The position numbers and the translations under genes are program-made. Below the pieces are notes generated by a model. The model saw nothing but the letters and a program-made list of their open reading frames with translations. It did no database searches and was not told the DNA's origin. From Exiguobacterium sibiricum 7-3 (GTDB taxonomy: Bacteria > Bacillota > Bacilli > Exiguobacteriales > Exiguobacteriaceae), in the NCBI RefSeq assembly GCF_000620865.1, contig NZ_KK211190.1, positions 819,971 through 883,970 on the forward strand: a DNA stretch of 64,000 bases, written 5' to 3'. Below are positions 1 through 64,000 of the stretch, one piece after another. Position 1 is the first letter of the stretch. Each line of letters opens with the position of its first letter.

Positions 1-106
1 TCGGCTTTGGCTTTCGCCTCGTCCGCTTTGCGTTTGGCATCCGCATCGGCTTTGGCTTTCGTATCGTCTGCTTTTTGTTTGGCATCCGCATCGGCTTTCG
101 CTTCTG
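1..106. repeat. 45-bp tandem repeat in the PBP tail
   Basis: Units starting near 1 and 46 are almost identical over 45 bp, and a partial third copy starts near 91. In frame they encode 15-residue Ala/Asp/Lys-rich units (ADADAK-KAD--KAK). The array probably continues beyond the window edge. Confidence 0.75.
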
Positions 107-2384
107 CTTCTTTTTTCTTTCGATCTTGTTCGGCTTGCTTTTTCTTTTCCGCTTCCGCTTTTTTCTTCGCTTCCGCTTCTTTTTTCTTTTGATCTTCCTC
201 TTTGAAACGACCGGTATTTTTGAAGTCGTCTGCACTGACAGAGGCTGGCTGATTGAATCGGGCACCTGACTTGAAGTAACTGCTGTTTGCGTTATATGTC
301 AGATTCGCCATTTGAGCCCAAAGATTTTGTGTCCGTTGATAGTACGTCGTCGCACCCATCAAGGAGTTGTTTTGGTCATGTCCGGTCCAGACGGCAAGCG
401 TGACACCAGGTGTTGAACCGACAAGATATGAGTCTTTGATTTCATTCGTCGTCCCGGTTTTACCTGCCCAATCACCAGGTGCCTTGAGTAATGAATTGGC
501 ATATTGCGCCGTTCCTTTATCAAAGACACCTCGCATCATATCGAGCGTCAAATAAGCGGTACGATCTTGATAGATACGCTTTTTCTTTGATTTTGCTTTA
601 TAGATGTTTTTGCCGTCTTTCGTAATCTTCGAAATGACATACGGTTTGACGTATTCACCATAGTTGGCAAGCGTTGCATAAGCACCGGCGAGTTCGACCG
701 GTGTGATTTCCATCGTTCCTAAAGCGGCAGATGGAGCGTAGCGGATATTATCGGGAATTTCAATTCCCATATCGACTAATTTTTGAATTGAATTCGACAT
801 GTTCATCTTCTCGTACGTCTTAACGGCAGGAACGTTGAGAGACAGCTCCAATGCTTCACGGACAGTGACGTTTCCGCGGTAACGTCCGCCTTCATTGTTG
901 ATCGGATTATCACCGGGTTGACGCGGAACTGTTTGATAGTAATATTCTTCGTCATTAATAGTCGATGCCGGTGTAATTAATCCATTTTCAATACCGTTTG
1001 AATAAACAAGAATTGGTTTAGCGGTCGAACCGATTTGACGTTTTGCCTGGAAGGCGCGGTTGAAATCATCCGCTGTTCCATCCGTATAACGCCCGCCAAC
1101 AAATCCTAAAATCCGACCTGTTTCATTTTGAACCATGACAGCAGCGGTTTCTTCTGGATCTTTTTTCGTGACTGTCTTTTTCGTTTTTGGATTGACGACT
1201 TGCTTATACTGCGGTGCACTCGGGAAGTTAGCCGCATTTTTAGCCGGTGTCTGCATTGCTTCGTGAATCTTTTTGTCCAGCGTCAAATAGATTTTATATC
1301 CACCTTGTCGCATCGCGATCAATGCTTGGTCGCGGTAGTTGGCTTTGACTTCGGCAAGTTCAGAAGGTTTGACTTCATCCTCTTTGATCCCGTCCTGTTT
1401 CATGAAATAGCTCGTCATGATTTTAAGTGCTTCTTTTTCAGCTAAATCATAGACGTACGGATACGTATCACGGGAACGTTTCGATGTTTTGGTAAAATCT
1501 TTTGTAATATCGTATTTTACAGCTTTTTCATATTGTGCTTTTGTAATACTTTTCGCGACATACATTCGCTTTAAGACCGTTTTCATACGATTGGTACTCG
1601 GTGTCAAATCCTTTTTGACTATTCCACCTTGAAGGTAAGGTGTGTAATAGTAAGGGTTTTTTGGAATACCGGCGAGGAAAGCAGCTTGTGGTAACGTCAG
1701 TTTTTTGGCAGGTTTGTTAAAGACACCACGTGACGCAGCTTCGATTCCGGCGATATTTCGTCCGAGTGAATTTCGTCCGAACGACACGACGTTCAGATAA
1801 GCTTGAAGAATTTCGTCTTTTGTCATCGCATTTTCAAGACGCAGAGCCAGAATGATTTCTTTAGCCTTCCGTTCAAACGAGACTTCATTCGTCAGAATCT
1901 GATTTTTAATCAGCTGTTGTGTTAAGGTACTTCCGCCTGTACGTGACGAAGAATTCGTCAGTTCTTGAAGAACGGCGCGTAGCGTTGCTTTTGGAACAAT
2001 ACCATCATGTTCATAAAAATCAACGTCCTCTGTCGATAACACGGCATCGAGTAAATAAGGGGAAATTTCTTTAATATTAACGGGTTGACGTTCTTCGTCC
2101 GTCGCAATATTAGTCAGCTTCTCGCCACTCCCCCAATAAATTTCACTCGTAATGGCATAACTGTTTACTTGCTGCTTCATTTCTGCCAGTTTCGGTGCTT
2201 TTGTATCTTTGACGAGCGAAGCAAAATAGCCGCCTGCTGCCCCGACAGAAAAACTACCGACCAACAAGACCCCTATAATGAGGAATAAAATGATATTCCA
2301 AGATACGTCGTATGTGATATTTGACCAGTGCCGAACGGCTTTCGTCCGGGGGTGATTCCAAAACTTGAACCAGTTCTCGCGCAT
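1..2384 (-). CDS. Class A penicillin-binding protein (bifunctional transglycosylase/transpeptidase), C-terminus cut by window edge
   Basis: Polymerises lipid II into glycan strands and cross-links them at the outer face of the membrane. The protein starts at ATG 2384 behind AAGGAG and has a short cytoplasmic N-terminus, then one membrane segment at about residues 28-50. The GT51 domain shows EDVDFYEHDG (Glu119), GGSTLTQQ, RKAKE and EILQAYLN. The transpeptidase domain shows STAK (Ser453), SLN and KTGTT (Lys642). From about residue 725 the tail is low complexity, rich in Ala, Lys, Asp and Glu, with a 15-residue tandem repeat. About 794 codons are visible and the stop lies outside the window. 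It is divergent from tyrS. Which PBP1A/PBP4-type paralog it is cannot be told from the sequence alone. Confidence 0.93.
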   Translation of the reverse strand, partial: MRENWFKFWNHPRTKAVRHWSNITYDVSWNIILFLIIGVLLVGSFSVGAAGGYFASLVKDTKAPKLAEMKQQVNSYAITSEIYWGSGEKLTNIATDEERQPVNIKEISPYLLDAVLSTEDVDFYEHDGIVPKATLRAVLQELTNSSSRTGGSTLTQQLIKNQILTNEVSFERKAKEIILALRLENAMTKDEILQAYLNVVSFGRNSLGRNIAGIEAASRGVFNKPAKKLTLPQAAFLAGIPKNPYYYTPYLQGGIVKKDLTPSTNRMKTVLKRMYVAKSITKAQYEKAVKYDITKDFTKTSKRSRDTYPYVYDLAEKEALKIMTSYFMKQDGIKEDEVKPSELAEVKANYRDQALIAMRQGGYKIYLTLDKKIHEAMQTPAKNAANFPSAPQYKQVVNPKTKKTVTKKDPEETAAVMVQNETGRILGFVGGRYTDGTADDFNRAFQAKRQIGSTAKPILVYSNGIENGLITPASTINDEEYYYQTVPRQPGDNPINNEGGRYRGNVTVREALELSLNVPAVKTYEKMNMSNSIQKLVDMGIEIPDNIRYAPSAALGTMEITPVELAGAYATLANYGEYVKPYVISKITKDGKNIYKAKSKKKRIYQDRTAYLTLDMMRGVFDKGTAQYANSLLKAPGDWAGKTGTTNEIKDSYLVGSTPGVTLAVWTGHDQNNSLMGATTYYQRTQNLWAQMANLTYNANSSYFKSGARFNQPASVSADDFKNTGRFKEEDQKKKEAEAKKKAEAEKKKQAEQDRKKKEAEAKADADAKQKADDTKAKADADAKRKADEAKAKA

Positions 2385-2445
2385 AAATGATCTCCTTTAC
2401 ATCTTAAACTTGGGTGTAAATTAACATTAAATCACAGATAGACGT

Positions 2446-2451
2446 ATTATA
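2446..2451 (-). promoter_or_regulatory. Extended -10 promoter for the PBP gene
   Basis: On the minus strand the sequence reads TGGTATAAT, a full TATAAT with an extended TG motif. It lies about 60 bases before the start codon. No good -35 is present. Confidence 0.55.
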
Positions 2452-2477
2452 CCATAATTGAAGTATTAGAAAATGGC

Positions 2478-2507
2478 TTGACAGTCGATTCTGCTTCAAC
2501 GTATCAT
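2478..2507 (+). promoter_or_regulatory. tyrS promoter
   Basis: TTGACA (2478-2483), an 18-base spacer and TATCAT (2502-2507) precede the T-box leader. This places the transcript start near 2514. Confidence 0.7.
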
Positions 2508-2513
2508 GGAAAC

Positions 2514-2763
2514 ATCTTCATCAAATGTATAGTAGAATCAGCTGTGATTGGAAAAAAGTAATGAACCGCTCCCTGTATCAGAGATCTAGTGGTGCTGCGA
2601 ACTAGGACATAGCGCTTCATGAATTACGCTTCCAGGAGCTTCTTGAGAAATCAAGCGGATTGCCCCGTTATCAGCAATCTAAGTGGCATGAAATTCATGC
2701 AATTAGGGTGGTACCACGGAATATTCCGTCCCTTCGTTCAGACGAGGGGACGGTTTTTTTTTA
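2514..2763 (+). ncRNA. T-box leader of tyrS
   Basis: This tRNA-sensing leader attenuates tyrS when charged tRNA-Tyr is plentiful. The conserved T-box GGGTGGTACCACGG is at about 2706-2719; its TGGT bulge pairs with the tRNA acceptor end. The Stem I apical motif GGTGCTGCGAAC is at 2591-2602. A UAC tyrosine codon lies at 2625-2627, just after a GAA, although the frame directly after GAA would read UUA. The leader ends in a G+C-rich terminator hairpin. A longer in-frame reading from 2619 is only read-through of this leader. Confidence 0.92.
2726..2763 (+). terminator. T-box attenuator terminator (tyrS)
   Basis: CCGTCCC pairs with GGGACGG and is followed by a run of nine T. It is exclusive with the antiterminator formed around the T-box sequence. 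Confidence 0.88.
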
Positions 2764-2786
2764 GACTATTTTTAGGGGGAAGACAG

Positions 2787-4034
2787 ATGACGTTACTTGA
2801 AGATTTAGAGTTTCGCGGATTGATCAGCCAAATGACGGACGAAGAAGGAATTAAGGAATTACTTGCTAGCCCGACGACGCTTTACACAGGTTTTGACCCA
2901 ACGGCAGATTCACTCCACATCGGACATTTATTGCCGATTCTTGTGTTAAAACGATTCCAACAAGCAGGGCATCATGCGATTGGTTTAGTCGGAGGAGCAA
3001 CTGGGATGATTGGTGACCCGAGTGGCCGCTCGACAGAACGCTCTTTGAACACATCGGATATCGTCGAAGAATTCGCGAACCGGATTAAAGGGCAATTGTC
3101 ACGCTTTTTACCGCTTGATGGTGAAAATCCGGTCACGATTGCGAACAATCTCGACTGGACAAAGGATTTGACGATCATTGATTTCTTGCGCGACATCGGA
3201 AAACATTTCCCGATCAGCTACATGTTGGCGAAAGATTCAGTGGACTCACGCCTCCAAAACGGGATTTCGTTCACAGAGTTTTCTTACATGTTGCTTCAAT
3301 CGTTTGATTTCTTGAAGCTGTACGAAAATGAAGGGTGCCGTCTGCAGGTCGGCGGAAGTGACCAGTGGGGGAACATCACGGCGGGAATGGAATTAATCCG
3401 CCGCGTCGGTCACGATCAAAAAGCTTTCGGGATTACAGTGCCGCTCGTCACGAAATCCGATGGTCAAAAATTCGGGAAAACGGCCGGTGGAGCAGTTTGG
3501 CTCGATGCTGATAAAACGACGCCGTACGAGTTTTACCAGTTCTGGTTTAACGTCGACGATCTTGATGTCATCAAGTTCTTGAAATACTTTACGTTCCTGA
3601 CACCTGACGAAATCAACGCTCTTCAACGGGAAGTCGAGACGGCACCTGAAAAACGAGTCGCGCAACGCCGGTTGGCAGAAGAGATGACAGTTCTAGTTCA
3701 TGGCGCAGAGGCACTCGAACAATCAGAGCGAATTACAAAGGCACTTTTCAGCGGTGAAATCAAATCGTTGAAAGCGGAAGATATTGCCGATGCTTTTAAA
3801 GGAATGCCACGCTTTACATTGGGAGAGGCAACGAATTTGGTCGATATCCTTGTCGAAGCCAAAATCAGCCCGTCAAAACGTCAAGCCCGTGAAGATGTGA
3901 CGAACGGTGCGATTTACATCAATGGAGAACGGGAACAGGAATTAACGAAAGAGATTACACGCCAGGATGCGATTGGTGATTTCACAATCATCCGTCGTGG
4001 GAAAAAGAAATACTTTGTGCTCGAGCACGCTTGA
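2787..4034 (+). CDS. tyrS: Tyrosyl-tRNA synthetase
   Basis: Class I synthetase that charges tRNA-Tyr with tyrosine using ATP in the cytosol. The start chosen is ATG 2787, seven bases after AGGGGGA and downstream of the T-box terminator; this gives 415 residues, usual for the family. The HIGH motif appears as LHIGHL at about residue 45. The KMSKS loop appears as KFGKT at about residue 230, the form typical of bacterial TyrRS. The last ~70 residues form an S4-like RNA-binding domain (PSKRQAREDVTNGAIYING). It is a single-gene unit ending at a bidirectional terminator shared with convergent bioY. Confidence 0.97.
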   Translation: MTLLEDLEFRGLISQMTDEEGIKELLASPTTLYTGFDPTADSLHIGHLLPILVLKRFQQAGHHAIGLVGGATGMIGDPSGRSTERSLNTSDIVEEFANRIKGQLSRFLPLDGENPVTIANNLDWTKDLTIIDFLRDIGKHFPISYMLAKDSVDSRLQNGISFTEFSYMLLQSFDFLKLYENEGCRLQVGGSDQWGNITAGMELIRRVGHDQKAFGITVPLVTKSDGQKFGKTAGGAVWLDADKTTPYEFYQFWFNVDDLDVIKFLKYFTFLTPDEINALQREVETAPEKRVAQRRLAEEMTVLVHGAEALEQSERITKALFSGEIKSLKAEDIADAFKGMPRFTLGEATNLVDILVEAKISPSKRQAREDVTNGAIYINGEREQELTKEITRQDAIGDFTIIRRGKKKYFVLEHA

Positions 4035-4045
4035 AGTGAATAAAA

Positions 4046-4079
4046 AAACAACGCTGACGATTTCGTCAGCGTTGTTTTT
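4046..4079. terminator. Bidirectional terminator between tyrS and bioY
   Basis: CAACGCTGACG (4049-4059) and CGTCAGCGTTG (4064-4074) form an 11-bp stem flanked by A and T runs, so it serves both convergent genes. Confidence 0.9.
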
Positions 4080-4082
4080 GGT

Positions 4083-4610
4083 TTAAGCGACACGGAACAA
4101 GCGAAGGGGAAGCAGACGAACGGCAATCGTTGTTGCGAGCAACGCTTTTAGGACATCTCCGAGAATAAACGGAATATTGATCGTCAGGGCATCGAGGAAT
4201 GATAGATGCAAGACGGCCATTAAACCGAATGTGCCGAGCAGATAGACGAGCCCGAGCCCAAATACGAGCATCCCGATGAACAGCGGAACGAAACGACGGG
4301 TCTTTTCAGCGACGAGACCGATGAAGAAACCAGCAATCGGGAAGGCAATCAGATAACCGGCGGTCGGACCAACAAACGGAGCCAATCCTCCTTTTCCACC
4401 AAGTAAAGGAAGTCCGGCAGCGGCAAGCAGTAAGAAAATCAGGACAGCCAGTCCACCGCGTTTGGCACCGAGAATGGCACTAACCGTCATGATGGCGAGC
4501 ATTTGAAGTGTGATCGGAACAGGTCCGACGAGTTGAAGTTGCGGCAACAGACTGACCGCAGAAATGATGGCAGCACCTAAAGCGATAAATGTAAGATCTT
4601 TTGTTTTCAT
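4083..4610 (-). CDS. bioY: Biotin transporter BioY (ECF-type substrate-binding component)
   Basis: Integral membrane protein of 175 residues with about five to six hydrophobic segments. It matches the BioY family through its N-terminal LTFIALGAAIISA region, the GPTAGYLIAFPIAGFFIG segment and the C-terminal Asn-Ile-Pro/Gly-Asp region. It captures biotin and works alone or with the shared ECF energy module, which is not encoded nearby. It is monocistronic. A BirA operator lies directly upstream, so transcription should be repressed by biotin-loaded BirA. The upstream distance from the operator to ATG 4610 is only about 25 bases. Confidence 0.93.
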   Translation of the reverse strand: MKTKDLTFIALGAAIISAVSLLPQLQLVGPVPITLQMLAIMTVSAILGAKRGGLAVLIFLLLAAAGLPLLGGKGGLAPFVGPTAGYLIAFPIAGFFIGLVAEKTRRFVPLFIGMLVFGLGLVYLLGTFGLMAVLHLSFLDALTINIPFILGDVLKALLATTIAVRLLPLRLFRVA

Positions 4611-4633
4611 GTTATGACACGTCCTCTTCGTTA

Positions 4634-4666
4634 TGTGTTAACCAATATAAAATAAAGGTTAACACA
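4634..4666. promoter_or_regulatory. BirA operator of bioY
   Basis: A perfect inverted repeat, TGTGTTAACC (4634-4643) and GGTTAACACA (4657-4666), contains GTTAAC-N15-GTTAAC, the Firmicutes BirA box layout. It overlaps the expected bioY promoter region. Confidence 0.88.
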
Positions 4667-4686
4667 AAACATGAAAAAGGGAAACA

Positions 4687-4716
4687 TAAAAAAAGCACCC
4701 ACCGGAGTGGATGCTT
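4687..4716 (-). terminator. rpsD terminator
   Basis: Minus-strand hairpin with arms 4707-4716 and 4693-4702 (one mismatch), followed by a T run. It lies just after the rpsD stop. Confidence 0.8.
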
Positions 4717-4727
4717 GAAACAACTGA

Positions 4728-5327
4728 TTAACGTGAGTAGTACTCAACAACGAGTTGTTCTTGGATTTGATCGTTCAATTCAGAACGCTCTGGAAGACGG
4801 ACGAACGTTCCTTCGAGCTTCTCAGCATCAAAAGTAACGAAGTCTTTAGTTGCTGGAGCAACTTCGAGTGCTTCTTTGATAACGACAAAGTTCTTCGATT
4901 TTTCGCGAACTGAGATCGTTTGACCTGGTTTCACGCGGAACGACGGGATGTCGACGCGAGCACCTTCAACTTGGATGTGACCGTGGTTGACGAGCTGACG
5001 AGCAGCACGACGTGTACGAGCCATACCCATACGGTAAACGACGTTGTCAAGACGTGCTTCAAGTAAGAACATGAAGTTCTCGCCGTGGATACCAGGCATT
5101 TTGCCAGCATCGTTGAAGATACGGTTGAATTGGCGTTCGTTTACTCCGTACATGTGACGAAGCGTTTGCTTCGCTTGAAGTTGAAGACCGTACTCAGACA
5201 TTTTGCGACGGCTGTTACCGTGTTGTCCTGGAGCGTACGGACGTTTTGCGATTTCTTTTCCAGTTTCAGTAAGTGAGATACCGAGACGACGTGAAAGTTT
5301 CCAAGCTGGACCTGTATAGCGAGCCAT
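4728..5327 (-). CDS. rpsD: 30S ribosomal protein S4
   Basis: Primary 16S rRNA-binding protein that nucleates small-subunit assembly. It has 199 residues, the usual bacterial length. It opens with [16 protein letters not shown] and carries the S4 RNA-binding domain at about residues 90-155 ([27 protein letters not shown]). The start is ATG 5327 after AAGGAGGAG. The N-terminal domain lacks the four-cysteine zinc site seen in some S4 proteins. In Bacillus S4 represses its own monocistronic operon through the leader, and a long structured leader is present here too. The gene is located as in Bacillus, near tyrS. Confidence 0.98.
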
Positions 5328-5339
5328 AATAAGACTCCT

Positions 5340-5510
5340 CCTTAGTGTTCGTTATTATTTGCATAAAAATAATAACGCCATCAAACCCACGTTACGCCCA
5401 TTTCATGATGTGGCACCCTCGCTTGATAGCAAAGTTACACGATGCCCCTCCGGCAAAAGCCGAGTCATGAAATGTGATACGTAAGCGATTTGACCGCTAT
5501 CGTTATCATT
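5340..5510 (-). ncRNA. Probable S4-binding leader of rpsD
   Basis: About 170 untranslated bases precede rpsD. They include a strong hairpin near the gene (CGTTATTATT, 5359-5388 region, pairing with AATAATAACG) and several G+C-rich helices upstream. Position and length agree with the autoregulatory Firmicutes S4 leader. I could not fold the pseudoknot, so the class assignment is inference. Confidence 0.55.
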
Positions 5511-5553
5511 TCTGCACTTTTACAAGTATACGTCTGCTGATTCCTGCTGTCAA

Positions 5554-6039
5554 TCAAATATGGCGAAGAAGAATTTCGGTGAACGCTTCGAGACCGGCTT
5601 GGTCTGTCTCGTCGAACCGATTGAGTTCCGGACTGTCGATGTCGAGGACACCAATCGTTTTTCCGTTTTTGATCAACGGCACGACGATTTCCGAATTAGT
5701 TGCCGCGTCACAGGCGATATGCCCCGGGAATGCATGAACATCCATTACGAGCTGTGTTGTTTGATCCTGAGCTGCTGTTCCGCAAACTCCTCGTCCGAGC
5801 GGAATCCGGACACACGCCGGCAACCCTTGAAATGGACCGAGGACTAATTCGTTTTGTTCCGGATCCATTAAATAGAACCCGACCCAGTTCGTCCGGTCGA
5901 GAAATTGACCGAGTAATGCACTTGCATTCGAAAGGTTGGCAATCTGATTGGTTTCCCCAGTCAGTAACGCATCAAGCTGTTTATTCAGCATCTCGTATTG
6001 TTTTGTCCGGTCACCATCATAAGTCGTTGTCTCAAACAT
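5554..6039 (-). CDS. GAF-domain free L-methionine-(R)-S-oxide reductase
   Basis: Reduces free methionine-R-sulfoxide, repairing oxidised methionine pools in the cytosol. The protein is a single GAF domain of 161 residues. The three conserved cysteines of the fRMsr family are present: Cys76 (LPACVRIP), Cys86 (GRGVCG) and Cys110 (HIACDAATNSEIVVP). Their spacing equals that of the E. coli enzyme (84, 94, 118). ATG 6039 is preferred over an upstream in-frame ATG because it follows AGGAGG by eight bases. The gene corresponds to B. subtilis ytsP, which also lies close to rpsD and ezrA. Confidence 0.9.
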   Translation of the reverse strand: MFETTTYDGDRTKQYEMLNKQLDALLTGETNQIANLSNASALLGQFLDRTNWVGFYLMDPEQNELVLGPFQGLPACVRIPLGRGVCGTAAQDQTTQLVMDVHAFPGHIACDAATNSEIVVPLIKNGKTIGVLDIDSPELNRFDETDQAGLEAFTEILLRHI

Positions 6040-6258
6040 GTAGAATTCCTCCTGAAAAATCATATTTTAATCATCTTATCGGGTTTTCACACGACTGACA
6101 AACAATTGATTTCAAGAAACCCGGTTAAAAATTCGGAAGAAATTAGTAAAAGCCCGAGTAAATCTATGCAAATCGGTTGCGCTATACTATTATAAGGATA
6201 AGATTAAAGCGAATTTCTCAAAATATAAAGTCGCTTGATAGGGTGGAGGTCGTAGCAA

Positions 6259-7965
6259 ATGTGGGCATGGGTGATTGGTGTCATCGTCATCGTATTACTC
6301 GTCATGCTGTTTAGCATGATCAGTCGGAAAAAATATTATACGAAAATCGATGAACTTGATCTTCGGAAACAAGGAATCATCAGCGCGTCGATTCCGAAGG
6401 AGTTGCAAGAACTGAAGGAACTCCCAATGGCGGGTGAGACGGAGACGAAATTCACTTCCTGGCATCAGGCATGGGAGGAATTAGTGACAGTCCACGTCGC
6501 ACAAATCGATGAGACATTATATCGAGCGGAAGAAGGGCTGGATCGTTACCGGTTTGTTGCGGTTAAAAATGATCTGGAAGTAACAGAACAATTAATTGCC
6601 GAACTCGAAGGATTAATTGATGAGATGCTGGTAGACATGTCGACGTTCAAGACAAATCAATCGGTCTTGGCGGAGCTTAAGGCACAAGGCGAAACAAACT
6701 CCAGTCAAATTCGTAAATCGTTATTGTTGCAGGCGACGTCATTCGGACCTGCGTTACCTAAATTGGAAGAACAGGCGGAACAGATTGACCAGTTGCGGAT
6801 TGAGATGGTTGCCTTTGAAGAAGCGGGTGAAGTGACGAAAGCCTATGAGACAAGTTTGTTACTTGAAACAAAAGTAGAAGAAACACGTCAACTCGTCGAA
6901 GTGATTCCACAGCAGTGGAAGACGCTCGCTCATGAACTCAGACAGCGGATTGACCAGCTCGGAGCTGGTTATAAAGAGATGACACTGGATGGGTATCCGC
7001 TTGAACCACTCGGCATGCAATCCGACATTAAGCGATTTGAAGAACAACGCTTGAGTCTCGTCAAGAAGCTCGAATTCCTTGAAATTACCGGACTTGAAGA
7101 GCAGGTGCAACAGCTCGCTTCAGACATCGACCAAATGTACGATACGTTCCGCCGTGAAGTCGATGCCCGGCACCATGTGAAAAAAGAAAATCAATCGTTG
7201 AAGCAAAAAGCATTACGGATGCGCGAAAAGGTCCATCAATTGGCACAGGAGTTCAGTATGCTGCGGGAAAATTATGAGATTTCAGCAGATTTGGGTGAAC
7301 ATTACGAATCGATTCAACGCGATGAAGAAATGTTGTTTGGAGCCGCGAAGGATTTGGATGAATCCATCGCGAGCCGGATCATTCCCTTCAGTATGCTCGA
7401 AGATCAAATGCGGGATGCTGTTCGCCTGGAAGAACAGTTGATGATTCAATATGAAAGATTCGCCGTTGAGTTGCAGGCGTTACGGAAGGAAGAAACAGAA
7501 GTCCGTCAACGTGTTACCGAATGGCGACAACTGTTATCGACCATCCGCTTGCGCTTAAAACGACTTGGTCTTCCTAAAATTCCGGCAGACGTCGAAGAAG
7601 CCTTACAGGCATCAAGTCGTTCATTACAGATGCTTGAGACGCGGTTGGAAGAGTTACCGTTTAACGTTCATTACATCGTTTCCCAGAGTGAAGATGTCAA
7701 CGGGACGTTTAAAACATTGCAAGAACGGATAGATAAAGTAGTATTCGAAGTCACTTATGCAGAACGACTCGTTCAATACGCAAATCGATTCCGCCGACAG
7801 GATAATGAGATACATATGTCGTTGACGATTGCTGAGACGAAGTTCCTGGCCGGAGACTATGAACGGACGATCACGTTAGGTGAACAAGTGCTGGAACAGT
7901 TTGAGCCTGACTCGATTGAACGTATTCGAAAAGCATGTGGTCAACCGGAAACGATGCATGCATAA
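6259..7965 (+). CDS. ezrA: Septation ring formation regulator EzrA
   Basis: Membrane-anchored negative regulator of FtsZ ring assembly that also helps coordinate cell-wall synthesis at the septum. It has 568 residues, the usual length. One N-terminal transmembrane helix (about residues 3-25) is followed by a fully helical, Glu/Gln/Leu-rich spectrin-like coiled-coil region. Near the C-terminus QYANRFR matches the conserved QNR patch needed for mid-cell retention. ATG 6259 follows GGGTGGAGG. The gene is monocistronic and is closed by a hairpin. Confidence 0.95.
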   Translation: MWAWVIGVIVIVLLVMLFSMISRKKYYTKIDELDLRKQGIISASIPKELQELKELPMAGETETKFTSWHQAWEELVTVHVAQIDETLYRAEEGLDRYRFVAVKNDLEVTEQLIAELEGLIDEMLVDMSTFKTNQSVLAELKAQGETNSSQIRKSLLLQATSFGPALPKLEEQAEQIDQLRIEMVAFEEAGEVTKAYETSLLLETKVEETRQLVEVIPQQWKTLAHELRQRIDQLGAGYKEMTLDGYPLEPLGMQSDIKRFEEQRLSLVKKLEFLEITGLEEQVQQLASDIDQMYDTFRREVDARHHVKKENQSLKQKALRMREKVHQLAQEFSMLRENYEISADLGEHYESIQRDEEMLFGAAKDLDESIASRIIPFSMLEDQMRDAVRLEEQLMIQYERFAVELQALRKEETEVRQRVTEWRQLLSTIRLRLKRLGLPKIPADVEEALQASSRSLQMLETRLEELPFNVHYIVSQSEDVNGTFKTLQERIDKVVFEVTYAERLVQYANRFRRQDNEIHMSLTIAETKFLAGDYERTITLGEQVLEQFEPDSIERIRKACGQPETMHA

Positions 7966-7980
7966 TCATCACTGACAATT

Positions 7981-8010
7981 CAGGGTGGCCGTCCAGGTCA
8001 CCCTGTTTTT
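7981..8010 (+). terminator. ezrA terminator
   Basis: CAGGGTG (7981-7987) pairs with CACCCTG (7999-8005) and five T follow. The next gene starts only 20 bases further on. Confidence 0.75.
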
Positions 8011-8031
8011 GTAAAAAAGGGAGCGATTGAG

Positions 8032-9591
8032 ATGGGGAAACTGTACGTAAACGGAATCATTCGAACAATGACGCACGAAACAGATATTCATTCGGCGATG
8101 TTCATTGAAGGAGAACGGATCATTGCAATGGGCGAAGAGGGTAAGTTACGCCGGCGGTTTGGAAGACGGATTCAGTCAATCGTTGATTTAAACGGGAAAG
8201 CCGTTTATCCGGCTTTCACCGACGCTCATATTCATTTGATCGGATACGGCGAAGCCATCGGGCGGGTTGATGCGTCGCGTTATACGACGTTAGCGGAATT
8301 GGGAAAAGCGTTTACTGAGGCAGAAGCCATCAATGGGCTACATGTGGCGGAAGGATACGATGAAACGAAGCTTGACCGGGCACCGACGAAAGCGTGGTTA
8401 AATCAGCTTTTCCCGACAGAACCGGCTTTATTGAAGCGGACGGATCGGCATACCGTACTCGTTAATGATGTTTTGTTCAAACAATTGGGGTACAAAGCGT
8501 CAACCGTCGTCGAAGGCGGGAAAATCGGATTGCTCGAATCGGGAGAAGCGGACGGATTCCTTTATGATGCGGCGATTGAACCGTTGTATGCGTTACAGTC
8601 GGGATCAGTCGAGCGGAATAAATCCTCATTGCGGTCAGCCATTAAAGATTTGCACCGTCATGGGATCGTTGCCGCCCATACGGAAGATTTGGCCTATCAC
8701 GGCGATTTAGCCGAAGTCTTGCAAGCGTACAGTGAAGTGACGGAAGAAACGGGATTCCATGCCCATCTGCTTGTTCATCATTTAGTTATCGATCAGCTTA
8801 TTCAGATGAATCCTGTCCTGCCGTCGACGCTGTCGACCGGGGCGATGAAACTGTTCGTTGACGGAGCTCTCGGTGGACGGACAGCATTGCTCGGCAGAGG
8901 ATATTCAGATGACGCGACGACACGCGGCATCGAAGTCCATTCGCCGGAACAACTCGAGCAACTCGTCAAACGGGCCCGGAGTTACGGCTTTACGGTGGCA
9001 GCACATGTCATCGGTGATTTGGCGATCGAACGTTTCGTAGCCGTCCTTGAAAAATATCCGGCTCCGAAAGGGACACGGGACCGAATCATCCACGCAACCG
9101 TCGTACGTCCGGAACTATTGGCACGAATTCGTAAATTGCCGGTCTTGATCGATGTACAACCGGTCTTCTTGCTTGATGATGCCGATTTTGCGCAAGACCG
9201 TCTTGGTTTGAACCGGCTGGATTGGGCGTATCGACTAAAATCACTTGCTGATACAGGGGCGCTTCTCTGTGGTGGGTCCGATGCCCCGATTTCAAGTCCG
9301 GATGTCCGGCGGGCGTTGTATGCTGCGACAACTGGAACGGCGGGTACTATCAATAAGGCGAATGAAGTGTTGTCGATGTATGAAGCCTTGCTGTTGTTCA
9401 CGAAAAATCCGCATATCGCGACGGATACACATGGACGAAAAGGCATGTTGCTTCCGGGATACGATGCGGACTTCGTGATCTTTGAACAGGATTTTTATAC
9501 GTTACGTGGGGAAGCTGTCTTAACCAACCGGCTGCTTGAAACCGTTCAAGCAGGGAAAACCGTTTTTGAAGCAACACCAGTCATGAAGTAA
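8032..9591 (+). CDS. YtcJ-like amidohydrolase (amidohydrolase family 3)
   Basis: Predicted metal-dependent hydrolase of 519 residues, related to B. subtilis YtcJ. The substrate is not known. The N-terminal beta-sandwich (LYVNGIIRTM) and the C-terminal PGYDADFVIFEQD strand are typical of the superfamily. The barrel carries the metal motif DAHIHL at about residue 65, a His-Val-Ile-Gly-Asp stretch (AAHVIGDLAIE) and GGSDAPISSPDVRRAL with the late metal-binding Asp. ATG 8032 follows GGGAGCG. It is convergent with the NAD kinase gene and they share a terminator. The ytcJ and NAD kinase genes are also close together in Bacillus. Confidence 0.88.
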   Translation: MGKLYVNGIIRTMTHETDIHSAMFIEGERIIAMGEEGKLRRRFGRRIQSIVDLNGKAVYPAFTDAHIHLIGYGEAIGRVDASRYTTLAELGKAFTEAEAINGLHVAEGYDETKLDRAPTKAWLNQLFPTEPALLKRTDRHTVLVNDVLFKQLGYKASTVVEGGKIGLLESGEADGFLYDAAIEPLYALQSGSVERNKSSLRSAIKDLHRHGIVAAHTEDLAYHGDLAEVLQAYSEVTEETGFHAHLLVHHLVIDQLIQMNPVLPSTLSTGAMKLFVDGALGGRTALLGRGYSDDATTRGIEVHSPEQLEQLVKRARSYGFTVAAHVIGDLAIERFVAVLEKYPAPKGTRDRIIHATVVRPELLARIRKLPVLIDVQPVFLLDDADFAQDRLGLNRLDWAYRLKSLADTGALLCGGSDAPISSPDVRRALYAATTGTAGTINKANEVLSMYEALLLFTKNPHIATDTHGRKGMLLPGYDADFVIFEQDFYTLRGEAVLTNRLLETVQAGKTVFEATPVMK

Positions 9592-9594
9592 AAC

Positions 9595-9624
9595 AAAAAA
9601 ACTGCCGATTGGCAGTTTTTTTGT
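9595..9624. terminator. Bidirectional terminator between the amidohydrolase and NAD kinase genes
   Basis: ACTGCC (9601-9606) and GGCAGT (9611-9616) are flanked by A and T runs that extend the stem and serve both directions. Confidence 0.88.
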
Positions 9625-9625
9625 T

Positions 9626-10441
9626 TTATAAGAAAGAACGTTGGATTTTATGCCAAAATGTATTATTCGTTAATTTAACTGTCTTGAGTTCTTTTTCCGA
9701 TAATTGAATATCGACGGAATCTGTCCGTTTTAAACTGAGGGCTTCATTATCCATTCCGATGATCGGATAGTCGTTGCCATCTTCAATGATGCGTAAAGAC
9801 AACTTACGGCCGCGATTCAAGAGGAATGCCGATCCGAGTGTCCGGTAACGGTTGTTGTTGACGGAGGCAATCTCACTGACTTGAAGACAATGGATCAATG
9901 GATCGACGATTGCACCTGACAATGATTTATTGTAGGCAGTGGAGCCGGTCGGTGTCGAGATGACCATACCGTCCCCGCGGAATGTCTCAAACAGGAACCC
10001 ATCGATGTAAACTTCAATTGCCAGCGACTTGATGATGCTCGACTTAACGGAACATTCGTTCAGACACAGCATGCCTGGTCCACCGTTAATCGAAGCTTCG
10101 AGAAGCGGATAGCGACGGACTTCAATTTCGCCTTCAGAAGCACGGCTTCCGGTTTCCTTGAAGATGGCTTCAACCGAAGAGAGATCATTGATATCGAAGT
10201 CACAATAAAATGAGTTCGGTCCTTCGGCAAACCCGACATAAATGGCATCTTCCCGGAATCCCGTAAAGCGGGCTGCTTGAAGGAAGGCGCCATCTCCGCC
10301 AATGGAGACAATGATGTTAGCCTGTTTGTGATCCTGGACGACATTCAATCCATACCGATTTCCTACTTCAATCAGTTTACGTACCTGCGTCTCGTGTCTT
10401 TGTTTGTTACGGTAATACAGGTAGACATTGTTTCGAGCCAT
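9626..10441 (-). CDS. NAD kinase (NADK2/YtdI type)
   Basis: Phosphorylates NAD to NADP with ATP or polyphosphate. It has 271 residues from ATG 10441. An upstream in-frame TTG at 10447 exists, but it is too close to AAGGGGG. Family motifs are GGDG (SIGGDGAFLQAAR), LNECSV, the glycine-rich PTGSTAYNKSLSGAIVDP loop and a C-terminal GMDNEAL strand. Bacilli usually carry two NAD kinases. The ytcJ-adjacent one corresponds to B. subtilis ytdI (nadK2/ppnKB). A TATAAT hexamer (10480-10485, minus strand) precedes it, and a 13-bp palindrome lies in the leader. Confidence 0.93.
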   Translation of the reverse strand: MARNNVYLYYRNKQRHETQVRKLIEVGNRYGLNVVQDHKQANIIVSIGGDGAFLQAARFTGFREDAIYVGFAEGPNSFYCDFDINDLSSVEAIFKETGSRASEGEIEVRRYPLLEASINGGPGMLCLNECSVKSSIIKSLAIEVYIDGFLFETFRGDGMVISTPTGSTAYNKSLSGAIVDPLIHCLQVSEIASVNNNRYRTLGSAFLLNRGRKLSLRIIEDGNDYPIIGMDNEALSLKRTDSVDIQLSEKELKTVKLTNNTFWHKIQRSFL

Positions 10442-10455
10442 GGTCAATTCCCCCT

Positions 10456-10468
10456 TGAAAGCGTTTCA
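10456..10468. promoter_or_regulatory. Palindrome TGAAAGCGTTTCA in the NAD kinase leader
   Basis: A 13-bp palindrome with TGAAA and TTTCA arms lies just after the likely transcript start and before the ribosome binding site. It resembles a LacI/CcpA-family site, but it is one base shorter than a standard cre. Confidence 0.35.
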
Positions 10469-10536
10469 TGAACTCTTTTATTATACCCGTCTTTGACAAA
10501 AACCGGTACTGCTAGCTCAAAGTGCGGGCAGAAATC

Positions 10537-10565
10537 TTGTGTTATCGCGGTAGCATTTTTATAGT
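10537..10565 (+). promoter_or_regulatory. tpx promoter
   Basis: TTGTGT (10537-10542), a 17-base spacer and TATAGT (10560-10565), about 45 bases before the tpx start. Confidence 0.55.
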
Positions 10566-10611
10566 AGAATGGAAAACGACATATGAATCTATTGGGAAAT
10601 GGGGAATTTAC

Positions 10612-11112
10612 ATGGCAACATTTAAAGGGAACGCAATCACGTTAATCGGAACACCTGTTGAAATCGGACAAGAGGCACCGGATTTTGAAGTATTAGCAAA
10701 CGATCTTTCACCGGTGACACGCGATACGTATGAAGGGGTCCGGATCATCAGCGTCGTCCCGTCAATCGATACAGGTGTCTGTGATGCCCAAACACGTAAA
10801 TTCAACGAAGAGGCAGCGGCGATTGAAGATGTGACGGTCTTGACGATTTCAAACGACTTACCGTTTGCACAACGTCGCTGGTGTGCGGCGAGTGGACTTG
10901 ACAACGTCGTGACGCTGTCAGATCACCGTGATCTTTCATTCGGAACACAGTACGGAGTCGCAATCGAAGAACTTCGTTTACTGGCTCGTTCAGTATTCGT
11001 CATCGATGCAGCGAATAAAGTCGTCTACGCGGAATATTTAGAAGAGTCAACGAACGAAGTTGACTTTGATTCAGCGCTTGCTGCTGCTAAAGGAGCAAAA
11101 GCGACGAAGTAA
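10612..11112 (+). CDS. tpx: Thiol peroxidase (Tpx)
   Basis: Atypical two-cysteine peroxiredoxin that reduces lipid and alkyl hydroperoxides with thioredoxin in the cytosol. It has 166 residues. The peroxidatic Cys57 lies in [15 protein letters not shown] and the resolving Cys91 in RRWCAASGL. The 34-residue spacing equals that of E. coli Tpx. ATG 10612 follows a GGGG-containing Shine-Dalgarno stretch; an upstream in-frame ATG lies in the promoter. It is followed by a hairpin before ytxK. The tpx-ytxK-ackA order is the same as in Bacillus. Confidence 0.96.
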
Positions 11113-11162
11113 GAATAGTTTACAAACGGTGTAAAACCGCTACAATGAAGGTAATGAGAAAA

Positions 11163-11198
11163 AACGGCTCCCAAGAAGTGCGGGGGCCGTTTCGTTTT
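11163..11198 (+). terminator. tpx terminator
   Basis: AACGGCTCCC pairs with GGGGGCCGTT (one wobble/mismatch) and is followed by a T-rich stretch, between tpx and ytxK. Confidence 0.65.
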
Positions 11199-11215
11199 GA
11201 AAGGATGGAAGACAC

Positions 11216-12124
11216 ATGGAATCGTTAGAAAAATTATATAAAGAATTGACACATCAAACACGTAAATTAGAACACGATTTAGACATGCCGTACCTGGAAG
11301 GTCTGACGGAAGTCATCGATCGTTTGAATGAACGGCATACGGAAAACGTAGAACCGGAAACCGTCCGGAAAGCCGTTTCACTCGCAATCCTTGAAGGAAT
11401 GAAACAAGCACAGCCAAATCACTTGCCGACACCGGACAGCGTTGCATTGTTTGCGGGTTATTTAATCGGGAAATTAATCAAGAAGGAGGATGTCCGTCTG
11501 CTGGATCTTGGCAGTGGAACAGGTGGTATGTTACATGCTGTCCTCAGTCAACTTCCAAAAGATACAGTTGCCGAAGCAGTTGAGGTCGATGAAACGTTAA
11601 TTCGACTATCGGCGTCCGTTTCGGAATTAATGGATTATCCGATCAACTACACGCATCAGGATGCCTTGCGTCCTCTCTTGCTGGATCCGGTCGATTTAGC
11701 GATGGCGGACTTGCCGATTGGCTATTATCCGGACGAAGAAGTCTCGAAAACCTACGTTTTAAAACGGGATGAAGGGATGAGTTACAGCCACTTCTTGTTG
11801 ATTGAACAAGCGATGAACTATGTTAAACCGGGTGGGTTTGGTGTGTTCGTCATTCCAAACGGATTATTTCAACATGATACAGAAGGCAAACTTAAACAAT
11901 ATTTCGAAACGAAAGCCCATGTCGTCGGAATCCTCCAGTTACCGTTGACGATGTTTAAGCAGGAACAAGCAGCTAAAAGTTATTTGATTGTCCGGAACCA
12001 CCTGGCGGGTATGACGATGCCAAAACAAGCATTGCTAGCCGAGTTGCCATCGTTTACCGATGCCCGTGCCTTCGGCGGAATGGTGAAACAGATTGATGAA
12101 TGGATTAACACAGAATTAAAATGA
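11216..12124 (+). CDS. YtxK-like class I SAM-dependent methyltransferase
   Basis: Probable N6-adenine-type methyltransferase of 302 residues, homologous to B. subtilis YtxK; the target is unknown. SAM motif I is seen in LLDLGSGTGGMLHAV at about residue 95. The catalytic motif is a variant DLPIGYYP where the DNA methylases have N/D-PP-Y/F. The N-terminal ~80 residues are helical and resemble the HsdM-like N-terminal part. No specificity subunit or restriction gene is near, so it is not part of a restriction system here. It is located directly before ackA, as in Bacillus. Confidence 0.87.
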   Translation: MESLEKLYKELTHQTRKLEHDLDMPYLEGLTEVIDRLNERHTENVEPETVRKAVSLAILEGMKQAQPNHLPTPDSVALFAGYLIGKLIKKEDVRLLDLGSGTGGMLHAVLSQLPKDTVAEAVEVDETLIRLSASVSELMDYPINYTHQDALRPLLLDPVDLAMADLPIGYYPDEEVSKTYVLKRDEGMSYSHFLLIEQAMNYVKPGGFGVFVIPNGLFQHDTEGKLKQYFETKAHVVGILQLPLTMFKQEQAAKSYLIVRNHLAGMTMPKQALLAELPSFTDARAFGGMVKQIDEWINTELK

Positions 12125-12138
12125 AATACGCAAAGTGA

Positions 12139-12167
12139 TTGAAATCTATCGTTAATTTGACTATTCT
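12139..12167 (+). promoter_or_regulatory. ackA promoter
   Basis: TTGAAA (12139-12144), a 17-base spacer and TATTCT (12162-12167). I see no cre matching the consensus nearby. Confidence 0.45.
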
Positions 12168-12243
12168 AGTGTAGAACAGAAAAAGAGCAAGACTCATACA
12201 GATGTGAATGTCGATCGATTTGAATGGAAAAGGGGAAAAAATC

Positions 12244-13455
12244 ATGGCAAAGATTATGGCAGTAAACGCCGGTAGTTCGTCACTGAAGTTCCAATTACTT
12301 GAGATGCCGAATGAAACGATGATTGCAGTTGGTTTAGTAGAACGCGTCGGAAAAGACGATGCGATCTTTACGATTAAATATGGCGAAGGACAGAAGTTCA
12401 CAGATGTTCTTCCACTTGCGACACATAAAGAAGCAGTTGAATTATCACTTGAGAAACTCATGGAATTCGGCATCATCTCATCATATGACGAGATCAAAGG
12501 TGTCGGACATCGTGTGTTACACGGTAAAGAAAAATATGCGGACTCGGTTGTCATTACAGAAGAAGTCATGCAAGACATCGAATCATACACGGAGCTCGGT
12601 CCGTTACACATTCCGCCAAACTTGATCGGAATTCGTGCGTTCCAGGCGATTTTACCAGAAGTCCCGCAAGTCGCTGTTTTTGATACGGCTTTCCACCAAA
12701 CGATGCCGGAAGAAAACTTCCTTTACAGTCTTCCGTACGAATACTACACAGAGTACGGAATTCGGAAATACGGTTTCCACGGGACAAGCCATAAATATGT
12801 AACAGAACGTGCTTCTGAATTGTTAGGTCGTCCGTTACAAGACTTACGTCTGATTTCATGTCACCTCGGCAGTGGAGCGTCAATCGCAGCTGTTGCAGGT
12901 GGAGAATCACTTGATACGACGATGGGCTTCACGCCACTCGAAGGAATTACAATGGGTACACGGTCTGGTTCGCTTGATCCGGCTTTGATTCCCTTCTTAA
13001 TGGAGAAGACAGGAAAAACAGCAGAAGATGTCCTGAATGTCATGAATAAAGAATCAGGAATCTACGGTCTCTCTGGTCTTTCAAGTGATTTACGTGATGT
13101 TGAATCTGCAGCGACAGAAGGAAACCACCGTTCAGAGATGGCACTCCGAATTTTCGCTAACCGGATTCATGGCTACATTGGTCAGTATGCAGCGGAGATG
13201 AACGGTGTTGATGCCATCATCTTCACAGCAGGTGTCGGTGAAAACTCGGATTCGATTCGTGAGCGTGTCTTACGCGGTCTTGAGTTCATGGGCGTTTATT
13301 GGGATCCTTCACTCAATAACGGCGCACGCGGAGAAGAATTGTTCATCAACTATCCGCATTCACCGGTCAAAGTCATCATCATTCCGACGAATGAAGAATT
13401 GATGATTGCCCGTGATACGGTTCGTATCGGTGGATTGGTTGAACAAAACGCGTAA
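12244..13455 (+). CDS. ackA: Acetate kinase
   Basis: Interconverts acetyl phosphate plus ADP and acetate plus ATP, the energy-yielding step of overflow metabolism. It has 403 residues, the usual length. The N-terminal signature [12 protein letters not shown] and the central [10 protein letters not shown] and [10 protein letters not shown] motifs of the acetate/sugar kinase fold are clear. ATG 12244 follows AAAAGGGG; an upstream in-frame ATG at 12208 lies in the leader. It is transcribed alone, with a strong terminator after it. The phosphotransacetylase gene is not in this window. Confidence 0.97.
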
Positions 13456-13472
13456 TGGGAATCTTTTTTATC

Positions 13473-13516
13473 AAACGTCTGGATCACAACGAAAGTTGTG
13501 TTCAGACGTTTTTTGT
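13473..13516 (+). terminator. ackA terminator
   Basis: A long hairpin: AAACGTCTG and CAGACGTTT form the base, CACAAC and GTTGTG form the top with a GAAA loop, and a T run follows. Confidence 0.92.
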
Positions 13517-13671
13517 TTGAAGAAAATCATCTCAACGGAGTGAAAACAGATGAGTTTATTTCTCGTAATAAAAACGTTTGTTACAAGGTTTGTCATATAA
13601 AAAACGTAAAAACGAAAGTTAAACCGATTATTGTCGTAAAAACGGTTTGAAACCGATAAAAATGAGTCTTT

Positions 13672-13688
13672 TGTAATATAAAAGTAAC
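13672..13688 (+). promoter_or_regulatory. Possible WalR (YycF)-like box before the 3D-domain gene
   Basis: TGTAAT-N5-AGTAAC differs at one position from the WalR direct repeat TGT(A/T)A(A/T/C)-N5-TGT(A/T)A(A/T/C). The rest of the 13.52-13.79 kb gap is AT-rich and holds only the promoter region. Confidence 0.35.
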
Positions 13689-13792
13689 AATCGCGTCATC
13701 TTTTTGTGGTCTATATGTAACGGCACAGCTCCATTTTGTCATGTATATTAATGTAAGTTACAAAACAGGGACAATTATGGAGGAGAGATTAC

Positions 13793-14401
13793 ATGATGAT
13801 GAAACGAATAATCGCTAGTGTTTTAGCAGTCTTGTTAGCACTCAGTTCGTTTGCAGGTCTTCAAGCGGAAGCTGCAACTAAAAAAAATGTCAAGTCGTCG
13901 GTCGATAGTCTTATTGTTCGCCAAAAAGCCACAACAGCGTCTAAGAAACTCGGTCTTCTATATAAGAATCAAACACTACCGTACAAAGCAAAAACAGGAA
14001 ACTGGTATAAAGTCAGTTACAAAGGAAAAACGGCTTACCTCAGTGCCCGTTATTCTAAAGTCGTCACATCAAGCGGATCGAAAAAACAATCAACAGGTGG
14101 TTGGAAAACGATCACAAATGTAAGTGCAACAGCATATACACCGTACGATCCAGGTAGCGGTAACTTAACGGCAATCGGTTGGAACATCAAGAGTTCTAAA
14201 AAGAAAGTCGTAGCAGTTGATCCACGTGTGATTCCGCTTCGTTCAACGGTTAAAGTGTATTACAAAGGAAAATTAAAAGGGACGTATACAGCAGCAGATA
14301 CAGGCGGTGCCATCAAAGGTAAGAAGATGGATATTCTCTACTACTCACGTGCCGAAGCATTTAACTGGGGTCGTCGTAACGTCACTGTTAAATTCAAATA
14401 A
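13793..14401 (+). CDS. Secreted SH3b and 3D-domain cell-wall protein
   Basis: Likely peptidoglycan-active protein of 202 residues. It has a signal peptide (basic MMMKR, hydrophobic core, cleavage near LQAEAA, about residue 27). Residues ~30-92 form a bacterial SH3-like wall-binding domain (SLIVRQKATTASKKLGLLYK, GNWYKVSYKGKTAYL). Residues ~105-202 form the 3D domain, with ATAYTPYDPG, the AVDPRVIPLRSTVKV segment and TAADTGGAIKGKKMDI giving the conserved aspartates of the MltA-like double-psi barrel. Three consecutive ATG codons (13793, 13796, 13799) follow GGAGGAGAG. It resembles YocH/YuiC-type proteins. YocH in Bacillus belongs to the WalRK regulon. Confidence 0.88.
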   Translation: MMMKRIIASVLAVLLALSSFAGLQAEAATKKNVKSSVDSLIVRQKATTASKKLGLLYKNQTLPYKAKTGNWYKVSYKGKTAYLSARYSKVVTSSGSKKQSTGGWKTITNVSATAYTPYDPGSGNLTAIGWNIKSSKKKVVAVDPRVIPLRSTVKVYYKGKLKGTYTAADTGGAIKGKKMDILYYSRAEAFNWGRRNVTVKFK

Positions 14402-14410
14402 GTCATTTCA

Positions 14411-14444
14411 ATCAATCGTACATCGGTGCGATTGATTTTTTTTT
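14411..14444 (+). terminator. Terminator of the 3D-domain gene
   Basis: ATCAATCG (14411-14418) pairs with CGATTGAT (14429-14436), followed by a T run. Confidence 0.85.
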
Positions 14445-14448
14445 GTCT

Positions 14449-14480
14449 AAAAAAGCACTGCCTCTTGAAAGAAGCAGTGC
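14449..14480 (-). terminator. uspA terminator
   Basis: Minus-strand stem GCACTGC/GCAGTGC (14455-14461 with 14474-14480) followed by six T on that strand. Confidence 0.85.
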
Positions 14481-14494
14481 AGAAATGAGTTCAA

Positions 14495-14932
14495 TTAAAG
14501 ACGGACAATCAAGACATCACATTTTGCATAACGTGTAATACTTTCGGAGACACTACCGATAAAGAAACGTTCGACAGCATTTAAACCGGTTGCACCACAG
14601 ATAATCAAATCAACATTATGGTTGGGTGCAAGTTTTTTGGCGATGGTTACTTTCGGGGAACCGTATTCAATAGCGACTTCAACATCCTTGACACCACGCT
14701 CCTGAGCTGTCTTGACGTAATCATCGAGCAGTTCTTTCGCATATGATTCGGCGCGTTCGGTAATCGTCCGATCGTAGGCTTCGACAGTTGCAAAAGTCCG
14801 TGTATCGATGACATGAGCAATGACGAGTTTGGCATTATTTCGAAGTGAGACGTCAATCGCTGTTTCAAAAGCACGCTCTGCCTCTTTTGATCCGTCGACT
14901 GCTACTAAAATGTTATGATATACGATTGCCAT
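14495..14932 (-). CDS. Universal stress protein (UspA family)
   Basis: Single USP domain of 145 residues. The first strand NILVAVDGSKEAERAF carries the nucleotide-binding Asp. The C-terminal loop ICGATGLNAVERFFIGSVSE matches the ATP-binding G-2x-G-9x-G-S/T motif, so it is probably an ATP-binding, self-regulating USP. The cellular role is not determined by sequence. ATG 14932 follows AAGGGATGG. A TGGTACAAT extended -10 is present on the minus strand near 14977. It is monocistronic and converges on the 3D-domain gene. Confidence 0.92.
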   Translation of the reverse strand: MAIVYHNILVAVDGSKEAERAFETAIDVSLRNNAKLVIAHVIDTRTFATVEAYDRTITERAESYAKELLDDYVKTAQERGVKDVEVAIEYGSPKVTIAKKLAPNHNVDLIICGATGLNAVERFFIGSVSESITRYAKCDVLIVRL

Positions 14933-15084
14933 CTTATATCCATCCCTTCGTATTCATCTGATTTTACACCCTTATTGTACCATTCCCTTAAATAGAAGGT
15001 GAGGAACATTTAAGGAGATTTTAAAATTGTTCTTCGCCAGCGGAACCCGTAAGATGGAAAGAGATGAAAGGAGGCGATGCCAAG

Positions 15085-15810
15085 ATGAGGCACGCATTAA
15101 TTACAGCAGGAACAAAAGGACTCGGTGAGATGGTGACCCGTCGTTTGCTCGAGGAAGGTTGGCACGTAACGGCTCTTCACCGTTCAGAACCGACGTTTTT
15201 TCATGAACGTCTCCATTTGATTAAAGCGGACGTGACAGAGCAAAATCAGCTGATGGAGGCAGTTGAGCAGTCGATGACTGCCCACGGTCGGATCGACGCG
15301 TTGATTTTGAATGCGGGACCGTATATCTTCGAACGGAAATCGCTTGTCGACTATTCAGATGAAGAATGGAATGAAGTAGTGACCGGTAACCTGACAGCTA
15401 GTTTTTGGTTATTACGAAAGATTCTTCCAATCATGCGCAAGCAACAATACGGACGTATCATTACATACGGTTTTCCGGAGAGTGCATCTGCACCTGGTTG
15501 GGTGGAGCGGGCTGCATTCGCGGCGGCGAAAAGCGGCATGGTCAGTTTGACAAAAAGTGTAGCGCTTGAAGAGGCAGAATACGGTATCACGGTAAACATG
15601 GTCAATCCGGGTAATATTGTGGGTGACAATAAGTCCAAACGGATTGAACAGGCGACGGCGGATGAACAGACACCGGTCGGACGGACTGGTGTCGGAGAAG
15701 ATATCGCGCGGACGATTTCGTTTTTAGTAGCGGAAGAATCCAGTCTGATTACAGGGGCGATTCTTGATGTGACCGGCGGGGTCAACGTTGTACATCAATC
15801 CCGTCCGTGA
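15085..15810 (+). CDS. Short-chain dehydrogenase/reductase family protein with altered active site
   Basis: Rossmann-fold protein of 241 residues resembling FabG and the B. subtilis YtkK group. The start chosen is ATG 15085, nine bases after AAAGGAGG; an upstream in-frame ATG at 15064 lies before that site. The coenzyme loop reads TAGTKGLG, where the family has TGxxxGxG. NAG is intact (LILNAGP). The catalytic YxxxK is FAAAK: the codon at 15517-15519 is TTC (Phe145), with Lys149 kept. The segment before it (ITYGFPESAS) lacks an obvious catalytic Ser at the FabG position. It may therefore bind a nucleotide or ligand without normal dehydrogenase activity. The substrate is unknown. Confidence 0.85.
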   Translation: MRHALITAGTKGLGEMVTRRLLEEGWHVTALHRSEPTFFHERLHLIKADVTEQNQLMEAVEQSMTAHGRIDALILNAGPYIFERKSLVDYSDEEWNEVVTGNLTASFWLLRKILPIMRKQQYGRIITYGFPESASAPGWVERAAFAAAKSGMVSLTKSVALEEAEYGITVNMVNPGNIVGDNKSKRIEQATADEQTPVGRTGVGEDIARTISFLVAEESSLITGAILDVTGGVNVVHQSRP

Positions 15811-15853
15811 TGGTTCCGAAGAATAATTAACAGTTGGATTTGGTTGTATAGAT

Positions 15854-15895
15854 AACAGGGGGACGGAATTGAAATTCCGTCCCCCTGTTTTTCAT
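15854..15895. terminator. Bidirectional terminator between the SDR and M24 genes
   Basis: A near-perfect long stem (15854-15870 with 15873-15889, core GGGGGACGGAATT) with a tiny loop is flanked by T-rich sequence. Confidence 0.88.
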
Positions 15896-15915
15896 TTTTT
15901 TGATTCTGATTTAGT

Positions 15916-17028
15916 TTACTGTACTGCTGTTACAGGCAATGACTGAAGATGCTTCGGATAACGGGTCAGTGCTTCCGGTCCGCTCTCGGTTAAATGAATG
16001 TCATCTTCAATTCGAACACCGCCGATGTTTGGAACATAGATACCTGGCTCGAGCGTATACACGATTCCGGACTCCGCTGTCAGCAGGTTGTTCGATGCGA
16101 GTGACGGGAATTCATGGACATCGATTCCGAGACCGTGTCCGACACGATGGGTGAAATAGTCACCGTAACCGGCTTGTTCAATCACGTTCCGGGCAGCTTG
16201 ATCTAATGTACCAAGAGTCACGCCGACTTGGCTGGCTTCTGTAGCTGCTTCGAGTGCTTGAAGAACCGTTTGGTAAATGGTTTGTTGTTCTTCACTGGCT
16301 TCGCCATAAACGAACGTCCGGGTAATGTCTGAACAATATCCTTTCCAAACGACACCAAGGTCAAACAGGACAAAATCGCCTTCTTGAATGACTCGGTCAC
16401 CCGGCACACCATGCGGGTCTGCACTGTTTGCTCCGAATAAAACCAATGTATCGAACGACATCTCACGGACGCCTTTCTTTTTCATTTCGAACTCGATTGT
16501 TGAAATGACTTCCATTTCCGTGACACCAGGACGAATTGCCTGTTTACCGATTTCGATTGCTTCGTCAGCTAAGGTTGCTGCTTCGCGGAGAATCGTAATC
16601 TCTTGAGCGTCTTTTTTCAGGCGTAGTGCTTGCAAGGGTTGACCGATATCAAGAATTGCCGCATTTTCTTGACGGGCTTCTAGCTCTTTGAACCGGCTGA
16701 AAGTCATATGTTCGCCTTCAATCCCGATTCGGTTATTGGAGATCGAAAACGTTTGAAGCGCTTCACTGATTTTATCAAATGGATGTTCATGGTCCGCATA
16801 CGTAATGACTTCGCCGTCCCATGGACTTGCAGCGACGATGTTGGCTTCGAGCGCAGGGCAGAAGAGGGCACGTTTTCCGTTAGCGTCTACGATGACAGCC
16901 ATCACACGTTCATGCGGTTCCGCATAGACACCTGAAAAATAAAATACACTCGCTTTTGACGTAATCAATGCAACATCGATTCCTGATTCTTGTAATACAC
17001 GACTAATCTGATTTGTCCGTTCTAACAT
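15916..17028 (-). CDS. M24-family Xaa-Pro dipeptidase/aminopeptidase
   Basis: Cytosolic metallopeptidase of 370 residues that releases residues next to proline, aiding peptide recycling. The N-terminal creatinase-like domain covers residues ~1-130. The C-terminal pita-bread domain covers ~140-355. The five metal ligands are visible in order: two Asp in FDLGVVWKGYCSDITRTF, His in HRVGHGLGIDVHEF, Glu in TLEPGIYV and Glu in GGVRIEDDI. ATG 17028 follows GAGGTGG. It is divergent from ytoI. It is similar to the YqhT/YkvY type; exact substrate preference cannot be read from sequence. Confidence 0.93.
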   Translation of the reverse strand: MLERTNQISRVLQESGIDVALITSKASVFYFSGVYAEPHERVMAVIVDANGKRALFCPALEANIVAASPWDGEVITYADHEHPFDKISEALQTFSISNNRIGIEGEHMTFSRFKELEARQENAAILDIGQPLQALRLKKDAQEITILREAATLADEAIEIGKQAIRPGVTEMEVISTIEFEMKKKGVREMSFDTLVLFGANSADPHGVPGDRVIQEGDFVLFDLGVVWKGYCSDITRTFVYGEASEEQQTIYQTVLQALEAATEASQVGVTLGTLDQAARNVIEQAGYGDYFTHRVGHGLGIDVHEFPSLASNNLLTAESGIVYTLEPGIYVPNIGGVRIEDDIHLTESGPEALTRYPKHLQSLPVTAVQ

Positions 17029-17107
17029 ATCGTTTCCACCTCTCTGTTCGTTTCATGATTCAGTATACCATCGTTGGAATTGGAAAACATTTCTCGCAAA
17101 TCGGGAC

Positions 17108-17145
17108 TAGTACACTTTTCATTCATTGGAGTAGTACAGTATAAT
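17108..17145 (+). promoter_or_regulatory. ytoI promoter region with direct repeats
   Basis: A TATAAT hexamer lies at 17140-17145. Direct repeats TAGTACA at 17108-17114 and 17132-17138 are 24 bases apart and bracket the -35 region, a layout that suits an operator. No known factor is assigned. Confidence 0.4.
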
Positions 17146-17184
17146 GACAGAAGAGTAGAATATAGGAAAAAGAAGGGATACAGC

Positions 17185-18495
17185 ATGCCTACAAAACATG
17201 AACAGATCATCCGGCACATTGAGGATCTCGATGTGGGCGCCAAAATATCCGTCCGGCAAATCGCAAAGGACTTAACGGTATCCGAAGGTACGGCATATCG
17301 TGCCATTAAAGAAGCGGAAAATTTAGGGTTCGTCTCAACAATCGAACGTGTGGGGACGATTCGTATTAAAAAGAAACAAAAAGAAAATATTGAAAAACTG
17401 ACGTTTGCGGAAGTCGTCAACATCGTGGATGGACAGGTTCTCGGAGGACGTGACGGACTTCATAAGACATTGACGAAATTCGTCATCGGAGCGATGAAGT
17501 TAGAAGCGATGATGCGTTATATCGATGTCGACAGTCTTGTTATCATCGGAAACCGGGAAAAAGCACATGAACTGGTCTTGGATGCAGGAGCAGCAGTTCT
17601 GATTACCGGTGGTTTTGATACGACGGAAGACGCAAAACGATTGGCGGACGAAATGGAGCTGCCGATCATTTCAACGTCTTACGACACATTCACTGTCGCG
17701 ACGATGATCAACCGGGCCATCTATGACCGACTGATCAAAAAAGAAATTTTACTTGTCTCCGATATTTTAATTCCATTACATGATACGTTTTATTTACAAA
17801 CGAATGATCCGATTGCCAGATGGCATGAACTCAATGAGCAGACGAAACACAATCGTTACCCGGTCATCGATGAACAGATGAAGGTCGTCGGTGTCGTGAC
17901 GGCGAAGGATATCATTGACCGTCCACACGATTGGCCGGTTGAAAAAGTCATGACGCGTCATCCGATCACGGTCGGTATCCGTACAAGTGTGACGAATTCC
18001 GCGCATCAGATGGTGTGGGAAGGGATTGAGATGTTACCGGTCATTGACCAATACGGTCGATTACTGGGCATCATCAGCCGACAAGATGTATTAAAAGCCC
18101 TGCAACTGGCAAACCGTCAACCACAAGTCGGGGAAACGTTTGATGACTTGATAACGGGACAAATCAAGGCGGCGGAAGATGCGAGAGGACCTTACCTTTC
18201 GCTGGAAGTCTCACCACAGATGACGAATTTCATGGGGACGGCTTCAAGTGGTGTCTTGACGACCTTGCTCGTCGAAGGAGCGACACGGATGTTGCGCCAC
18301 ATGAAAAAGGGTGACCTCGTCATCGAAAATGTCAGCATTTATTTCATCAAACCCGTTCAAATTGAGAGTACGATTACGATTCGAGCCAATGTGTTTGATG
18401 TCGGGCGGAAGTTCGGAAAAGTGGATGTCGAGATGTATCAAGGCACACAAATCGTGGCAAAAGCACTCGTGACGTCACAACTGATTGATCGATAA
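17185..18495 (+). CDS. YtoI-type DRTGG-CBS-hotdog regulatory protein
   Basis: Multidomain protein of 436 residues. ATG 17185 is used because it follows AAGAAGGG, and the upstream in-frame ATG lies before the promoter. Domain order: an N-terminal winged HTH (residues ~1-60, KISVRQIAKDLTVSEGTAYRAIKEAE), a DRTGG domain (~70-180), two CBS modules (~190-305, YPVIDEQMKVVGVVTAKD and LPVIDQYGRLLGIISRQDVL), and a C-terminal thioesterase-like hotdog domain (~330-436). It is homologous to B. subtilis YtoI. The architecture suggests DNA binding gated by an adenosyl ligand and an acyl-CoA-like or nucleotide ligand, but the target and ligand are not known. The neighbours ytpI and nrnA match Bacillus order. 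Confidence 0.9.
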   Translation: MPTKHEQIIRHIEDLDVGAKISVRQIAKDLTVSEGTAYRAIKEAENLGFVSTIERVGTIRIKKKQKENIEKLTFAEVVNIVDGQVLGGRDGLHKTLTKFVIGAMKLEAMMRYIDVDSLVIIGNREKAHELVLDAGAAVLITGGFDTTEDAKRLADEMELPIISTSYDTFTVATMINRAIYDRLIKKEILLVSDILIPLHDTFYLQTNDPIARWHELNEQTKHNRYPVIDEQMKVVGVVTAKDIIDRPHDWPVEKVMTRHPITVGIRTSVTNSAHQMVWEGIEMLPVIDQYGRLLGIISRQDVLKALQLANRQPQVGETFDDLITGQIKAAEDARGPYLSLEVSPQMTNFMGTASSGVLTTLLVEGATRMLRHMKKGDLVIENVSIYFIKPVQIESTITIRANVFDVGRKFGKVDVEMYQGTQIVAKALVTSQLIDR

Positions 18496-18508
18496 CATGG
18501 ACTGGGCA

Positions 18509-18538
18509 TAAAAAAAGACGGTAGCTACCGTCTTTTTT
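18509..18538. terminator. Bidirectional terminator between ytoI and ytpI
   Basis: The perfect palindrome GACGGTAGCTACCGTC (18517-18532) is flanked by A6 and T6 runs. Confidence 0.88.
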
Positions 18539-18854
18539 AGGACTGTTCCGTCTGTTCCATTTCACGGACGACATACGGATAGATTTTTTTATAGCGGATG
18601 AAACCAGCGATGAACGAAGCGACACCGATGACGATGAGGATTGAACAAACAACTTTCCCGGTTGTCGATGTCAGGCCTTCGCCGGAGACGAATTGGTTAA
18701 CGGCAAACAAGATGACGAACAGGCTGAGCCAGATGCTCGCTTGTGTATTGAATAAAAATTTTCGGTTCGTGCTTTTCGTATGAAACGCACGTCGTTTTGC
18801 AAGTAAATATCCACCAAGCGACAAGACGATTAACAGAATGAGTACAAACTGCAT
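18537..18854 (-). CDS. YtpI-family membrane protein
   Basis: Small membrane protein of 105 residues with three predicted transmembrane helices (about residues 2-19, 40-57 and 67-86) separated by basic and Asn/Gln-rich linkers. The length and pattern match the YtpI family, which has no established function. ATG 18854 follows AGGAGGTC by eight bases. It lies between ytoI and nrnA as in Bacillus, but is transcribed on the opposite strand. Confidence 0.82.
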   Translation of the reverse strand: MQFVLILLIVLSLGGYLLAKRRAFHTKSTNRKFLFNTQASIWLSLFVILFAVNQFVSGEGLTSTTGKVVCSILIVIGVASFIAGFIRYKKIYPYVVREMEQTEQS

Positions 18855-18920
18855 ATGGATGACCTCCTTTTCTTTCTATATCTGTTTGTATCATATCAAT
18901 ATTTAGAGGAGCTGTGCACT

Positions 18921-19856
18921 GTGAAAGAACAAATCAGACAATTGATTGAACAAGCATCGACAATCATCATTCATCGGCATGAACGCCCGGACCCTGACGC
19001 GCTAGGCAGTCAGTTTGGATTACAGTTGGTTTTACAAAATCGATTTCCCGAAAAAACAGTGAAAGCGGTCGGCGAGATGGCAAGCTCACTTGCATTCATG
19101 GGGGCGCTTGATTCTGTGGAAGCAGCGGAGTATAAGCAGGCACTCGTCATCGTCCTGGATACAGCTAATCAAGGACGGATTGATGGAGCGGAAGCGTTGA
19201 ATGGTCAGCAAACGATTAAAATCGACCACCATCCGGACGAAGATCCCTATGCCGACGTTCAAATCGTTGATACAACCGTCAGTTCGACGTCGGAGCTGTT
19301 GGTCCATCTCTTAAATGAATGGGGCTATGAAATCCCGGCGGCAGCAGCGATTCAATTTTATGCAGGGATCGTCGGAGATACAGGTCGTTTTCAATTCAGA
19401 GGCACGACAAGCCGGACGTTTTCCGTCGCAGCGCAACTGCTCGATACGGGAATTGATACGGATTGGCTCTATCGAAACATGTACCAGACGGAACTGGTCG
19501 CTTTACAGTTACAAGGTTATGTGTTGCAACATATCCAGTTGACGAAAGCGGGTGTCGGGTATGTCGTGTTGACACAGGATACATTGGCGACATTCGATGC
19601 GACCGTTGAACAAGCGTCCCTTCTCGTCAACAGCTTTGCAGGTCTGAAAGGCTTAAAAGCATGGGCATTGTTCCTTGAAACAGACAAGGAAGTTCGTGTC
19701 CGTCTGCGTTCGAAAGGACCAGTCATTAATGAGGTAGCCAAAGAATTTAATGGTGGCGGACATCCGATGGCATCGGGTGCGACGATCAAAGATTTGACGG
19801 AAGTGGATACGGTCGTCTCCCGTTTGAATGAAGTGGCAGAAGCCTTTACGTTCTAA
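18921..19856 (+). CDS. nrnA: Bifunctional oligoribonuclease/pAp phosphatase NrnA
   Basis: Degrades nanoRNAs of 2-5 nucleotides and dephosphorylates 3'-phosphoadenosine 5'-phosphate. It has 311 residues from GTG 18921, eight bases after GAGGAGC; the longer reading from 18855 lacks a Shine-Dalgarno and overlaps the divergent ytpI start. The DHH domain shows HRHERPDPDALGS, LDTANQGRID and IDHHPDED. The DHHA1 domain ends with GGGHPMASGATI. The order ytpI-nrnA-dnaE is that of B. subtilis ytpI-ytqI-(ytr genes)-dnaE. Confidence 0.95.
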   Translation: MKEQIRQLIEQASTIIIHRHERPDPDALGSQFGLQLVLQNRFPEKTVKAVGEMASSLAFMGALDSVEAAEYKQALVIVLDTANQGRIDGAEALNGQQTIKIDHHPDEDPYADVQIVDTTVSSTSELLVHLLNEWGYEIPAAAAIQFYAGIVGDTGRFQFRGTTSRTFSVAAQLLDTGIDTDWLYRNMYQTELVALQLQGYVLQHIQLTKAGVGYVVLTQDTLATFDATVEQASLLVNSFAGLKGLKAWALFLETDKEVRVRLRSKGPVINEVAKEFNGGGHPMASGATIKDLTEVDTVVSRLNEVAEAFTF

Positions 19857-19860
19857 TAGA

Positions 19861-19913
19861 AAAAGGCTGCTCGCCATCATCCTGTTTCGGATACATGGCG
19901 AACAGCTTTTTTT
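19861..19913. terminator. Bidirectional terminator after nrnA
   Basis: GCTGCTCGCCAT pairs with ATGGCGAACAGC (one mismatch), flanked by A and T runs. It serves nrnA and the convergent 64-aa gene. Confidence 0.85.
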
Positions 19914-19917
19914 AGCA

Positions 19918-20112
19918 TCAATGAGTGGAAGCCTCTTCTTGGGGGATGAACCAAATTCCCCGTTCTGTGTGATCTTCAATGACGTTTAATTCAAGTTCTT
20001 TAACGGACTTACGGATTTTTTCAGCGATTTCTTCAGTCTCGGTAAATGCGGTTACCCCTAATTTCAGTTGTTCTACTTTTTCGCGGGCAATCTGGCTACG
20101 GTTTAAAATCAT
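19918..20112 (-). CDS. Small conserved-looking protein of unknown function
   Basis: The reading frame encodes 64 residues from ATG 20112, with AAGGAGAG eight bases upstream and a terminator just beyond the stop, so it looks like a real gene. The protein is soluble, charged and mostly helical (REKVEQLKLGVTAFTETEEIAEKIRKSVKEL), with an acidic C-terminus ending in a Trp-containing strand. I do not recognise a family. It takes the place occupied by sporulation genes ytrH/ytrI in Bacillus, but does not resemble them. Confidence 0.68.
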   Translation of the reverse strand: MILNRSQIAREKVEQLKLGVTAFTETEEIAEKIRKSVKELELNVIEDHTERGIWFIPQEEASTH

Positions 20113-20201
20113 GGCAAACTCTCCTTCCGTTCAAGTCATGATGTTCTCTTTTTATTGTAGCGAAAAATGATGGGGATGGCGAGACTGAGAAGCGCATAGA
20201 T

Positions 20202-20225
20202 ATGAAACTTCTGAAAACGTTTCAT
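20202..20225. promoter_or_regulatory. Inverted repeat before dnaE
   Basis: ATGAAAC and GTTTCAT (10-base spacer) nest around a 13-bp palindrome TGAAAACGTTTCA. A closely related 13-mer occurs in the NAD kinase leader. It falls short of the cre consensus. Confidence 0.3.
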
Positions 20226-20265
20226 TTATAACGAAATATAACCAAATGAGGATGGAGGAAAAAGA

Positions 20266-23200
20266 ATGATCCAACTAAATGTCCGTACAGCATACAGTCC
20301 GTTGCAAAGTACGATTCGGATGGATCGTTATCTGGATGAGGTCAAACGACGCGGCTTTTCAGCTGCAGCCATCTGTGAGACATCTTTGACAGGAGTTCCG
20401 GCGTTTATGGCAGGTTGTGCGCAACGGGAATTGACTCCGATTGTCGGATTCGAACAAGTCATAGAACCGGATGAACTCACGATTCTGTGGTATGCGAAGA
20501 CGAGTCATGGACTAAAAGCACTCTACCGACTTGCTAGTGAGATGCCTGTGGACGACTACGCGGAACTGATCGCCGTCCTGGAACCGAAACGACAAGCTCC
20601 GGAAGATGAAGCACGCTTACGGCGTCTCGTCGCCCAGTGGATGGGGTCAGCGCACAAAGCGACGATTTTTCTCGGCGTCAAGGCGGTCCGTTCGACCGTT
20701 GAACGCGACAGCAGGGAACAGTACCGTCAAGCGGCGAATGCCCTTGGGATCGAAACGATTCCGATTGATCCCGTTCGTTACCTCTTTCGTGAAGAGGTAG
20801 AAGCATTTCAAGCTTTACGTGCGATTGACGAAGGGTCGACGTTCGCTGAACAAAAAATCAATCGGTTGGCTCACTTTAAACTAATGGAAGAGTTACACGA
20901 ACAGTTTACTGATCGGGAACTACGATTGCTGAAACAATGGGCAGAATCGCAGGAGACATTGACGTTGCCTTTTCAATCGCGTCCTCTCCCGCAAGTGACG
21001 AATGATTCGAATCACGTGCTGAACCGTTTGGCGCATGATGGCTTACTGGCACATGGTCACACCGGGGAAGAAGCGACAAAACGGTTGAAGTATGAGCTTG
21101 AAGTCATTGAAAAGACAGGATTTGCTGACTACTTTTTGATTGTCGAAGACTTAGTACGCCATGCGAAGGTGAAAGGAATCCGTGTAGGACCCGGACGTGG
21201 ATCGGCCGCAGGATCGCTCGTCAGTTATGCCCTCGGGATTACGACCGTTGATCCTCTGAAGTACGGTTTGTTATTTGAACGTTTCCTGAATCCAGAGCGG
21301 ATTTCGATGCCGGATATCGATATTGATATCGAAGATGAGCGGAGGGAAGAAGTGCTTGAGTACCTGGTCGAGCGGTACGGAAAACAACATGTCGGTCAGA
21401 TCGGAACGTTATCGACTCTTGGAGCGAAAGCCGCATTACGCGATGTCGCACGGGTATTAGAGTTTTCTAAAGATGAAACGGACGCGGCAGCAAAACAGTT
21501 GGGAAAGGTGACGACGTTACAAGGCCTTGAACAACAGGCATCGATCTACCGTTGGTTCTCGGGCAGTGAAAAACGACGCCAACTACTGCAACTTGCGCAA
21601 GCAATTGAAGGATTACCAAGACAACGTTCGATTCATGCCGCTGGTGTCATCATTGGGTCAGATGAATTAATCGAGACGACACCGGTTGATTTGAACGCAA
21701 GTGGACGATTCGTCACACAATATTTAATGAAGGCAATCGAACAACAAGGATTGCTGAAGATTGACTTATTAGGGTTACGGAATTTAACACGGCTGCGTCA
21801 GATGGAACAATTGATTCAGCATACGTCCCCCGATTTCTCGGTGGAACGGATACCGGACGAGGACAAAGCGACGTTACGATTATTCGCGAAAGGGGAGACG
21901 GATCAAATTTTCCAATTTGAATCGGCCGGGATGAAGCAGACGTTACGGGAGGTCAAGCCAAGCCGGTTCGAGGATTTAGTCGCGACGATGTCACTATTCC
22001 GTCCGGGACCGATGAAATTCATTGATCTCTATGCGAAACGAAAAGCCGGTCAACCCTATCAAATGGTACATCCGATTTTAGAAGAGATTTTAGCAGCGAC
22101 GTACGGCGTCATCGTCTATCAGGAACAAATCATGGAGATTACACGCCGGGTCGCCGGATTTACATTAGCACAGGCTGATCTGTTACGACGGGCAATCTCG
22201 AAAAAAAGTAGTCAGTCTGTAGAAGCGGAAAAACAGCGTTTTATCGAAGGTGCGGTACAAAATGATTTTGATTTAACGGTCGCCGAAACGTTGTACGATC
22301 AAATCGAACGGTTTGCCGGATATGGGTTTAACCGTAGTCACGCCGTGGCGTATACGAAAATCAGTTATGCCCTCGGATACATGAAGGCCCATTATCCACA
22401 AATCTTTTCATTGGTATCGATCGATCAACCGGAACGTCTCGTGCGTGTCATGCGGGAAAAACGCCTTCCGGTACTGCCGCCTGATATTTGGATGTCGGAT
22501 TACCGTTCGGCATTAGAAGGTAAAGGAATCCGGCTTGGGATTCAAACACTTCGGGGAATCACGGAAAAAGACTTTCAGACGTTACGGGAAGCGGCCAAAA
22601 CCTCGCAGACAATCACACAATTGTTGTCAGCGGTCGGGTGGGGGAAAAAAGAACGAACGAAGATTGAACTTTTGTTATACAGCGGAGCGCTCGATCGTGC
22701 GACTCATGGAGACCGGGGGCAGGCGGAACAGGAAGTCCTTGATTACTTTACGATGGCGTCGAATACACTTCTTCCGGATGAACTCGCAAGCCTCGGACGA
22801 AGAAAGACAACGGCACAAACGAACCGGACAGCGACGGACTGGGCACGCCTTGAGCGCGAGTCGCTCGGGTTTTGGTTGACCTATTCTCCGTTGATGACCG
22901 CAATGAAGCCGCCGGTTGAGACGACGCATTTCCAAACGGTTTCCCTTGAAGGAAATCAAACCAATTATCTGGTCTGTTACATTGAGCAAATCCGTGAATT
23001 TAAAACAAAACGTGCCCAGACGATGGCGGTCATGCATGCCGTTGATGGATATTCGACGGAAGAAGTCGTCGTTTTTCCGCAACAGTATGCAGCGTTTAAA
23101 CGTTCGTTGTATATCGGAAACGTCTTGTTGATTGAAGTGAAGGTACAAGAACGCGAAGGCAATCGTCAATTCGTCCTAGAACGGTTACGTCCTTTAGGGC

Positions 23201-23433
23201 AGGATGTGTTATTCGTCAAACTATCGTCTAAAAATGATCTCGCTGTTCTTGAACGGATGCTCGAAACCGTCCCCGGCGATATTCCGGTCGTCGTTCGTTA
23301 TGCTGATACGAATGAGACCAAATCATTGCCTGGAATATATGCCGTTCAACAGGAAGAGGAATTGATGGCGCAGCTCCGAATCCGATTCGGGGAAGCGAAT
23401 ATCATCCTGAAAAATGTCCCTCGTTCGAACTAG
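20266..23433 (+). CDS. dnaE: DNA polymerase III alpha subunit, DnaE type
   Basis: Replicative C-family polymerase. In Firmicutes with PolC, DnaE extends primers, mainly on the lagging strand. It has 1055 residues. The N-terminal PHP domain is present, but its metal motifs are worn: NVRT where active PHP domains have HxHS, and CETS where they have TDHG. The polymerase core shows GPGRGSAAGSLVSYALGI and the catalytic PDIDIDIEDERR. Later come FNRSHAVAYTKISY and a C-terminal OB-fold (~residues 880-960). It lacks the exonuclease domain of PolC. ATG 20266 follows GGAGG. The downstream regulator has its own promoter. Confidence 0.96.
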   Translation: MIQLNVRTAYSPLQSTIRMDRYLDEVKRRGFSAAAICETSLTGVPAFMAGCAQRELTPIVGFEQVIEPDELTILWYAKTSHGLKALYRLASEMPVDDYAELIAVLEPKRQAPEDEARLRRLVAQWMGSAHKATIFLGVKAVRSTVERDSREQYRQAANALGIETIPIDPVRYLFREEVEAFQALRAIDEGSTFAEQKINRLAHFKLMEELHEQFTDRELRLLKQWAESQETLTLPFQSRPLPQVTNDSNHVLNRLAHDGLLAHGHTGEEATKRLKYELEVIEKTGFADYFLIVEDLVRHAKVKGIRVGPGRGSAAGSLVSYALGITTVDPLKYGLLFERFLNPERISMPDIDIDIEDERREEVLEYLVERYGKQHVGQIGTLSTLGAKAALRDVARVLEFSKDETDAAAKQLGKVTTLQGLEQQASIYRWFSGSEKRRQLLQLAQAIEGLPRQRSIHAAGVIIGSDELIETTPVDLNASGRFVTQYLMKAIEQQGLLKIDLLGLRNLTRLRQMEQLIQHTSPDFSVERIPDEDKATLRLFAKGETDQIFQFESAGMKQTLREVKPSRFEDLVATMSLFRPGPMKFIDLYAKRKAGQPYQMVHPILEEILAATYGVIVYQEQIMEITRRVAGFTLAQADLLRRAISKKSSQSVEAEKQRFIEGAVQNDFDLTVAETLYDQIERFAGYGFNRSHAVAYTKISYALGYMKAHYPQIFSLVSIDQPERLVRVMREKRLPVLPPDIWMSDYRSALEGKGIRLGIQTLRGITEKDFQTLREAAKTSQTITQLLSAVGWGKKERTKIELLLYSGALDRATHGDRGQAEQEVLDYFTMASNTLLPDELASLGRRKTTAQTNRTATDWARLERESLGFWLTYSPLMTAMKPPVETTHFQTVSLEGNQTNYLVCYIEQIREFKTKRAQTMAVMHAVDGYSTEEVVVFPQQYAAFKRSLYIGNVLLIEVKVQEREGNRQFVLERLRPLGQDVLFVKLSSKNDLAVLERMLETVPGDIPVVVRYADTNETKSLPGIYAVQQEEELMAQLRIRFGEANIILKNVPRSN

Positions 23434-23450
23434 TAGTAGGTAATAAGATT

Positions 23451-23459
23451 TGTTATAAT
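23451..23459 (+). promoter_or_regulatory. Extended -10 promoter of the gntR-accDA unit
   Basis: TGTTATAAT is an extended -10 with perfect TATAAT at 23454-23459, just after the dnaE stop. No good -35 is present. The transcript start should fall near 23466. Confidence 0.65.
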
Positions 23460-23467
23460 AAGGGGTA

Positions 23468-23482
23468 ATTGGTCTGACCAAT
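23468..23482. promoter_or_regulatory. FadR-type palindromic operator before gntR-accDA
   Basis: ATTGGTCTGACCAAT is a 15-bp palindrome whose core, TGGTCTGACCA, fits the GntR/FadR operator form TGGT-N3-ACCA. It starts about two bases after the predicted transcript start, so binding should block transcription of the regulator and accDA. Confidence 0.72.
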
Positions 23483-23534
23483 GACCGCCGGAATAAGGAA
23501 ATGACGCATGCGTCAGGAAGGTGGTGCTGTACCA

Positions 23535-24053
23535 ATGGAGAAAAAGCGGAATGCTTTTGAAATGAATATTTCAGCAATCAAAACGATGATCGAACAGGAT
23601 GGTTTTGTGCCGGGAGATCGAATTCCATCAGAACGTGAATTGGCAGAACGACTGTCGATTAGCCGTCCGTCCGTCCGCGAAGCACTTCGGACGTTAGCCT
23701 ACCTCGGAATCATCGAGACGAGGCACGGGGGAGGTAGTTTTCTTTTAAACCGTGATGACCATACCTATATTCAGATCATCGCACAATTTTTAGTGACCGG
23801 CGATTCAAAGTTTGAAGATTTGGCAGGAACACTTCGTTTGCTTGAACAGGCAGCATTTGTTCAACTCGCAGACGTGTCCATTCTAGAAGCTCACGTCGAT
23901 TCCGACGCGGTCTTTCGTGAAACGCTGATCGCTACAATCGATAACGATTTGTTTGAGCGGATTTGGCGGCAAGTGAATGCCTTCTATCAAAGTTTTGGTC
24001 AAGGGGAGCTCTATACGCGAGCGGAACGGGAAGCTTTTCTAAAACGCTCGTAG
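23535..24053 (+). CDS. GntR-family (FadR subfamily) transcriptional regulator
   Basis: Predicted repressor of 172 residues. The winged HTH (residues ~5-75) is typical: PGDRIPSERELAERLSISRP followed by SVREALRTLAYLGIIETRHGGGSF. The C-terminal part is only about 90 residues and looks like a reduced FCD domain. The FCD metal ligands (Asp and His residues) are not evident; DAVFRETL replaces the usual FH-containing helix. ATG 23535 follows AAGGTGG; GTG/ATG starts upstream (ATG 23508) remain possible. It is 21 bases before accD, and a GntR gene next to accDA is a known Bacillales arrangement. The expected role is fatty-acid or acyl-CoA responsive control of accDA (inference). Confidence 0.87.
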   Translation: MEKKRNAFEMNISAIKTMIEQDGFVPGDRIPSERELAERLSISRPSVREALRTLAYLGIIETRHGGGSFLLNRDDHTYIQIIAQFLVTGDSKFEDLAGTLRLLEQAAFVQLADVSILEAHVDSDAVFRETLIATIDNDLFERIWRQVNAFYQSFGQGELYTRAEREAFLKRS

Positions 24054-24074
24054 GAACCACAAGGGGGAACTAAC

Positions 24075-24935
24075 GTGCAAGCATTTTTTCGAAAACCTAA
24101 AAAATTTGTCACTTTGACATCAAAAGAACAACGGGTCGATGTACCGGTTGGTTTAATGACTAAATGTCCGAAGTGCAAACTGATCCAATATACGAAACAA
24201 CTCGAAGCGAACTTAAAAGTCTGTGCCTGTGGTTACCATCATCCACTGACAGCTACCGAACGATTTGAACAATTGTTTGACGCTGGAACGATTACGTATT
24301 TTGATTTACCAGCAGTGAAGGCAGATCCACTCGATTTTCAGGATTATCCGGAAAAGCTGAAAGGAGATCAAGTACGGACAGGGCTTGAAGAAGCGATTGT
24401 TTGTGGTGTGGGTCAAGTGAATGGATATCCGCTTGTAGCCTGTGTCATGGATGCACGTTTTCGGATGGGCTCAATGGGGGCGGCAGTCGGAGCTGCGATT
24501 GCAGAAGCCATCCGTTACGCAACAAAAGAACGGTTGCCCGTGACAATCTTTTCGGCTTCAGGTGGAGCACGGATGCAAGAAGGAATGGTCAGCCTGATGC
24601 AGATGGCGAAATCGAGCTTATTCCTGAAACAACATTCGGATGCAGGGCTATTGTATGTTTCCTGTATGACGCATCCGACGACAGGCGGAGTATCGGCAAG
24701 TTTTGCCATGTTGGGTGATTTTAATATCGCAGAACCCGGTGCCTTGATTGGCTTTGCCGGCCGTCGGATCATTGAACAGACGATTCGTGAAAAATTACCG
24801 GAAGACTTCCAAACGTCAGAGTTCTTACTGCAGGCGGGACAACTCGACGATGTCGTATCGCGACACGACTTGAAAACCTACTACACACGTATTCTGATGA
24901 TGCACTCGGAGGGAACCAATCATGCAACCATTTGA
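24075..24935 (+). CDS. accD: Acetyl-CoA carboxylase carboxyltransferase subunit beta
   Basis: Together with AccA transfers the carboxyl group from carboxybiotin to acetyl-CoA, giving malonyl-CoA for fatty-acid synthesis. It has 286 residues. The start is GTG 24075, seven bases after AAGGGGG. The N-terminal zinc ribbon has four cysteines (CPKCK and CACGYHH, residues ~33-55). The crotonase-like core carries [12 protein letters not shown] and [12 protein letters not shown]. Its 3' end overlaps accA by 14 bases, which suggests coupled translation for 1:1 subunits. Confidence 0.97.
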
Positions 24936-25857
24936 TCAACCAGTAATCGCATTGCGCGAAAAAATATTAGAACTGCACGACATGGCAGAGACGCAAGGGC
25001 TTGATTTTAAAGAAGAACTGAATTTATTGGAAGAACGGCTACGTCGATTAGAACTCGATATTTACGGGAATATGAAAGCGTGGAACCGTGTGCAACTGGC
25101 ACGGCATCCGGAACGTCCGACGACACTCGATTATGTTCGTCTGATCTGTGACGATTTCATTGAACTACATGGTGATCGGCACGGATATGATGATGCGGCG
25201 ATCGTTGGAGGGATTGCGATGCTGAGTGGTCAAGCCGTGACAATCATTGGTCATCAGCGAGGAAAAGATACGAAGGAAAATATTCGCCGGAATTTTGGTA
25301 TGCCCCATCCTGAAGGCTATCGAAAAGCGTTACGCTTGATGCAACAAGCGGTGAAGTTTAATCGTCCGATCATCACGTTTATTGATACGAAAGGCGCGTA
25401 TCCTGGCCGGGCAGCGGAAGAACGAGGGCAAAGCGAAGCCATCGCGAAGAATCTCTTTGAAATGGCTGGAATGCCTGTGCCGATTATTTCAATCGTCATC
25501 GGTGAAGGCGGATCGGGTGGAGCACTTGGAATCGGTGTCTGTGATCAGCTGCTGATGTTAGAGAACTCCACGTATTCCGTCATTTCACCTGAAGGTGCAG
25601 CTGCTCTTCTTTGGAAAGATGCCAGTCTTGCTGAAAAAGCGGCAGAATCGATGAAAATTACGGCGCCGGATTTACTTCGACTCGGAATCGCGGATGGCAT
25701 CATCTCTGAAGTCATCGGTGGAGCGCATTTAGATGTTTCATTACAGGCCGATAAAGTAAAATCTGTTCTAGAACAAAAACTTGCCCAACTGACCCGTTTG
25801 ACACCAGAACAGTTAATCGAGAAGCGCACAGAAAAATATCACCAAATTGGCACATAA
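24922..25857 (+). CDS. accA: Acetyl-CoA carboxylase carboxyltransferase subunit alpha
   Basis: Partner of AccD in the carboxyltransferase heterotetramer. It has 311 residues. Typical segments are [52 protein letters not shown] and [17 protein letters not shown], which bind the CoA and biotin moieties. ATG 24922 follows GGAGGG and lies inside accD. The last gene of the gntR-accD-accA unit; a separate promoter region with a cre site lies between it and pfkA. No hairpin terminator is obvious after it. Confidence 0.97.
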
Positions 25858-25863
25858 CCTGCA

Positions 25864-25877
25864 TGTAATCGCTATCA
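25864..25877. promoter_or_regulatory. cre site upstream of pfkA-pyk
   Basis: TGTAATCGCTATCA matches the CcpA consensus TGWAANCGNTNWCA at every position. It lies about 140 bases before the pfkA start and upstream of the likely promoter (TTGTAA at 25946, TATTTT at 25970), a position that suits activation. Confidence 0.72.
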
Positions 25878-25945
25878 TGATTGGCATTCCTTATTTCGTG
25901 ATGGGATGAACAAACTGCTGTAGAAAGTTTATGCAGTCTGCCCTG

Positions 25946-25975
25946 TTGTAAAACAACAAAACTACGTGCTATTTT
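25946..25975 (+). promoter_or_regulatory. Possible pfkA promoter
   Basis: TTGTAA (25946-25951), an 18-base spacer and TATTTT (25970-25975), 30 bases before the gene. Confidence 0.45.
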
Positions 25976-25977
25976 AG

Positions 25978-26973
<996 letters not shown>

Positions 26974-27057
26974 GATAGACCGATTATCAGTCGGAGTAGA
27001 ATAGGTTTTATTGGCATTGTGATTGAACAGCCAAACATTGTAGGAGGTTTATGGAAT

Positions 27058-28806
27058 ATGCGCAGAACTAAAATTGTATGTACGATTGGACCGGCGTCAG
27101 AAAAACGTCTTCCAGAAATGATTGAAGCGGGTATGAACGTTGCTCGTCTTAACTTCTCACACGGTGACTATGAAGAACACGGTGCCCGGATCACGGACAT
27201 CCGCCGTGCAGCGGAAGAAGCAAACAAATTAGTCACAATCCTTTTAGATACAAAAGGTCCTGAAATCCGCACGCATACATTTGAAGAAGGCAAAGCCCTT
27301 CTCGTACGCGGCAAACAAGTCATCGTCGTCAGCGGTGACGCAAACGAAATCGTCGGAACAGCAGACAAGTTCTCTGTGACATATGATGGTTTATATGATG
27401 ATGTCGAAGTCGGTTCGATGATCATGTTAGATGATGGGTTAATCGGACTTCGTGTCGCAGAAAAACTCGAAAACCGTGAACTCCTTTGTGATATCGAAAA
27501 CGAAGGAATCATCAAAACGAAAAAAGGTGTTAACTTACCAAACGTAAAAGTTAACTTACCTGCTTTGACAGACAAAGATATCGCAGACATCGAGTTCGGA
27601 ATTCGTAGCGACATCGATTTGATCGCTGCTTCATTCGTTCGTCGTGCATCTGATGTCGTTGCCATTCGTCAATTGCTCGAAAAACACAATGCAAGCCACA
27701 TTAAAATCTTCCCGAAAATTGAAAACCAAGAAGGTGTCGATAACATCGAAGAAATCATCGCGATTTCAGACGGTCTGATGGTTGCACGTGGTGATCTTGG
27801 AATCGAGATTCCGACGGAAGAAGTTACACCAACACAAAAAGATCTCATCAAAATTTGTAATGATTACGGTAAACCGGTCATCACAGCAACGCAAATGCTT
27901 GACTCGATGCAACGTTTCCCACGTCCGACACGTGCAGAAGCATCAGACGTCGCGAACGCGATTCTTGATGGAACAGATGCGATCATGCTTTCAGGTGAAA
28001 CAGCAGCCGGGGATTACCCGATTGAATCTGTTCAAATGATGCACACGATCGCAAAACGGACAGAAAAAATGCTCGACTACAAGATGCTCCTGAAAGATCG
28101 TCAAACACGCAGTGAGCACACTGTGACGGATGCAATCGCTCAAGCCGTTACGCATACAGCCATCAACTTGGACGCTAAAGCAATCTTGACACCGACTCAG
28201 TCTGGTTACACAGCTGCCCGGATTTCAAAATACCGTCCAGAGTCAAACATCGTTGCCGTCACACCGAGCGCGCGTGTTGCACGTCAACTCAATATCGTTT
28301 GGGGTGTTTACCCGATTGTTGTCGACCATTTGTCAGACAACACGGATGATATGTTGACACTTGCTGCTGATACAGCAAAAGAAGCAGGATTTGTTACAGA
28401 CGGTGACCTCGTCGTCATCTCTGCAGGTATCCCGGCTCTTACAGCAGGTACAACAAACATGTTAAAAATCCACATCGTCGGTAAAGAGATCACAAACGGT
28501 CGCGGAATCGGTGAACGTGGTGTCGTTGGCGAAGTCGTCATCGCGCATACAGCTGAAGAAGCAAACGCAAAAGCAAAACCAGGTATGATTCTTATCACGA
28601 ACTCAACGGATCGTGACATGATGCCTGCAATCGAGATGGCTGCAGCAATGGTCACAGTAGACGGCGGATTGACAAGCCATGCTGGAATCGTTGGTCCTTC
28701 ACTCGGTAAACCGGTTATCGTCGGTGTTGAAAATGCCATGACAATCTTCACAGATGGTCAACGTATTTCAATCGATCCTTTAACAGGTAAATTGTACAAC
28801 GCATAA
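27058..28806 (+). CDS. pyk: Pyruvate kinase with extra C-terminal PEP-utilising-like domain
   Basis: Converts phosphoenolpyruvate and ADP to pyruvate and ATP. It has 582 residues from ATG 27058, ten bases after AGGAGG. The barrel shows [33 protein letters not shown] and the [14 protein letters not shown] signature. Catalytic Arg and Lys lie in the usual segments. The last ~110 residues ([20 protein letters not shown] to [22 protein letters not shown]) form the PEP-synthase-like phosphohistidine domain found in Bacillus-type enzymes, with the TSHAG motif intact. It follows pfkA by 84 bases and a strong terminator closes the unit. Confidence 0.97.
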
Positions 28807-28812
28807 TCAATG

Positions 28813-28847
28813 AAACGGATATGGCAAAAGCCATATCCGTTTTTTCA
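28813..28847 (+). terminator. pyk terminator
   Basis: AAACGGATATGGC (28813-28825) and GCCATATCCGTTT (28830-28842) form a 13-bp perfect stem with an AAAA loop, followed by T. The next gene starts only 20 bases later. Confidence 0.93.
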
Positions 28848-28863
28848 AATCGGGGGTTTGCAC

Positions 28864-29334
28864 ATGGAAGCCTATCTTTTTTTGATTGGTCTCGTGTTGA
28901 TTGGTGTCATCGCTCAAAATAAATCGTTGATCATTGCAGCTGCTTTTTTGCTCATCATCAAAGCGATTGGTCTCGACGGTCGCCTGTTCCCGTCCTTACA
29001 GGCGAAAGGCATCACATGGGGAGTCACGTTGATCACGGCGGCGATCCTAGTACCAATTGCAACGGGAGACATCGGATTTAGAGAGCTGCTGAATAGTGTA
29101 CGGGGACATATCGGTATCATTTCATTTTTAGCAGGAATTTTTGTTGCAATCATTGCAGCCCACGGCGTTGGTCTGATGAAAGAAGATCCGCTCGTCACGA
29201 CTGCACTGCTTGCTGGAACGATATTGGCCGTCGGACTGTTTCGAGGTGTACCGGTTGGTCCGTTGATCGGAGCAGGAATCGCAGCTCTTGTCATTGGAAT
29301 GTGGGATATCATCGTCAAAGCAATCAGTGGTTAA
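28864..29334 (+). CDS. YtwI-like DUF441 membrane protein
   Basis: Integral membrane protein of 156 residues with about five hydrophobic helices and short polar loops. It matches the YtwI/DUF441 family in length and pattern; the function is not known. ATG 28864 follows GGGGG by eight bases. An upstream in-frame ATG at 28810 lies inside the pyk terminator and is rejected. Its position between pyk and citZ is conserved in Bacillus, where ytzA and ytvI also lie here; those two are missing. Confidence 0.83.
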   Translation: MEAYLFLIGLVLIGVIAQNKSLIIAAAFLLIIKAIGLDGRLFPSLQAKGITWGVTLITAAILVPIATGDIGFRELLNSVRGHIGIISFLAGIFVAIIAAHGVGLMKEDPLVTTALLAGTILAVGLFRGVPVGPLIGAGIAALVIGMWDIIVKAISG

Positions 29335-29388
29335 GTGATGTAACGATAGTGAAGTGAATTAATTTTTTGATAATAGTATGCAAGTTCG

Positions 29389-29417
29389 TTCACTTTTTGG
29401 TTAATTTTGTTTATACT
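29389..29417 (+). promoter_or_regulatory. Possible citZ promoter
   Basis: TTCACT (29389-29394), a 17-base spacer and TATACT (29412-29417). The start would fall near 29424, just before a terminator-like hairpin. Confidence 0.5.
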
Positions 29418-29430
29418 AAGGACAGAAACA

Positions 29431-29495
29431 AGATGGTCTATTCAAGAGCAAACGGTTCGGCGTGGGGAACGACTCTTGCGTAGACGTCTTTTTTT
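29431..29495 (+). terminator. Terminator-like hairpin in the citZ leader
   Basis: AGAT/GTCT, GTCTA/TAGAC and CAAGAG/CTCTTG stack into one long stem (29431-29448 with 29473-29489), with GTTC/GAAC in the loop, and seven T follow. It either ends ytwI transcription or attenuates citZ. Confidence 0.72.
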
Positions 29496-29506
29496 CAATA
29501 CGGAAA

Positions 29507-29520
29507 TGAAAGCGTTTTAA
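29507..29520. promoter_or_regulatory. cre-like site before citZ
   Basis: TGAAAGCGTTTTAA matches TGWAANCGNTNWCA with one mismatch. It lies between the hairpin and the ribosome binding site, a roadblock position. Confidence 0.6.
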
Positions 29521-29551
29521 ATTTCTGGGGGAAAAAAAGGGGGATTTTTGT

Positions 29552-30664
29552 ATGACACAAACAAAAGGTTTAGAAGGAATCGTCGCGACAGCATCGAAGA
29601 TCAGTTCGATCATTGATGGTCAGTTGACGTATGGTGGGTATACAATTGATGATTTGGCGGAGCACGCCTCATTTGAAGAAGTGGTCTTTTTACTTTGGAA
29701 TGACCGCTTACCAAAAGAAGACGAACTGAAGCAACTTTCAGAAGCTTTGATTTCTGAAGCAACAGTCGCACCAGCAGTCCTTGAGACATTAAAAGTGGCG
29801 CCAAAAACCGCCAACGCGATGTCAGCCATTCGTACTGCTTTATCACAACTCGCATTATACGATGAATCGGCTGAAGATATGTCGACAGAGGCGAATTACG
29901 CTAAAGCCATCAAACTCCAAGCGCAGATTGCGACACTCGTAACAGCGTATGCACGAATCAAAAAAGGCCAAGAGCCGGTTGCACCGAAAGCAGGACTTTC
30001 ATACGCAGCGAACTTCCTCTACATGCTGACAGGCGAAGAGCCGACAGAAGTAGCAGAAAAAGCCTTTAATCAAGCGCTTGTGCTGCATGCGGATCATGAG
30101 CTGAACGCTTCGACGTTTACAGCACGTGTCTGTGTTGCGACATTATCGGATATCTATTCAGGCGTCACGGCTGCGATGGGGGCACTCAAAGGTCCACTTC
30201 ACGGTGGAGCGAACGAAGCCGTCATGAAAATGTTGCTGGAAATTGATTCAGTTGAAAAGGTTGACGAGTATGTTCATAATAAACTTAAGAACAAGGAAAA
30301 AATCATGGGCTTCGGTCACCGTGTCTACAAGGACGGCGATCCACGTGCGAAGCACCTCCAGGAGATGAGCCGTCAATTGACAGCTCAAATCGGAGAACCG
30401 AAATGGTACGAGATGTCAGTCAAGATTGACCAAATCGTCCAATCGGAAAAAGGATTGAAACCGAACGTCGATTTCTATTCGGCTTCGACGTACCATGCAC
30501 TTGGACTTGATACGGAATTGTTTACACCAATCTTTGCCGTCAGTCGTATGTCAGGTTGGTTAGCGCACATTTTAGAGCAGTATAGCGACAACCGCCTCAT
30601 TCGTCCACGCGCCGATTATATTGGTGAAACACACCGGACATACGTGTCCATGAACGAACGTTAA
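29552..30664 (+). CDS. citZ: Citrate synthase
   Basis: Condenses oxaloacetate and acetyl-CoA to citrate, the entry step of the TCA cycle. It has 370 residues, the length of the Gram-positive dimeric type. Catalytic residues are visible: His in GPLHGGANEAVM, His in GFGHRVYKDGDPRA and Asp in NVDFYSAST. ATG 29552 follows AGGGGGA by eight bases. It starts the citZ-icd-mdh cluster known from Bacillus. The leader carries a hairpin and a cre-like site. Confidence 0.97.
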   Translation: MTQTKGLEGIVATASKISSIIDGQLTYGGYTIDDLAEHASFEEVVFLLWNDRLPKEDELKQLSEALISEATVAPAVLETLKVAPKTANAMSAIRTALSQLALYDESAEDMSTEANYAKAIKLQAQIATLVTAYARIKKGQEPVAPKAGLSYAANFLYMLTGEEPTEVAEKAFNQALVLHADHELNASTFTARVCVATLSDIYSGVTAAMGALKGPLHGGANEAVMKMLLEIDSVEKVDEYVHNKLKNKEKIMGFGHRVYKDGDPRAKHLQEMSRQLTAQIGEPKWYEMSVKIDQIVQSEKGLKPNVDFYSASTYHALGLDTELFTPIFAVSRMSGWLAHILEQYSDNRLIRPRADYIGETHRTYVSMNER

Positions 30665-30671
30665 AAAAGAC

Positions 30672-30700
30672 GGAGAGGAGAAATCCTCTCCTGCTTTTTG
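30672..30700 (+). terminator. Hairpin between citZ and icd
   Basis: GGAGAGGA (30672-30679) pairs with TCCTCTCC (30684-30691), then TGCTTTTT. It may lower read-through into icd. Confidence 0.7.
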
Positions 30701-30734
30701 ATGACATCAATCATATTCAAGGGGGATTTTACAA

Positions 30735-32009
30735 ATGGCTACAATTCAAGGCGAAAACATCACAGTAACAAACGGGACACTTAACGTACCAAATGCACCA
30801 ATCATTCCTTTCATCATCGGTGATGGCACTGGACCTGATATCTGGAATGCTGCAGTTCGTGTCTTTGACGCTGCTGTCGAAAAAGCATACAACGGTGAAA
30901 AGAAGATTGAATGGAAAGAAGTCTACGCTGGAGAAAAAGCCTTCAACAAAACAGGCAACTGGCTTCCGGAAGAAACACTTGACCTGATTCGCGAACACAT
31001 CATCGCGATCAAAGGACCACTCACGACACCGGTCGGCGGCGGAATCCGTTCGTTAAACGTTGCGCTTCGTCAAGAACTTGATTTGTATACATGTCTTCGC
31101 CCGGTCCGTTACTTCACAGGTGTTCCTTCACCGGTTAAACGCCCAGAAGATACAGACATGGTCATCTTCCGCGAAAACACAGAAGATATCTACGCTGGGA
31201 TCGAGTATGCGTCAGGCAGCGAAGAAGCACAAAAATTACTTAACTTCCTGCAAACAGAGATGGGTGTCAACAAAATCCGTTTCCCTGAAACGTCTGGTCT
31301 CGGAATCAAGCCGATTTCTAAAGAAGGAACAGAACGTCTTGTCCGTGCAGCGATTGAATATGCACTCGAAAACAAACGTGCTTCATTGACGCTCGTTCAC
31401 AAAGGTAACATCATGAAGTTCACAGAAGGTGCATTCAAAAACTGGGGTTATGAACTCGCAGAACGTGAATACGCAGAACATGTCTTCACATGGAACCAGT
31501 ATGACCGAATCAAGGATGAAGAAGGTGCTGACGCAGCAAACAAAGCACAGTCTGAAGCAGAAGCAGCAGGCAAGTTGATCGTCAAAGATTCGATTGCTGA
31601 TATCTTCTTACAACAAATCTTGACGCGTCCAAAAGAGTTTGATGTTGTCGCAACAATGAACTTGAATGGTGATTACATTTCAGATGCTCTTGCAGCACAA
31701 GTCGGTGGAATCGGGATTGCACCTGGTGCCAACATCAACTACATGACAGGTCACGCGATTTTCGAGGCGACTCACGGTACAGCACCGAAATATGCAGGAC
31801 TTGATAAAGTAAACCCATCTTCTGTCATTCTTTCAGGAGAAATGATGTTCCGTCACCTTGGATGGAATGAAGTCGCTGACTTAATCATTCAATCGATGGA
31901 AAAATCAATTGAAAACAAAGTCGTCACGTATGACTTCGCACGTCTCATGGATGGTGCGACAGAAGTGAAATGTTCTGAATTCGCGGACGAACTCATCAAG
32001 AATATGTAA
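30735..32009 (+). CDS. icd: Isocitrate dehydrogenase (NADP)
   Basis: Oxidatively decarboxylates isocitrate to 2-oxoglutarate with NADP. It has 424 residues. The substrate site [27 protein letters not shown] contains the Ser that is phosphorylated in enteric enzymes. [23 protein letters not shown] holds the catalytic Lys. The NADP segment [20 protein letters not shown] follows. ATG 30735 follows AGGGGGA. It is 70 bases after citZ, separated by a hairpin, and 27 bases before mdh. Confidence 0.97.
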
Positions 32010-32036
32010 TTTAATCTTGACTAGGGGGACTGGACA

Positions 32037-32969
32037 ATGAATCGACGGAAAAAGATTTCGGTCATCGGGAGTGGATTCACAGGGGCAACAACAGCACTGT
32101 ACCTTGCTCAAAAAGAGTTAGGGGATATCGTGCTCGTTGATATGCCGCAACAGGAAAACGCGACCAAAGGAAAAGCACTTGATATGCAGGAAACAGCACC
32201 GATTCAAGGTTTTGATGCCTGGATCAACGGGACATCGGATTATCAAGACATCGAAGGATCTGACATTGTCGTCATCACGGCGGGGATTGCCAGAAAACCC
32301 GGGATGAGTCGCGAAGATCTTGTCAGCACGAATGCAAATGTCATGAAAGCCGTTACGAAAGAAATCGTGACCCATGCACCGGAATCCATCATCATCGTGT
32401 TGACGAACCCTGTCGATGCGATGACATATACCGTCTTTCAAGCATCCGGTTTTCCGAAAGAACGCGTTATCGGCCAGTCCGGTGTATTAGATACAGCACG
32501 TTTTCGGACGTTCGTCGCAATGGAACTGAATGTCTCCGTTAAGGATATTTCCGGATTCGTGCTCGGTGGGCACGGGGATGACATGGTTCCCTTGTTACGC
32601 TATTCCTATGCAGGTGGTATCCCACTGGAAAAACTGATTTCACCTGAACGATTAGCGGCCATCGTTGAGCGAACACGTAAAGGTGGCGGCGAAATCGTCC
32701 AGTTACTTGGAAATGGCTCGGCCTATTATGCACCGGCAGCGGCCATTGTTGAGATGGTGGAAGCGATTCTAAAAGATCAGCGGCGAATTTTGCCGGCGAT
32801 TGCCTATCTCGAAGGAGAGTACGGATATGAGGACTTGTACCTCGGTGTTCCGACTATTCTTGGGGGAAATGGTGTTGAACAAGTGCTCGAGTTGGAATTG
32901 ACGCCAGATGAGAAGCAAGGTCTGGATCGGTCTGTTTCAACGGTTCGTTCCGTTCTTGCGCTTCTGTGA
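32037..32969 (+). CDS. mdh: Malate dehydrogenase (LDH-like type)
   Basis: Oxidises malate to oxaloacetate with NAD. It has 310 residues, the LDH-like form of Firmicutes. The nucleotide loop is [14 protein letters not shown], and Asp after the second strand (VLVDMPQ) suits NAD. The substrate arginine lies in [16 protein letters not shown] and the catalytic His in [14 protein letters not shown] 32037 follows AGGGGGACTGG. It closes the citZ-icd-mdh cluster and is followed by a terminator. Confidence 0.97.
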
Positions 32970-32995
32970 AGCAATGATTTTTAAAAGTATGATGT

Positions 32996-33034
32996 AAAGG
33001 TGAGTTCGATTAATAAATCGGTCTCATCTTTTTT
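32996..33034 (+). terminator. mdh terminator
   Basis: AAAGGTGAG pairs with CTCATCTTT, with CGATT/AATCG inside, and a run of T follows. Confidence 0.85.
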
Positions 33035-33081
33035 GTGTAGTTTTTTTGAAGCAAACTAAAATCAATGAAGGGGAGGTGACT

Positions 33082-33117
33082 TTGCTTGAGTTTCCTCTTT
33101 TTGTAAAAAACATGTAG
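33082..33117 (+). CDS. Possible 11-codon leader peptide before the alcohol dehydrogenase gene
   Basis: GGGGAGGTG, a very strong Shine-Dalgarno at about 33070-33078, is followed by TTG 33082 and the short frame MLEFPLFVKNM, stopping at TAG 33115-33117. The stop lies inside an inverted repeat. It may instead be a vestige or an accidental purine run; no family is recognisable. Confidence 0.25.
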   Translation: MLEFPLFVKNM

Positions 33118-33129
33118 CATGAATGCTAC
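33114..33129. promoter_or_regulatory. Inverted repeat before the alcohol dehydrogenase gene
   Basis: GTAGCAT-GA-ATGCTAC, a perfect 7-bp inverted repeat, lies about 60 bases before the gene. It could be an operator or an RNA hairpin. Confidence 0.45.
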
Positions 33130-33187
33130 TTATTTAGGGTAAACGAATAAAGTACGCTATTTTTGAAAATTCAAAGGGGGAACCATC

Positions 33188-34327
33188 ATGCGCGCTGTCA
33201 CTTATCAAGGTACAAAAAATGTCGAAGTGAAAGATGTCCAGGATCCGTCGATTGAGAAGAACGATGATATCATCGTCAAGATTACGTCTACTGCTATCTG
33301 TGGGTCAGATTTGCATATCTATCAAGGAAACATGCCGGCGAAAAAGGATTATGTCATTGGACATGAACCGATGGGGATCGTCGAAGAAGTAGGCCCTGAC
33401 GTGACGAAGGTCAAGCGGGGCGATCGGGTTGTCTTACCGTTCAACGTTGCGTGTGGTCATTGTTTCTACTGTGATCACGATATGGAGAGTCAGTGTGATA
33501 ATTCCAATGGGAACCCACACGTCGATACAGGCGGCTATTTTGGATTTACGGAAGAGTTCGGCGGGCATCCCGGTGGACAAGCAGAGTACTTAAAAGTCCC
33601 GTTTGGAAACTTCATGCCGCTCGTCGTTCCTGAATCATGTGAACTGGAAGACGAAGCGTTGTTGTTTTTGTCGGATGTTATTCCGACAGCGTACTGGAGC
33701 GTCATCAATTCAGGGGTCAAAAAAGGGGATACCGTCGTCGTCTTGGGGTCAGGACCTGTCGGATTGATGACACAGAAATTCGCCTGGATGCAAGGAGCAA
33801 AACGGGTCATTGCGGTCGATGAACAAGTGTACCGTCTGAATCATGCGAAGATGACGAATCGGGTCGAGACCGTCAACTTACAAGATCATCAGGAAACCGG
33901 ACAATATTTAAAAGAACTGACACAAGGCGGGGCGGACGTCGTCATTGATTGTGTCGGATTTGACGGGAAGATGTCCGCGCTTGAAAAAGTGGAACAGAAG
34001 ATCGGGTTACAAGGCGGAACATTGAGTGCAATCAATATCGCCAAAGACGCTGTCCGGAAATTCGGAACGGTCCAACTGACAGGGGTCTATGCCAAAAAAT
34101 ACAATCAATTCCCGCTCGGTGATTTCTTCACCCGAAACATCACGTTGAAGATGGGGCAAGCACCGGTCGTCCATCTGATGCCGGAATTGTTCCAAAAAAT
34201 CATCAATCAGGAATTTGATCCAACCGATATCATCACCCATAAAATTGATTTGGAGCAGGCGGCTCATGCCTACCAAACGTTTAATGATCATGCTGATGGA
34301 TGTATCAAAGTCATCTTGAAACCATAA
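33188..34327 (+). CDS. Zinc-dependent alcohol dehydrogenase (formaldehyde dehydrogenase-like MDR)
   Basis: Medium-chain dehydrogenase of 379 residues; the substrate is not fixed by sequence. The catalytic zinc ligands are Cys in AICGSDLHIY and the HE pair in IGHEPMGIVEEVG. The structural zinc lobe follows (CGHCFYCDHDMESQC, four Cys). The Rossmann motif is VVVLGSGPVGLMTQKF, with the NAD-type acidic residue in VIAVDEQ. The long insert after the structural lobe is like glutathione-independent formaldehyde dehydrogenases and B. subtilis AdhB. ATG 33188 follows AAGGGGG. It is not part of the conserved Bacillus block between mdh and phoP. Confidence 0.92.
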   Translation: MRAVTYQGTKNVEVKDVQDPSIEKNDDIIVKITSTAICGSDLHIYQGNMPAKKDYVIGHEPMGIVEEVGPDVTKVKRGDRVVLPFNVACGHCFYCDHDMESQCDNSNGNPHVDTGGYFGFTEEFGGHPGGQAEYLKVPFGNFMPLVVPESCELEDEALLFLSDVIPTAYWSVINSGVKKGDTVVVLGSGPVGLMTQKFAWMQGAKRVIAVDEQVYRLNHAKMTNRVETVNLQDHQETGQYLKELTQGGADVVIDCVGFDGKMSALEKVEQKIGLQGGTLSAINIAKDAVRKFGTVQLTGVYAKKYNQFPLGDFFTRNITLKMGQAPVVHLMPELFQKIINQEFDPTDIITHKIDLEQAAHAYQTFNDHADGCIKVILKP

Positions 34328-34340
34328 TGAAAATCATACA

Positions 34341-34372
34341 AAAAGACCGCTTCGAATCGAAAGCGGTCTTTT
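34341..34372. terminator. Bidirectional terminator between the adh and yuiD-like genes
   Basis: AAAAGACCGCTT (34341-34352) and AAGCGGTCTTTT (34361-34372) form a 12-bp stem with A/T ends. Confidence 0.9.
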
Positions 34373-34415
34373 GCATGAAGATATTTCTTTTGATTTATCC
34401 GATACGCGTCACAGA

Positions 34416-34841
34416 TTAAAAGAACAGGACGGGCCAAAGGAAACCAACGGCCAAACCAAGCAGAAGACCTACAAAGACCTGGAACTCGGTATGTCCAACC
34501 AATTCGTTGAGCAACGGTGTTTCGTGGCGGATTCCTTTGAAGTAATCATTCAGCAGTTTGGCTTGAAGACCAACGGCTTGGCGGACTCCGGTCGCATCAT
34601 ACATGATGATGACGGCGAAAATCGCAGCGAGGGCAAACAGCGATGAGCTAAAGCCTTCTTGAAAACCAATTACGACAGCCAGTGCGACGACAGTCGAACT
34701 ATGTGAACTCGGCATGCCGCCTGAGGCAAACATGATTTCAAGATCAAATTTCTTTGTCTTAATTAAACCGGTGACGAGTTTTGCGGCTTGGGCGATGAAC
34801 CAAGCGGTGATTGCTGCAAATAACGGGTTATTCCATTCCAT
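34416..34841 (-). CDS. YuiD-like divergent PAP2 family membrane protein (DUF212)
   Basis: Membrane protein of 141 residues with about four to five helices. It carries GGMPSSHSSTVVALA and YDATGVRQAVGLQA, the marks of the DUF212/divergent PAP2 family. The SSHS motif recalls PAP2 phosphatases, but other PAP2 catalytic motifs are missing, so activity is uncertain. ATG 34841 follows GGAGG by seven bases; the upstream in-frame start at 34901 has no ribosome binding site. It is divergent from phoP. Confidence 0.85.
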   Translation of the reverse strand: MEWNNPLFAAITAWFIAQAAKLVTGLIKTKKFDLEIMFASGGMPSSHSSTVVALAVVIGFQEGFSSSLFALAAIFAVIIMYDATGVRQAVGLQAKLLNDYFKGIRHETPLLNELVGHTEFQVFVGLLLGLAVGFLWPVLFF

Positions 34842-35062
34842 ATCCATTCCTCCACATGATGACGATATGTAACTGTTTCCCCAATTCCTCCATTTCAACA
34901 CGGGAAACTACTGGAAGAACGAGTCCGACCTTAAAGATTGTGTAAAGAAACGACGGAAAGATTTGTGGTTTAGTAGTGAAAGTCGTTAAGATGAAGACAG
35001 AAGAAGTGGATTCCACGGAATTCCTCATTCAAAGATGAAATGCGCTGAGGAGGCCAACTGTC

Positions 35063-35770
35063 TTGAAAGATAAAATAATCGTTGTCGATGATGAACTCTC
35101 GATTGCCACACTTTTAAAGTTTAATTTAGAGCAAGCCGGTTTTATTGTTGAAACTGCCCATGATGGTATGACGGGTCTGAAGTTAGCGGAGAAACAAGAT
35201 GCTGCGTTGATCGTCCTCGATCTCATGTTGCCGGAACTGGATGGACTGGAAGTCTGTAAACGACTGCGCCAACAAAAAATCAATACACCGATTTTAATGC
35301 TGACGGCAAAAGATGATGAGTTTGACAAGGTACTCGGTCTGGAGCTTGGAGCAGATGACTATTTGACGAAGCCGTTTAGTCCGCGTGAAGTTGTGGCACG
35401 TGTCAAAGCCATCCTGCGCCGGATGAACCAGCAAACCGTTGCGGAAGAAGTGACGGATGGGACAATCTTGATTGGAGACGTCAAAATCGTGCCGGATAAC
35501 TACGAAGCATTCAAAGCGGAAGAGCGACTCGAATTAACACCAAAGGAATTTGAACTGTTGGTGTATCTCGCGAAAAATAAGGGACGTGTCTTGACGCGTG
35601 ACCAGTTATTGTCCGCCATTTGGAATTATGACTTCGTCGGGGATACACGGATCGTTGACGTCCATATCAGTCATGTCCGTGAAAAAATCGAACCGAATAC
35701 GAAAAAGCCGATCTACATTAAAACGATTCGAGGATTAGGTTATAAGATGGAGGAGCCGAAAGCGGAATGA
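35063..35770 (+). CDS. phoP: PhoP-type response regulator (OmpR family)
   Basis: Transcription factor of 235 residues that acts with PhoR, expected to control phosphate-starvation genes. The receiver domain has Asp9, Asp10, the phosphoacceptor Asp53 (IVLDLMLPELDG) and Lys in MLTAKDDE. The OmpR winged helix covers residues ~135-230 (LTPKEFELLVYLAKNKGRVLTR, VDVHISHVREKIE). The start is TTG 35063, nine bases after TGAGGAGG. It overlaps phoR by four bases. The name rests on the mdh-phoPR-polA order plus the family match. Confidence 0.93.
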   Translation: MKDKIIVVDDELSIATLLKFNLEQAGFIVETAHDGMTGLKLAEKQDAALIVLDLMLPELDGLEVCKRLRQQKINTPILMLTAKDDEFDKVLGLELGADDYLTKPFSPREVVARVKAILRRMNQQTVAEEVTDGTILIGDVKIVPDNYEAFKAEERLELTPKEFELLVYLAKNKGRVLTRDQLLSAIWNYDFVGDTRIVDVHISHVREKIEPNTKKPIYIKTIRGLGYKMEEPKAE

Positions 35771-37500
35771 GTAAATACCGCAAACGATTCATTCTGAAAA
35801 TGTTGTCTTTTATCAGCCTAGTATTAATCGCACTGGGCTTTTTGCTTGGACAATCATTTAAAGATTTTTATATCAATAATGAAAAAGAAAAATTAGTGGA
35901 TGAGACTTCACTGGTGGAGACGATTTTACGGGAGCGGACGGTTCCGGATATGGCAGCATATGTCGATAAAATGTATGCCGAATCGAATTTCGACATGATT
36001 TTATTTAATGGTCGTGGGGAAATCATTGCCGGAACTCCGGTCGATGTCACGAAGCTGAACGTGCGGGCCATCAATTTTTCTGCCATTCCGAACGATGGAA
36101 CCTTCGAATCGAAAGTCGATGAGACGAGTCTGCAATATACGAAACCTGTCCTGACGGCTGACGGCGGGGAAGTCTACATCAGTTTCATCCGCTATACAAA
36201 AGATTTGAACATGATTTATTCGCGGATTTGGACCGTCATCATCTTATCTCTTCTGACTTCGCTTTGTATTATTTTCTTCGCTGTCTACAGTTCGACAAAA
36301 CGTTTTTTACGACCGATTGCGGAAGCGACAGAAGTCTTATACGAGTTGTCACACGGGAACTATAAATCACGTGTCTACGAATTGACTGCACCGGATGAAT
36401 CGAGAGATCTCGGGAAATCCATTAATCTGTTGGCCCGGAACCTAGAAAATGCGTCTTCCGGCGAAGCGATGCAACGGGCGCGGCTTGAGTCTCTGATTGA
36501 ATACATGGGGGCCGGCTTGATGTTGATTGATGAAAAAGGCTATGTCTTGCTTGTCAATCGAACATACCGCGAAATGTTCAATATCTATGACCAATCGAAC
36601 GGACAGTTGTACTACCGGGTCTTACCAAATGAAAAGATGAGTCAAGTGATCGAAGATGTCTACCTGACGGAAAAACCAAACCGGAAACAATCGAGTGTCC
36701 GATTTGGTTTGAACAGTCGGACTTTCATGGTCAGTGCAGCACCGATTTTCGGAAAAAACGGACGGGTCCAAGGGACGACAGTCGTATTTAACGATATTAC
36801 AGAGATCAAAAAGCTCGAACAGATGCGCAAAGACTTCGTCGCAAATGTCAGTCATGAGTTAAAGACCCCACTGACTTCCATCAAAGGATTTGCCGAAACA
36901 CTACTCGATGGAGCGCAAGACGTACCGGAAATCAGGGAACAGTTCCTGAACATCATCCACGATGAATCCGAGCGGATGCAGACACTGGTTGAAGATTTAC
37001 TTGAACTGTCGCGTCTTGAGCAGGACAATTATCAGCTGGAGACGACGATTGTCGACGTCACAAGCTTACTTCGTGAAACAGCAACGCTGTTACAACGAAA
37101 AGCAACGGAAAAGCAGATGACGATTCACCTCGAAACAGAAGAAGAAGTGTTTATCCGTGCAGATTTAAATCGTTTGAAGCAAGTCGTCGTCAATCTTGTA
37201 GCAAACGCCTTGAACTATACGCCGAACGGTGGGAATGTCTGGATCAGTCTAGAGGACGGGGAAGAAGCCGTCATGCTCCGCATTAAGGATGATGGGATCG
37301 GGATTCATCCGAAAGAGATGCAACGGATTTTTGAAAGGTTTTACCGGGTGGACAAAGCACGAAGCCGGAACTCGGGCGGGACAGGTCTTGGTCTGGCGAT
37401 TGTGAAGCATATCATTGATCTCCACCATGGAACGATTGAAGTCGAATCTGAAGAAAATGTCGGGACAACCTTTACGATACGTTTACCCAAAAAGGGATGA
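35767..37500 (+). CDS. phoR: PhoR-type sensor histidine kinase
   Basis: Membrane sensor kinase of 577 residues that phosphorylates PhoP. Two transmembrane helices (residues ~10-27 and ~155-175) enclose an extracytoplasmic sensor domain. A HAMP segment (~178-230), a PAS domain (~235-345), HisKA with the H-box VSHELKTPLTSIKGF (His363) and the ATPase domain follow. The ATPase shows NLVANALNYTPNGG, DDGIGI and GGTGLGLAIVKHI. The start ATG overlaps the phoP stop (ATGA), so translation is coupled. Confidence 0.94.
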   Translation: MSKYRKRFILKMLSFISLVLIALGFLLGQSFKDFYINNEKEKLVDETSLVETILRERTVPDMAAYVDKMYAESNFDMILFNGRGEIIAGTPVDVTKLNVRAINFSAIPNDGTFESKVDETSLQYTKPVLTADGGEVYISFIRYTKDLNMIYSRIWTVIILSLLTSLCIIFFAVYSSTKRFLRPIAEATEVLYELSHGNYKSRVYELTAPDESRDLGKSINLLARNLENASSGEAMQRARLESLIEYMGAGLMLIDEKGYVLLVNRTYREMFNIYDQSNGQLYYRVLPNEKMSQVIEDVYLTEKPNRKQSSVRFGLNSRTFMVSAAPIFGKNGRVQGTTVVFNDITEIKKLEQMRKDFVANVSHELKTPLTSIKGFAETLLDGAQDVPEIREQFLNIIHDESERMQTLVEDLLELSRLEQDNYQLETTIVDVTSLLRETATLLQRKATEKQMTIHLETEEEVFIRADLNRLKQVVVNLVANALNYTPNGGNVWISLEDGEEAVMLRIKDDGIGIHPKEMQRIFERFYRVDKARSRNSGGTGLGLAIVKHIIDLHHGTIEVESEENVGTTFTIRLPKKG

Positions 37501-37599
37501 GGATTCATATTCCCTTTACAGAAGGATCGTATGCTTAAAGTACCTTCTTCATCATCTGTGCCTCGACTGGTTCAGCTCCCATGTCGGGACACGCAGTGG

Positions 37600-37630
37600 C
37601 GACTGGCTTTTTAGCTGGTCGTCTTTTTTT
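37600..37630 (+). terminator. phoPR terminator
   Basis: CGACTGGCT (37600-37608) pairs with AGCTGGTCG (37613-37621) using two wobbles, then a T run. A second CGACTGG copy with AGCT at about 37563-37576 could compete for the same arm. Confidence 0.75.
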
Positions 37631-37663
37631 GTCTGCTTTTTTAGCGAACAAATGTGTGTAGAG

Positions 37664-37672
37664 TGATACAAT
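37664..37672 (+). promoter_or_regulatory. Extended -10 promoter of polA
   Basis: TGATACAAT (extended -10) lies 30 bases before the polA start; no clear -35. Confidence 0.45.
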
Positions 37673-37702
37673 AAGAACAGAAAATCTTCCAAAGGGGCGT
37701 AG

Positions 37703-40300
37703 ATGATGGAAAATAAACTTTTATTGATTGATGGAAACTCACTGACGTATCGTGCTTTTTTTGCGTTACCACCGATGACGGATGCGCAAGGACGCAACAC
37801 GAATGCTGCTTACGGTTTCACGATGATGTTGTTGAAATTACTTGAAGAGGAACAGCCGACACACATGCTCGTCGCATTTGATGCATCGAGCGAAACGTTC
37901 CGGCATGACGTATATCAAGAATATAAAGGAAGTCGTGAAAAGACACCTTCCGAGCTTCGGGAACAGTTTCCGATTGTGCGGGACATCTGCGAAGCGTTAG
38001 GCATTCAAATGATGGAACTGCATCGTTATGAAGCGGATGATCTGATTGGTACATTGGCACAAACGATGCCGGCTGATCGAATCCGAATCGTGACGGGAGA
38101 TAAGGATTTACTTCAACTCGTGACGGATCAGGTCGAAGTGTTGATTACGAAGCGTGGCATCACAGACGTTCTCTGTATGACAGAAGAATTATTTGCCGAA
38201 ACTTATGGTGGACTGAAGCCAATCCAGATGATTGATCTGAAAGGGTTGATGGGTGATAAATCCGATAACATTCCAGGAGTGCCGGGAATCGGTGAAAAAA
38301 CAGCCATCAAATTGATTTCTGCGTATGGATCCGTCGAAGGTCTGTACGAGCATGTCGAAGACTTAAAAGGGAAACAAAAAGAAAAAGTCGTCGCAAATGA
38401 AGAATTGGCTCGATTGTCGAAAGAACTGGCGACCATCAAGTTGGACGTTCCACTCGATGTGACACTCGACGATTTACAAATCAGTGACGTCGATACACAA
38501 GTACCGTATTCATTGTTCCAATCACTTGGCTTTAAGTCCTTGACGAACCGGTTTGCTCCGGTCGTCGAAGAAGCGGATAAAGAACAGTTAAACATCCAAG
38601 CGATTACTTCGCTCCCGTCAGATGTGACAGACGCTGTTTTGGTCGTTGAACAACTGCGTGAAGATTATATGGAAGAAGACATTATTGGATTCGGTATCGC
38701 AACGCCGGATCAAATTTATGTCGCTTCATCTGAACTCGTCAATGATCCGGCATTCCGTGACTGGATTGAATCAGAACATCAAAAAATTTGTCTGGATGCG
38801 AAGCAAGTTGCGTTTGCTTTACGTAAACACGGGTTAAAATTAACGGCATATGATGACTTGTTACTCGCCGGTTATTTATTGAACTTGAGCGGAGGGACCA
38901 CCCTGGCTTCGATTGCCGGACATTACATGCTGATGGCACCAAACGAAGAATCCGTTTTAGGGAAAGGTGCAAAACGTCTTGCTCCGGCAGACGAGTTGTT
39001 GCATCCTTACTTGGCGGAAAAAGCGCGCATGATTGAACTGTTGTTCCCGAAAGTCAAAGAAGAACTGAAGGCAAACCAGCAGTTTGAATTATACGAAACG
39101 CTGGAACGTCCATTATCCGGCGTGTTGGCAGAAATGGAATGGACCGGAATTCGCGTCGACGTTGGAACACTTCAGGAGATGCAAACAGATTTGGCCGGAC
39201 GTCTACATGATTTAGAACAACTGATTTACGGAGAAGTCGGAGAAGAGTTCAACATCAACTCGCCGAAACAACTCGGCGTCATCTTGTTTGAAAAACTTGA
39301 ATTACCTGCCTTCAAGAAAACGAAGACCGGTTATTCAACAGCGGCCGATGTACTTGAAAAACTTCGTCCGTTACATCCGGTCATCGACCACATCATGTTA
39401 TACCGGGAATTACAAAAACTGCAATCGACGTATGTCGAAGGGTTGCAGAAGGTCATCAAGGAAGATGGGAAAATTCATACACGATTCGCCCAAACGATTG
39501 CTCAGACGGGACGCCTCAGCTCTGTTAACCCGAACTTACAAAACATTCCGGTCCGGATCGAGGAAGGTCGGAAAATCCGCAAAGCGTTCGTTCCGAGTGA
39601 ACCGGGCTGGTCCTTGTACGCCGCCGACTATTCCCAAATCGAATTGCGGGTCATGGCGCATATGTCGGAAGACAAAACACTTGTCCAAGCGTTCTTGGAC
39701 GATGCCGATATTCACACACAGACAGCGAGCAGTGTCTTTGGTGTCGCACCCAATGACGTCACAGGTAATATGCGCCGTCAGGCCAAAGCCGTCAACTTCG
39801 GAATCATTTACGGCATCAGTGATTACGGTTTGTCACAGAACTTGAATATCTCACGTAAAGAGGCGCAAGACTTCATTGACCGTTACTTTGAATTGTTCCC
39901 GCAAATCAAGTTGTTCATGGATGCCGCCATCGAAAAAGCACGTATGAACGGTTTCGTCGAAACATTGATGAATCGTCGTCGGAATATTCCCGATATCAAT
40001 TCGAAAAACTTTAATTTACGCGGTTTTGCAGAACGGACGGCCATTAATACACCAATACAGGGTTCAGCAGCCGACATCATCAAAAAAGCAATGCTCGATG
40101 TTCATGCAGCACTGGAAGCATCTCCGCTGCAGGCTCGTCTGTTACTACAAGTACACGATGAATTGATCTTTGAAGCGCCGGATGAAGAACTGGATGCACT
40201 GAAGACGCTAGTCAAACAAGCCATGGAACAGACGGTTCACTTATCTGTACCATTACGCGTTGATGGGGATGCCGGTCATTCATGGTACGAAACTAAATAA
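37703..40300 (+). CDS. polA: DNA polymerase I
   Basis: Repair and Okazaki-fragment processing polymerase of 865 residues. Residues ~1-290 form the 5'-3' flap exonuclease (LLIDGNSLTYRAFFALP, RYEADDLIGTLA, DKSDNIPGVPGIGEKTA). The middle domain (~305-470) is a 3'-5' exonuclease remnant: VVEQL stands where active enzymes have DTE, so proofreading should be absent, as in Bacillus. The palm carries AADYSQIELRVMAHMS (motif A), RRQAKAVNFGIIYG (motif B) and LLQVHDELIFEAP (motif C). ATG codons at 37703 and 37706 follow AAAGGGG. It heads the polA-mutM-coaE unit. Confidence 0.97.
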   Translation: MMENKLLLIDGNSLTYRAFFALPPMTDAQGRNTNAAYGFTMMLLKLLEEEQPTHMLVAFDASSETFRHDVYQEYKGSREKTPSELREQFPIVRDICEALGIQMMELHRYEADDLIGTLAQTMPADRIRIVTGDKDLLQLVTDQVEVLITKRGITDVLCMTEELFAETYGGLKPIQMIDLKGLMGDKSDNIPGVPGIGEKTAIKLISAYGSVEGLYEHVEDLKGKQKEKVVANEELARLSKELATIKLDVPLDVTLDDLQISDVDTQVPYSLFQSLGFKSLTNRFAPVVEEADKEQLNIQAITSLPSDVTDAVLVVEQLREDYMEEDIIGFGIATPDQIYVASSELVNDPAFRDWIESEHQKICLDAKQVAFALRKHGLKLTAYDDLLLAGYLLNLSGGTTLASIAGHYMLMAPNEESVLGKGAKRLAPADELLHPYLAEKARMIELLFPKVKEELKANQQFELYETLERPLSGVLAEMEWTGIRVDVGTLQEMQTDLAGRLHDLEQLIYGEVGEEFNINSPKQLGVILFEKLELPAFKKTKTGYSTAADVLEKLRPLHPVIDHIMLYRELQKLQSTYVEGLQKVIKEDGKIHTRFAQTIAQTGRLSSVNPNLQNIPVRIEEGRKIRKAFVPSEPGWSLYAADYSQIELRVMAHMSEDKTLVQAFLDDADIHTQTASSVFGVAPNDVTGNMRRQAKAVNFGIIYGISDYGLSQNLNISRKEAQDFIDRYFELFPQIKLFMDAAIEKARMNGFVETLMNRRRNIPDINSKNFNLRGFAERTAINTPIQGSAADIIKKAMLDVHAALEASPLQARLLLQVHDELIFEAPDEELDALKTLVKQAMEQTVHLSVPLRVDGDAGHSWYETK

Positions 40301-40324
40301 GAAGTTGTCAGAGGAGGAAGTAAG

Positions 40325-41155
40325 TTGCCTGAATTACCTGAAGTCGAGACCGTCAGACGAAGCTTGGAACGGACGGTCTCCGGAAAAACGATTTCTTCTG
40401 TCAAAGTATTTCATCCGAAGATGATTCGGGGAATGGAAGTCGCACCGTTCGTTGACGCATTGAAGCAAGAGCGAATCGAACGCGTCGAACGTCGGGGGAA
40501 ATTTTTACTATTTACGTTTGAACGGTTTTATCTCGTCAGTCATTTGCGGATGGAAGGGAAGTACTTCCCTTATCCACAGGCGATTGAGAAAGATAAGCAT
40601 ACCCATGTCATCTTCCGCTTTACAGACGGCTCGGAACTGCATTACAACGATGTCCGGAAATTCGGCACGATGGAGTTACGGGATAAAGAGACGGCCATGC
40701 AGGTTCCGCCGCTTGCGCAACTCGAACGGGAACCGTTTGATCCGACGTTTACGGCTGAAGTTTTGGCTGAAAACCTGATTCGGAAAAAACGCAGTCCGAT
40801 TAAAACGGCATTGCTCGATCAATCGATTTTTTTAGGACTGGGAAACATTTATGTCGATGAAACGCTGTTTGCGGCCCGGGTCCATCCGTTAACGAAAGCG
40901 GGTGCACTGACACTCGACGACATCTCACGGATTCATGTCGCTGGTGTCGAGGTCTTGAAAAAAGCCGTCGAAAGCGGCGGAAGTACGATTCGGAGTTATG
41001 TGTCGCCGACCGGAAAAGGGGAGTTCCAATTGCAATTGGCGGTATACGGGCAAACCGGGGCACCTTGCCCTAGATGCGGGACGGCAATCGAAAAAATTAA
41101 AGTCGGCGGACGAGGGACGCACTTCTGCCCGACCTGTCAACAGGTGGCTTTATGA
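40325..41155 (+). CDS. mutM: Formamidopyrimidine-DNA glycosylase (Fpg/MutM)
   Basis: Bifunctional glycosylase/AP lyase that removes 8-oxoguanine and formamidopyrimidines. It has 276 residues. The start is TTG 40325 after GAGGAGGAAG; after Met removal the catalytic Pro and Glu of PELPEVETVRR become the N-terminus. Lys in RRGKFLLF, the helix-two-turn-helix region and the C-terminal four-cysteine zinc finger (CPRCG and CPTC) are intact. The 3' end overlaps coaE by four bases. The polA-mutM-coaE order matches Bacillus without ytaF. Confidence 0.97.
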   Translation: MPELPEVETVRRSLERTVSGKTISSVKVFHPKMIRGMEVAPFVDALKQERIERVERRGKFLLFTFERFYLVSHLRMEGKYFPYPQAIEKDKHTHVIFRFTDGSELHYNDVRKFGTMELRDKETAMQVPPLAQLEREPFDPTFTAEVLAENLIRKKRSPIKTALLDQSIFLGLGNIYVDETLFAARVHPLTKAGALTLDDISRIHVAGVEVLKKAVESGGSTIRSYVSPTGKGEFQLQLAVYGQTGAPCPRCGTAIEKIKVGGRGTHFCPTCQQVAL

Positions 41156-41739
41156 GAATCGGACTGACCGGAGGAATTGCAACCGGAAAAAGTACGGTAT
41201 CTGCTTATTTGCAACAACAGGGTGTCGTCGTCATCGATGCCGATTTGGTCGCCCGACAAGTCATCGAACCGGGCGGATTGGCTTATGCGGAAGTCAAAGC
41301 AGCATTTCCGACAGCTTTCATCGACGGACAGCTGGTCCGTTCCAAGTTGGGTGATATCATTTTTCACGATAATGAAAAGCGGATAATCCTGAATGAATTG
41401 ATGCATCCGAAAATTCGGAAACAGATGTTAGAAATGGCGACTCAACAGGAACAGACTGGACAATCCATCGTCGTTTTTGATATTCCATTGCTGTTAGAAG
41501 GAGACTGGAAACAACTTGTCGATCAAGTCGTAGTGGTCTACTGTCCTGCCGAATTACAAAAGCAACGGCTGATGGAGCGAAATCACCTAACAGCTGAAGA
41601 AGCACAGGCCAGAATGAATGCGCAACTGGATATCGAACAGAAAAAGCGTCTGGCAGACTACGTTCTGACCAATGAAAGTACACGAGAAGCATTATACCGA
41701 CAAATCGATAGCTGGTTAAAAACGATTCGTCCCGTATAA
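41152..41739 (+). CDS. coaE: Dephospho-CoA kinase
   Basis: Last step of coenzyme A synthesis, phosphorylating dephospho-CoA at the ribose 3'-OH. It has 195 residues. The P-loop is GGIATGKSTVSAYL, followed by DADLVARQV, which holds the catalytic Asp. The lid region (MERNHLTAEEAQARMNAQ) and FDIPLLLE substrate segment are typical. The ATG overlaps the mutM stop (ATGA). In Bacillus ytaF separates mutM and coaE; it is missing here, leaving direct coupling. Confidence 0.96.
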   Translation: MRIGLTGGIATGKSTVSAYLQQQGVVVIDADLVARQVIEPGGLAYAEVKAAFPTAFIDGQLVRSKLGDIIFHDNEKRIILNELMHPKIRKQMLEMATQQEQTGQSIVVFDIPLLLEGDWKQLVDQVVVVYCPAELQKQRLMERNHLTAEEAQARMNAQLDIEQKKRLADYVLTNESTREALYRQIDSWLKTIRPV

Positions 41740-41790
41740 AGGCAAATCTCTTGGATCTGTTTTCTATCTCGAAAAGTGTTTTCGTCATCC

Positions 41791-41828
41791 AAGTGGGAGA
41801 AAGTTACCAACTTCTCTCACTTTTTTTA
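41791..41828 (+). terminator. coaE terminator
   Basis: AAGTGGGAGAAAGTT pairs with AACTTCTCTCACTT (small imperfections), followed by seven T. Confidence 0.85.
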
Positions 41829-41838
41829 GATTACGTAA

Positions 41839-41852
41839 TGAAATCGCTTACA
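41839..41852. promoter_or_regulatory. cre site in the gapB promoter
   Basis: TGAAATCGCTTACA matches TGWAANCGNTNWCA at every position. It lies just upstream of a TATAGT -10 (41861-41866), so CcpA binding should block RNA polymerase. Confidence 0.72.
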
Positions 41853-41855
41853 TTT

Positions 41856-41866
41856 CATGATATAGT
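41856..41866. promoter_or_regulatory. CcpN-like site over the gapB -10
   Basis: CATGATATAGT matches 9 of 11 positions of the CcpN consensus TRTGHYATAYW and covers the -10 hexamer. CcpN represses gapB in B. subtilis. Confidence 0.4.
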
Positions 41867-41915
41867 TCTATCTGTAAACGGAGCATCATCCGTCACATTG
41901 AAGGGGGATCCGCAA

Positions 41916-42959
41916 ATGGGAGTCAAGGTGGCAGTTAACGGTTTTGGTCGAATTGGTCGAATGGTATTCCGGCGTCTCATCGCTGAGGGGAAAAGTGAGG
42001 TCGTCGCCATTAACGCAAGTTATCCGGTGGAAACATTGGCACATCTCATCAAATATGACACGGTTCACGGGAAATTTACTTATCCAGTTGACATCATTGA
42101 CGGGGCATTGATGGTAAATGGACGACACATTCAAATCGTCAGCGAACGCGATCCGGAGCAGTTGCCGTGGGGACAACTGGGCATCGATATCGTTGTCGAA
42201 GCAACAGGGAAGTTTAATTCGAAAACGGGTGCTGAGAAACATTTGACGGCTGGGGCAAAAAAAGTCGTCATCACTGCACCGGCAAAAGGGGATCTGCGCA
42301 CGATCGTCATGGGGGTCAATGACGAGATGTATGATCATGAGACGGACGCAATCGTCTCGAACGCTTCATGCACGACGAACTGTCTTGCACCTGTCGTTCA
42401 AGTCATCGACCGGGCATTCGGAATTGAATCGGGTCTTGTGACGACGATTCATGCCTTTACGAATGATCAAAATAATATCGATAATCCGCATAAGGATTTA
42501 CGCCGGGCACGTGCTTGCGGATCGTCGATCATTCCGACTTCGACCGGAGCTGCCAAAGCGATTTCACTCGTCTTACCGCATCTCGAAGGGAAACTCAACG
42601 GACTGGCACTCCGTGTTCCGACACCAAACGTTTCACTGGTCGATCTGGTTGTGGAAGTCAGCCGTGATACGACCGTCGCTGAAGTCAATGAAGCATTCGT
42701 CAAGGCAGCGGACGGAGCACTCGACGGCATACTCGGTCTGACGATGGAACCGCTCGTTTCGATTGACTTTAACGGAGAAGAAAAGTCGACAGTCGTCGAC
42801 GGTCTATCGACGATGGTCATGGGAGGACGACAGGTTAAAGTCCTCGCCTGGTACGACAATGAATGGGGTTACTCATGCCGTGTCGTCGATCTCGTTCATC
42901 TGGTCGGTGCACATATCGAGGCAAGTGGAAACGAACAAAAACAACTGGAGTTAAAATAA
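41916..42959 (+). CDS. gapB: Glyceraldehyde-3-phosphate dehydrogenase, NADP-preferring gluconeogenic type
   Basis: Works in the gluconeogenic direction. It has 347 residues from ATG 41916, which follows AGGGGG by eight bases; the upstream in-frame reading from 41751 crosses the coaE terminator and promoter. NGFGRIGR opens the Rossmann fold. After the second strand the sequence is INASYPVE, lacking the Asp that fixes NAD in GapA, in keeping with NADP use. The catalytic Cys lies in SNASCTTNCLAP. The gene is at the conserved coaE-gapB-speD position and carries its own promoter with cre and CcpN-like sites. Confidence 0.95.
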   Translation: MGVKVAVNGFGRIGRMVFRRLIAEGKSEVVAINASYPVETLAHLIKYDTVHGKFTYPVDIIDGALMVNGRHIQIVSERDPEQLPWGQLGIDIVVEATGKFNSKTGAEKHLTAGAKKVVITAPAKGDLRTIVMGVNDEMYDHETDAIVSNASCTTNCLAPVVQVIDRAFGIESGLVTTIHAFTNDQNNIDNPHKDLRRARACGSSIIPTSTGAAKAISLVLPHLEGKLNGLALRVPTPNVSLVDLVVEVSRDTTVAEVNEAFVKAADGALDGILGLTMEPLVSIDFNGEEKSTVVDGLSTMVMGGRQVKVLAWYDNEWGYSCRVVDLVHLVGAHIEASGNEQKQLELK

Positions 42960-42975
42960 AATAATAATGAAGAAT

Positions 42976-43007
42976 CGCTCTACAGCAACCTGTAGAGCGT
43001 TTTCTTT
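42976..43007 (+). terminator. gapB terminator
   Basis: CGCTCTACAG (42976-42985) and CTGTAGAGCG (42990-42999) form a perfect 10-bp stem with a CAAC loop, followed by TTTTCTTT. Confidence 0.9.
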
Positions 43008-43038
43008 AAGAAAATATATTAAAATTCGAAATTTATCC

Positions 43039-43067
43039 TTGTGTATCTTTTTGATACTCGCTATAAT
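43039..43067 (+). promoter_or_regulatory. speD promoter
   Basis: TTGTGT (43039-43044), a 17-base spacer and TATAAT (43062-43067). The start should fall near 43074, giving a leader of about 145 bases. Confidence 0.78.
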
Positions 43068-43073
43068 TCAAAT

Positions 43074-43210
43074 CGTGAACTTCAATCGGTCTGGCAATCG
43101 CAGCTTAAAGGGTTAGGACCTCTCTGGACTAACTTTCCCCCGTGGGTGCGAACGACTCAGGCGCAAAGTAAGTGATCGACTACTTTGAAGACCATTGAAT
43201 GTAGGGGGGA
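43074..43210 (+). ncRNA. Structured speD leader, candidate cis-regulatory RNA
   Basis: An 11-bp closing helix joins TTCAAT-C-GGTCT (43081-43092, one bulged C) with AGACCATTGAA (43189-43199). Inside are hairpins AAAG/CTTT plus TTAG/CTAA (43107-43136), TGCG/CGCA (43147-43165) and CAAAGTA/TACTTTG (43164-43187). CCCCC at 43137-43141 could pair with the GGGGGG Shine-Dalgarno at 43204-43209. No terminator lies between leader and gene, so control would be translational. I do not recognise a known riboswitch class. Confidence 0.55.
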
Positions 43211-43217
43211 TCCACAA

Positions 43218-43604
43218 ATGGATACTATGGGAAGACACATTATTGCAGAACTTTGGGATTGTAATCCTGAAAAATTGAACGACATGGAATTTGTAGAACG
43301 ACTTTTTGTTGATGCAGCACTTCAAGCAGGTGCGGAAGTACGCGAAGTCGCATTCCATAAGTTTGCTCCACACGGCGTCAGCGGCGTCGTTATTATTTCT
43401 GAATCGCACTTAACGATTCACAGTTTCCCAGAGCATGGTTATGCATCGGTTGATGTATTTACATGTGGCGATCGAATCGATCCAGCCATCGCAGCGCATT
43501 ATATCGCTGACGGACTCGATGCGAAAATCCGTGAAAATGTCGAAATTCCACGTGGTATGGGACCTGTTGAAGTTCCAGCTGCTACGGTTCAGCACGTTAA
43601 CTGA
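43218..43604 (+). CDS. speD: S-adenosylmethionine decarboxylase proenzyme
   Basis: Makes decarboxylated SAM for spermidine synthesis. It has 128 residues, the short bacterial/archaeal class. The chain should cleave itself between Glu62 and Ser63 ([15 protein letters not shown]), turning Ser63 into the pyruvoyl cofactor. His68 and Cys83 (DVFTCGD), needed for processing and catalysis, are at the same positions as in the Thermotoga enzyme. ATG 43218 follows GTAGGGGGG; an upstream in-frame ATG at 43185 lies inside the leader helix. No spermidine synthase gene is in the window. Confidence 0.96.
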
Positions 43605-43621
43605 CAAAAACACGAATCAAC

Positions 43622-43650
43622 AAGCTCTCGTCTTATGGCGAGGGCTTTTT
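43622..43650 (+). terminator. speD terminator
   Basis: AAGCTCTCGTC pairs with GGCGAGGGCTT (wobbles included), followed by T5. Confidence 0.8.
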
Positions 43651-43710
43651 AATATGTCTGACGTCTGTTATTCTTAATAGTAGAAGAAAACAGAAAAAGG
43701 TGATGACGGA

Positions 43711-44079
43711 ATGGGACTGAAGGAACGATTACAAAAACAAATGGAAACGTCGGATACACATAAAAATGAAAAGTTACGGACCCATTACTATGCAGCAACG
43801 GTAGAAATGTTGTTTACGGGAGTGGAGGCGACGGTAACGAAGCAACAGGGAACAGTTAAGCGAATCGATCAAGGACGCGGAGAACTTGCGTTTAGTGCAC
43901 CTGGCTTAGATGGTCTTGCGACTGTCATCATGGTGGGATCCGGCCGTACGGCAGTTGACCTTTTTTTACACCGTGACGGGTTGCTTGGTCCCGACCTTGA
44001 AAAATGGATCGAGTCAATTTATCAAGGGCTTGATTCGACGTATCGCTTAAAAATGATCGGTACGAAAGAAATTACGTGA
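43711..44079 (+). CDS. Conserved cytosolic protein of unknown function
   Basis: The protein has 122 residues, is soluble and opens with [28 protein letters not shown] similar uncharacterised cytosolic protein follows speD in many Bacillus genomes. A mixed alpha/beta C-terminal part includes [24 protein letters not shown]. No catalytic motif is recognisable. ATG 43711 follows AAAAAGGTGATG. It lies 13 bases before nrdR and is probably co-transcribed with it. Confidence 0.8.
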
Positions 44080-44092
44080 ATGGAGGTACGAC

Positions 44093-44575
44093 ATGCGTTG
44101 TCCAGCCTGCAACTATAACGGGACAAAAGTATTAGATTCGCGACCCGTGCAAGATTTTGGTTCGATTCGCAGACGGCGGGAATGTGAATCATGTGGCTAT
44201 CGTTTTACGACATTTGAGATGGTGGAACAAACTCCTCTCATCATCGTCAAAAAAGATGGAACACGTGACGAATTCAATCGGGACAAAATCTTGCGTGGAT
44301 TAGTCCGAGCATGTGAAAAACGTCCGATTTCCATTGAACAACTGGAAACAGTCGTCAGCCGGGTTGAAAAAACACTACGAGCAACAGCACAACATGAAAT
44401 TCCGAGCGAACAGGTCGGACGGCTTGTGCTGAATGAACTCGCTTCTGTCGATGAAGTGGCGTATGTTCGGTTTGCCAGTGTCTATAAGCAATTTAAAGAC
44501 ATCAATGTCTTTTTCCAAGAATTATCCGAATTGATGGAACGTCATCAAGACAACGAACGGGAAAATCAAACCTAA
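44093..44575 (+). CDS. nrdR: Transcriptional repressor NrdR
   Basis: ATP/dATP-sensing repressor of ribonucleotide reductase genes. It has 160 residues. The N-terminal zinc ribbon shows [15 protein letters not shown] and [12 protein letters not shown] (four Cys, residues 3-34). The ATP-cone follows (residues ~46-136, [26 protein letters not shown]). ATG 44093 follows GGAGGT. In B. subtilis the homologue is ytcG, located between speD and dnaB as here. Confidence 0.97.
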
Positions 44576-44580
44576 TGAAG

Positions 44581-44618
44581 GAGAGGTCGTCTGACTGTTC
44601 AGAACGCCCTCTCTTTTT
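44581..44618 (+). terminator. nrdR terminator
   Basis: GAGAGG (44581-44586) pairs with CCTCTC (44108+500, 44608-44613), with CTGA/TCAG inside, followed by T5. It lies 25 bases before dnaB. Confidence 0.75.
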
Positions 44619-44642
44619 CTCACGAAAGAAGGGATGAAGCAA

Positions 44643-45998
44643 ATGATGGAACGTGAATTGTCAGGGACCGATCTCTGCTTGATCATGAGTAATGGCGTCG
44701 TCGACCGGGAAGCGTATCAGTCCCTCTACTATCTGTATCAGCCAATCATTGGTGTAAAGGCGCTTGGTCTGTACCAAACGTTTTGGAGTGAGATGATTCC
44801 CGGTAAGACGAAGTCGCAATACATCTCGCATGCAGAACTGGGCACGTTGCTCGGATTTTCAGTCGATGAATTCAAAGAAGAACTGTTTAAACTCGAAGGG
44901 ATTGGTTTAATCCGGACGTTTGAAGCAAAACAGGCGGCCTACCGATATGTCTATCAAATCCGTGTCCCGTTAGCACCGAACACATTTTTAAATGACGGAG
45001 TGCTGTCGAGCTTACTGTTCTACCGCGTCGGTGAAATTCGTTTCCGAGCCTTGCAGAACCGTTTCCGGACGGATCCGTTACCTAAAAATGTTGTCGACCG
45101 GACCGTCCGGTTTGATCAAGTATTTGACGTTAAGGCGGGACTTGCCTCTGCGCATCAGCCGAAATCTTATGCGAAACAGGAACGGGCAGCCTATGAATTT
45201 GACTATTCGTTTGATCTTGAAGAAATGAAACGTCAAACCGATCGGTTCTTGCCCCGGAGCTTTTATACGAAATCGATTGACCATCTTCTGTTGAAGCTCG
45301 CTTATGTCACACAATCGAATGAAGCACTCATGGCAGAGCTCCTGAACGCCCGTTTCCGTCATGAAGCGTACTTGCCGATGACAGACAGTGAAAAGCAAGA
45401 ACGGTGTAAACAGATGATGTTATCTGCGAAGCAGAAACTCAGCCGGGAAAAGAAAGCCAAGGTTGCAGTTCTCGAAGAAGTAGAAGTCGGAGAGCTGAGC
45501 GAAACGGAGACGATGGAAGGAACGCATCCGAAGCATTACGTTGCGAAACTAAGAAAAGTCAAAGCGTTGTCGGAGCGAGATGAAGAGTTGATTCAGCAAC
45601 TAATCATCGACTATGAGATGTCGTCCGGAATTGTCAACGCTGCTTATTATTACGCGTTGGTCATTAAAAAGGATAACCGTTTCAGTAAAAACTTCCTTCT
45701 TTCCATCGTTGATGACTGGAAACAAAAAGGATACGTTACGGCAGCCGAAGCATTGGCTAAAACGAAAGAACAAGACGAATTGATTTCGAAAAAACAGGAT
45801 CAAAAACAAGAGCGTTCGCGGCAAACGGTTGGTGGACGAAGAGGTCGTTCCAATGCGACCGGTCCGAATCCGAAATGGTTGCAAGAAGAAAAAGAAAAGC
45901 AACAGCAGTATGAAGCGACAAAAAAAGCCAGTTTTGAAGCTGAGGTGCCAGATGATGAAGAAATGGAACGGATTCTGCGGGAACTCAAAGGCAAATAA
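44643..45998 (+). CDS. dnaB: Replication initiation and membrane attachment protein DnaB
   Basis: Firmicute-specific primosome factor that helps load the replicative helicase at oriC and at restart sites together with DnaD and DnaI. It has 451 residues from ATG 44643, nine bases after GAAGGG; the in-frame ATG at 44634 touches that site directly. Helical N-terminal winged-helix domain (YQSLYYLYQPIIGVKALGLYQTF) and the C-terminal DnaB/DnaD domain (LIQQLIIDYEMSSGIVNAAYYYALVIKKD) are visible, followed by a charged, Gln/Glu/Lys-rich tail. It precedes dnaI by 12 bases. Confidence 0.92.
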   Translation: MMERELSGTDLCLIMSNGVVDREAYQSLYYLYQPIIGVKALGLYQTFWSEMIPGKTKSQYISHAELGTLLGFSVDEFKEELFKLEGIGLIRTFEAKQAAYRYVYQIRVPLAPNTFLNDGVLSSLLFYRVGEIRFRALQNRFRTDPLPKNVVDRTVRFDQVFDVKAGLASAHQPKSYAKQERAAYEFDYSFDLEEMKRQTDRFLPRSFYTKSIDHLLLKLAYVTQSNEALMAELLNARFRHEAYLPMTDSEKQERCKQMMLSAKQKLSREKKAKVAVLEEVEVGELSETETMEGTHPKHYVAKLRKVKALSERDEELIQQLIIDYEMSSGIVNAAYYYALVIKKDNRFSKNFLLSIVDDWKQKGYVTAAEALAKTKEQDELISKKQDQKQERSRQTVGGRRGRSNATGPNPKWLQEEKEKQQQYEATKKASFEAEVPDDEEMERILRELKGK

Positions 45999-46010
45999 AG
46001 GAGTAGTGAG

Positions 46011-46928
46011 ATGGAACATATCCAATCATCGATTGAAAAGATTTTAAACCGGCCGGACGTGGCAGAATCGGTTCGAGCCATTCATCAGCGTGTCTTGTCA
46101 CATCCGGGAGTTATCATGTTTTTACGGACGCACCCGGAAATTGATCAACGGACGATTGAACGGGGCATGCTGAAACTAAACGAGTATGCTGAACAGATGC
46201 ACGGGAATCAAATCATTGAAAAGAAAGCCGTCATCGAAGGGTATCAACCTGTCCTGCATTTAGAAAAAGGTCAGATCATGGTTGCTTATGAAAAAACCCA
46301 GGCATTACGAGATCGTGAAAACGAGCGGGCTCTCGAAAAGAAATTTAAAAGTCTGTTCTTACCGGATGAAGTCCGGGATGCGAACTTCAGTGACTTTGAT
46401 TTGACGACGACGGACCGGAAGCTCGCTTTGCGTGCAGCTTCACAGTTTTTAAATGCCGCTCGTTCGAAACAACAAGTAAAAGGCTTGTACCTGCACGGTA
46501 GTTTTGGCGTCGGGAAAACGTATCTGCTTGCTGCAATCGGGAATGCGTTAAAAAAAGAACGGGTTGCAACGATTTTGGTTCACGCGCCCGGTTTCGTCTC
46601 GGAAGCGAAGCGGCGGATCAGGTCGGACAGTTTCGATACATTTTTGGAAAGTTTTCAGACCGTTCCTGTCCTCTTGATAGACGATATCGGAGCGGAGTCA
46701 ATCAGTCCATGGGTACGAGATGAATTATTTGGGATCATCCTGCAATACCGGATGATGCATCGTCTGCCGACTTTGTTCAGTTCCAACCTGTCGTACGACG
46801 AACTGGAGTTGCATTTCGGGATTACGAATGACCAGGGAGACAAACTGAAAGCGATGCGTCTGATGGAGCGGATCCGGACGACGACGAATCCTGTCGAGTT
46901 TTTAGGTGAAAACCGACGCCGCTATTAA
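46011..46928 (+). CDS. dnaI: Primosomal protein DnaI (helicase loader)
   Basis: AAA+ ATPase that loads the replicative helicase. It has 305 residues. The N-terminal ~120 residues are the helicase-interaction domain. Walker A is GSFGVGKTYLL at about residue 165, Walker B is VLLIDDIGAE, and later FSSNLSYDELELHF and the arginine-containing RIRTT segment follow. ATG 46011 follows AAAGGAG. With dnaB it forms a two-gene unit. The ytxB and ytxC genes that follow in Bacillus are not present; thrS comes next. Confidence 0.95.
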   Translation: MEHIQSSIEKILNRPDVAESVRAIHQRVLSHPGVIMFLRTHPEIDQRTIERGMLKLNEYAEQMHGNQIIEKKAVIEGYQPVLHLEKGQIMVAYEKTQALRDRENERALEKKFKSLFLPDEVRDANFSDFDLTTTDRKLALRAASQFLNAARSKQQVKGLYLHGSFGVGKTYLLAAIGNALKKERVATILVHAPGFVSEAKRRIRSDSFDTFLESFQTVPVLLIDDIGAESISPWVRDELFGIILQYRMMHRLPTLFSSNLSYDELELHFGITNDQGDKLKAMRLMERIRTTTNPVEFLGENRRRY

Positions 46929-46934
46929 TTTCTC

Positions 46935-46964
46935 TTGTCAAAGAAGTTCGACTTTGGCTATACT
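46935..46964 (+). promoter_or_regulatory. thrS promoter
   Basis: TTGTCA (46935-46940), an 18-base spacer and TATACT (46959-46964), directly after dnaI. The T-box transcript should start near 46971. Confidence 0.72.
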
Positions 46965-46970
46965 AAGGAC

Positions 46971-47225
46971 ACAATCTGTATAGATGTCAGCTACGATTGA
47001 GGACATGAAAAATGAACAGGGACCAAACAAGCGAGAGAAGGATGGTGAAAGCTTCTCATGGAATCCGTCATTTCTTTACTCCCTCATAGCTCAGGCGGGG
47101 ATAATCCGCTTGCGCATCACGCCCGTTATCGCGTGTTCGAGCCGGTGCATGGAAACATGTTCGGGAACGAGGGTGGTACCACGAGATTGAGACTCGTCCC
47201 TTTTTGAGGGATGGGTCTTTTTTAT
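46971..47225 (+). ncRNA. T-box leader of thrS
   Basis: The T-box GGGTGGTACCACGAG is at 47171-47185 and the terminator follows. In Stem I, AATGA/TCATT and GAGG/CCTC bracket a loop with an ACU threonine codon at about 47078-47080. GGATGGTGAAAGC at about 47039-47052 fits the apical region. Uncharged tRNA-Thr should favour the antiterminator. Confidence 0.9.
47191..47224 (+). terminator. T-box attenuator terminator (thrS)
   Basis: GACTCGTCCCT (47191-47201) pairs with AGGGATGGGTC (47207-47217) using wobbles, followed by a T run. Confidence 0.85.
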
Positions 47226-47249
47226 TTTAATTTATAGGGGGAAGCAGTC

Positions 47250-49190
47250 ATGTCAAACATTGCTCTTACATTTCCAGATGGTGCAGTAAAGGAATTTGCA
47301 GCCGGAACTACAGCTGAAGAAGTTGCCGCTTCAATCAGCCCGGGATTACGGAAAAAGGCATTTGCCGCAAAATTAAACGGACAAGTCATTGATTACCGTC
47401 GCCCGATTGAGGAAGATGGTTCAATCGAACTCGTCATGCCGGACTCAGAAGAAGGACTGGACTTGATCCGTCACTCATCCGCCCACTTGATGGCTCAAGC
47501 CATCAAACGTCTGTATCCGGATGAAACGATTCACCTTGGAATCGGACCGACGATTGAAAACGGTTTTTATTATGACATCGATATGGAGCGTCGTCTGACA
47601 GAAGAAGACCTGTCGGAAATCGAAAAGATGATGAACAAGATCGCCGGTGAAAACTTACCAATCGAGCGCGAAGTCGTTTCGCGTGACGAAGCACTTGCTG
47701 TTTATCAAGAATTAAACGATCCACTCAAAATTGAACTGATTGAATCGATTCCAGCCGATCAAGACTTAACATTTTACCGTCAAGGCGAGTTCTTTGATCT
47801 TTGCCGTGGACCACACGTACCGGCGACGGCTAAGTTACAAGTCTTCAAGTTGATGAGTATCGCCGGTGCTTACTGGCGTGGCGATTCAAAAAACAAGATG
47901 CTCCAACGGATTTATGGGACAGCTTGGGCGAATAAAGACCAACTGAAACAACACCTTCATTTCTTGGCGGAAGCGAAAGAACGCGATCACCGGAAACTCG
48001 GGAAAGAGCTCGATTTGTTCTTCACATCTCAAGATGTCGGACAGGGTCTGCCGATGTGGTTACCAAAAGGGGCGGCAATCCGACGGACGGTCGAGCGGTA
48101 TATCGTCGATAAAGAACTTGAACTCGGATATGAGCATGTCTATACACCAGTTCTCGGTTCTGTTGAACTGTATAAAACATCGGGACACTGGGATCACTAT
48201 CAAGATGATATGTTCCCGAAAATGGAGATGGACAATGAAGAATTGGTTCTCCGCCCGATGAACTGTCCGCACCACATGATGATTTATAAAAATGAACCGC
48301 GGTCGTACCGTGATTTACCGCTCCGCGTCGCAGAACTCGGTGGGATGCACCGGTATGAGATGTCGGGTGCGTTAACGGGTCTCCAACGTGTCCGTTACAT
48401 GGTCCTGAACGACGGTCATACGTTTGTTCGTCCGGATCAAATGAAGGAAGAGTTCAAAGCAATCGTCCACTTGATTCAAGAAGTATATGCTGATTTCGGC
48501 ATCACCGACTACAAGTTCCGTCTGTCGTATCGCGATCCGGCTGATAAAGAAAAATACTTCGACAACGATGCGATTTGGGAAATGGCGCAACGTGAATTAA
48601 AAGAGACAATGGATGAGCTCGAGCTGCCGTACTTTGAAGCAGAAGGCGAAGCGGCATTCTACGGGCCGAAGCTTGACGTACAAGTCCGGACAGCGCTCGG
48701 TAAAGATGAGACGTTATCAACGGTTCAACTCGACTTCCTCTTGCCGGAACGCTTTGAGCTGACGTACAAAGGAAATGACGGACAAGATCATCGTCCTGTT
48801 GTCCTACACCGTGGTGTCGTCTCAACGATGGAACGGTTCGTCGCGTACTTGATTGAAGAGTACAAAGGGGCATTCCCGACATGGCTCGCACCAGTTCAAG
48901 TGAAGTTGATTCCAGTCTCAAGCGTGCATGAAGACTACGCACGTGAAATCAAGGCGATGCTCCTGAAAAAAGGGATTCGTGTCGAAACGGACTTCCGTGA
49001 TGAAAAGCTCGGTTACCGGATTCGCGAAGCACAAGTCAACAAAGTACCAGTCATGCTTGTTCTTGGTGACAAAGAAATCGAAGCGCGCGAAGTCAATATC
49101 CGCCGTTACGGTTCAAAAGATTCAAGCAATGCATCACTGGAGCAGTTCGTCAGCGATTTGGAACAAGAAATCGCAAACCGTTCAAAATAA
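47250..49190 (+). CDS. thrS: Threonyl-tRNA synthetase
   Basis: Class II synthetase charging tRNA-Thr, with editing of mischarged serine. It has 646 residues. The N-terminal TGS domain (~1-62) is followed by the editing domain with [10 protein letters not shown] and the second zinc-like HxxxH/C region, including CRGPHVP. The catalytic core has class II motif 2 ([26 protein letters not shown]) with zinc ligands Cys in PMNCPHHM, and motif 3 in [14 protein letters not shown]. The anticodon-binding domain covers the last ~100 residues. ATG 47250 follows AGGGGGA. Confidence 0.97.
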
Positions 49191-49207
49191 GCATGTAGTA
49201 ATATCAA

Positions 49208-49239
49208 GAAGAGGATGGCTCACAGCTGTCCTCTTTTTT
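49208..49239 (+). terminator. thrS terminator
   Basis: AAGAGGA and TCCTCTT form the base of a hairpin, with GGCT/AGCT above, followed by T6. Confidence 0.82.
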
Positions 49240-49299
49240 GTTCTCTACAGATTCTGTGTTCGAATACCGATAATAGGAACAGGGAAGGGAGACGAGGGA

Positions 49300-50496
49300 A
49301 TGAAAATAAGAATGATGTTCGGCGTATGTCTCATTTTGGTATTTTTACTTTTACCTGATACAGAACACGCGACAAGTATGAAAAGTTACCGGATTACGCC
49401 ACAGACAGAACCGATTGATCCTGTACTTCGCGCATATTCGACATACAATGCCCAAACCAGGAATCATTATACACTTCGGTCGTACCTCGAAAAAATCGAG
49501 GCGGAAGGCGGAGGAACGTTAGTCTTGTCAAAAGGAGTATATTTGTCCCCGTTACGTGTCGGAGTTCCTTCCAATACGACCATCATTTTAGAGGATGGTG
49601 TCATCATTAAGAAGACGAATGAGACCGGGACGTCAAAACTTCAAGCGACAACAAGTATCTTTGATTTGGTACCACCTTCTGTTTTACGACTAAATAGAAC
49701 AGTCGGAACATACAGCGGATCCAAAAACATCAAAATCATCGGGCAGGGGAATGCTCAAATTGATTTAAATTATTTTTCGCGCGGCTCGGCTTTCGCGATC
49801 GCACATAATGAAAATCTGTATCTTGGAGGAATCACGATCCGTCATCAACAAGGATCACATGCGATTGAACTGGATGCGACAAAAACGGCACTCATTGAAA
49901 ACATGCATTTTGTCGATGCAAAGATGATTGCCGGGACAGGTCCAAATGAATCCATTAATCTGGATACGCCGGATCCGGTGACGAAAGGATTTCAATGGAA
50001 ATGGTCGGCACAAGACCGGACACCGAATCACGATATTACGATTCGAAACAATGACTTTATCAACATCAATGTCGCAATCGGCACACATCAATACTCTCAA
50101 GATCGTCCGCACACGGCGGTCCGTATTTTAAATAACGTGATTGACGGAACAAAAGATCATGCGATTTCAATGATGAACTGGAACCAACCGGTCATTCAAT
50201 ACAATACGATCCGAAACGTTCATCGGACAGATGGCAAAGCCATCGCTATCTTAGGACGCGGAGTAGTCGGTGGCAGCATCAAACATAATCGACTCGAAAA
50301 GATTGACCGGGCCATTCAATTTCAGCCACACGTCAATTATGGATTTAAGCCGCTTTACAATCGATTTACGGATAAAGAGAAACTAAGTTTTCGTCAGAAC
50401 GAAGTCAATCAAGCAACAGTAAATCAAGTCGTTTTGTTTTCCAAGTTAGGTGTCTTTTCGGCGGAAACATCGGAACGGTTTAATTTTATTCCATAA
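49300..50496 (+). CDS. Secreted right-handed parallel beta-helix protein
   Basis: Predicted exported protein of 398 residues. A signal peptide covers about residues 1-25 (MKIRMMFGVCLILVFLLLP). After an N-terminal segment resembling pectate-lyase-superfamily openers (YLEKIEAEGGGTLVLSKGVY), strands repeat with N/D-I-x-I-x-x-N spacing (NIKIIGQGNA, ITIRNNDFIN, VRILNNVIDG, IQYNTIRNV). This is a beta-helix typical of polysaccharide lyases and hydrolases, but no catalytic set could be assigned. ATG 49300 follows AAGGGAG; the longer frame upstream runs inside thrS. It is not part of the Bacillus block, so it is an accessory gene. Confidence 0.85.
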   Translation: MKIRMMFGVCLILVFLLLPDTEHATSMKSYRITPQTEPIDPVLRAYSTYNAQTRNHYTLRSYLEKIEAEGGGTLVLSKGVYLSPLRVGVPSNTTIILEDGVIIKKTNETGTSKLQATTSIFDLVPPSVLRLNRTVGTYSGSKNIKIIGQGNAQIDLNYFSRGSAFAIAHNENLYLGGITIRHQQGSHAIELDATKTALIENMHFVDAKMIAGTGPNESINLDTPDPVTKGFQWKWSAQDRTPNHDITIRNNDFININVAIGTHQYSQDRPHTAVRILNNVIDGTKDHAISMMNWNQPVIQYNTIRNVHRTDGKAIAILGRGVVGGSIKHNRLEKIDRAIQFQPHVNYGFKPLYNRFTDKEKLSFRQNEVNQATVNQVVLFSKLGVFSAETSERFNFIP

Positions 50497-50497
50497 A

Positions 50498-50535
50498 AAA
50501 AGCCTATTCCTTTACGGAATAGACTTTTTTTTGGA
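50498..50535. terminator. Bidirectional terminator between the beta-helix gene and katA
   Basis: CTATTCC and GGAATAG form the stem, flanked by A7 and T8 runs. Confidence 0.9.
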
Positions 50536-50539
50536 AACA

Positions 50540-52009
50540 TTATTTTTGCATTTGTTGCAAGAATGGTTGGATATCGACTTGTAACGCTTCTGATAATTTC
50601 TTACCAAGGGACTCATCTGCCCGGTAGAAGTTACAGATGGCAAGCAAGACGGTATTTTCATGGCGGACTTGTGTTAAGTCATCCACTAAATTATTCAGGA
50701 GTGCCGTTTGTTCTTCTTCTGTCATACGACGGTATACGTCACCGGCTTGGCCGAAGTTGTTTGTTTTTTCGATTTCGAGACGACCGTGGATGTCATCATA
50801 CAACGGCTGGTTTTCTTCCGTGTATTCCGGTGTCTGTTTCGGCTCATCCTGGTAACGGTTTGGTTCATAGTTGACCGGGCTTGATTGTTGTCCGACCGGC
50901 ATTGCACCATCACGTTGGTAGTTGTTGACTTGTGCGAACGGACAGTTGATAGGCAACTGTTGGTAGTTTGTTCCGATACGGTAACGTTGCGTATCTGAAT
51001 ATGAGAAGAGACGACCTTGAAGCAATTTATCTTCCGACGGCAACATTCCTGGAATCAAGACACCCGGGTTAAAGCCGACCGATTCCGTTTCAGCAAAGTA
51101 GTTGTCGACGTTTTTGTTTAAGACCATTGTTCCGACATGTTGGAACGGAATGACATCCTCGAACCAATCTTTTGTTGCATCGAGTGGATCAAAGTCGAAA
51201 TTGTCGACATCAGCCGGATCAAGAACTTGAACGAACAAATCCCACTCCGGGAACTCGCCGTCTTCGATTGCTTGGAACGTATCGTTTGAAGCATGATTGA
51301 AATCTTTTCCTTGAATCTCTGTCGCTTCGTCCGCAGAGAGGTTATGGACGCCGATTTTTGGAACCCAACGTAATTTAACATAAACCGTGTTGCCGTGTGC
51401 GTTTACCCATTTAAAGGCATGGACGGATGAACCGCGCATTTTACGGTAGCTAGCCGGAATACCCTCATCTGTAAAGAGGTGCATCAACATGTTTGTCGAT
51501 TCCGGGCGTAATGTCATGAAGTCCCAGTAGCGGTCAGGATCTTGAATATTCGTACGTGGATCCGGTTTTAGCGAGTGGACCATGTCCGGGAATTTCATCG
51601 CATCGCGAATGAAGAAGACCGGTAAGTTATTTCCGACGAAATCCCAGTTGCCTTCTTCTGTATAGAACTTAACAGAGAATCCACGTGGGTCACGTAATGT
51701 TTCAGGAGAATGTGTACCGTGAATAACGGTTGAGAAACGAGCGAATACAGGAACCTCCGTACCTTCGTTTTGAAGGAACGCCGCTTTTGTATATTTCTTC
51801 ATCGAGTTTTTAACCGTGAAGACGCCATGTGCACCAAAACCACGGGCATGAACGACACGCTCAGGAACACGTTCCCGGTCGAAATGGGCCATTTTCTCAA
51901 TCAATTGATAATCTTCGAGTAATGTTGGACCGCGACGGCCTGCTGTGCGCGAATTCTGATTGTCGCCAATCGGGACACCCTGGTTTGTGGTTAATCGTTT
52001 TTCACTCAT
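50540..52009 (-). CDS. katA: Catalase (monofunctional haem, clade 3 size)
   Basis: Breaks hydrogen peroxide into water and oxygen. It has 489 residues, the small-subunit size. The distal His lies in ERVVHARGFGAHGVF and the distal Asn in DFVGNNLPVFFIRDA. The proximal Tyr lies in RLFSYSDTQRYRIG. ATG 52009 follows AAGGGGG by eight bases; an upstream in-frame start at 52054 lies in the promoter. A PerR-like box is in the promoter. Strongly expressed, unusual catalases are known from Exiguobacterium. It is an addition to the Bacillus thrS-to-infC gene order. Confidence 0.95.
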   Translation of the reverse strand: MSEKRLTTNQGVPIGDNQNSRTAGRRGPTLLEDYQLIEKMAHFDRERVPERVVHARGFGAHGVFTVKNSMKKYTKAAFLQNEGTEVPVFARFSTVIHGTHSPETLRDPRGFSVKFYTEEGNWDFVGNNLPVFFIRDAMKFPDMVHSLKPDPRTNIQDPDRYWDFMTLRPESTNMLMHLFTDEGIPASYRKMRGSSVHAFKWVNAHGNTVYVKLRWVPKIGVHNLSADEATEIQGKDFNHASNDTFQAIEDGEFPEWDLFVQVLDPADVDNFDFDPLDATKDWFEDVIPFQHVGTMVLNKNVDNYFAETESVGFNPGVLIPGMLPSEDKLLQGRLFSYSDTQRYRIGTNYQQLPINCPFAQVNNYQRDGAMPVGQQSSPVNYEPNRYQDEPKQTPEYTEENQPLYDDIHGRLEIEKTNNFGQAGDVYRRMTEEEQTALLNNLVDDLTQVRHENTVLLAICNFYRADESLGKKLSEALQVDIQPFLQQMQK

Positions 52010-52051
52010 GAATAATTCCCCCTTATGTATAAGATTACATTGATTATAAAA

Positions 52052-52066
52052 CAATAATTATTCTAA
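52052..52066. promoter_or_regulatory. PerR-like box of katA
   Basis: CAATAATTATTCTAA matches TTATAATNATTATAA at 11 of 14 fixed positions. A second overlapping inverted repeat, ATTATTCT (52057-52064) and AGAATAAT (52071-52078), adds symmetry. Confidence 0.55.
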
Positions 52067-52146
52067 ATAAAGAATAATGCTCTGCGAATTCTGAAAACTT
52101 TTTCTGACTTTTTTTATTTACCCATGGAAACAACCTTAGAAACTTC

Positions 52147-52175
52147 TTGCTAAACGGACAGAGGATTGCTATTAT
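52147..52175 (+). promoter_or_regulatory. Upstream promoter of the infC operon
   Basis: TTGCTA (52147-52152), a 17-base spacer and TATTAT (52170-52175). Confidence 0.5.
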
Positions 52176-52219
52176 AATCAAGTATCTGAGCAACGTTCTA
52201 ACCGAACAGATATAGCGGC

Positions 52220-52249
52220 TTGACATCGAGGGAAAACAAGTGCTATGAT
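52220..52249 (+). promoter_or_regulatory. Main promoter of the infC operon
   Basis: TTGACA (52220-52225), an 18-base spacer and TATGAT (52244-52249). This leaves a leader of about 200 bases. Confidence 0.7.
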
Positions 52250-52255
52250 AGCAAA

Positions 52256-52412
52256 GTGAAATGACAACAAAGCAGAAGCATCCCGCTTCTCACCACGTAT
52301 AGCAAGCTATGCTGGTCCATCATGATGATATGTGATAGTAGAGTGTTCTCTGACTATTGTATACTTTATGAGTGTGGGCGGGAAAAACTGCCGACGCTTT
52401 TTTTATAGCGTT
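52256..52412 (+). ncRNA. L20 leader of infC-rpmI-rplT
   Basis: A leader of about 200 bases with several helices (GAAGCATCCCGCTTC; TAGCAAGCTATGCTGG) ends in an intrinsic terminator, just as the Bacillus leader in which L20 represses its operon by premature termination. Assignment rests on position, length and terminator; no fold was computed. Confidence 0.72.
52373..52412 (+). terminator. Attenuator terminator before infC
   Basis: GTGTGGGCGG pairs with CTGCCGACGC (one mismatch, wobbles), loop GAAAAA, followed by T7. It lies about 45 bases before infC. Confidence 0.8.
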
Positions 52413-52457
52413 TTATATCATTCATTTTTCGTGCTCTGCACGATGGAGGTGCTAACC

Positions 52458-52973
52458 ATTAGCAAAGATCTGTTAATCAATGAAGGCATTCGCGCTCGAG
52501 AAGTTCGTCTTATCGGAGCGGATGGTGCTCAACTTGGAGTCCAGTCACGTACAGAAGCGTTACGTTTAGCTGAGGAAGCTGACCTTGACCTCGTCATGGT
52601 CGCACCACAAGCGACGCCGCCGGTATGTAAAATCATGGACTACGGTAAATACCGTTTTGAGTTACAAAAAAAGGACAAAGAAACTCGGAAGAATCAGAAA
52701 GTGATTCAGATGAAAGAAGTCCGTCTCAGCCCGACGATCGAGGAGAATGACTTCCAAACGAAATTCCGTAATGCGAAGAAATTCTTGGAGAACGGCAACA
52801 AAGTGAAAGCGAGTATTCGTTTCCGCGGACGTGCCATCACTCACTCAGAAATCGGTAGACGTGTCCTCGAACGTCTCGCTACAGAATTAAGCGAGTTCGG
52901 TGTCATTGAACAGAGACCGAAGATGGAAGGACGCAGCATGTTCCTAGTGCTTGCTCCAAAGAAAGAAGACTAA
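52458..52973 (+). CDS. infC: Translation initiation factor IF-3
   Basis: Binds the 30S subunit, prevents premature subunit joining and checks the initiator codon. It has 171 residues when started at ATT 52458, seven bases after GGAGGT. The rare AUU start is the known autoregulatory feature of infC: IF3 rejects its own start codon. N-domain [23 protein letters not shown], linker and C-domain ([26 protein letters not shown]) are complete. No ATG start fits as well. It heads infC-rpmI-rplT. Confidence 0.96.
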
Positions 52974-53000
52974 TCGAATCGAAGTAGGAGGGAATCTCTC

Positions 53001-53195
53001 ATGCCTAAAATGAAATCGCACCGCGGTGCTTCTAAGCGTTTCAAACGTACTGCTTCTGGTAAATTGAAACGTGGTCGTGCTTACACAAGCCACTTATTCG
53101 GTAACAAATCAACTAAAGCGAAACGTAAATTACGTAAAGCTAGCATGGTATCATCGGGTGACTTTAAACGTATCCGTCACATGATCGCTAAGTAA
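53001..53195 (+). CDS. rpmI: 50S ribosomal protein L35
   Basis: Small, very basic large-subunit protein of 64 residues with the family opening [23 protein letters not shown] 53001 follows AGGAGGGAA. It sits 27 bases after infC and 37 before rplT, in the conserved three-gene operon. Expression is expected to follow the L20-controlled leader. Confidence 0.97.
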
Positions 53196-53232
53196 TTTAC
53201 CCAATCGTACACAGATTTAGGAGGGAATTTAT

Positions 53233-53592
53233 ATGCCACGCGTAAAAGGCGGATATACGACTCGTCAACGTCGTAAAAAACAACTCAAATTAGCTAAGGG
53301 CTATTACGGCTCGAAACATACACTCTTCAAGGTTGCAAAACAGCAGGTCATGAAATCTCTCATGTATGCTTACCGTGACCGTCGTCAAAAGAAACGTGAC
53401 TTCCGTCGCCTCTGGATCACTCGGATCAATGCGGCTGCACGTATCAACGGTCTTTCTTACAGCCGCATGATGCATGGTCTTAAATTAGCAGGTATCGACG
53501 TTAACCGTAAGATGCTCGCTGACCTCGCAGTTACAGATGCAACTGCATTTGCTTCACTTGCTGACACAGCAAAAGCAAAATTGAACGCTTAA
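53233..53592 (+). CDS. rplT: 50S ribosomal protein L20
   Basis: 23S rRNA-binding assembly protein of 119 residues ([60 protein letters not shown]). In Bacilli it also binds the operon leader to repress infC-rpmI-rplT. ATG 53233 follows AGGAGGGAA. The operon ends at the terminator just after it. Confidence 0.98.
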
Positions 53593-53603
53593 GTTCTACA
53601 ATT

Positions 53604-53636
53604 CGTCGGGGAATTTAATTCTCCGACGTTTTTTTT
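53604..53636 (+). terminator. infC operon terminator
   Basis: CGTCGGGGAATT (53604-53615) pairs with AATTCTCCGACG (53617-53628 region), followed by T8. Confidence 0.92.
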
Positions 53637-53708
53637 GGATTCATGGTAAAATAAAAAAGCGCATTTTATGGGCTGAGGCAATTTTTTTAGATTAAAAGGA
53701 GAATTAAG

Positions 53709-54191
53709 ATGGACTGGTTGACACTTTTTGAAATGCAGGAACAATTGGATAAACGGATTCAGTCAGAACATAATTTGACGGGTAATCAATTTGATGAACG
53801 TTTGCTGGCGCTATTAGTGGAGCTTGGTGAGCTTGCGAACGAAACGCGTTGTTTTAAATTCTGGTCGACAAAAGGACCATCGGCTCAAGTCACGATTCTC
53901 GAAGAATATGTGGATGGTGTCCATTTTCTACTTTCTTTAGGACTTTCTTTAGATTATCGTAAAAACGAATTTGTCGAAGGTGATTATTATCTGACGGCGA
54001 CAGACGCGTTTTTGGATGTCTATAATAAGACAAACGTGTTTGCGATTTCACGAACGGAACAAAGTTATGATGTTCTGATTGGTGCTTATCTCGCATTAGG
54101 TGCTACACTTGGATTTACACAAGAAATGATTTTCAAAGCTTATGTCGCGAAAAACGAGGCGAATCACGTTCGCCAAGACAACGGTTACTGA
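53709..54191 (+). CDS. All-alpha (dimeric-type) dUTP diphosphatase
   Basis: Predicted to hydrolyse dUTP to dUMP and pyrophosphate, keeping uracil out of DNA. It has 160 residues, all helical. The magnesium-binding EXXE motifs of the all-alpha NTP pyrophosphatase fold are visible: ELGELANETRCFKFW and, further on, EEYVDGVHFLLSLG, followed by a helix with KAYVAKNEANHVRQDNGY near the C-terminus. This matches the dUTPase_2 family, unrelated to the trimeric enzyme. ATG 53709 follows AAAGGAG. It replaces ysdA/ysdB of the Bacillus order and lies 12 bases before the M42 peptidase gene. Confidence 0.87.
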   Translation: MDWLTLFEMQEQLDKRIQSEHNLTGNQFDERLLALLVELGELANETRCFKFWSTKGPSAQVTILEEYVDGVHFLLSLGLSLDYRKNEFVEGDYYLTATDAFLDVYNKTNVFAISRTEQSYDVLIGAYLALGATLGFTQEMIFKAYVAKNEANHVRQDNGY

Positions 54192-54203
54192 GGAGGAAAT
54201 CAG

Positions 54204-55286
54204 ATGAATGAACAATTACATATGCTGAAACGTCTTACGGACGCAACGGGTGTTCCCGGAAATGAGAAAGAAGTACGTCAATTAATGCGCGAATATCTCG
54301 AACCGCATGCAGAAAACTTCCATCAAGACGGATTAGGCAGTTTGTTTGCCGAACGTCAAGGAGCGGGAGAAGATGCACCGCGGATTTTGATTGCCGGGCA
54401 TATGGACGAGGTCGGATTCATGGTCACGAAGATTGATGAGAAAGGATTCCTTCGCTTCCAACCACTCGGTGGATGGTGGGGACAGGTTCTTCTTGCACAG
54501 CGTATGAATATTGTCACGTCATCTGGCGAAGTTATTCCAGGTGTGATTGGTGCGAAACCACCTCATGTTTTACCACCGGAAGCGCGCAATAAACCAGTCG
54601 ATATCAAAGAGATGTTCATCGATATCGGGGCTACTTCGAAAGAAGAAGTCGAGGGTTGGGGAATCCGACCGGGAGATACGGTTGTTCCGCATTGCGAATT
54701 TACTGTGATGAAAAATGATAATTTCCTGATGGCAAAAGCATGGGATAACCGTGTGGGTTGCGCCATTGCAATCGAAGCAATCAAACGCTTAAAAGAAGAA
54801 GGACACCCGAATACGATCTTTGCCGGTGCTACCGTACAGGAAGAAGTCGGCTTACGCGGTGCTCAAACGATTGCAAACTTGCTTCGCCCGACGATCGCGT
54901 TTGCGGTCGACACAGGAATTCCCGGCGACACACCAGGTATGACGGATCGTGAAGCTTTGTCGAAACTTGGAGAAGGCGTTCAAGTCATCCTGTTTGATGC
55001 CACGATGATTGCACACCGTGGATTGATTGATTTTGTCACAACTGTTGCTAAAGAAGAAAACATTAAATATCAATTGGATCTGACACCGGGTGGTGGAACG
55101 GATGCAGCGAAGTTCCATCTGTCTCATACAGGTGTTCCTTCACTTGCATTGACTGTTCCGATCCGCTACCTGCATACAAATGTTTCAATCATGCATAAAG
55201 CAGATTTCGAAGCAGCCGTCGACTTGATCGTCGCGGTAACAAAACGTTTAGATGCAGAGACGGTCCAAGCGATTTACGAGGGGTAA
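54204..55286 (+). CDS. M42-family metallopeptidase (YsdC-like aminopeptidase)
   Basis: Cytosolic, probably dodecameric tetrahedral aminopeptidase of 360 residues that trims peptides. Metal and catalytic residues are visible: His and Asp in IAGHMDEVGFMV, Asp in MAKAWDNRVGCA, the Glu pair in TVQEEVGLRGA, Asp in FAVDTGIPGDTPG and the late His in RYLHTNVSIM. ATG 54204 follows GAGGAGG. It corresponds to B. subtilis ysdC, placed after rplT and before ysgA as here. Confidence 0.93.
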   Translation: MNEQLHMLKRLTDATGVPGNEKEVRQLMREYLEPHAENFHQDGLGSLFAERQGAGEDAPRILIAGHMDEVGFMVTKIDEKGFLRFQPLGGWWGQVLLAQRMNIVTSSGEVIPGVIGAKPPHVLPPEARNKPVDIKEMFIDIGATSKEEVEGWGIRPGDTVVPHCEFTVMKNDNFLMAKAWDNRVGCAIAIEAIKRLKEEGHPNTIFAGATVQEEVGLRGAQTIANLLRPTIAFAVDTGIPGDTPGMTDREALSKLGEGVQVILFDATMIAHRGLIDFVTTVAKEENIKYQLDLTPGGGTDAAKFHLSHTGVPSLALTVPIRYLHTNVSIMHKADFEAAVDLIVAVTKRLDAETVQAIYEG

Positions 55287-55289
55287 ACT

Positions 55290-56045
55290 ATGAAACACAT
55301 TTCATCTGCAAAAAACGAGATCGTTAAACAATGGAAAAAATTACTGACTAAAAAAGGGCGTCTGCAAACGAAACGTTTCCTGATTGAAGGGGAACATTTA
55401 GTCGAAGAAGCTGTCCGCGCCGGTATCATCAAGGAATTGATCGTCCGCGAAGACGTTCAAGTACCGGGTTCGTGGAAGAAGAATGCCGCTGATTTGATCA
55501 CGATTGATGAATCAGTCGCAAAAGTGCTCTCTGAAACAGAAACGACACAAGGGATTTTTGCTGTCTGTGAGATGAAACAGCAAACTGAACGCTTGGAACG
55601 TGGGCGTTACCTCTTACTCGACCGTCTTCAGGACCCGGGTAATGTTGGTACGATGATTCGGACAGCAGATGCTGCCGGATTCGACGGAGTAATCATCGGA
55701 CATGGAACGGTTGATGTCTACAACAGTAAAGTCCTCCGGGCGACACAAGGATCTATCTTCCATTTACCGGTCATCATGATGTCACTTGAAGAAGCCGTTC
55801 AAGACTTACATGAACTGGGTGTCTTCATTTTAGGGACTGACTTACGTGGAGCTCAACCTTACACAGATGTTGAGAACCTGGGTGCCATCGGATTGATTAT
55901 CGGAAACGAAGCGCAAGGTGTTGCTCCTGAGTTGCTTGATCAGTGTGATGGCCGAGCGTATATCCCGATTCGCGGAAAAGCGGAGTCCTTAAATGCAGCG
56001 GTTGCCGCCGGTATTTTACTTTATCATTTTGCTCCGGCTGATTGA
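55290..56045 (+). CDS. SpoU/TrmH-family RNA methyltransferase (YsgA-like)
   Basis: SAM-dependent 2'-O-methyltransferase of the SPOUT class with 251 residues; the rRNA or tRNA target is unknown. The N-terminal substrate-binding domain covers ~1-95. The knotted domain shows LLDRLQDPGNVGTMIRTADAAGFDGVI (motif 1), LIIGNEAQGVAPEL (motif 2) and IPIRGKAESLNAAVAAGILLY (motif 3). ATG 55290 follows GAGGGG and lies 3 bases after the M42 stop, so the two are co-transcribed. It corresponds to ysgA; the spore gene sspI that follows ysgA in Bacillus is missing. Confidence 0.93.
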   Translation: MKHISSAKNEIVKQWKKLLTKKGRLQTKRFLIEGEHLVEEAVRAGIIKELIVREDVQVPGSWKKNAADLITIDESVAKVLSETETTQGIFAVCEMKQQTERLERGRYLLLDRLQDPGNVGTMIRTADAAGFDGVIIGHGTVDVYNSKVLRATQGSIFHLPVIMMSLEEAVQDLHELGVFILGTDLRGAQPYTDVENLGAIGLIIGNEAQGVAPELLDQCDGRAYIPIRGKAESLNAAVAAGILLYHFAPAD

Positions 56046-56070
56046 ATCAAAGGGACGTTCATGCTAAAGT
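56042..56070 (+). promoter_or_regulatory. pheST promoter
   Basis: TTGAAT (56042-56047), a 17-base spacer and TAAAGT (56065-56070), overlapping the end of the ysgA-like gene. Confidence 0.55.
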
Positions 56071-56076
56071 GAATTA

Positions 56077-56333
56077 CAGCATCATATTTACCTAGACAAC
56101 GATGGAACAGAGTAGGTTAGAAAACGATTCGATCAGGGAGAGGAAGCCTTAGACTGGGAGCTTCCTTACGAGTCTGCTAGCTGAATTCACTCCGGAGTCG
56201 CACGAGAGATCGTGACGGGAGGCGCCCGTTATCGCGCCACTTGAGGACTTGAGGAATTCAGGTTGAACAAGGGTGGTACCACGATTAAATTGAATCGTCC
56301 CTTCGGCATTTTGCCGGAGGGACGATTTTTTTA
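56077..56333 (+). ncRNA. T-box leader of pheST
   Basis: The T-box GGGTGGTACCACG is at 56271-56283 and is followed by a terminator. In Stem I a UUC phenylalanine codon (56186-56188) directly follows GAA and is followed by A, the usual specifier-loop layout. The leader should sense uncharged tRNA-Phe. Confidence 0.93.
56293..56333 (+). terminator. T-box attenuator terminator (pheST)
   Basis: AATCGTCCC pairs with GGGACGATT, with CGGC/GCCG above, followed by T7. Confidence 0.92.
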
Positions 56334-56354
56334 TTTGGAAAAGGAGTGAGGAAT

Positions 56355-57377
56355 ATGCGCGAACAATTAGAGGCACTGCGCGATGAAGCGCTACAACTGG
56401 TCAAGCAGGCAAGTACACAAAAAGAATTAAACGATGTCCGAGTGAAATATCTCGGTAAAAAGGGACCGATTACAGAAGTTCTTCGGGGAATGGGAAAACT
56501 TTCGGCAGAAGAACGGCCGGTCGTCGGAGAAATCGCAAATGCCGTCCGAGGTGTGATTCAAACAGAGCTCGAACAACGCCTTGTGGATGTTAAACAACAA
56601 GAAATGGATGCGAAATTAGCACTCGAAGCGATTGATGTGACACTTCCTGGTCGTCCGAAACAGGTCGGACAAGCGCATTTACTGCAACAAGTGACAGATG
56701 AAATCGAAGATATCTTCGTCGGACTTGGGTATACGATTGCTGAAGGTCCGGAAGTCGAGCAAGACTTATTCAACTTCGAGATGTTGAATTTGCCGAAAGA
56801 TCATCCGGCCCGTGATATGCAGGATTCGTTTTACATCACGGATGAGATTTTAATGCGTACCCATACATCACCGGTACAAGCGCGGACAATGCTCGCTTCA
56901 AAAGGTGAACCGATCCGGATCCTTTGTCCCGGAAAAGTCTATCGCCGGGATGAAGATGATGCGACGCACTCGCACCAATTCATGCAAGTCGAAGGTTTGG
57001 TCGTCGGTGAAGAAATTTCAATGGCAGACTTAAAAGGAACACTTGAAGCATTCGTTAAACAAATGTTCGGGGAAGCACGTGAAATTCGTTTACGTCCAAG
57101 CTTCTTCCCGTTCACAGAACCATCGGTCGAAGTCGATGTGTCATGTTTCAAATGTGGTGGTAAAGGTTGCAACATTTGTAAGCAGACAGGCTGGATTGAA
57201 ATTTTAGGAGCAGGTATGGTTCATCCGCATGTGCTCGAAATGGCGGAATATGACAGTACGAAAATGTCTGGCTTCGCCTTCGGAATGGGGATCGAACGAA
57301 TCGCCATGTTGAAATATGGTGTTGATGATATTCGCCACTTCTATACGAATGACGTTCGCTTCAGCGAACAGTTTTAA
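56355..57377 (+). CDS. pheS: Phenylalanyl-tRNA synthetase alpha subunit
   Basis: Catalytic subunit of the alpha2-beta2 class II synthetase for tRNA-Phe. It has 340 residues from ATG 56355, eight bases after AGGAG; the GTG at 56346 lies within that site. A coiled-coil N-terminus (~1-90) is followed by the class II core with [28 protein letters not shown] (motif 2) and [20 protein letters not shown] (motif 3). [10 protein letters not shown] binds the amino acid. Twelve bases separate it from pheT. Confidence 0.97.
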
Positions 57378-57389
57378 GGGGGAAAACAG

Positions 57390-59786
57390 ATGTTAGTCTC
57401 AAAACAATGGTTACAGGAATTTGTTGATGTTCGTCATAAGACGGGTCAGGAGTTAGCTGACTTGATTACAAAAAGCGGGATTGAAGTCGAAGGGGTCGAG
57501 GTACGGGACGCTGACTTGAATAATATCGTCGTCGGTCGCGTTCTGACAAAAGAAAAACACCCGGAAGCCGATAAATTAAACGTCACGACGGTCGATATCG
57601 GACAAGAAGAGCCGGTTCAAATCGTTTGTGGTGCACCGAATGTCGATGCCGGACAAGATGTCATCGTTGCCCGTGTCGGAGCCCGTCTGCCTGGCATCAA
57701 AATCAAACGCGCTAAACTGCGGGGTGTCGTTTCAGAAGGAATGATCTGTTCGCTTGAAGAACTCGGATTCGAGAAAAAATACATCCGTGAAGATGAACAG
57801 GATGGTATTCATACGTTCCGTGAACCGGTCACACCGGGTCAGGACGTCCTTGAATTACTTGGAATGCATGATGAGGTACTGGAACTTGGATTGACGCCGA
57901 ACCGTTCCGATTGTTTGAGTATGTACGGCGTGGCGCACGAAGTCGCAGGAATCCTGAATTCAACGCCGGTCTTCCCGAACGTGGAAGTACCAGAAGGAAC
58001 GGTATCGACAGAAGTCACCGTTCAACTGGACTCGGAAGCCTGTACATTCTATGCGGCCCGGGAAATTCGTGATATTACAATCGGTGAATCGCCATTATGG
58101 TTAAAAAATCGTCTGATCGCGAACGGAATCCGTCCGATCAACAATGTCGTCGACATCACGAACTTTGTGTTACTGGAGACGGGACAGCCGTTGCATGCTT
58201 TTGATGCAAAAAAATTGGGACAGCAAATCGTCGTGCGCCAGGCAAAATCCGGTGAAACGTTCCAGACGTTAGATGAAGTCGAACGGACACTTGATCCGTC
58301 GATGCTCGTCATCACAGATGGCGACCGTCCGGTGGCACTTGCCGGTGTCATGGGGGGAGCGAACACGGAAGTCGATACAGAGACGACTTCAATCGTCCTC
58401 GAGTCTGCTTATTTTGCACCGACATCCGTTCGAAAAACAAGCCGTGTCCTAGGTCTTCGTTCGGATTCGAGCTCACGTTTTGAGAAAGGTGTCGATCCGC
58501 GTCGTGTCGTGTTAGCGCTTGATCGGGCCGCAATGCTGATTGCGGAACTTGCAGGAGGTACGGTATTATCCGGAACAGTCCAAGCCGGCACACTTCAACT
58601 GGAGGATCATTTGATCGAAGGCAGTGTCTCGTATATCAACCACCGTCTTGGTATGGAAATCGAAGGTACTGTCATGAAAGATTTGCTCGAACGTCTTGGT
58701 CTTGAGGTCGAGCTGTCAGCAGATGCATTGACAGTCAGTGTACCGACGCGTCGTCAAGATTTAATGATTCCGGCTGATTTAGCGGAAGAGGTCGCCCGTC
58801 TTTATGGATATGATGCGTTAACTTCCAGCTTACCACGGGAAGCGAGTCGCGGTTTCTTACCGAAACGTAACCAGCATCGCCGTAAAATCCGTCATCTTCT
58901 TCAAGGCGCGGGTCTTTCACAGGCCATCACGTACTCCTTGACGAGTGAGCAACGCGCAATGCAATTCAACGAACAGCAGGATTTACATCCTGTTAAACTA
59001 GCGATGCCGATCAGTGAAGCCCGTTCAACACTCCGGACCTCGTTGATTCCAGGATTGCTTGAAGTCGCACAACACAATGCGGCGCGACAACATGCAGACC
59101 TTGCCTATTATGAACTCGGAAGTGTTTATCTGCAACGTGATGCTTCACTTGAGACCTTGCCGCTTGAACAAGAAATGGTAGCAGGAATCATGGTAGGGCT
59201 GGCAGAGCAGCATCGTGTTCACGGGACGCATGTCAAAGCAGATTTCTTCGTCATGAAAGGAATCGTCGAGACGCTTGCCGAAGCACTTGATGTCGCCTTA
59301 ACGTATGAAGCTGTAGCGATGCAGTCGATGCATCCAGGTCGGACGGCACGAATTTTCCTTGACGGTGAAGCGATTGGATTTGTCGGACAAGTTCATCCGG
59401 GCTTATCGAAAGAAGAATACGGTCTGAAGGAAGTATATGTCTTCGAACTCGATGCGATGGCATTGCACTCAAAAGAAGCACGCGTCTACCAAGAGATTTC
59501 ACGTTTCCCATCGATGACACGTGATGTCGCGGTTGTATTGAAGCGTGAAGTATCAGCGAGTGAAGTCGAAGCGGTCATCATGCAAGCAGCAGGTCCGCTA
59601 CTGAAACAAGTGGAACTGTTTGATGTGTATACCGGTGATAATGTCGGAGCTGATCAAAAGTCGTTTGCATTCTCGTTACGGTATCAAAATAAAGAACGGA
59701 CGCTCGTCGATGAAGAAGTCGCGACAGCGCATCAACAAGTAATTGAAGCGCTTCAAGCATCGTTTGAAGCCGAATTACGTTCTTAA
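57390..59786 (+). CDS. pheT: Phenylalanyl-tRNA synthetase beta subunit
   Basis: Partner subunit of PheS that binds tRNA-Phe and edits mischarged tyrosine. It has 798 residues, the bacterial length. The EMAP/tRNA-binding OB domain (~40-150, HPEADKLNVTTVDIG) is followed by B3/B4 editing domain (~200-400, ADAREI-type region with PINNVVDITNFVLLETGQPLHAFDA), B5 domain, the inactive class II core and the C-terminal anticodon-binding FDX-ACB domain (EISRFPSMTRDVAVVL). ATG 57390 follows AAGGGGG. A strong terminator lies just after. Confidence 0.97.
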   Translation: MLVSKQWLQEFVDVRHKTGQELADLITKSGIEVEGVEVRDADLNNIVVGRVLTKEKHPEADKLNVTTVDIGQEEPVQIVCGAPNVDAGQDVIVARVGARLPGIKIKRAKLRGVVSEGMICSLEELGFEKKYIREDEQDGIHTFREPVTPGQDVLELLGMHDEVLELGLTPNRSDCLSMYGVAHEVAGILNSTPVFPNVEVPEGTVSTEVTVQLDSEACTFYAAREIRDITIGESPLWLKNRLIANGIRPINNVVDITNFVLLETGQPLHAFDAKKLGQQIVVRQAKSGETFQTLDEVERTLDPSMLVITDGDRPVALAGVMGGANTEVDTETTSIVLESAYFAPTSVRKTSRVLGLRSDSSSRFEKGVDPRRVVLALDRAAMLIAELAGGTVLSGTVQAGTLQLEDHLIEGSVSYINHRLGMEIEGTVMKDLLERLGLEVELSADALTVSVPTRRQDLMIPADLAEEVARLYGYDALTSSLPREASRGFLPKRNQHRRKIRHLLQGAGLSQAITYSLTSEQRAMQFNEQQDLHPVKLAMPISEARSTLRTSLIPGLLEVAQHNAARQHADLAYYELGSVYLQRDASLETLPLEQEMVAGIMVGLAEQHRVHGTHVKADFFVMKGIVETLAEALDVALTYEAVAMQSMHPGRTARIFLDGEAIGFVGQVHPGLSKEEYGLKEVYVFELDAMALHSKEARVYQEISRFPSMTRDVAVVLKREVSASEVEAVIMQAAGPLLKQVELFDVYTGDNVGADQKSFAFSLRYQNKERTLVDEEVATAHQQVIEALQASFEAELRS

Positions 59787-59835
59787 TCGTGTCATACAGC
59801 GTTCAAAATGTACTCAGAAGAAAATGATTACCCGA

Positions 59836-59875
59836 AAAAGGGAGCTGGATGAATTTACATCCAGCTCCCTTTTGC
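59836..59875. terminator. Bidirectional terminator after pheT
   Basis: AAAAGGGAGCTGGATG (59836-59851) and CATCCAGCTCCCTTTT (59858-59873) form a 16-bp perfect stem. Confidence 0.93.
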
Positions 59876-59888
59876 TATATACAGAAAA

Positions 59889-61073
59889 TCATGAAGCAAG
59901 TTCGTGCTCATGCGGGGGGGCATTTCGTCGGTTGAAGATAAAGTAGATGAAACCACTTGTGAGGACGATGGCACTGCAAAATAAAAACATATTCGAGTAG
60001 CCGATTTTGGCTGCAAGACCCGACAGTAATAATGCGCCGAGACCAAACCCGCTGTCGTAAGCCAAGAAAAAGGTGGAAATGGCTTTCCCTTTTTGGTGGG
60101 GTGCGGCATAGGTCAGCATCACCGTCTGGAGTCCGGGGAAAATCGAAGCTGATCCAATTCCGATGATGAGTGCAGCCAAAAGTAATCCCGGTAACGAAGG
60201 GAAAACTCCTAAGAGAATAAAACCGAGACCATAGAGCAGGTAAGAAGGAAATAAAACGAAACCAGGTCCTTTTTGATCAAACCATCTGCCGGCAAGCGGA
60301 CGGATTGCTACCATGCCAAGAGCGACGATGGCATAAAAGTAAGAGGCATAGGAAATATGACCAATCGAATCCGTATACAGTGAAATAAAAGCCGCTGTAC
60401 TGGAGATTGCGACACCGGCTAAAACGGTTGCCAGTAATAATAACGGACGAGATAGGAAAAGTGATTGATGAAGCCGGAAGACCCGGGTATTCGGTACATG
60501 TTGACTCGTCAACGGCAAACGGATCATCAGAACGAGTGAAACGAATGCAAGCAATGCGACTGTGATGAAATAAAGGAAAAAGGCATCGTGTTGAATCAAA
60601 CTGAGTCCAATGACCGGTCCGAGAACGGATGCGAGATTCATGGATAAAACAAAGTACCCCATGCCTTCACCTTGGCGGGTTTTCGGAATGAGTGTCGTTA
60701 CGGCCAAGCTGATGGAAGAAGACAACATTCCGAAACTAAAGCCGTGAAGAATGCGGACGATGATGAGATACAAAAAAGAGTTCAAAGGAAGAACCAATAA
60801 ATATAAGAGACTCATCGTCGTGAACAATGTTGCTGAAATTAACAGCATCCGTTTGACATCATGCCGGTCAAGCCAATGACCAATTAATGGTCGGGAACAG
60901 ACAGTTGCTAAAATGAAGCTGGTTACGACCCAGCCAAGTGCAGCTTGTGACACATCAAATTGTTTAGCAGCAAGTAACGGAAGTGAAGCATTGAGTAAAT
61001 AAAACGTAATGAATAACAACAGGTTAATCAATAAAGTCAGCACGTAATGACGATGGAATAAACGGTTTTTCAA
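59889..61073 (-). CDS. MFS transporter (drug-efflux-like)
   Basis: Major facilitator protein of 394 residues with about twelve transmembrane helices. The loop 2-3 signature appears as RPLIGHWLDRHDVKR, and its repeat after helix 8 as RPLAGRWFDQKG. The substrate cannot be read from sequence, but pairing with a MarR regulator suggests efflux of a toxic compound (inference). The start is TTG 61073, seven bases after AGGAGG; it overlaps the marR stop (TTGA), so the two are translationally coupled. This pair is inserted between pheT and rnhC, which are adjacent in Bacillus. Confidence 0.92.
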   Translation of the reverse strand: MKNRLFHRHYVLTLLINLLLFITFYLLNASLPLLAAKQFDVSQAALGWVVTSFILATVCSRPLIGHWLDRHDVKRMLLISATLFTTMSLLYLLVLPLNSFLYLIIVRILHGFSFGMLSSSISLAVTTLIPKTRQGEGMGYFVLSMNLASVLGPVIGLSLIQHDAFFLYFITVALLAFVSLVLMIRLPLTSQHVPNTRVFRLHQSLFLSRPLLLLATVLAGVAISSTAAFISLYTDSIGHISYASYFYAIVALGMVAIRPLAGRWFDQKGPGFVLFPSYLLYGLGFILLGVFPSLPGLLLAALIIGIGSASIFPGLQTVMLTYAAPHQKGKAISTFFLAYDSGFGLGALLLSGLAAKIGYSNMFLFCSAIVLTSGFIYFIFNRRNAPPHEHELAS

Positions 61074-61507
61074 AGCAAATCCTCCTGTTCATCTGGACGG
61101 TGTATTGCAAGTAATTGTGTCATCACCGCTGCAATGATGGTCTGATCTTCGAGTGAAACAGATTGCAGAAATGCGAGATGAGCTGACTGGACGGCTTGAT
61201 CGATTTCACGATAAGAGTGACGTGCGGAAGGTGTTAAAGTAACTAAACGTTTACGCCCAGAACCCGTTCGCGTGATGAAGCCCAACTCTTCAAGACGAGC
61301 GACTGCTTTTGTGACAGCGGGTTTTTCAATGACCAGGTATTTGGATAAGGCCACTTGCGAAACGGGTTCGAGAATGGCGACGGCTTTGATCAAACCCCAT
61401 TGCCCGGTGTGTAGCGAAAAAGGAAGAAGCGCGGCATCGATATCACGTTTGGCCAGGCGTGCTACTTTGGATAGTTGACCTAGCAAATCTTCTTGGAACG
61501 TGGTCAT
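61070..61507 (-). CDS. MarR-family transcriptional regulator
   Basis: Winged-HTH repressor of 145 residues. The recognition region is PVSQVALSKYLVIEKPAVTKAVARLEELGFITR, followed by the basic wing GSGRKRLVTLT. Helical dimerisation segments flank it. ATG 61507 follows AGGAGG. It is the first gene of the marR-MFS unit. A perfect 32-bp palindrome between promoter and start codon is very probably its own operator, so autorepression relieved by an MFS substrate is expected (inference). Confidence 0.92.
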   Translation of the reverse strand: MTTFQEDLLGQLSKVARLAKRDIDAALLPFSLHTGQWGLIKAVAILEPVSQVALSKYLVIEKPAVTKAVARLEELGFITRTGSGRKRLVTLTPSARHSYREIDQAVQSAHLAFLQSVSLEDQTIIAAVMTQLLAIHRPDEQEDLL

Positions 61508-61516
61508 ACAAAAAAC

Positions 61517-61548
61517 CTCCTATAAGTTAACTAGTTAACTTATAGGAG
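61517..61548. promoter_or_regulatory. 32-bp perfect palindromic operator of marR-MFS
   Basis: The half-site CTCCTATAAGTTAACT (61517-61532) is repeated exactly in inverted form to 61548. It touches the -10 hexamer, covers the likely transcript start, and at its other end contains part of the marR Shine-Dalgarno. Confidence 0.88.
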
Positions 61549-61575
61549 TATATCGAATGGATGACGCAATGACAA
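61547..61575 (-). promoter_or_regulatory. marR-MFS promoter
   Basis: On the minus strand TTGTCA (61575-61570), a 17-base spacer and TATACT (61552-61547). Confidence 0.78.
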
Positions 61576-61602
61576 GTTATTTTTCTGAAGAGAGCGGAAG
61601 GA

Positions 61603-61878
61603 TTACTTGAAATATAATCCGGATGATTTTGAGCCGTTGATTTTCGCAGTGATCTTATGTCTAACGTATTGTAGTGTTAACCGCATTAAATGAAGGATTT
61701 GAAAATTTTTAATGCCAAAATCATAGGTTATTAAAAAATAAAACGTTATAGCTTGCTGCAAATAGGGTACTTTTACGAAAAGAGAGCTGTTCTTCAATAT
61801 TGGTCTGAATTTGTCGGAGAATCCCTTTGATTCTAGGTAACAATACATGTTAAAAAAGTCGGATATATAATCTTCCAT
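61603..61878 (-). CDS. Doubtful 91-codon open reading frame
   Basis: This frame lies in an AT-rich stretch unlike the neighbours. It starts at ATG 61878 without a recognisable Shine-Dalgarno. The product is rich in Phe, Tyr, Leu and Lys and has no recognisable domain. It may be a remnant of a transferred gene or non-coding. I see nothing else in the 61.55-62.0 kb gap except the marR promoter and the Shine-Dalgarno of the next gene. Confidence 0.25.
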   Translation of the reverse strand: MEDYISDFFNMYCYLESKGFSDKFRPILKNSSLFVKVPYLQQAITFYFLITYDFGIKNFQILHLMRLTLQYVRHKITAKINGSKSSGLYFK

Positions 61879-62005
61879 TACTTAGTTGTACCATCATCAC
61901 CTGAAGTTTAACTGAAGATAAAACGACCTATGCGCTTTTTTAAAGACAAAACTGGTCAGAATAATGTCACCGTTCGCTTAAACTTAGGAGGAGAGAACAT
62001 ACATC

Positions 62006-63475
62006 ATGAATCGTCCATATAAACATCTGTCAGAATTAATTGCCCCATTCCGGCTTACATGTAAAGAAAATCCCTCCATCACGAGTATCGAAACAGACTC
62101 ACGTGGAGTGACGAAGGGTAGTCTGTTTATTTGTGTAAGAGGATATACCGTCGATGGTCACCAGTACGCCGAAGAGGCCGTTGCGAACGGGGCCGTTGCG
62201 ATTTTAGCAGAAGAACCACTCCATGGATTAACCGTTCCGGTCATCGTGTTACAGGATACAAAACACGCTGCAGGAAAAGTGGCGGATCTGTTTTATGATC
62301 ATCCGAGTCAAAAATTGCGGGTTTACGGTATAACGGGTACGAACGGGAAGACAACGACCACAAAACTGACCTATGATTTGTTTCGATCAGCCGGACATAA
62401 GGCAGGAATGATCAGTACGATTGGATCGATGATTGACGGGGAGATGATTGATACACCGAATACGACGCCGGAAGCCATCATTCTACACCGTCTGTTACAT
62501 CAAATGGTTGAGCAAGGTGTCACGGATTGTATACTCGAAGTTTCTTCTCATGCTTTGATGGAAGGGCGTACAGAAGGGATCCGGTTTCATGCAGCGGCGT
62601 TTACGAATCTGACACATGATCATCTCGACTATCATGCCTCGATGGAAGAATACGCGGAGGCAAAAGCCTTGTTGTTCAAACAAGTGGCAACGAGCGGTGG
62701 TCAGGCAATTGTTCTTAATGAAGACGATCCAGCGAGCCGAGTGATGGCAGAAGCAGCGGAAGGAGTACCTGTCATTTGGTATACGACAGATGCTCTCTCT
62801 GAAGCACCGATTACTGTAGAATGGAAAGAAAAAACAGTCAGTGTTCGAATTGACGGAACAGTAACCGAGGTTCCAGTCTTTCTTCTTGGTGATTTCAATG
62901 CTGCGAATCTTGCTGCGGCAATCGGACTGATGCAAGCCGGTGAAGTCAATATGTATCAATTGATTCGACACATCCCGGAACTTCGTTTGCCAAAAGGACG
63001 TTTGGAACAGATTCCGTTCGAAGGGTGTGAAGTATACATTGATTATGCGCATACACCGGATGGACTGGAGAAATGTCTGAAATCATTATCTCTTCCAGGT
63101 GAACCCTTATATCTGGTATTGAGTGCAGCAGGTGAACGCGATCGTTCGAAACGAGCGGTGATGGGGCGGATTGCCAGTCAGTATTGTGACGGAATCATCG
63201 TGACGGTACATGACCCGAGGCTTGAAAATCCACAGCAAATCATTAAAGAGCTTCTGACAGACATTGCTCCACGGAAAATCATTACGTGTCATGAGTCACG
63301 AAAAGAAGCGCTCCAGATTGCGGCAAAGATTGCATTAGCCGGGAAGCGGATGGTCATCGTCGGTAAAGGACATGAACGGTTTGAACAGATTGGAACTGAG
63401 CATGTTCCGTTTGATGAAGTCAAGATTTTAACGGATGAACTGATTCGATTATCCGGTCAAGAGTCTGCCATGTGA
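62006..63475 (+). CDS. MurE-type UDP-MurNAc-tripeptide ligase
   Basis: Mur ligase of 489 residues expected to add the third residue of the peptidoglycan stem peptide. Three domains: N-terminal UDP-binding (SITSIETDSRGVTKGSLFICVRG), central ATPase with the P-loop GITGTNGKTTTTK at about residue 110, TPNTTPEAI and EVSSHAL, and a C-terminal domain (YIDYAHTPDGLEKCL, VGKGHE). The amino-acid selectivity motif, DNPR in meso-DAP ligases, reads HDPRLENP here. The gene stands alone outside a division/cell-wall cluster. Lys- or DAP-specific MurE, or a paralog with another role, are possible. ATG 62006 follows AGGAGGAG. Confidence 0.9.
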   Translation: MNRPYKHLSELIAPFRLTCKENPSITSIETDSRGVTKGSLFICVRGYTVDGHQYAEEAVANGAVAILAEEPLHGLTVPVIVLQDTKHAAGKVADLFYDHPSQKLRVYGITGTNGKTTTTKLTYDLFRSAGHKAGMISTIGSMIDGEMIDTPNTTPEAIILHRLLHQMVEQGVTDCILEVSSHALMEGRTEGIRFHAAAFTNLTHDHLDYHASMEEYAEAKALLFKQVATSGGQAIVLNEDDPASRVMAEAAEGVPVIWYTTDALSEAPITVEWKEKTVSVRIDGTVTEVPVFLLGDFNAANLAAAIGLMQAGEVNMYQLIRHIPELRLPKGRLEQIPFEGCEVYIDYAHTPDGLEKCLKSLSLPGEPLYLVLSAAGERDRSKRAVMGRIASQYCDGIIVTVHDPRLENPQQIIKELLTDIAPRKIITCHESRKEALQIAAKIALAGKRMVIVGKGHERFEQIGTEHVPFDEVKILTDELIRLSGQESAM

Positions 63476-63476
63476 A

Positions 63477-63513
63477 AAACCGACCACTTTTAATTATGGT
63501 CGGTTTCTTTTCT
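63477..63513. terminator. Bidirectional terminator between the murE-like gene and rnhC
   Basis: AAACCGACCA (63477-63486) pairs with TGGTCGGTTT (63497-63506), followed by T-rich sequence. On the minus strand it overlaps the end of rnhC. Confidence 0.82.
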
Positions 63514-64000
63514 TAGCTAAATCTTCTGCTTTTTTTGTATTGGCGAAATGATATTTTGTCCATTCTTGTAAGCGTTCTGGTCCATATTTTAACAACAGGG
63601 AAGCAGCGACCTGGTCGACTTTCGCACCGGCGCCTTTAGGAATTTCCGTCCCGGTCTGTCGGCTCAATTGATCCATTTCTTTCAGAAAGATAGCTCGTGC
63701 TAGGATGGAGGCTGCAGCGACAGCGACATGTAATCCTTCTGCTTTCGTCGAAAAATAGACATTGTCTTTGACTTGTTTTGTTTCTCCGGAAAGATGTTTG
63801 TAATAGGTCGCTTTTTCAGCAAATTGATCAATCAAGATCGCTTGCGGCGGCGCTTCCAGTTGAGCGAGTAATCCATTGAGCGCCGCATTATGAAGCAGGG
63901 CGGTCATTTTGCCTTGTGTCATCGTCCGTTGCATTTGATTGTAATCCGGATTATGCAGGATACGGTATTCATAAGGAATGACAGCATGCAAATCACGCGC
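63494..64000 (-). CDS. rnhC: Ribonuclease HIII, N-terminus cut by window edge
   Basis: Cleaves RNA in RNA-DNA hybrids. Only the C-terminal ~168 codons are in the window; the frame stays open to position 64000, so the start lies outside. Visible parts of the catalytic domain include ILIDQFAEKATYYKHL with a conserved Asp, the STKAEGLHVAVAAASILARAIFLKEMD helix that is typical of RNase HII/HIII, and GAGAKVDQVAASLLLKYGPERLQEWTKYHF. In Bacillus rnhC follows pheT directly; here a marR-MFS pair and a Mur ligase gene separate them. Confidence 0.92.
   Translation of the reverse strand, partial: ARDLHAVIPYEYRILHNPDYNQMQRTMTQGKMTALLHNAALNGLLAQLEAPPQAILIDQFAEKATYYKHLSGETKQVKDNVYFSTKAEGLHVAVAAASILARAIFLKEMDQLSRQTGTEIPKGAGAKVDQVAASLLLKYGPERLQEWTKYHFANTKKAEDLAKKRNRP

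Follow-up and report, generated by a model that had tools for sequence, protein, structure and literature searches.

A candidate cis-regulatory leader RNA that precedes speD across Bacilli

Leaders of polyamine genes and the speD locus of Exiguobacterium

SpeD is an enzyme that feeds spermidine synthesis. Several pseudoknot riboswitches, including SAM-II, preQ1 and SAM-V, act by hiding the Shine-Dalgarno (SD) sequence. Convincing polyamine riboswitches are recent and consist of rare SAM-I variants (PMC10853860), among them a spermidine riboswitch that precedes speD and speE in some Gram-positive bacteria and for which end-product feedback has been proposed (PMC10853860). Two further RNA motifs are tied to polyamine-related genes: odc1, which contains a uORF and precedes an ornithine decarboxylase gene, and the potE motif, which lies ~200 nt 5' of its gene. 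For neither is a position before speD described (PMC8632094). In B. subtilis, co-immunoprecipitation with Hfq enriched a 79-nt peak listed as 'Unknown or speD leader region', a stable leader fragment, in a study whose peaks in already known regulatory leaders lay at aptamer domains (PMC3574147). That peak was reported as a peak alone, without structure, family or function, and it was the only report on a speD leader, motif, riboswitch or feedback that we found in the open-access literature. The main text of the bacterial RNA-motif surveys that we searched does not describe this leader.

The leader analysed here lies within the window, a 64,000-nucleotide stretch of the Exiguobacterium sibiricum 7-3 genome. 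Sequence comparison showed that the leader and speD of the window are near-identical to Exiguobacterium records. The 5' neighbours of the speD promoter are gapB and its terminator (42976-42999), and speE is likewise encoded in this genome. The leader thus shares both its gene and its gapB-speD intergenic position with the B. subtilis Hfq peak (PMC3574147), and from this matching gene order we infer that B. subtilis carries the motif. In strain 168, the gapB-speD region concerned is at about 2966841-2966919. The features of the locus are as follows.

43039 to 43067, forward strand: speD promoter, TTGTGT, 17 nt, TATAAT (read from the sequence)
43074 to 43217, forward strand: whole speD leader RNA, ~143 nt (promoter position; conserved in the Exiguobacterium family and many other Bacilli)
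43081 to 43092, forward strand: 5' strand of closing helix P1, with C43087 bulged (fold; matched-versus-swapped complementarity)
43189 to 43199, forward strand: 3' strand of P1 (fold; matched-versus-swapped complementarity)
43098 to 43104, forward strand: 5' strand of P2a, UCGCA-G-C, with G43103 opposite G43146 (covariation; R1 match)
43145 to 43151, forward strand: 3' strand of P2a (covariation; R1 match)
43105 to 43144, forward strand: near-invariant core within P2a, comprising UUAAA, GGG at 43110-43112, P3, the C-run and GUG (pattern search of Bacilli genomes)
43137 to 43141, forward strand: C-run CCCCC, putative anti-SD (SD-complementary in every member; folds)
43164 to 43187, forward strand: 7-bp hairpin CAAAGUA/UACUUUG, at the place that P4 takes in other lineages (fold; covariation of P4 among diverged members)
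43204 to 43209, forward strand: SD sequence GGGGGG (conserved among distinct leaders)
43218 to 43604, forward strand: speD, S-adenosylmethionine decarboxylase, the putatively regulated gene (TIGR03330, E 1.2e-40)

Like the spermidine riboswitch, this leader precedes a polyamine gene; however, the spermidine riboswitch has the SAM-I fold (PMC10853860), whereas the speD leader has its own core and gave no SAM match in Rfam. At gathering thresholds, Rfam 15 contained no family over the leader, and at E<=10 the region 42960-43300 returned sub-threshold, chance-level matches only, with no riboswitch family among them. RF00162, which covers SAM-I and the spermidine riboswitch, had no match in this region at either setting and none at the gathering threshold in 20 other speD loci, and no covariance model for SAM-II, SAM-III/SMK or another Rfam riboswitch matched the leader. 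The original prediction had recognised no described class, and the search bears this out. A T-box leader (RF00230) at 2535-2736 on the forward strand, with 133.6 bits, is the sole Rfam match in the window; a T-box identity for the speD leader was rejected, as the only T-box lies there and the leader lacks a terminator. The proposed architecture resembles SAM-II, preQ1 and SAM-V in its putative H-type pseudoknot, its use of the SD as a strand of the second stem and its presumed translational control, but differs from them in that Rfam does not match it and in that a hairpin, together with a G-run in competition for the C-run, lies in its first loop. Pending the subscription literature, we rate the speD leader as a new cis-regulatory RNA family of a known kind.

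Promoter, fold and pairing options of the leader

The promoter elements TTGTGT (43039-43044) and TATAAT (43062-43067) were found where the original prediction had placed them, though the -35 box agrees with the consensus at only 3/6 positions. They set the speD transcription start at approximately 43074/43075, which yields a leader of 143 nt where about 145 had been predicted, with correct coordinates. Because the -35 box is weak, a generic promoter scan misses this promoter; relatives carry TTGCAA-17-TATACT at the same position. The string UCGU(GAAC) at the predicted start (window 43073-43083) is kept in distant genera, and its conservation may reflect the promoter, 5'-end stability or P1. 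A terminator scan found none within the leader, as had been claimed, and its sole hit, at 42976-42999, lies 3' of gapB. The lack of a terminator points to control of translation rather than attenuation, and a transcription attenuator was rejected on this ground.

In the window, P1 comprises 11 pairs, which join 43081-43086 to 43194-43199 and 43088-43092 to 43189-43193. The internal hairpins that had been proposed correspond to P2/P3 (43098-43151), in which P3 pairs 43111-43116 with 43129-43134, and to the hairpin at 43164-43187. A covariance model, R1, matched positions 43097-43152 with an E value of 9e-20, the window sequence itself being among the members of the model. The minimum free energy (MFE) of the leader was no better than that of shuffled sequences (z = +0.76). 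Thermodynamic stability was therefore dropped as proof of a structured RNA, and comparative evidence was needed, which proved decisive. Around the start codon, an AUCC..GGAU hairpin spans window positions 43210-43223, with AUCC..AUGGAU present in Exiguobacterium and Halobacillus, and a CCGAAAG-AUG..-CUUUCGG hairpin occupies the same place with another sequence in speD genes of the Paenibacillales type, a label that we inferred for the sampled genomes. Such hairpins may add a further regulatory layer.

The C-run can pair either with GGG at 43110-43112, as it does in the MFE fold of the window, or with the SD, and these pairings are mutually exclusive. The two folds are near in energy: the pseudoknot-compatible fold has -38.8 kcal/mol, to which the pseudoknot stem would add approximately -11 kcal/mol before loop cost, compared with -40.2 kcal/mol for the plain MFE. 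The capacity of the C5 run to pair with the G6 SD had been predicted from the window, and complementarity between the two was found in essentially every member. GGGGG precedes the speD start in 170/172 distinct leaders, the start being mis-called in the other two, and GGAGG precedes it in four of the distinct leaders. In a few diverged lineages, the C-run and the SD have changed together: CUCCUCU accompanies AGAGGGG (L315) or AGGGGAG (L329), CUCCUC accompanies GAGGGG (L317 and others), CUCCU accompanies AGGAG (L333) and UUCCCUC accompanies GGGGGAA (L304 and others). Permutation of the partners among 46 representatives, diverged as well as canonical, was not significant (matched -12.3 versus swapped -12.0 +/- 0.2; 153/2000), because G.U pairs make many C-run/SD combinations workable. 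Judged by position and conservation, the putative pairing between C-run and SD is well supported, though not proven. Five genomes of family f12 (G126, G136, G156, G186 and G216) each encode two speD paralogs with their own leaders, one with CCCCC/GGGGG and the other with CUCCUC/GAGGGG.

Conservation, distribution and covariation

All 38 of the Exiguobacterium-family genomes sampled contain speD together with the leader core. Compared with L058, the leader of the window is identical at 135/144 positions, as opposed to 73/124 third codon positions of speD and 45/103 positions of the DNA 5' of the promoter, so that within Exiguobacterium the leader is more conserved than the third codon positions of its gene. 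The same leader lies 5' of speD in Pontibacillus, Halobacillus, Fictibacillus, Gottfriedia, Alkalihalobacillus, Evansella, Thalassobacillus, Virgibacillus and others, and the core (GGGUUAGGACCUCNNNGGACUAACUUNCCCCC) was present in 80/80 of the best 80 SpeD matches. We searched 400 sampled Bacilli genomes with the pattern GGGTTAGGACCTCNNNGGACTAACTTNCCCCC, allowing <=3 mismatches, and obtained a single match in each of 180 genomes, which represent 79 of 145 genera; a reversed control pattern had 0 matches in the same genomes. SpeD, as a TIGR03330 match, is encoded in 294/400 of them. Comparison of the tables by eye showed that every genome with the core pattern has SpeD except G279, in which the contig stops 23 nt 3' of the core (L151). 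The core lies directly 5' of speD in 238/239 loci, on the same strand and 48-85 nt before the SpeD start; some genomes are represented more than once among these loci, which comprise 172 distinct leaders.

Covariance models extended the family to diverged members. R1 identified the leader in 10/45 pattern-negative SpeD genomes and, at full sensitivity on individual loci, in six more (G056, G058, G092, G106, G119 and G130), and a second model, R2, identified a diverged leader in 59/79 pattern-negative SpeD genomes. The total is at least 255/400 Bacilli genomes, 75 of which were added by the models; these counts are lower bounds because neither model covers the whole family, and R2 at whole-genome settings misses the Exiguobacterium copy. 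Outside Bacilli, the leader was found in 6/9 genomes of one family, f108, and at the one locus read there (L336) it lies directly 5' of the gene for a SpeD that is 75% identical to the Paenibacillales type. Among 91 genomes of the phylum, R2, which is blind to the Exiguobacterium form, matched one Bacilli member and f108 only. Sequence comparison thus indicates that the speD leader is an ancient RNA family common across Bacilli and beyond Exiguobacterium. As a candidate RNA, the leader is indeed conserved and covaries across relatives, but its reach is far wider than the genus.

The P2 arm covaries across genera. In 63 distinct canonical sequences, 7/8 pairs of P2a had changed on both sides, and the number of double-change cells was 114, compared with 47.9 +/- 6.0 after shuffling (0/500) and far over every slid version of the helix. 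The innermost part of P2a takes the forms CUAC/GUAG, UCAC/GUGA, ACAC/GUGU, UUAC/GUAA, CAGC/GUUG and more. P3 was paired in 99.4% of these 63 canonical sequences, and its compensatory variants replace GGUUAG/CUAACU with GGUUGG/CUAACC or, in a diverged member, with GGGUGGG/CUCACUU. One leader, L244 (G057), contains a long hairpin-capable insertion in the apical loop of P3, with the remaining core intact. In the diverged alignment A5, 13/15 pairs of P2b, P2a and P4 were double-changed, compared with 5.3 +/- 1.4 after shuffling (0/500) and at most 7 in slid versions; A5 leans toward the proposed structure because the alignment was fitted to the model.

The sequence of the closing helix differs by lineage: UUCAAUcGGUCU/AGACCAUUGAA in Exiguobacterium, CUUCUGAAU/AUUUAGAAG in Halobacillus and UGAAcUUCUU/AAGAAUUCA in other Bacillaceae-like genomes. 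Complementarity between its strands across 45 representatives was nevertheless maintained (matched -8.67 versus swapped -7.16 +/- 0.30 kcal/mol; 0/1000). The predicted 11-bp helix is therefore real, but it is not universal. The canonical core is near-invariant in Bacillaceae and Exiguobacterium and eroded in members of the Paenibacillales type, which conserve GGAACCAG/GACGYAGGUCC and P4 instead. Since R2 also matches some leaders with the canonical core (L131, L144 and L156), the canonical and diverged ends form one family, and its universal part is the P2 arm with the enclosed C-run. Overall, the check on relatives that had been proposed found that P2, P2a, P2b and P4 covary and that the complementarity of P1 is kept; the leader has the fixed position before one gene and the covarying helices of a cis-regulatory structured leader.

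A putative translational switch and its signal

Conservation, covariation, the complementarity of C-run and SD, and the lack of an Rfam match all support the predicted role of this RNA in control of speD translation, and we consider that the leader is probably a cis-acting switch on SpeD translation. In the proposed mechanism, P2a would enclose a loop in which hairpin P3 is accompanied by the C-run as anti-SD. In the open state, the C-run would pair with the 5'-side G-run of P3, which would leave the SD free. In the closed state, the C-run and SD would form an H-type pseudoknot, and initiation would be blocked. Such an exchange of the C-run between the two partners presumably occurs in the cell, where a SAM/spermidine-pathway metabolite may choose between the pairings, in line with the SAM or polyamine ligand that the original prediction had suggested. 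The leader occurs before SpeD proteins that are only ~38-41% identical and, in some genomes, before both paralogs, and it is missing where another reading frame directly precedes speD, apparently in one operon, a distribution that fits control by the state of the pathway. In three such loci (L253, L264 and L265), leaderless speD lies directly 3' of a frame with a PLP-dependent-decarboxylase-like C-terminus (PPGIPILMAGE).

The fullest form of this reading, in which the leader is a new and widespread Bacilli riboswitch class that senses spermidine or decarboxylated SAM (dcSAM) and uses the pseudoknot to close the ribosome site of speD, stands just short of an even chance in our estimation. The erosion of the canonical core in members of the Paenibacillales type, which would be unusual for one aptamer, was counted against a single aptamer. 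Of the candidate signals, we tentatively place spermidine end-product feedback ahead of the others because a SAM-I variant already acts in this manner before speD and speE elsewhere (PMC10853860), whereas dcSAM and SAM, taken together, are unlikely.

The same pathway link could suggest that the leader has diverged from within a known SAM or spermidine class (a SAM-I variant, SAM-II or SAM-III/SMK), particularly as the SAM-I-variant riboswitch also precedes speD and speE (PMC10853860). We consider this very improbable, given that no SAM-family model matched the leader even at E<=10 or, at the gathering threshold, any of 20 loci whose leaders have diverged or are lacking, and that the layout here is a single long arm with the C-run in its loop. 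A more serious competitor, though still somewhat unlikely, is a protein that binds the P2/P3 core, either SpeD itself or some other RNA-binding protein, and turns speD translation down or up. The exclusive tie to one gene and the long near-invariant sequence, as found at some protein sites, are in keeping with a bound protein, as is the co-purification of a speD leader fragment with B. subtilis Hfq; however, the authors of that report suggest non-specific association of riboswitch-like leaders (PMC3574147), and autoregulation by SpeD is disfavoured by the low identity among the SpeD proteins that the leader precedes.

Polyamines might also act passively, with polyvalent cations in general stabilising the pseudoknot so that high spermidine lowers speD translation without a specific pocket. 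General knowledge of RNA folding leads one to expect cation sensitivity of an SD-closing pseudoknot, and the link to the pathway is direct, but a near-invariant 32-nt core over the whole class exceeds what a generic cation effect needs, and we regard this explanation as quite unlikely. Exiguobacterium leaders contain a 13-codon open GTG frame, which raises translational attenuation through a short leader-encoded peptide; the frames and peptides vary among lineages, some leaders have none, and the uORF attenuator was rejected as scarcely credible since no frame or peptide was conserved among the lineages compared.

When the class is sampled evenly, the speD leader is present in most of the Bacilli that have SpeD, yet it has no family in Rfam 15. 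If the leader is a riboswitch, it would be, for a group studied so well, one of the more widely distributed orphan classes, and it could reveal how Bacilli set their supply of spermidine. Should it sense spermidine or dcSAM, it would represent a previously unnoticed feedback control of spermidine synthesis in Bacilli.
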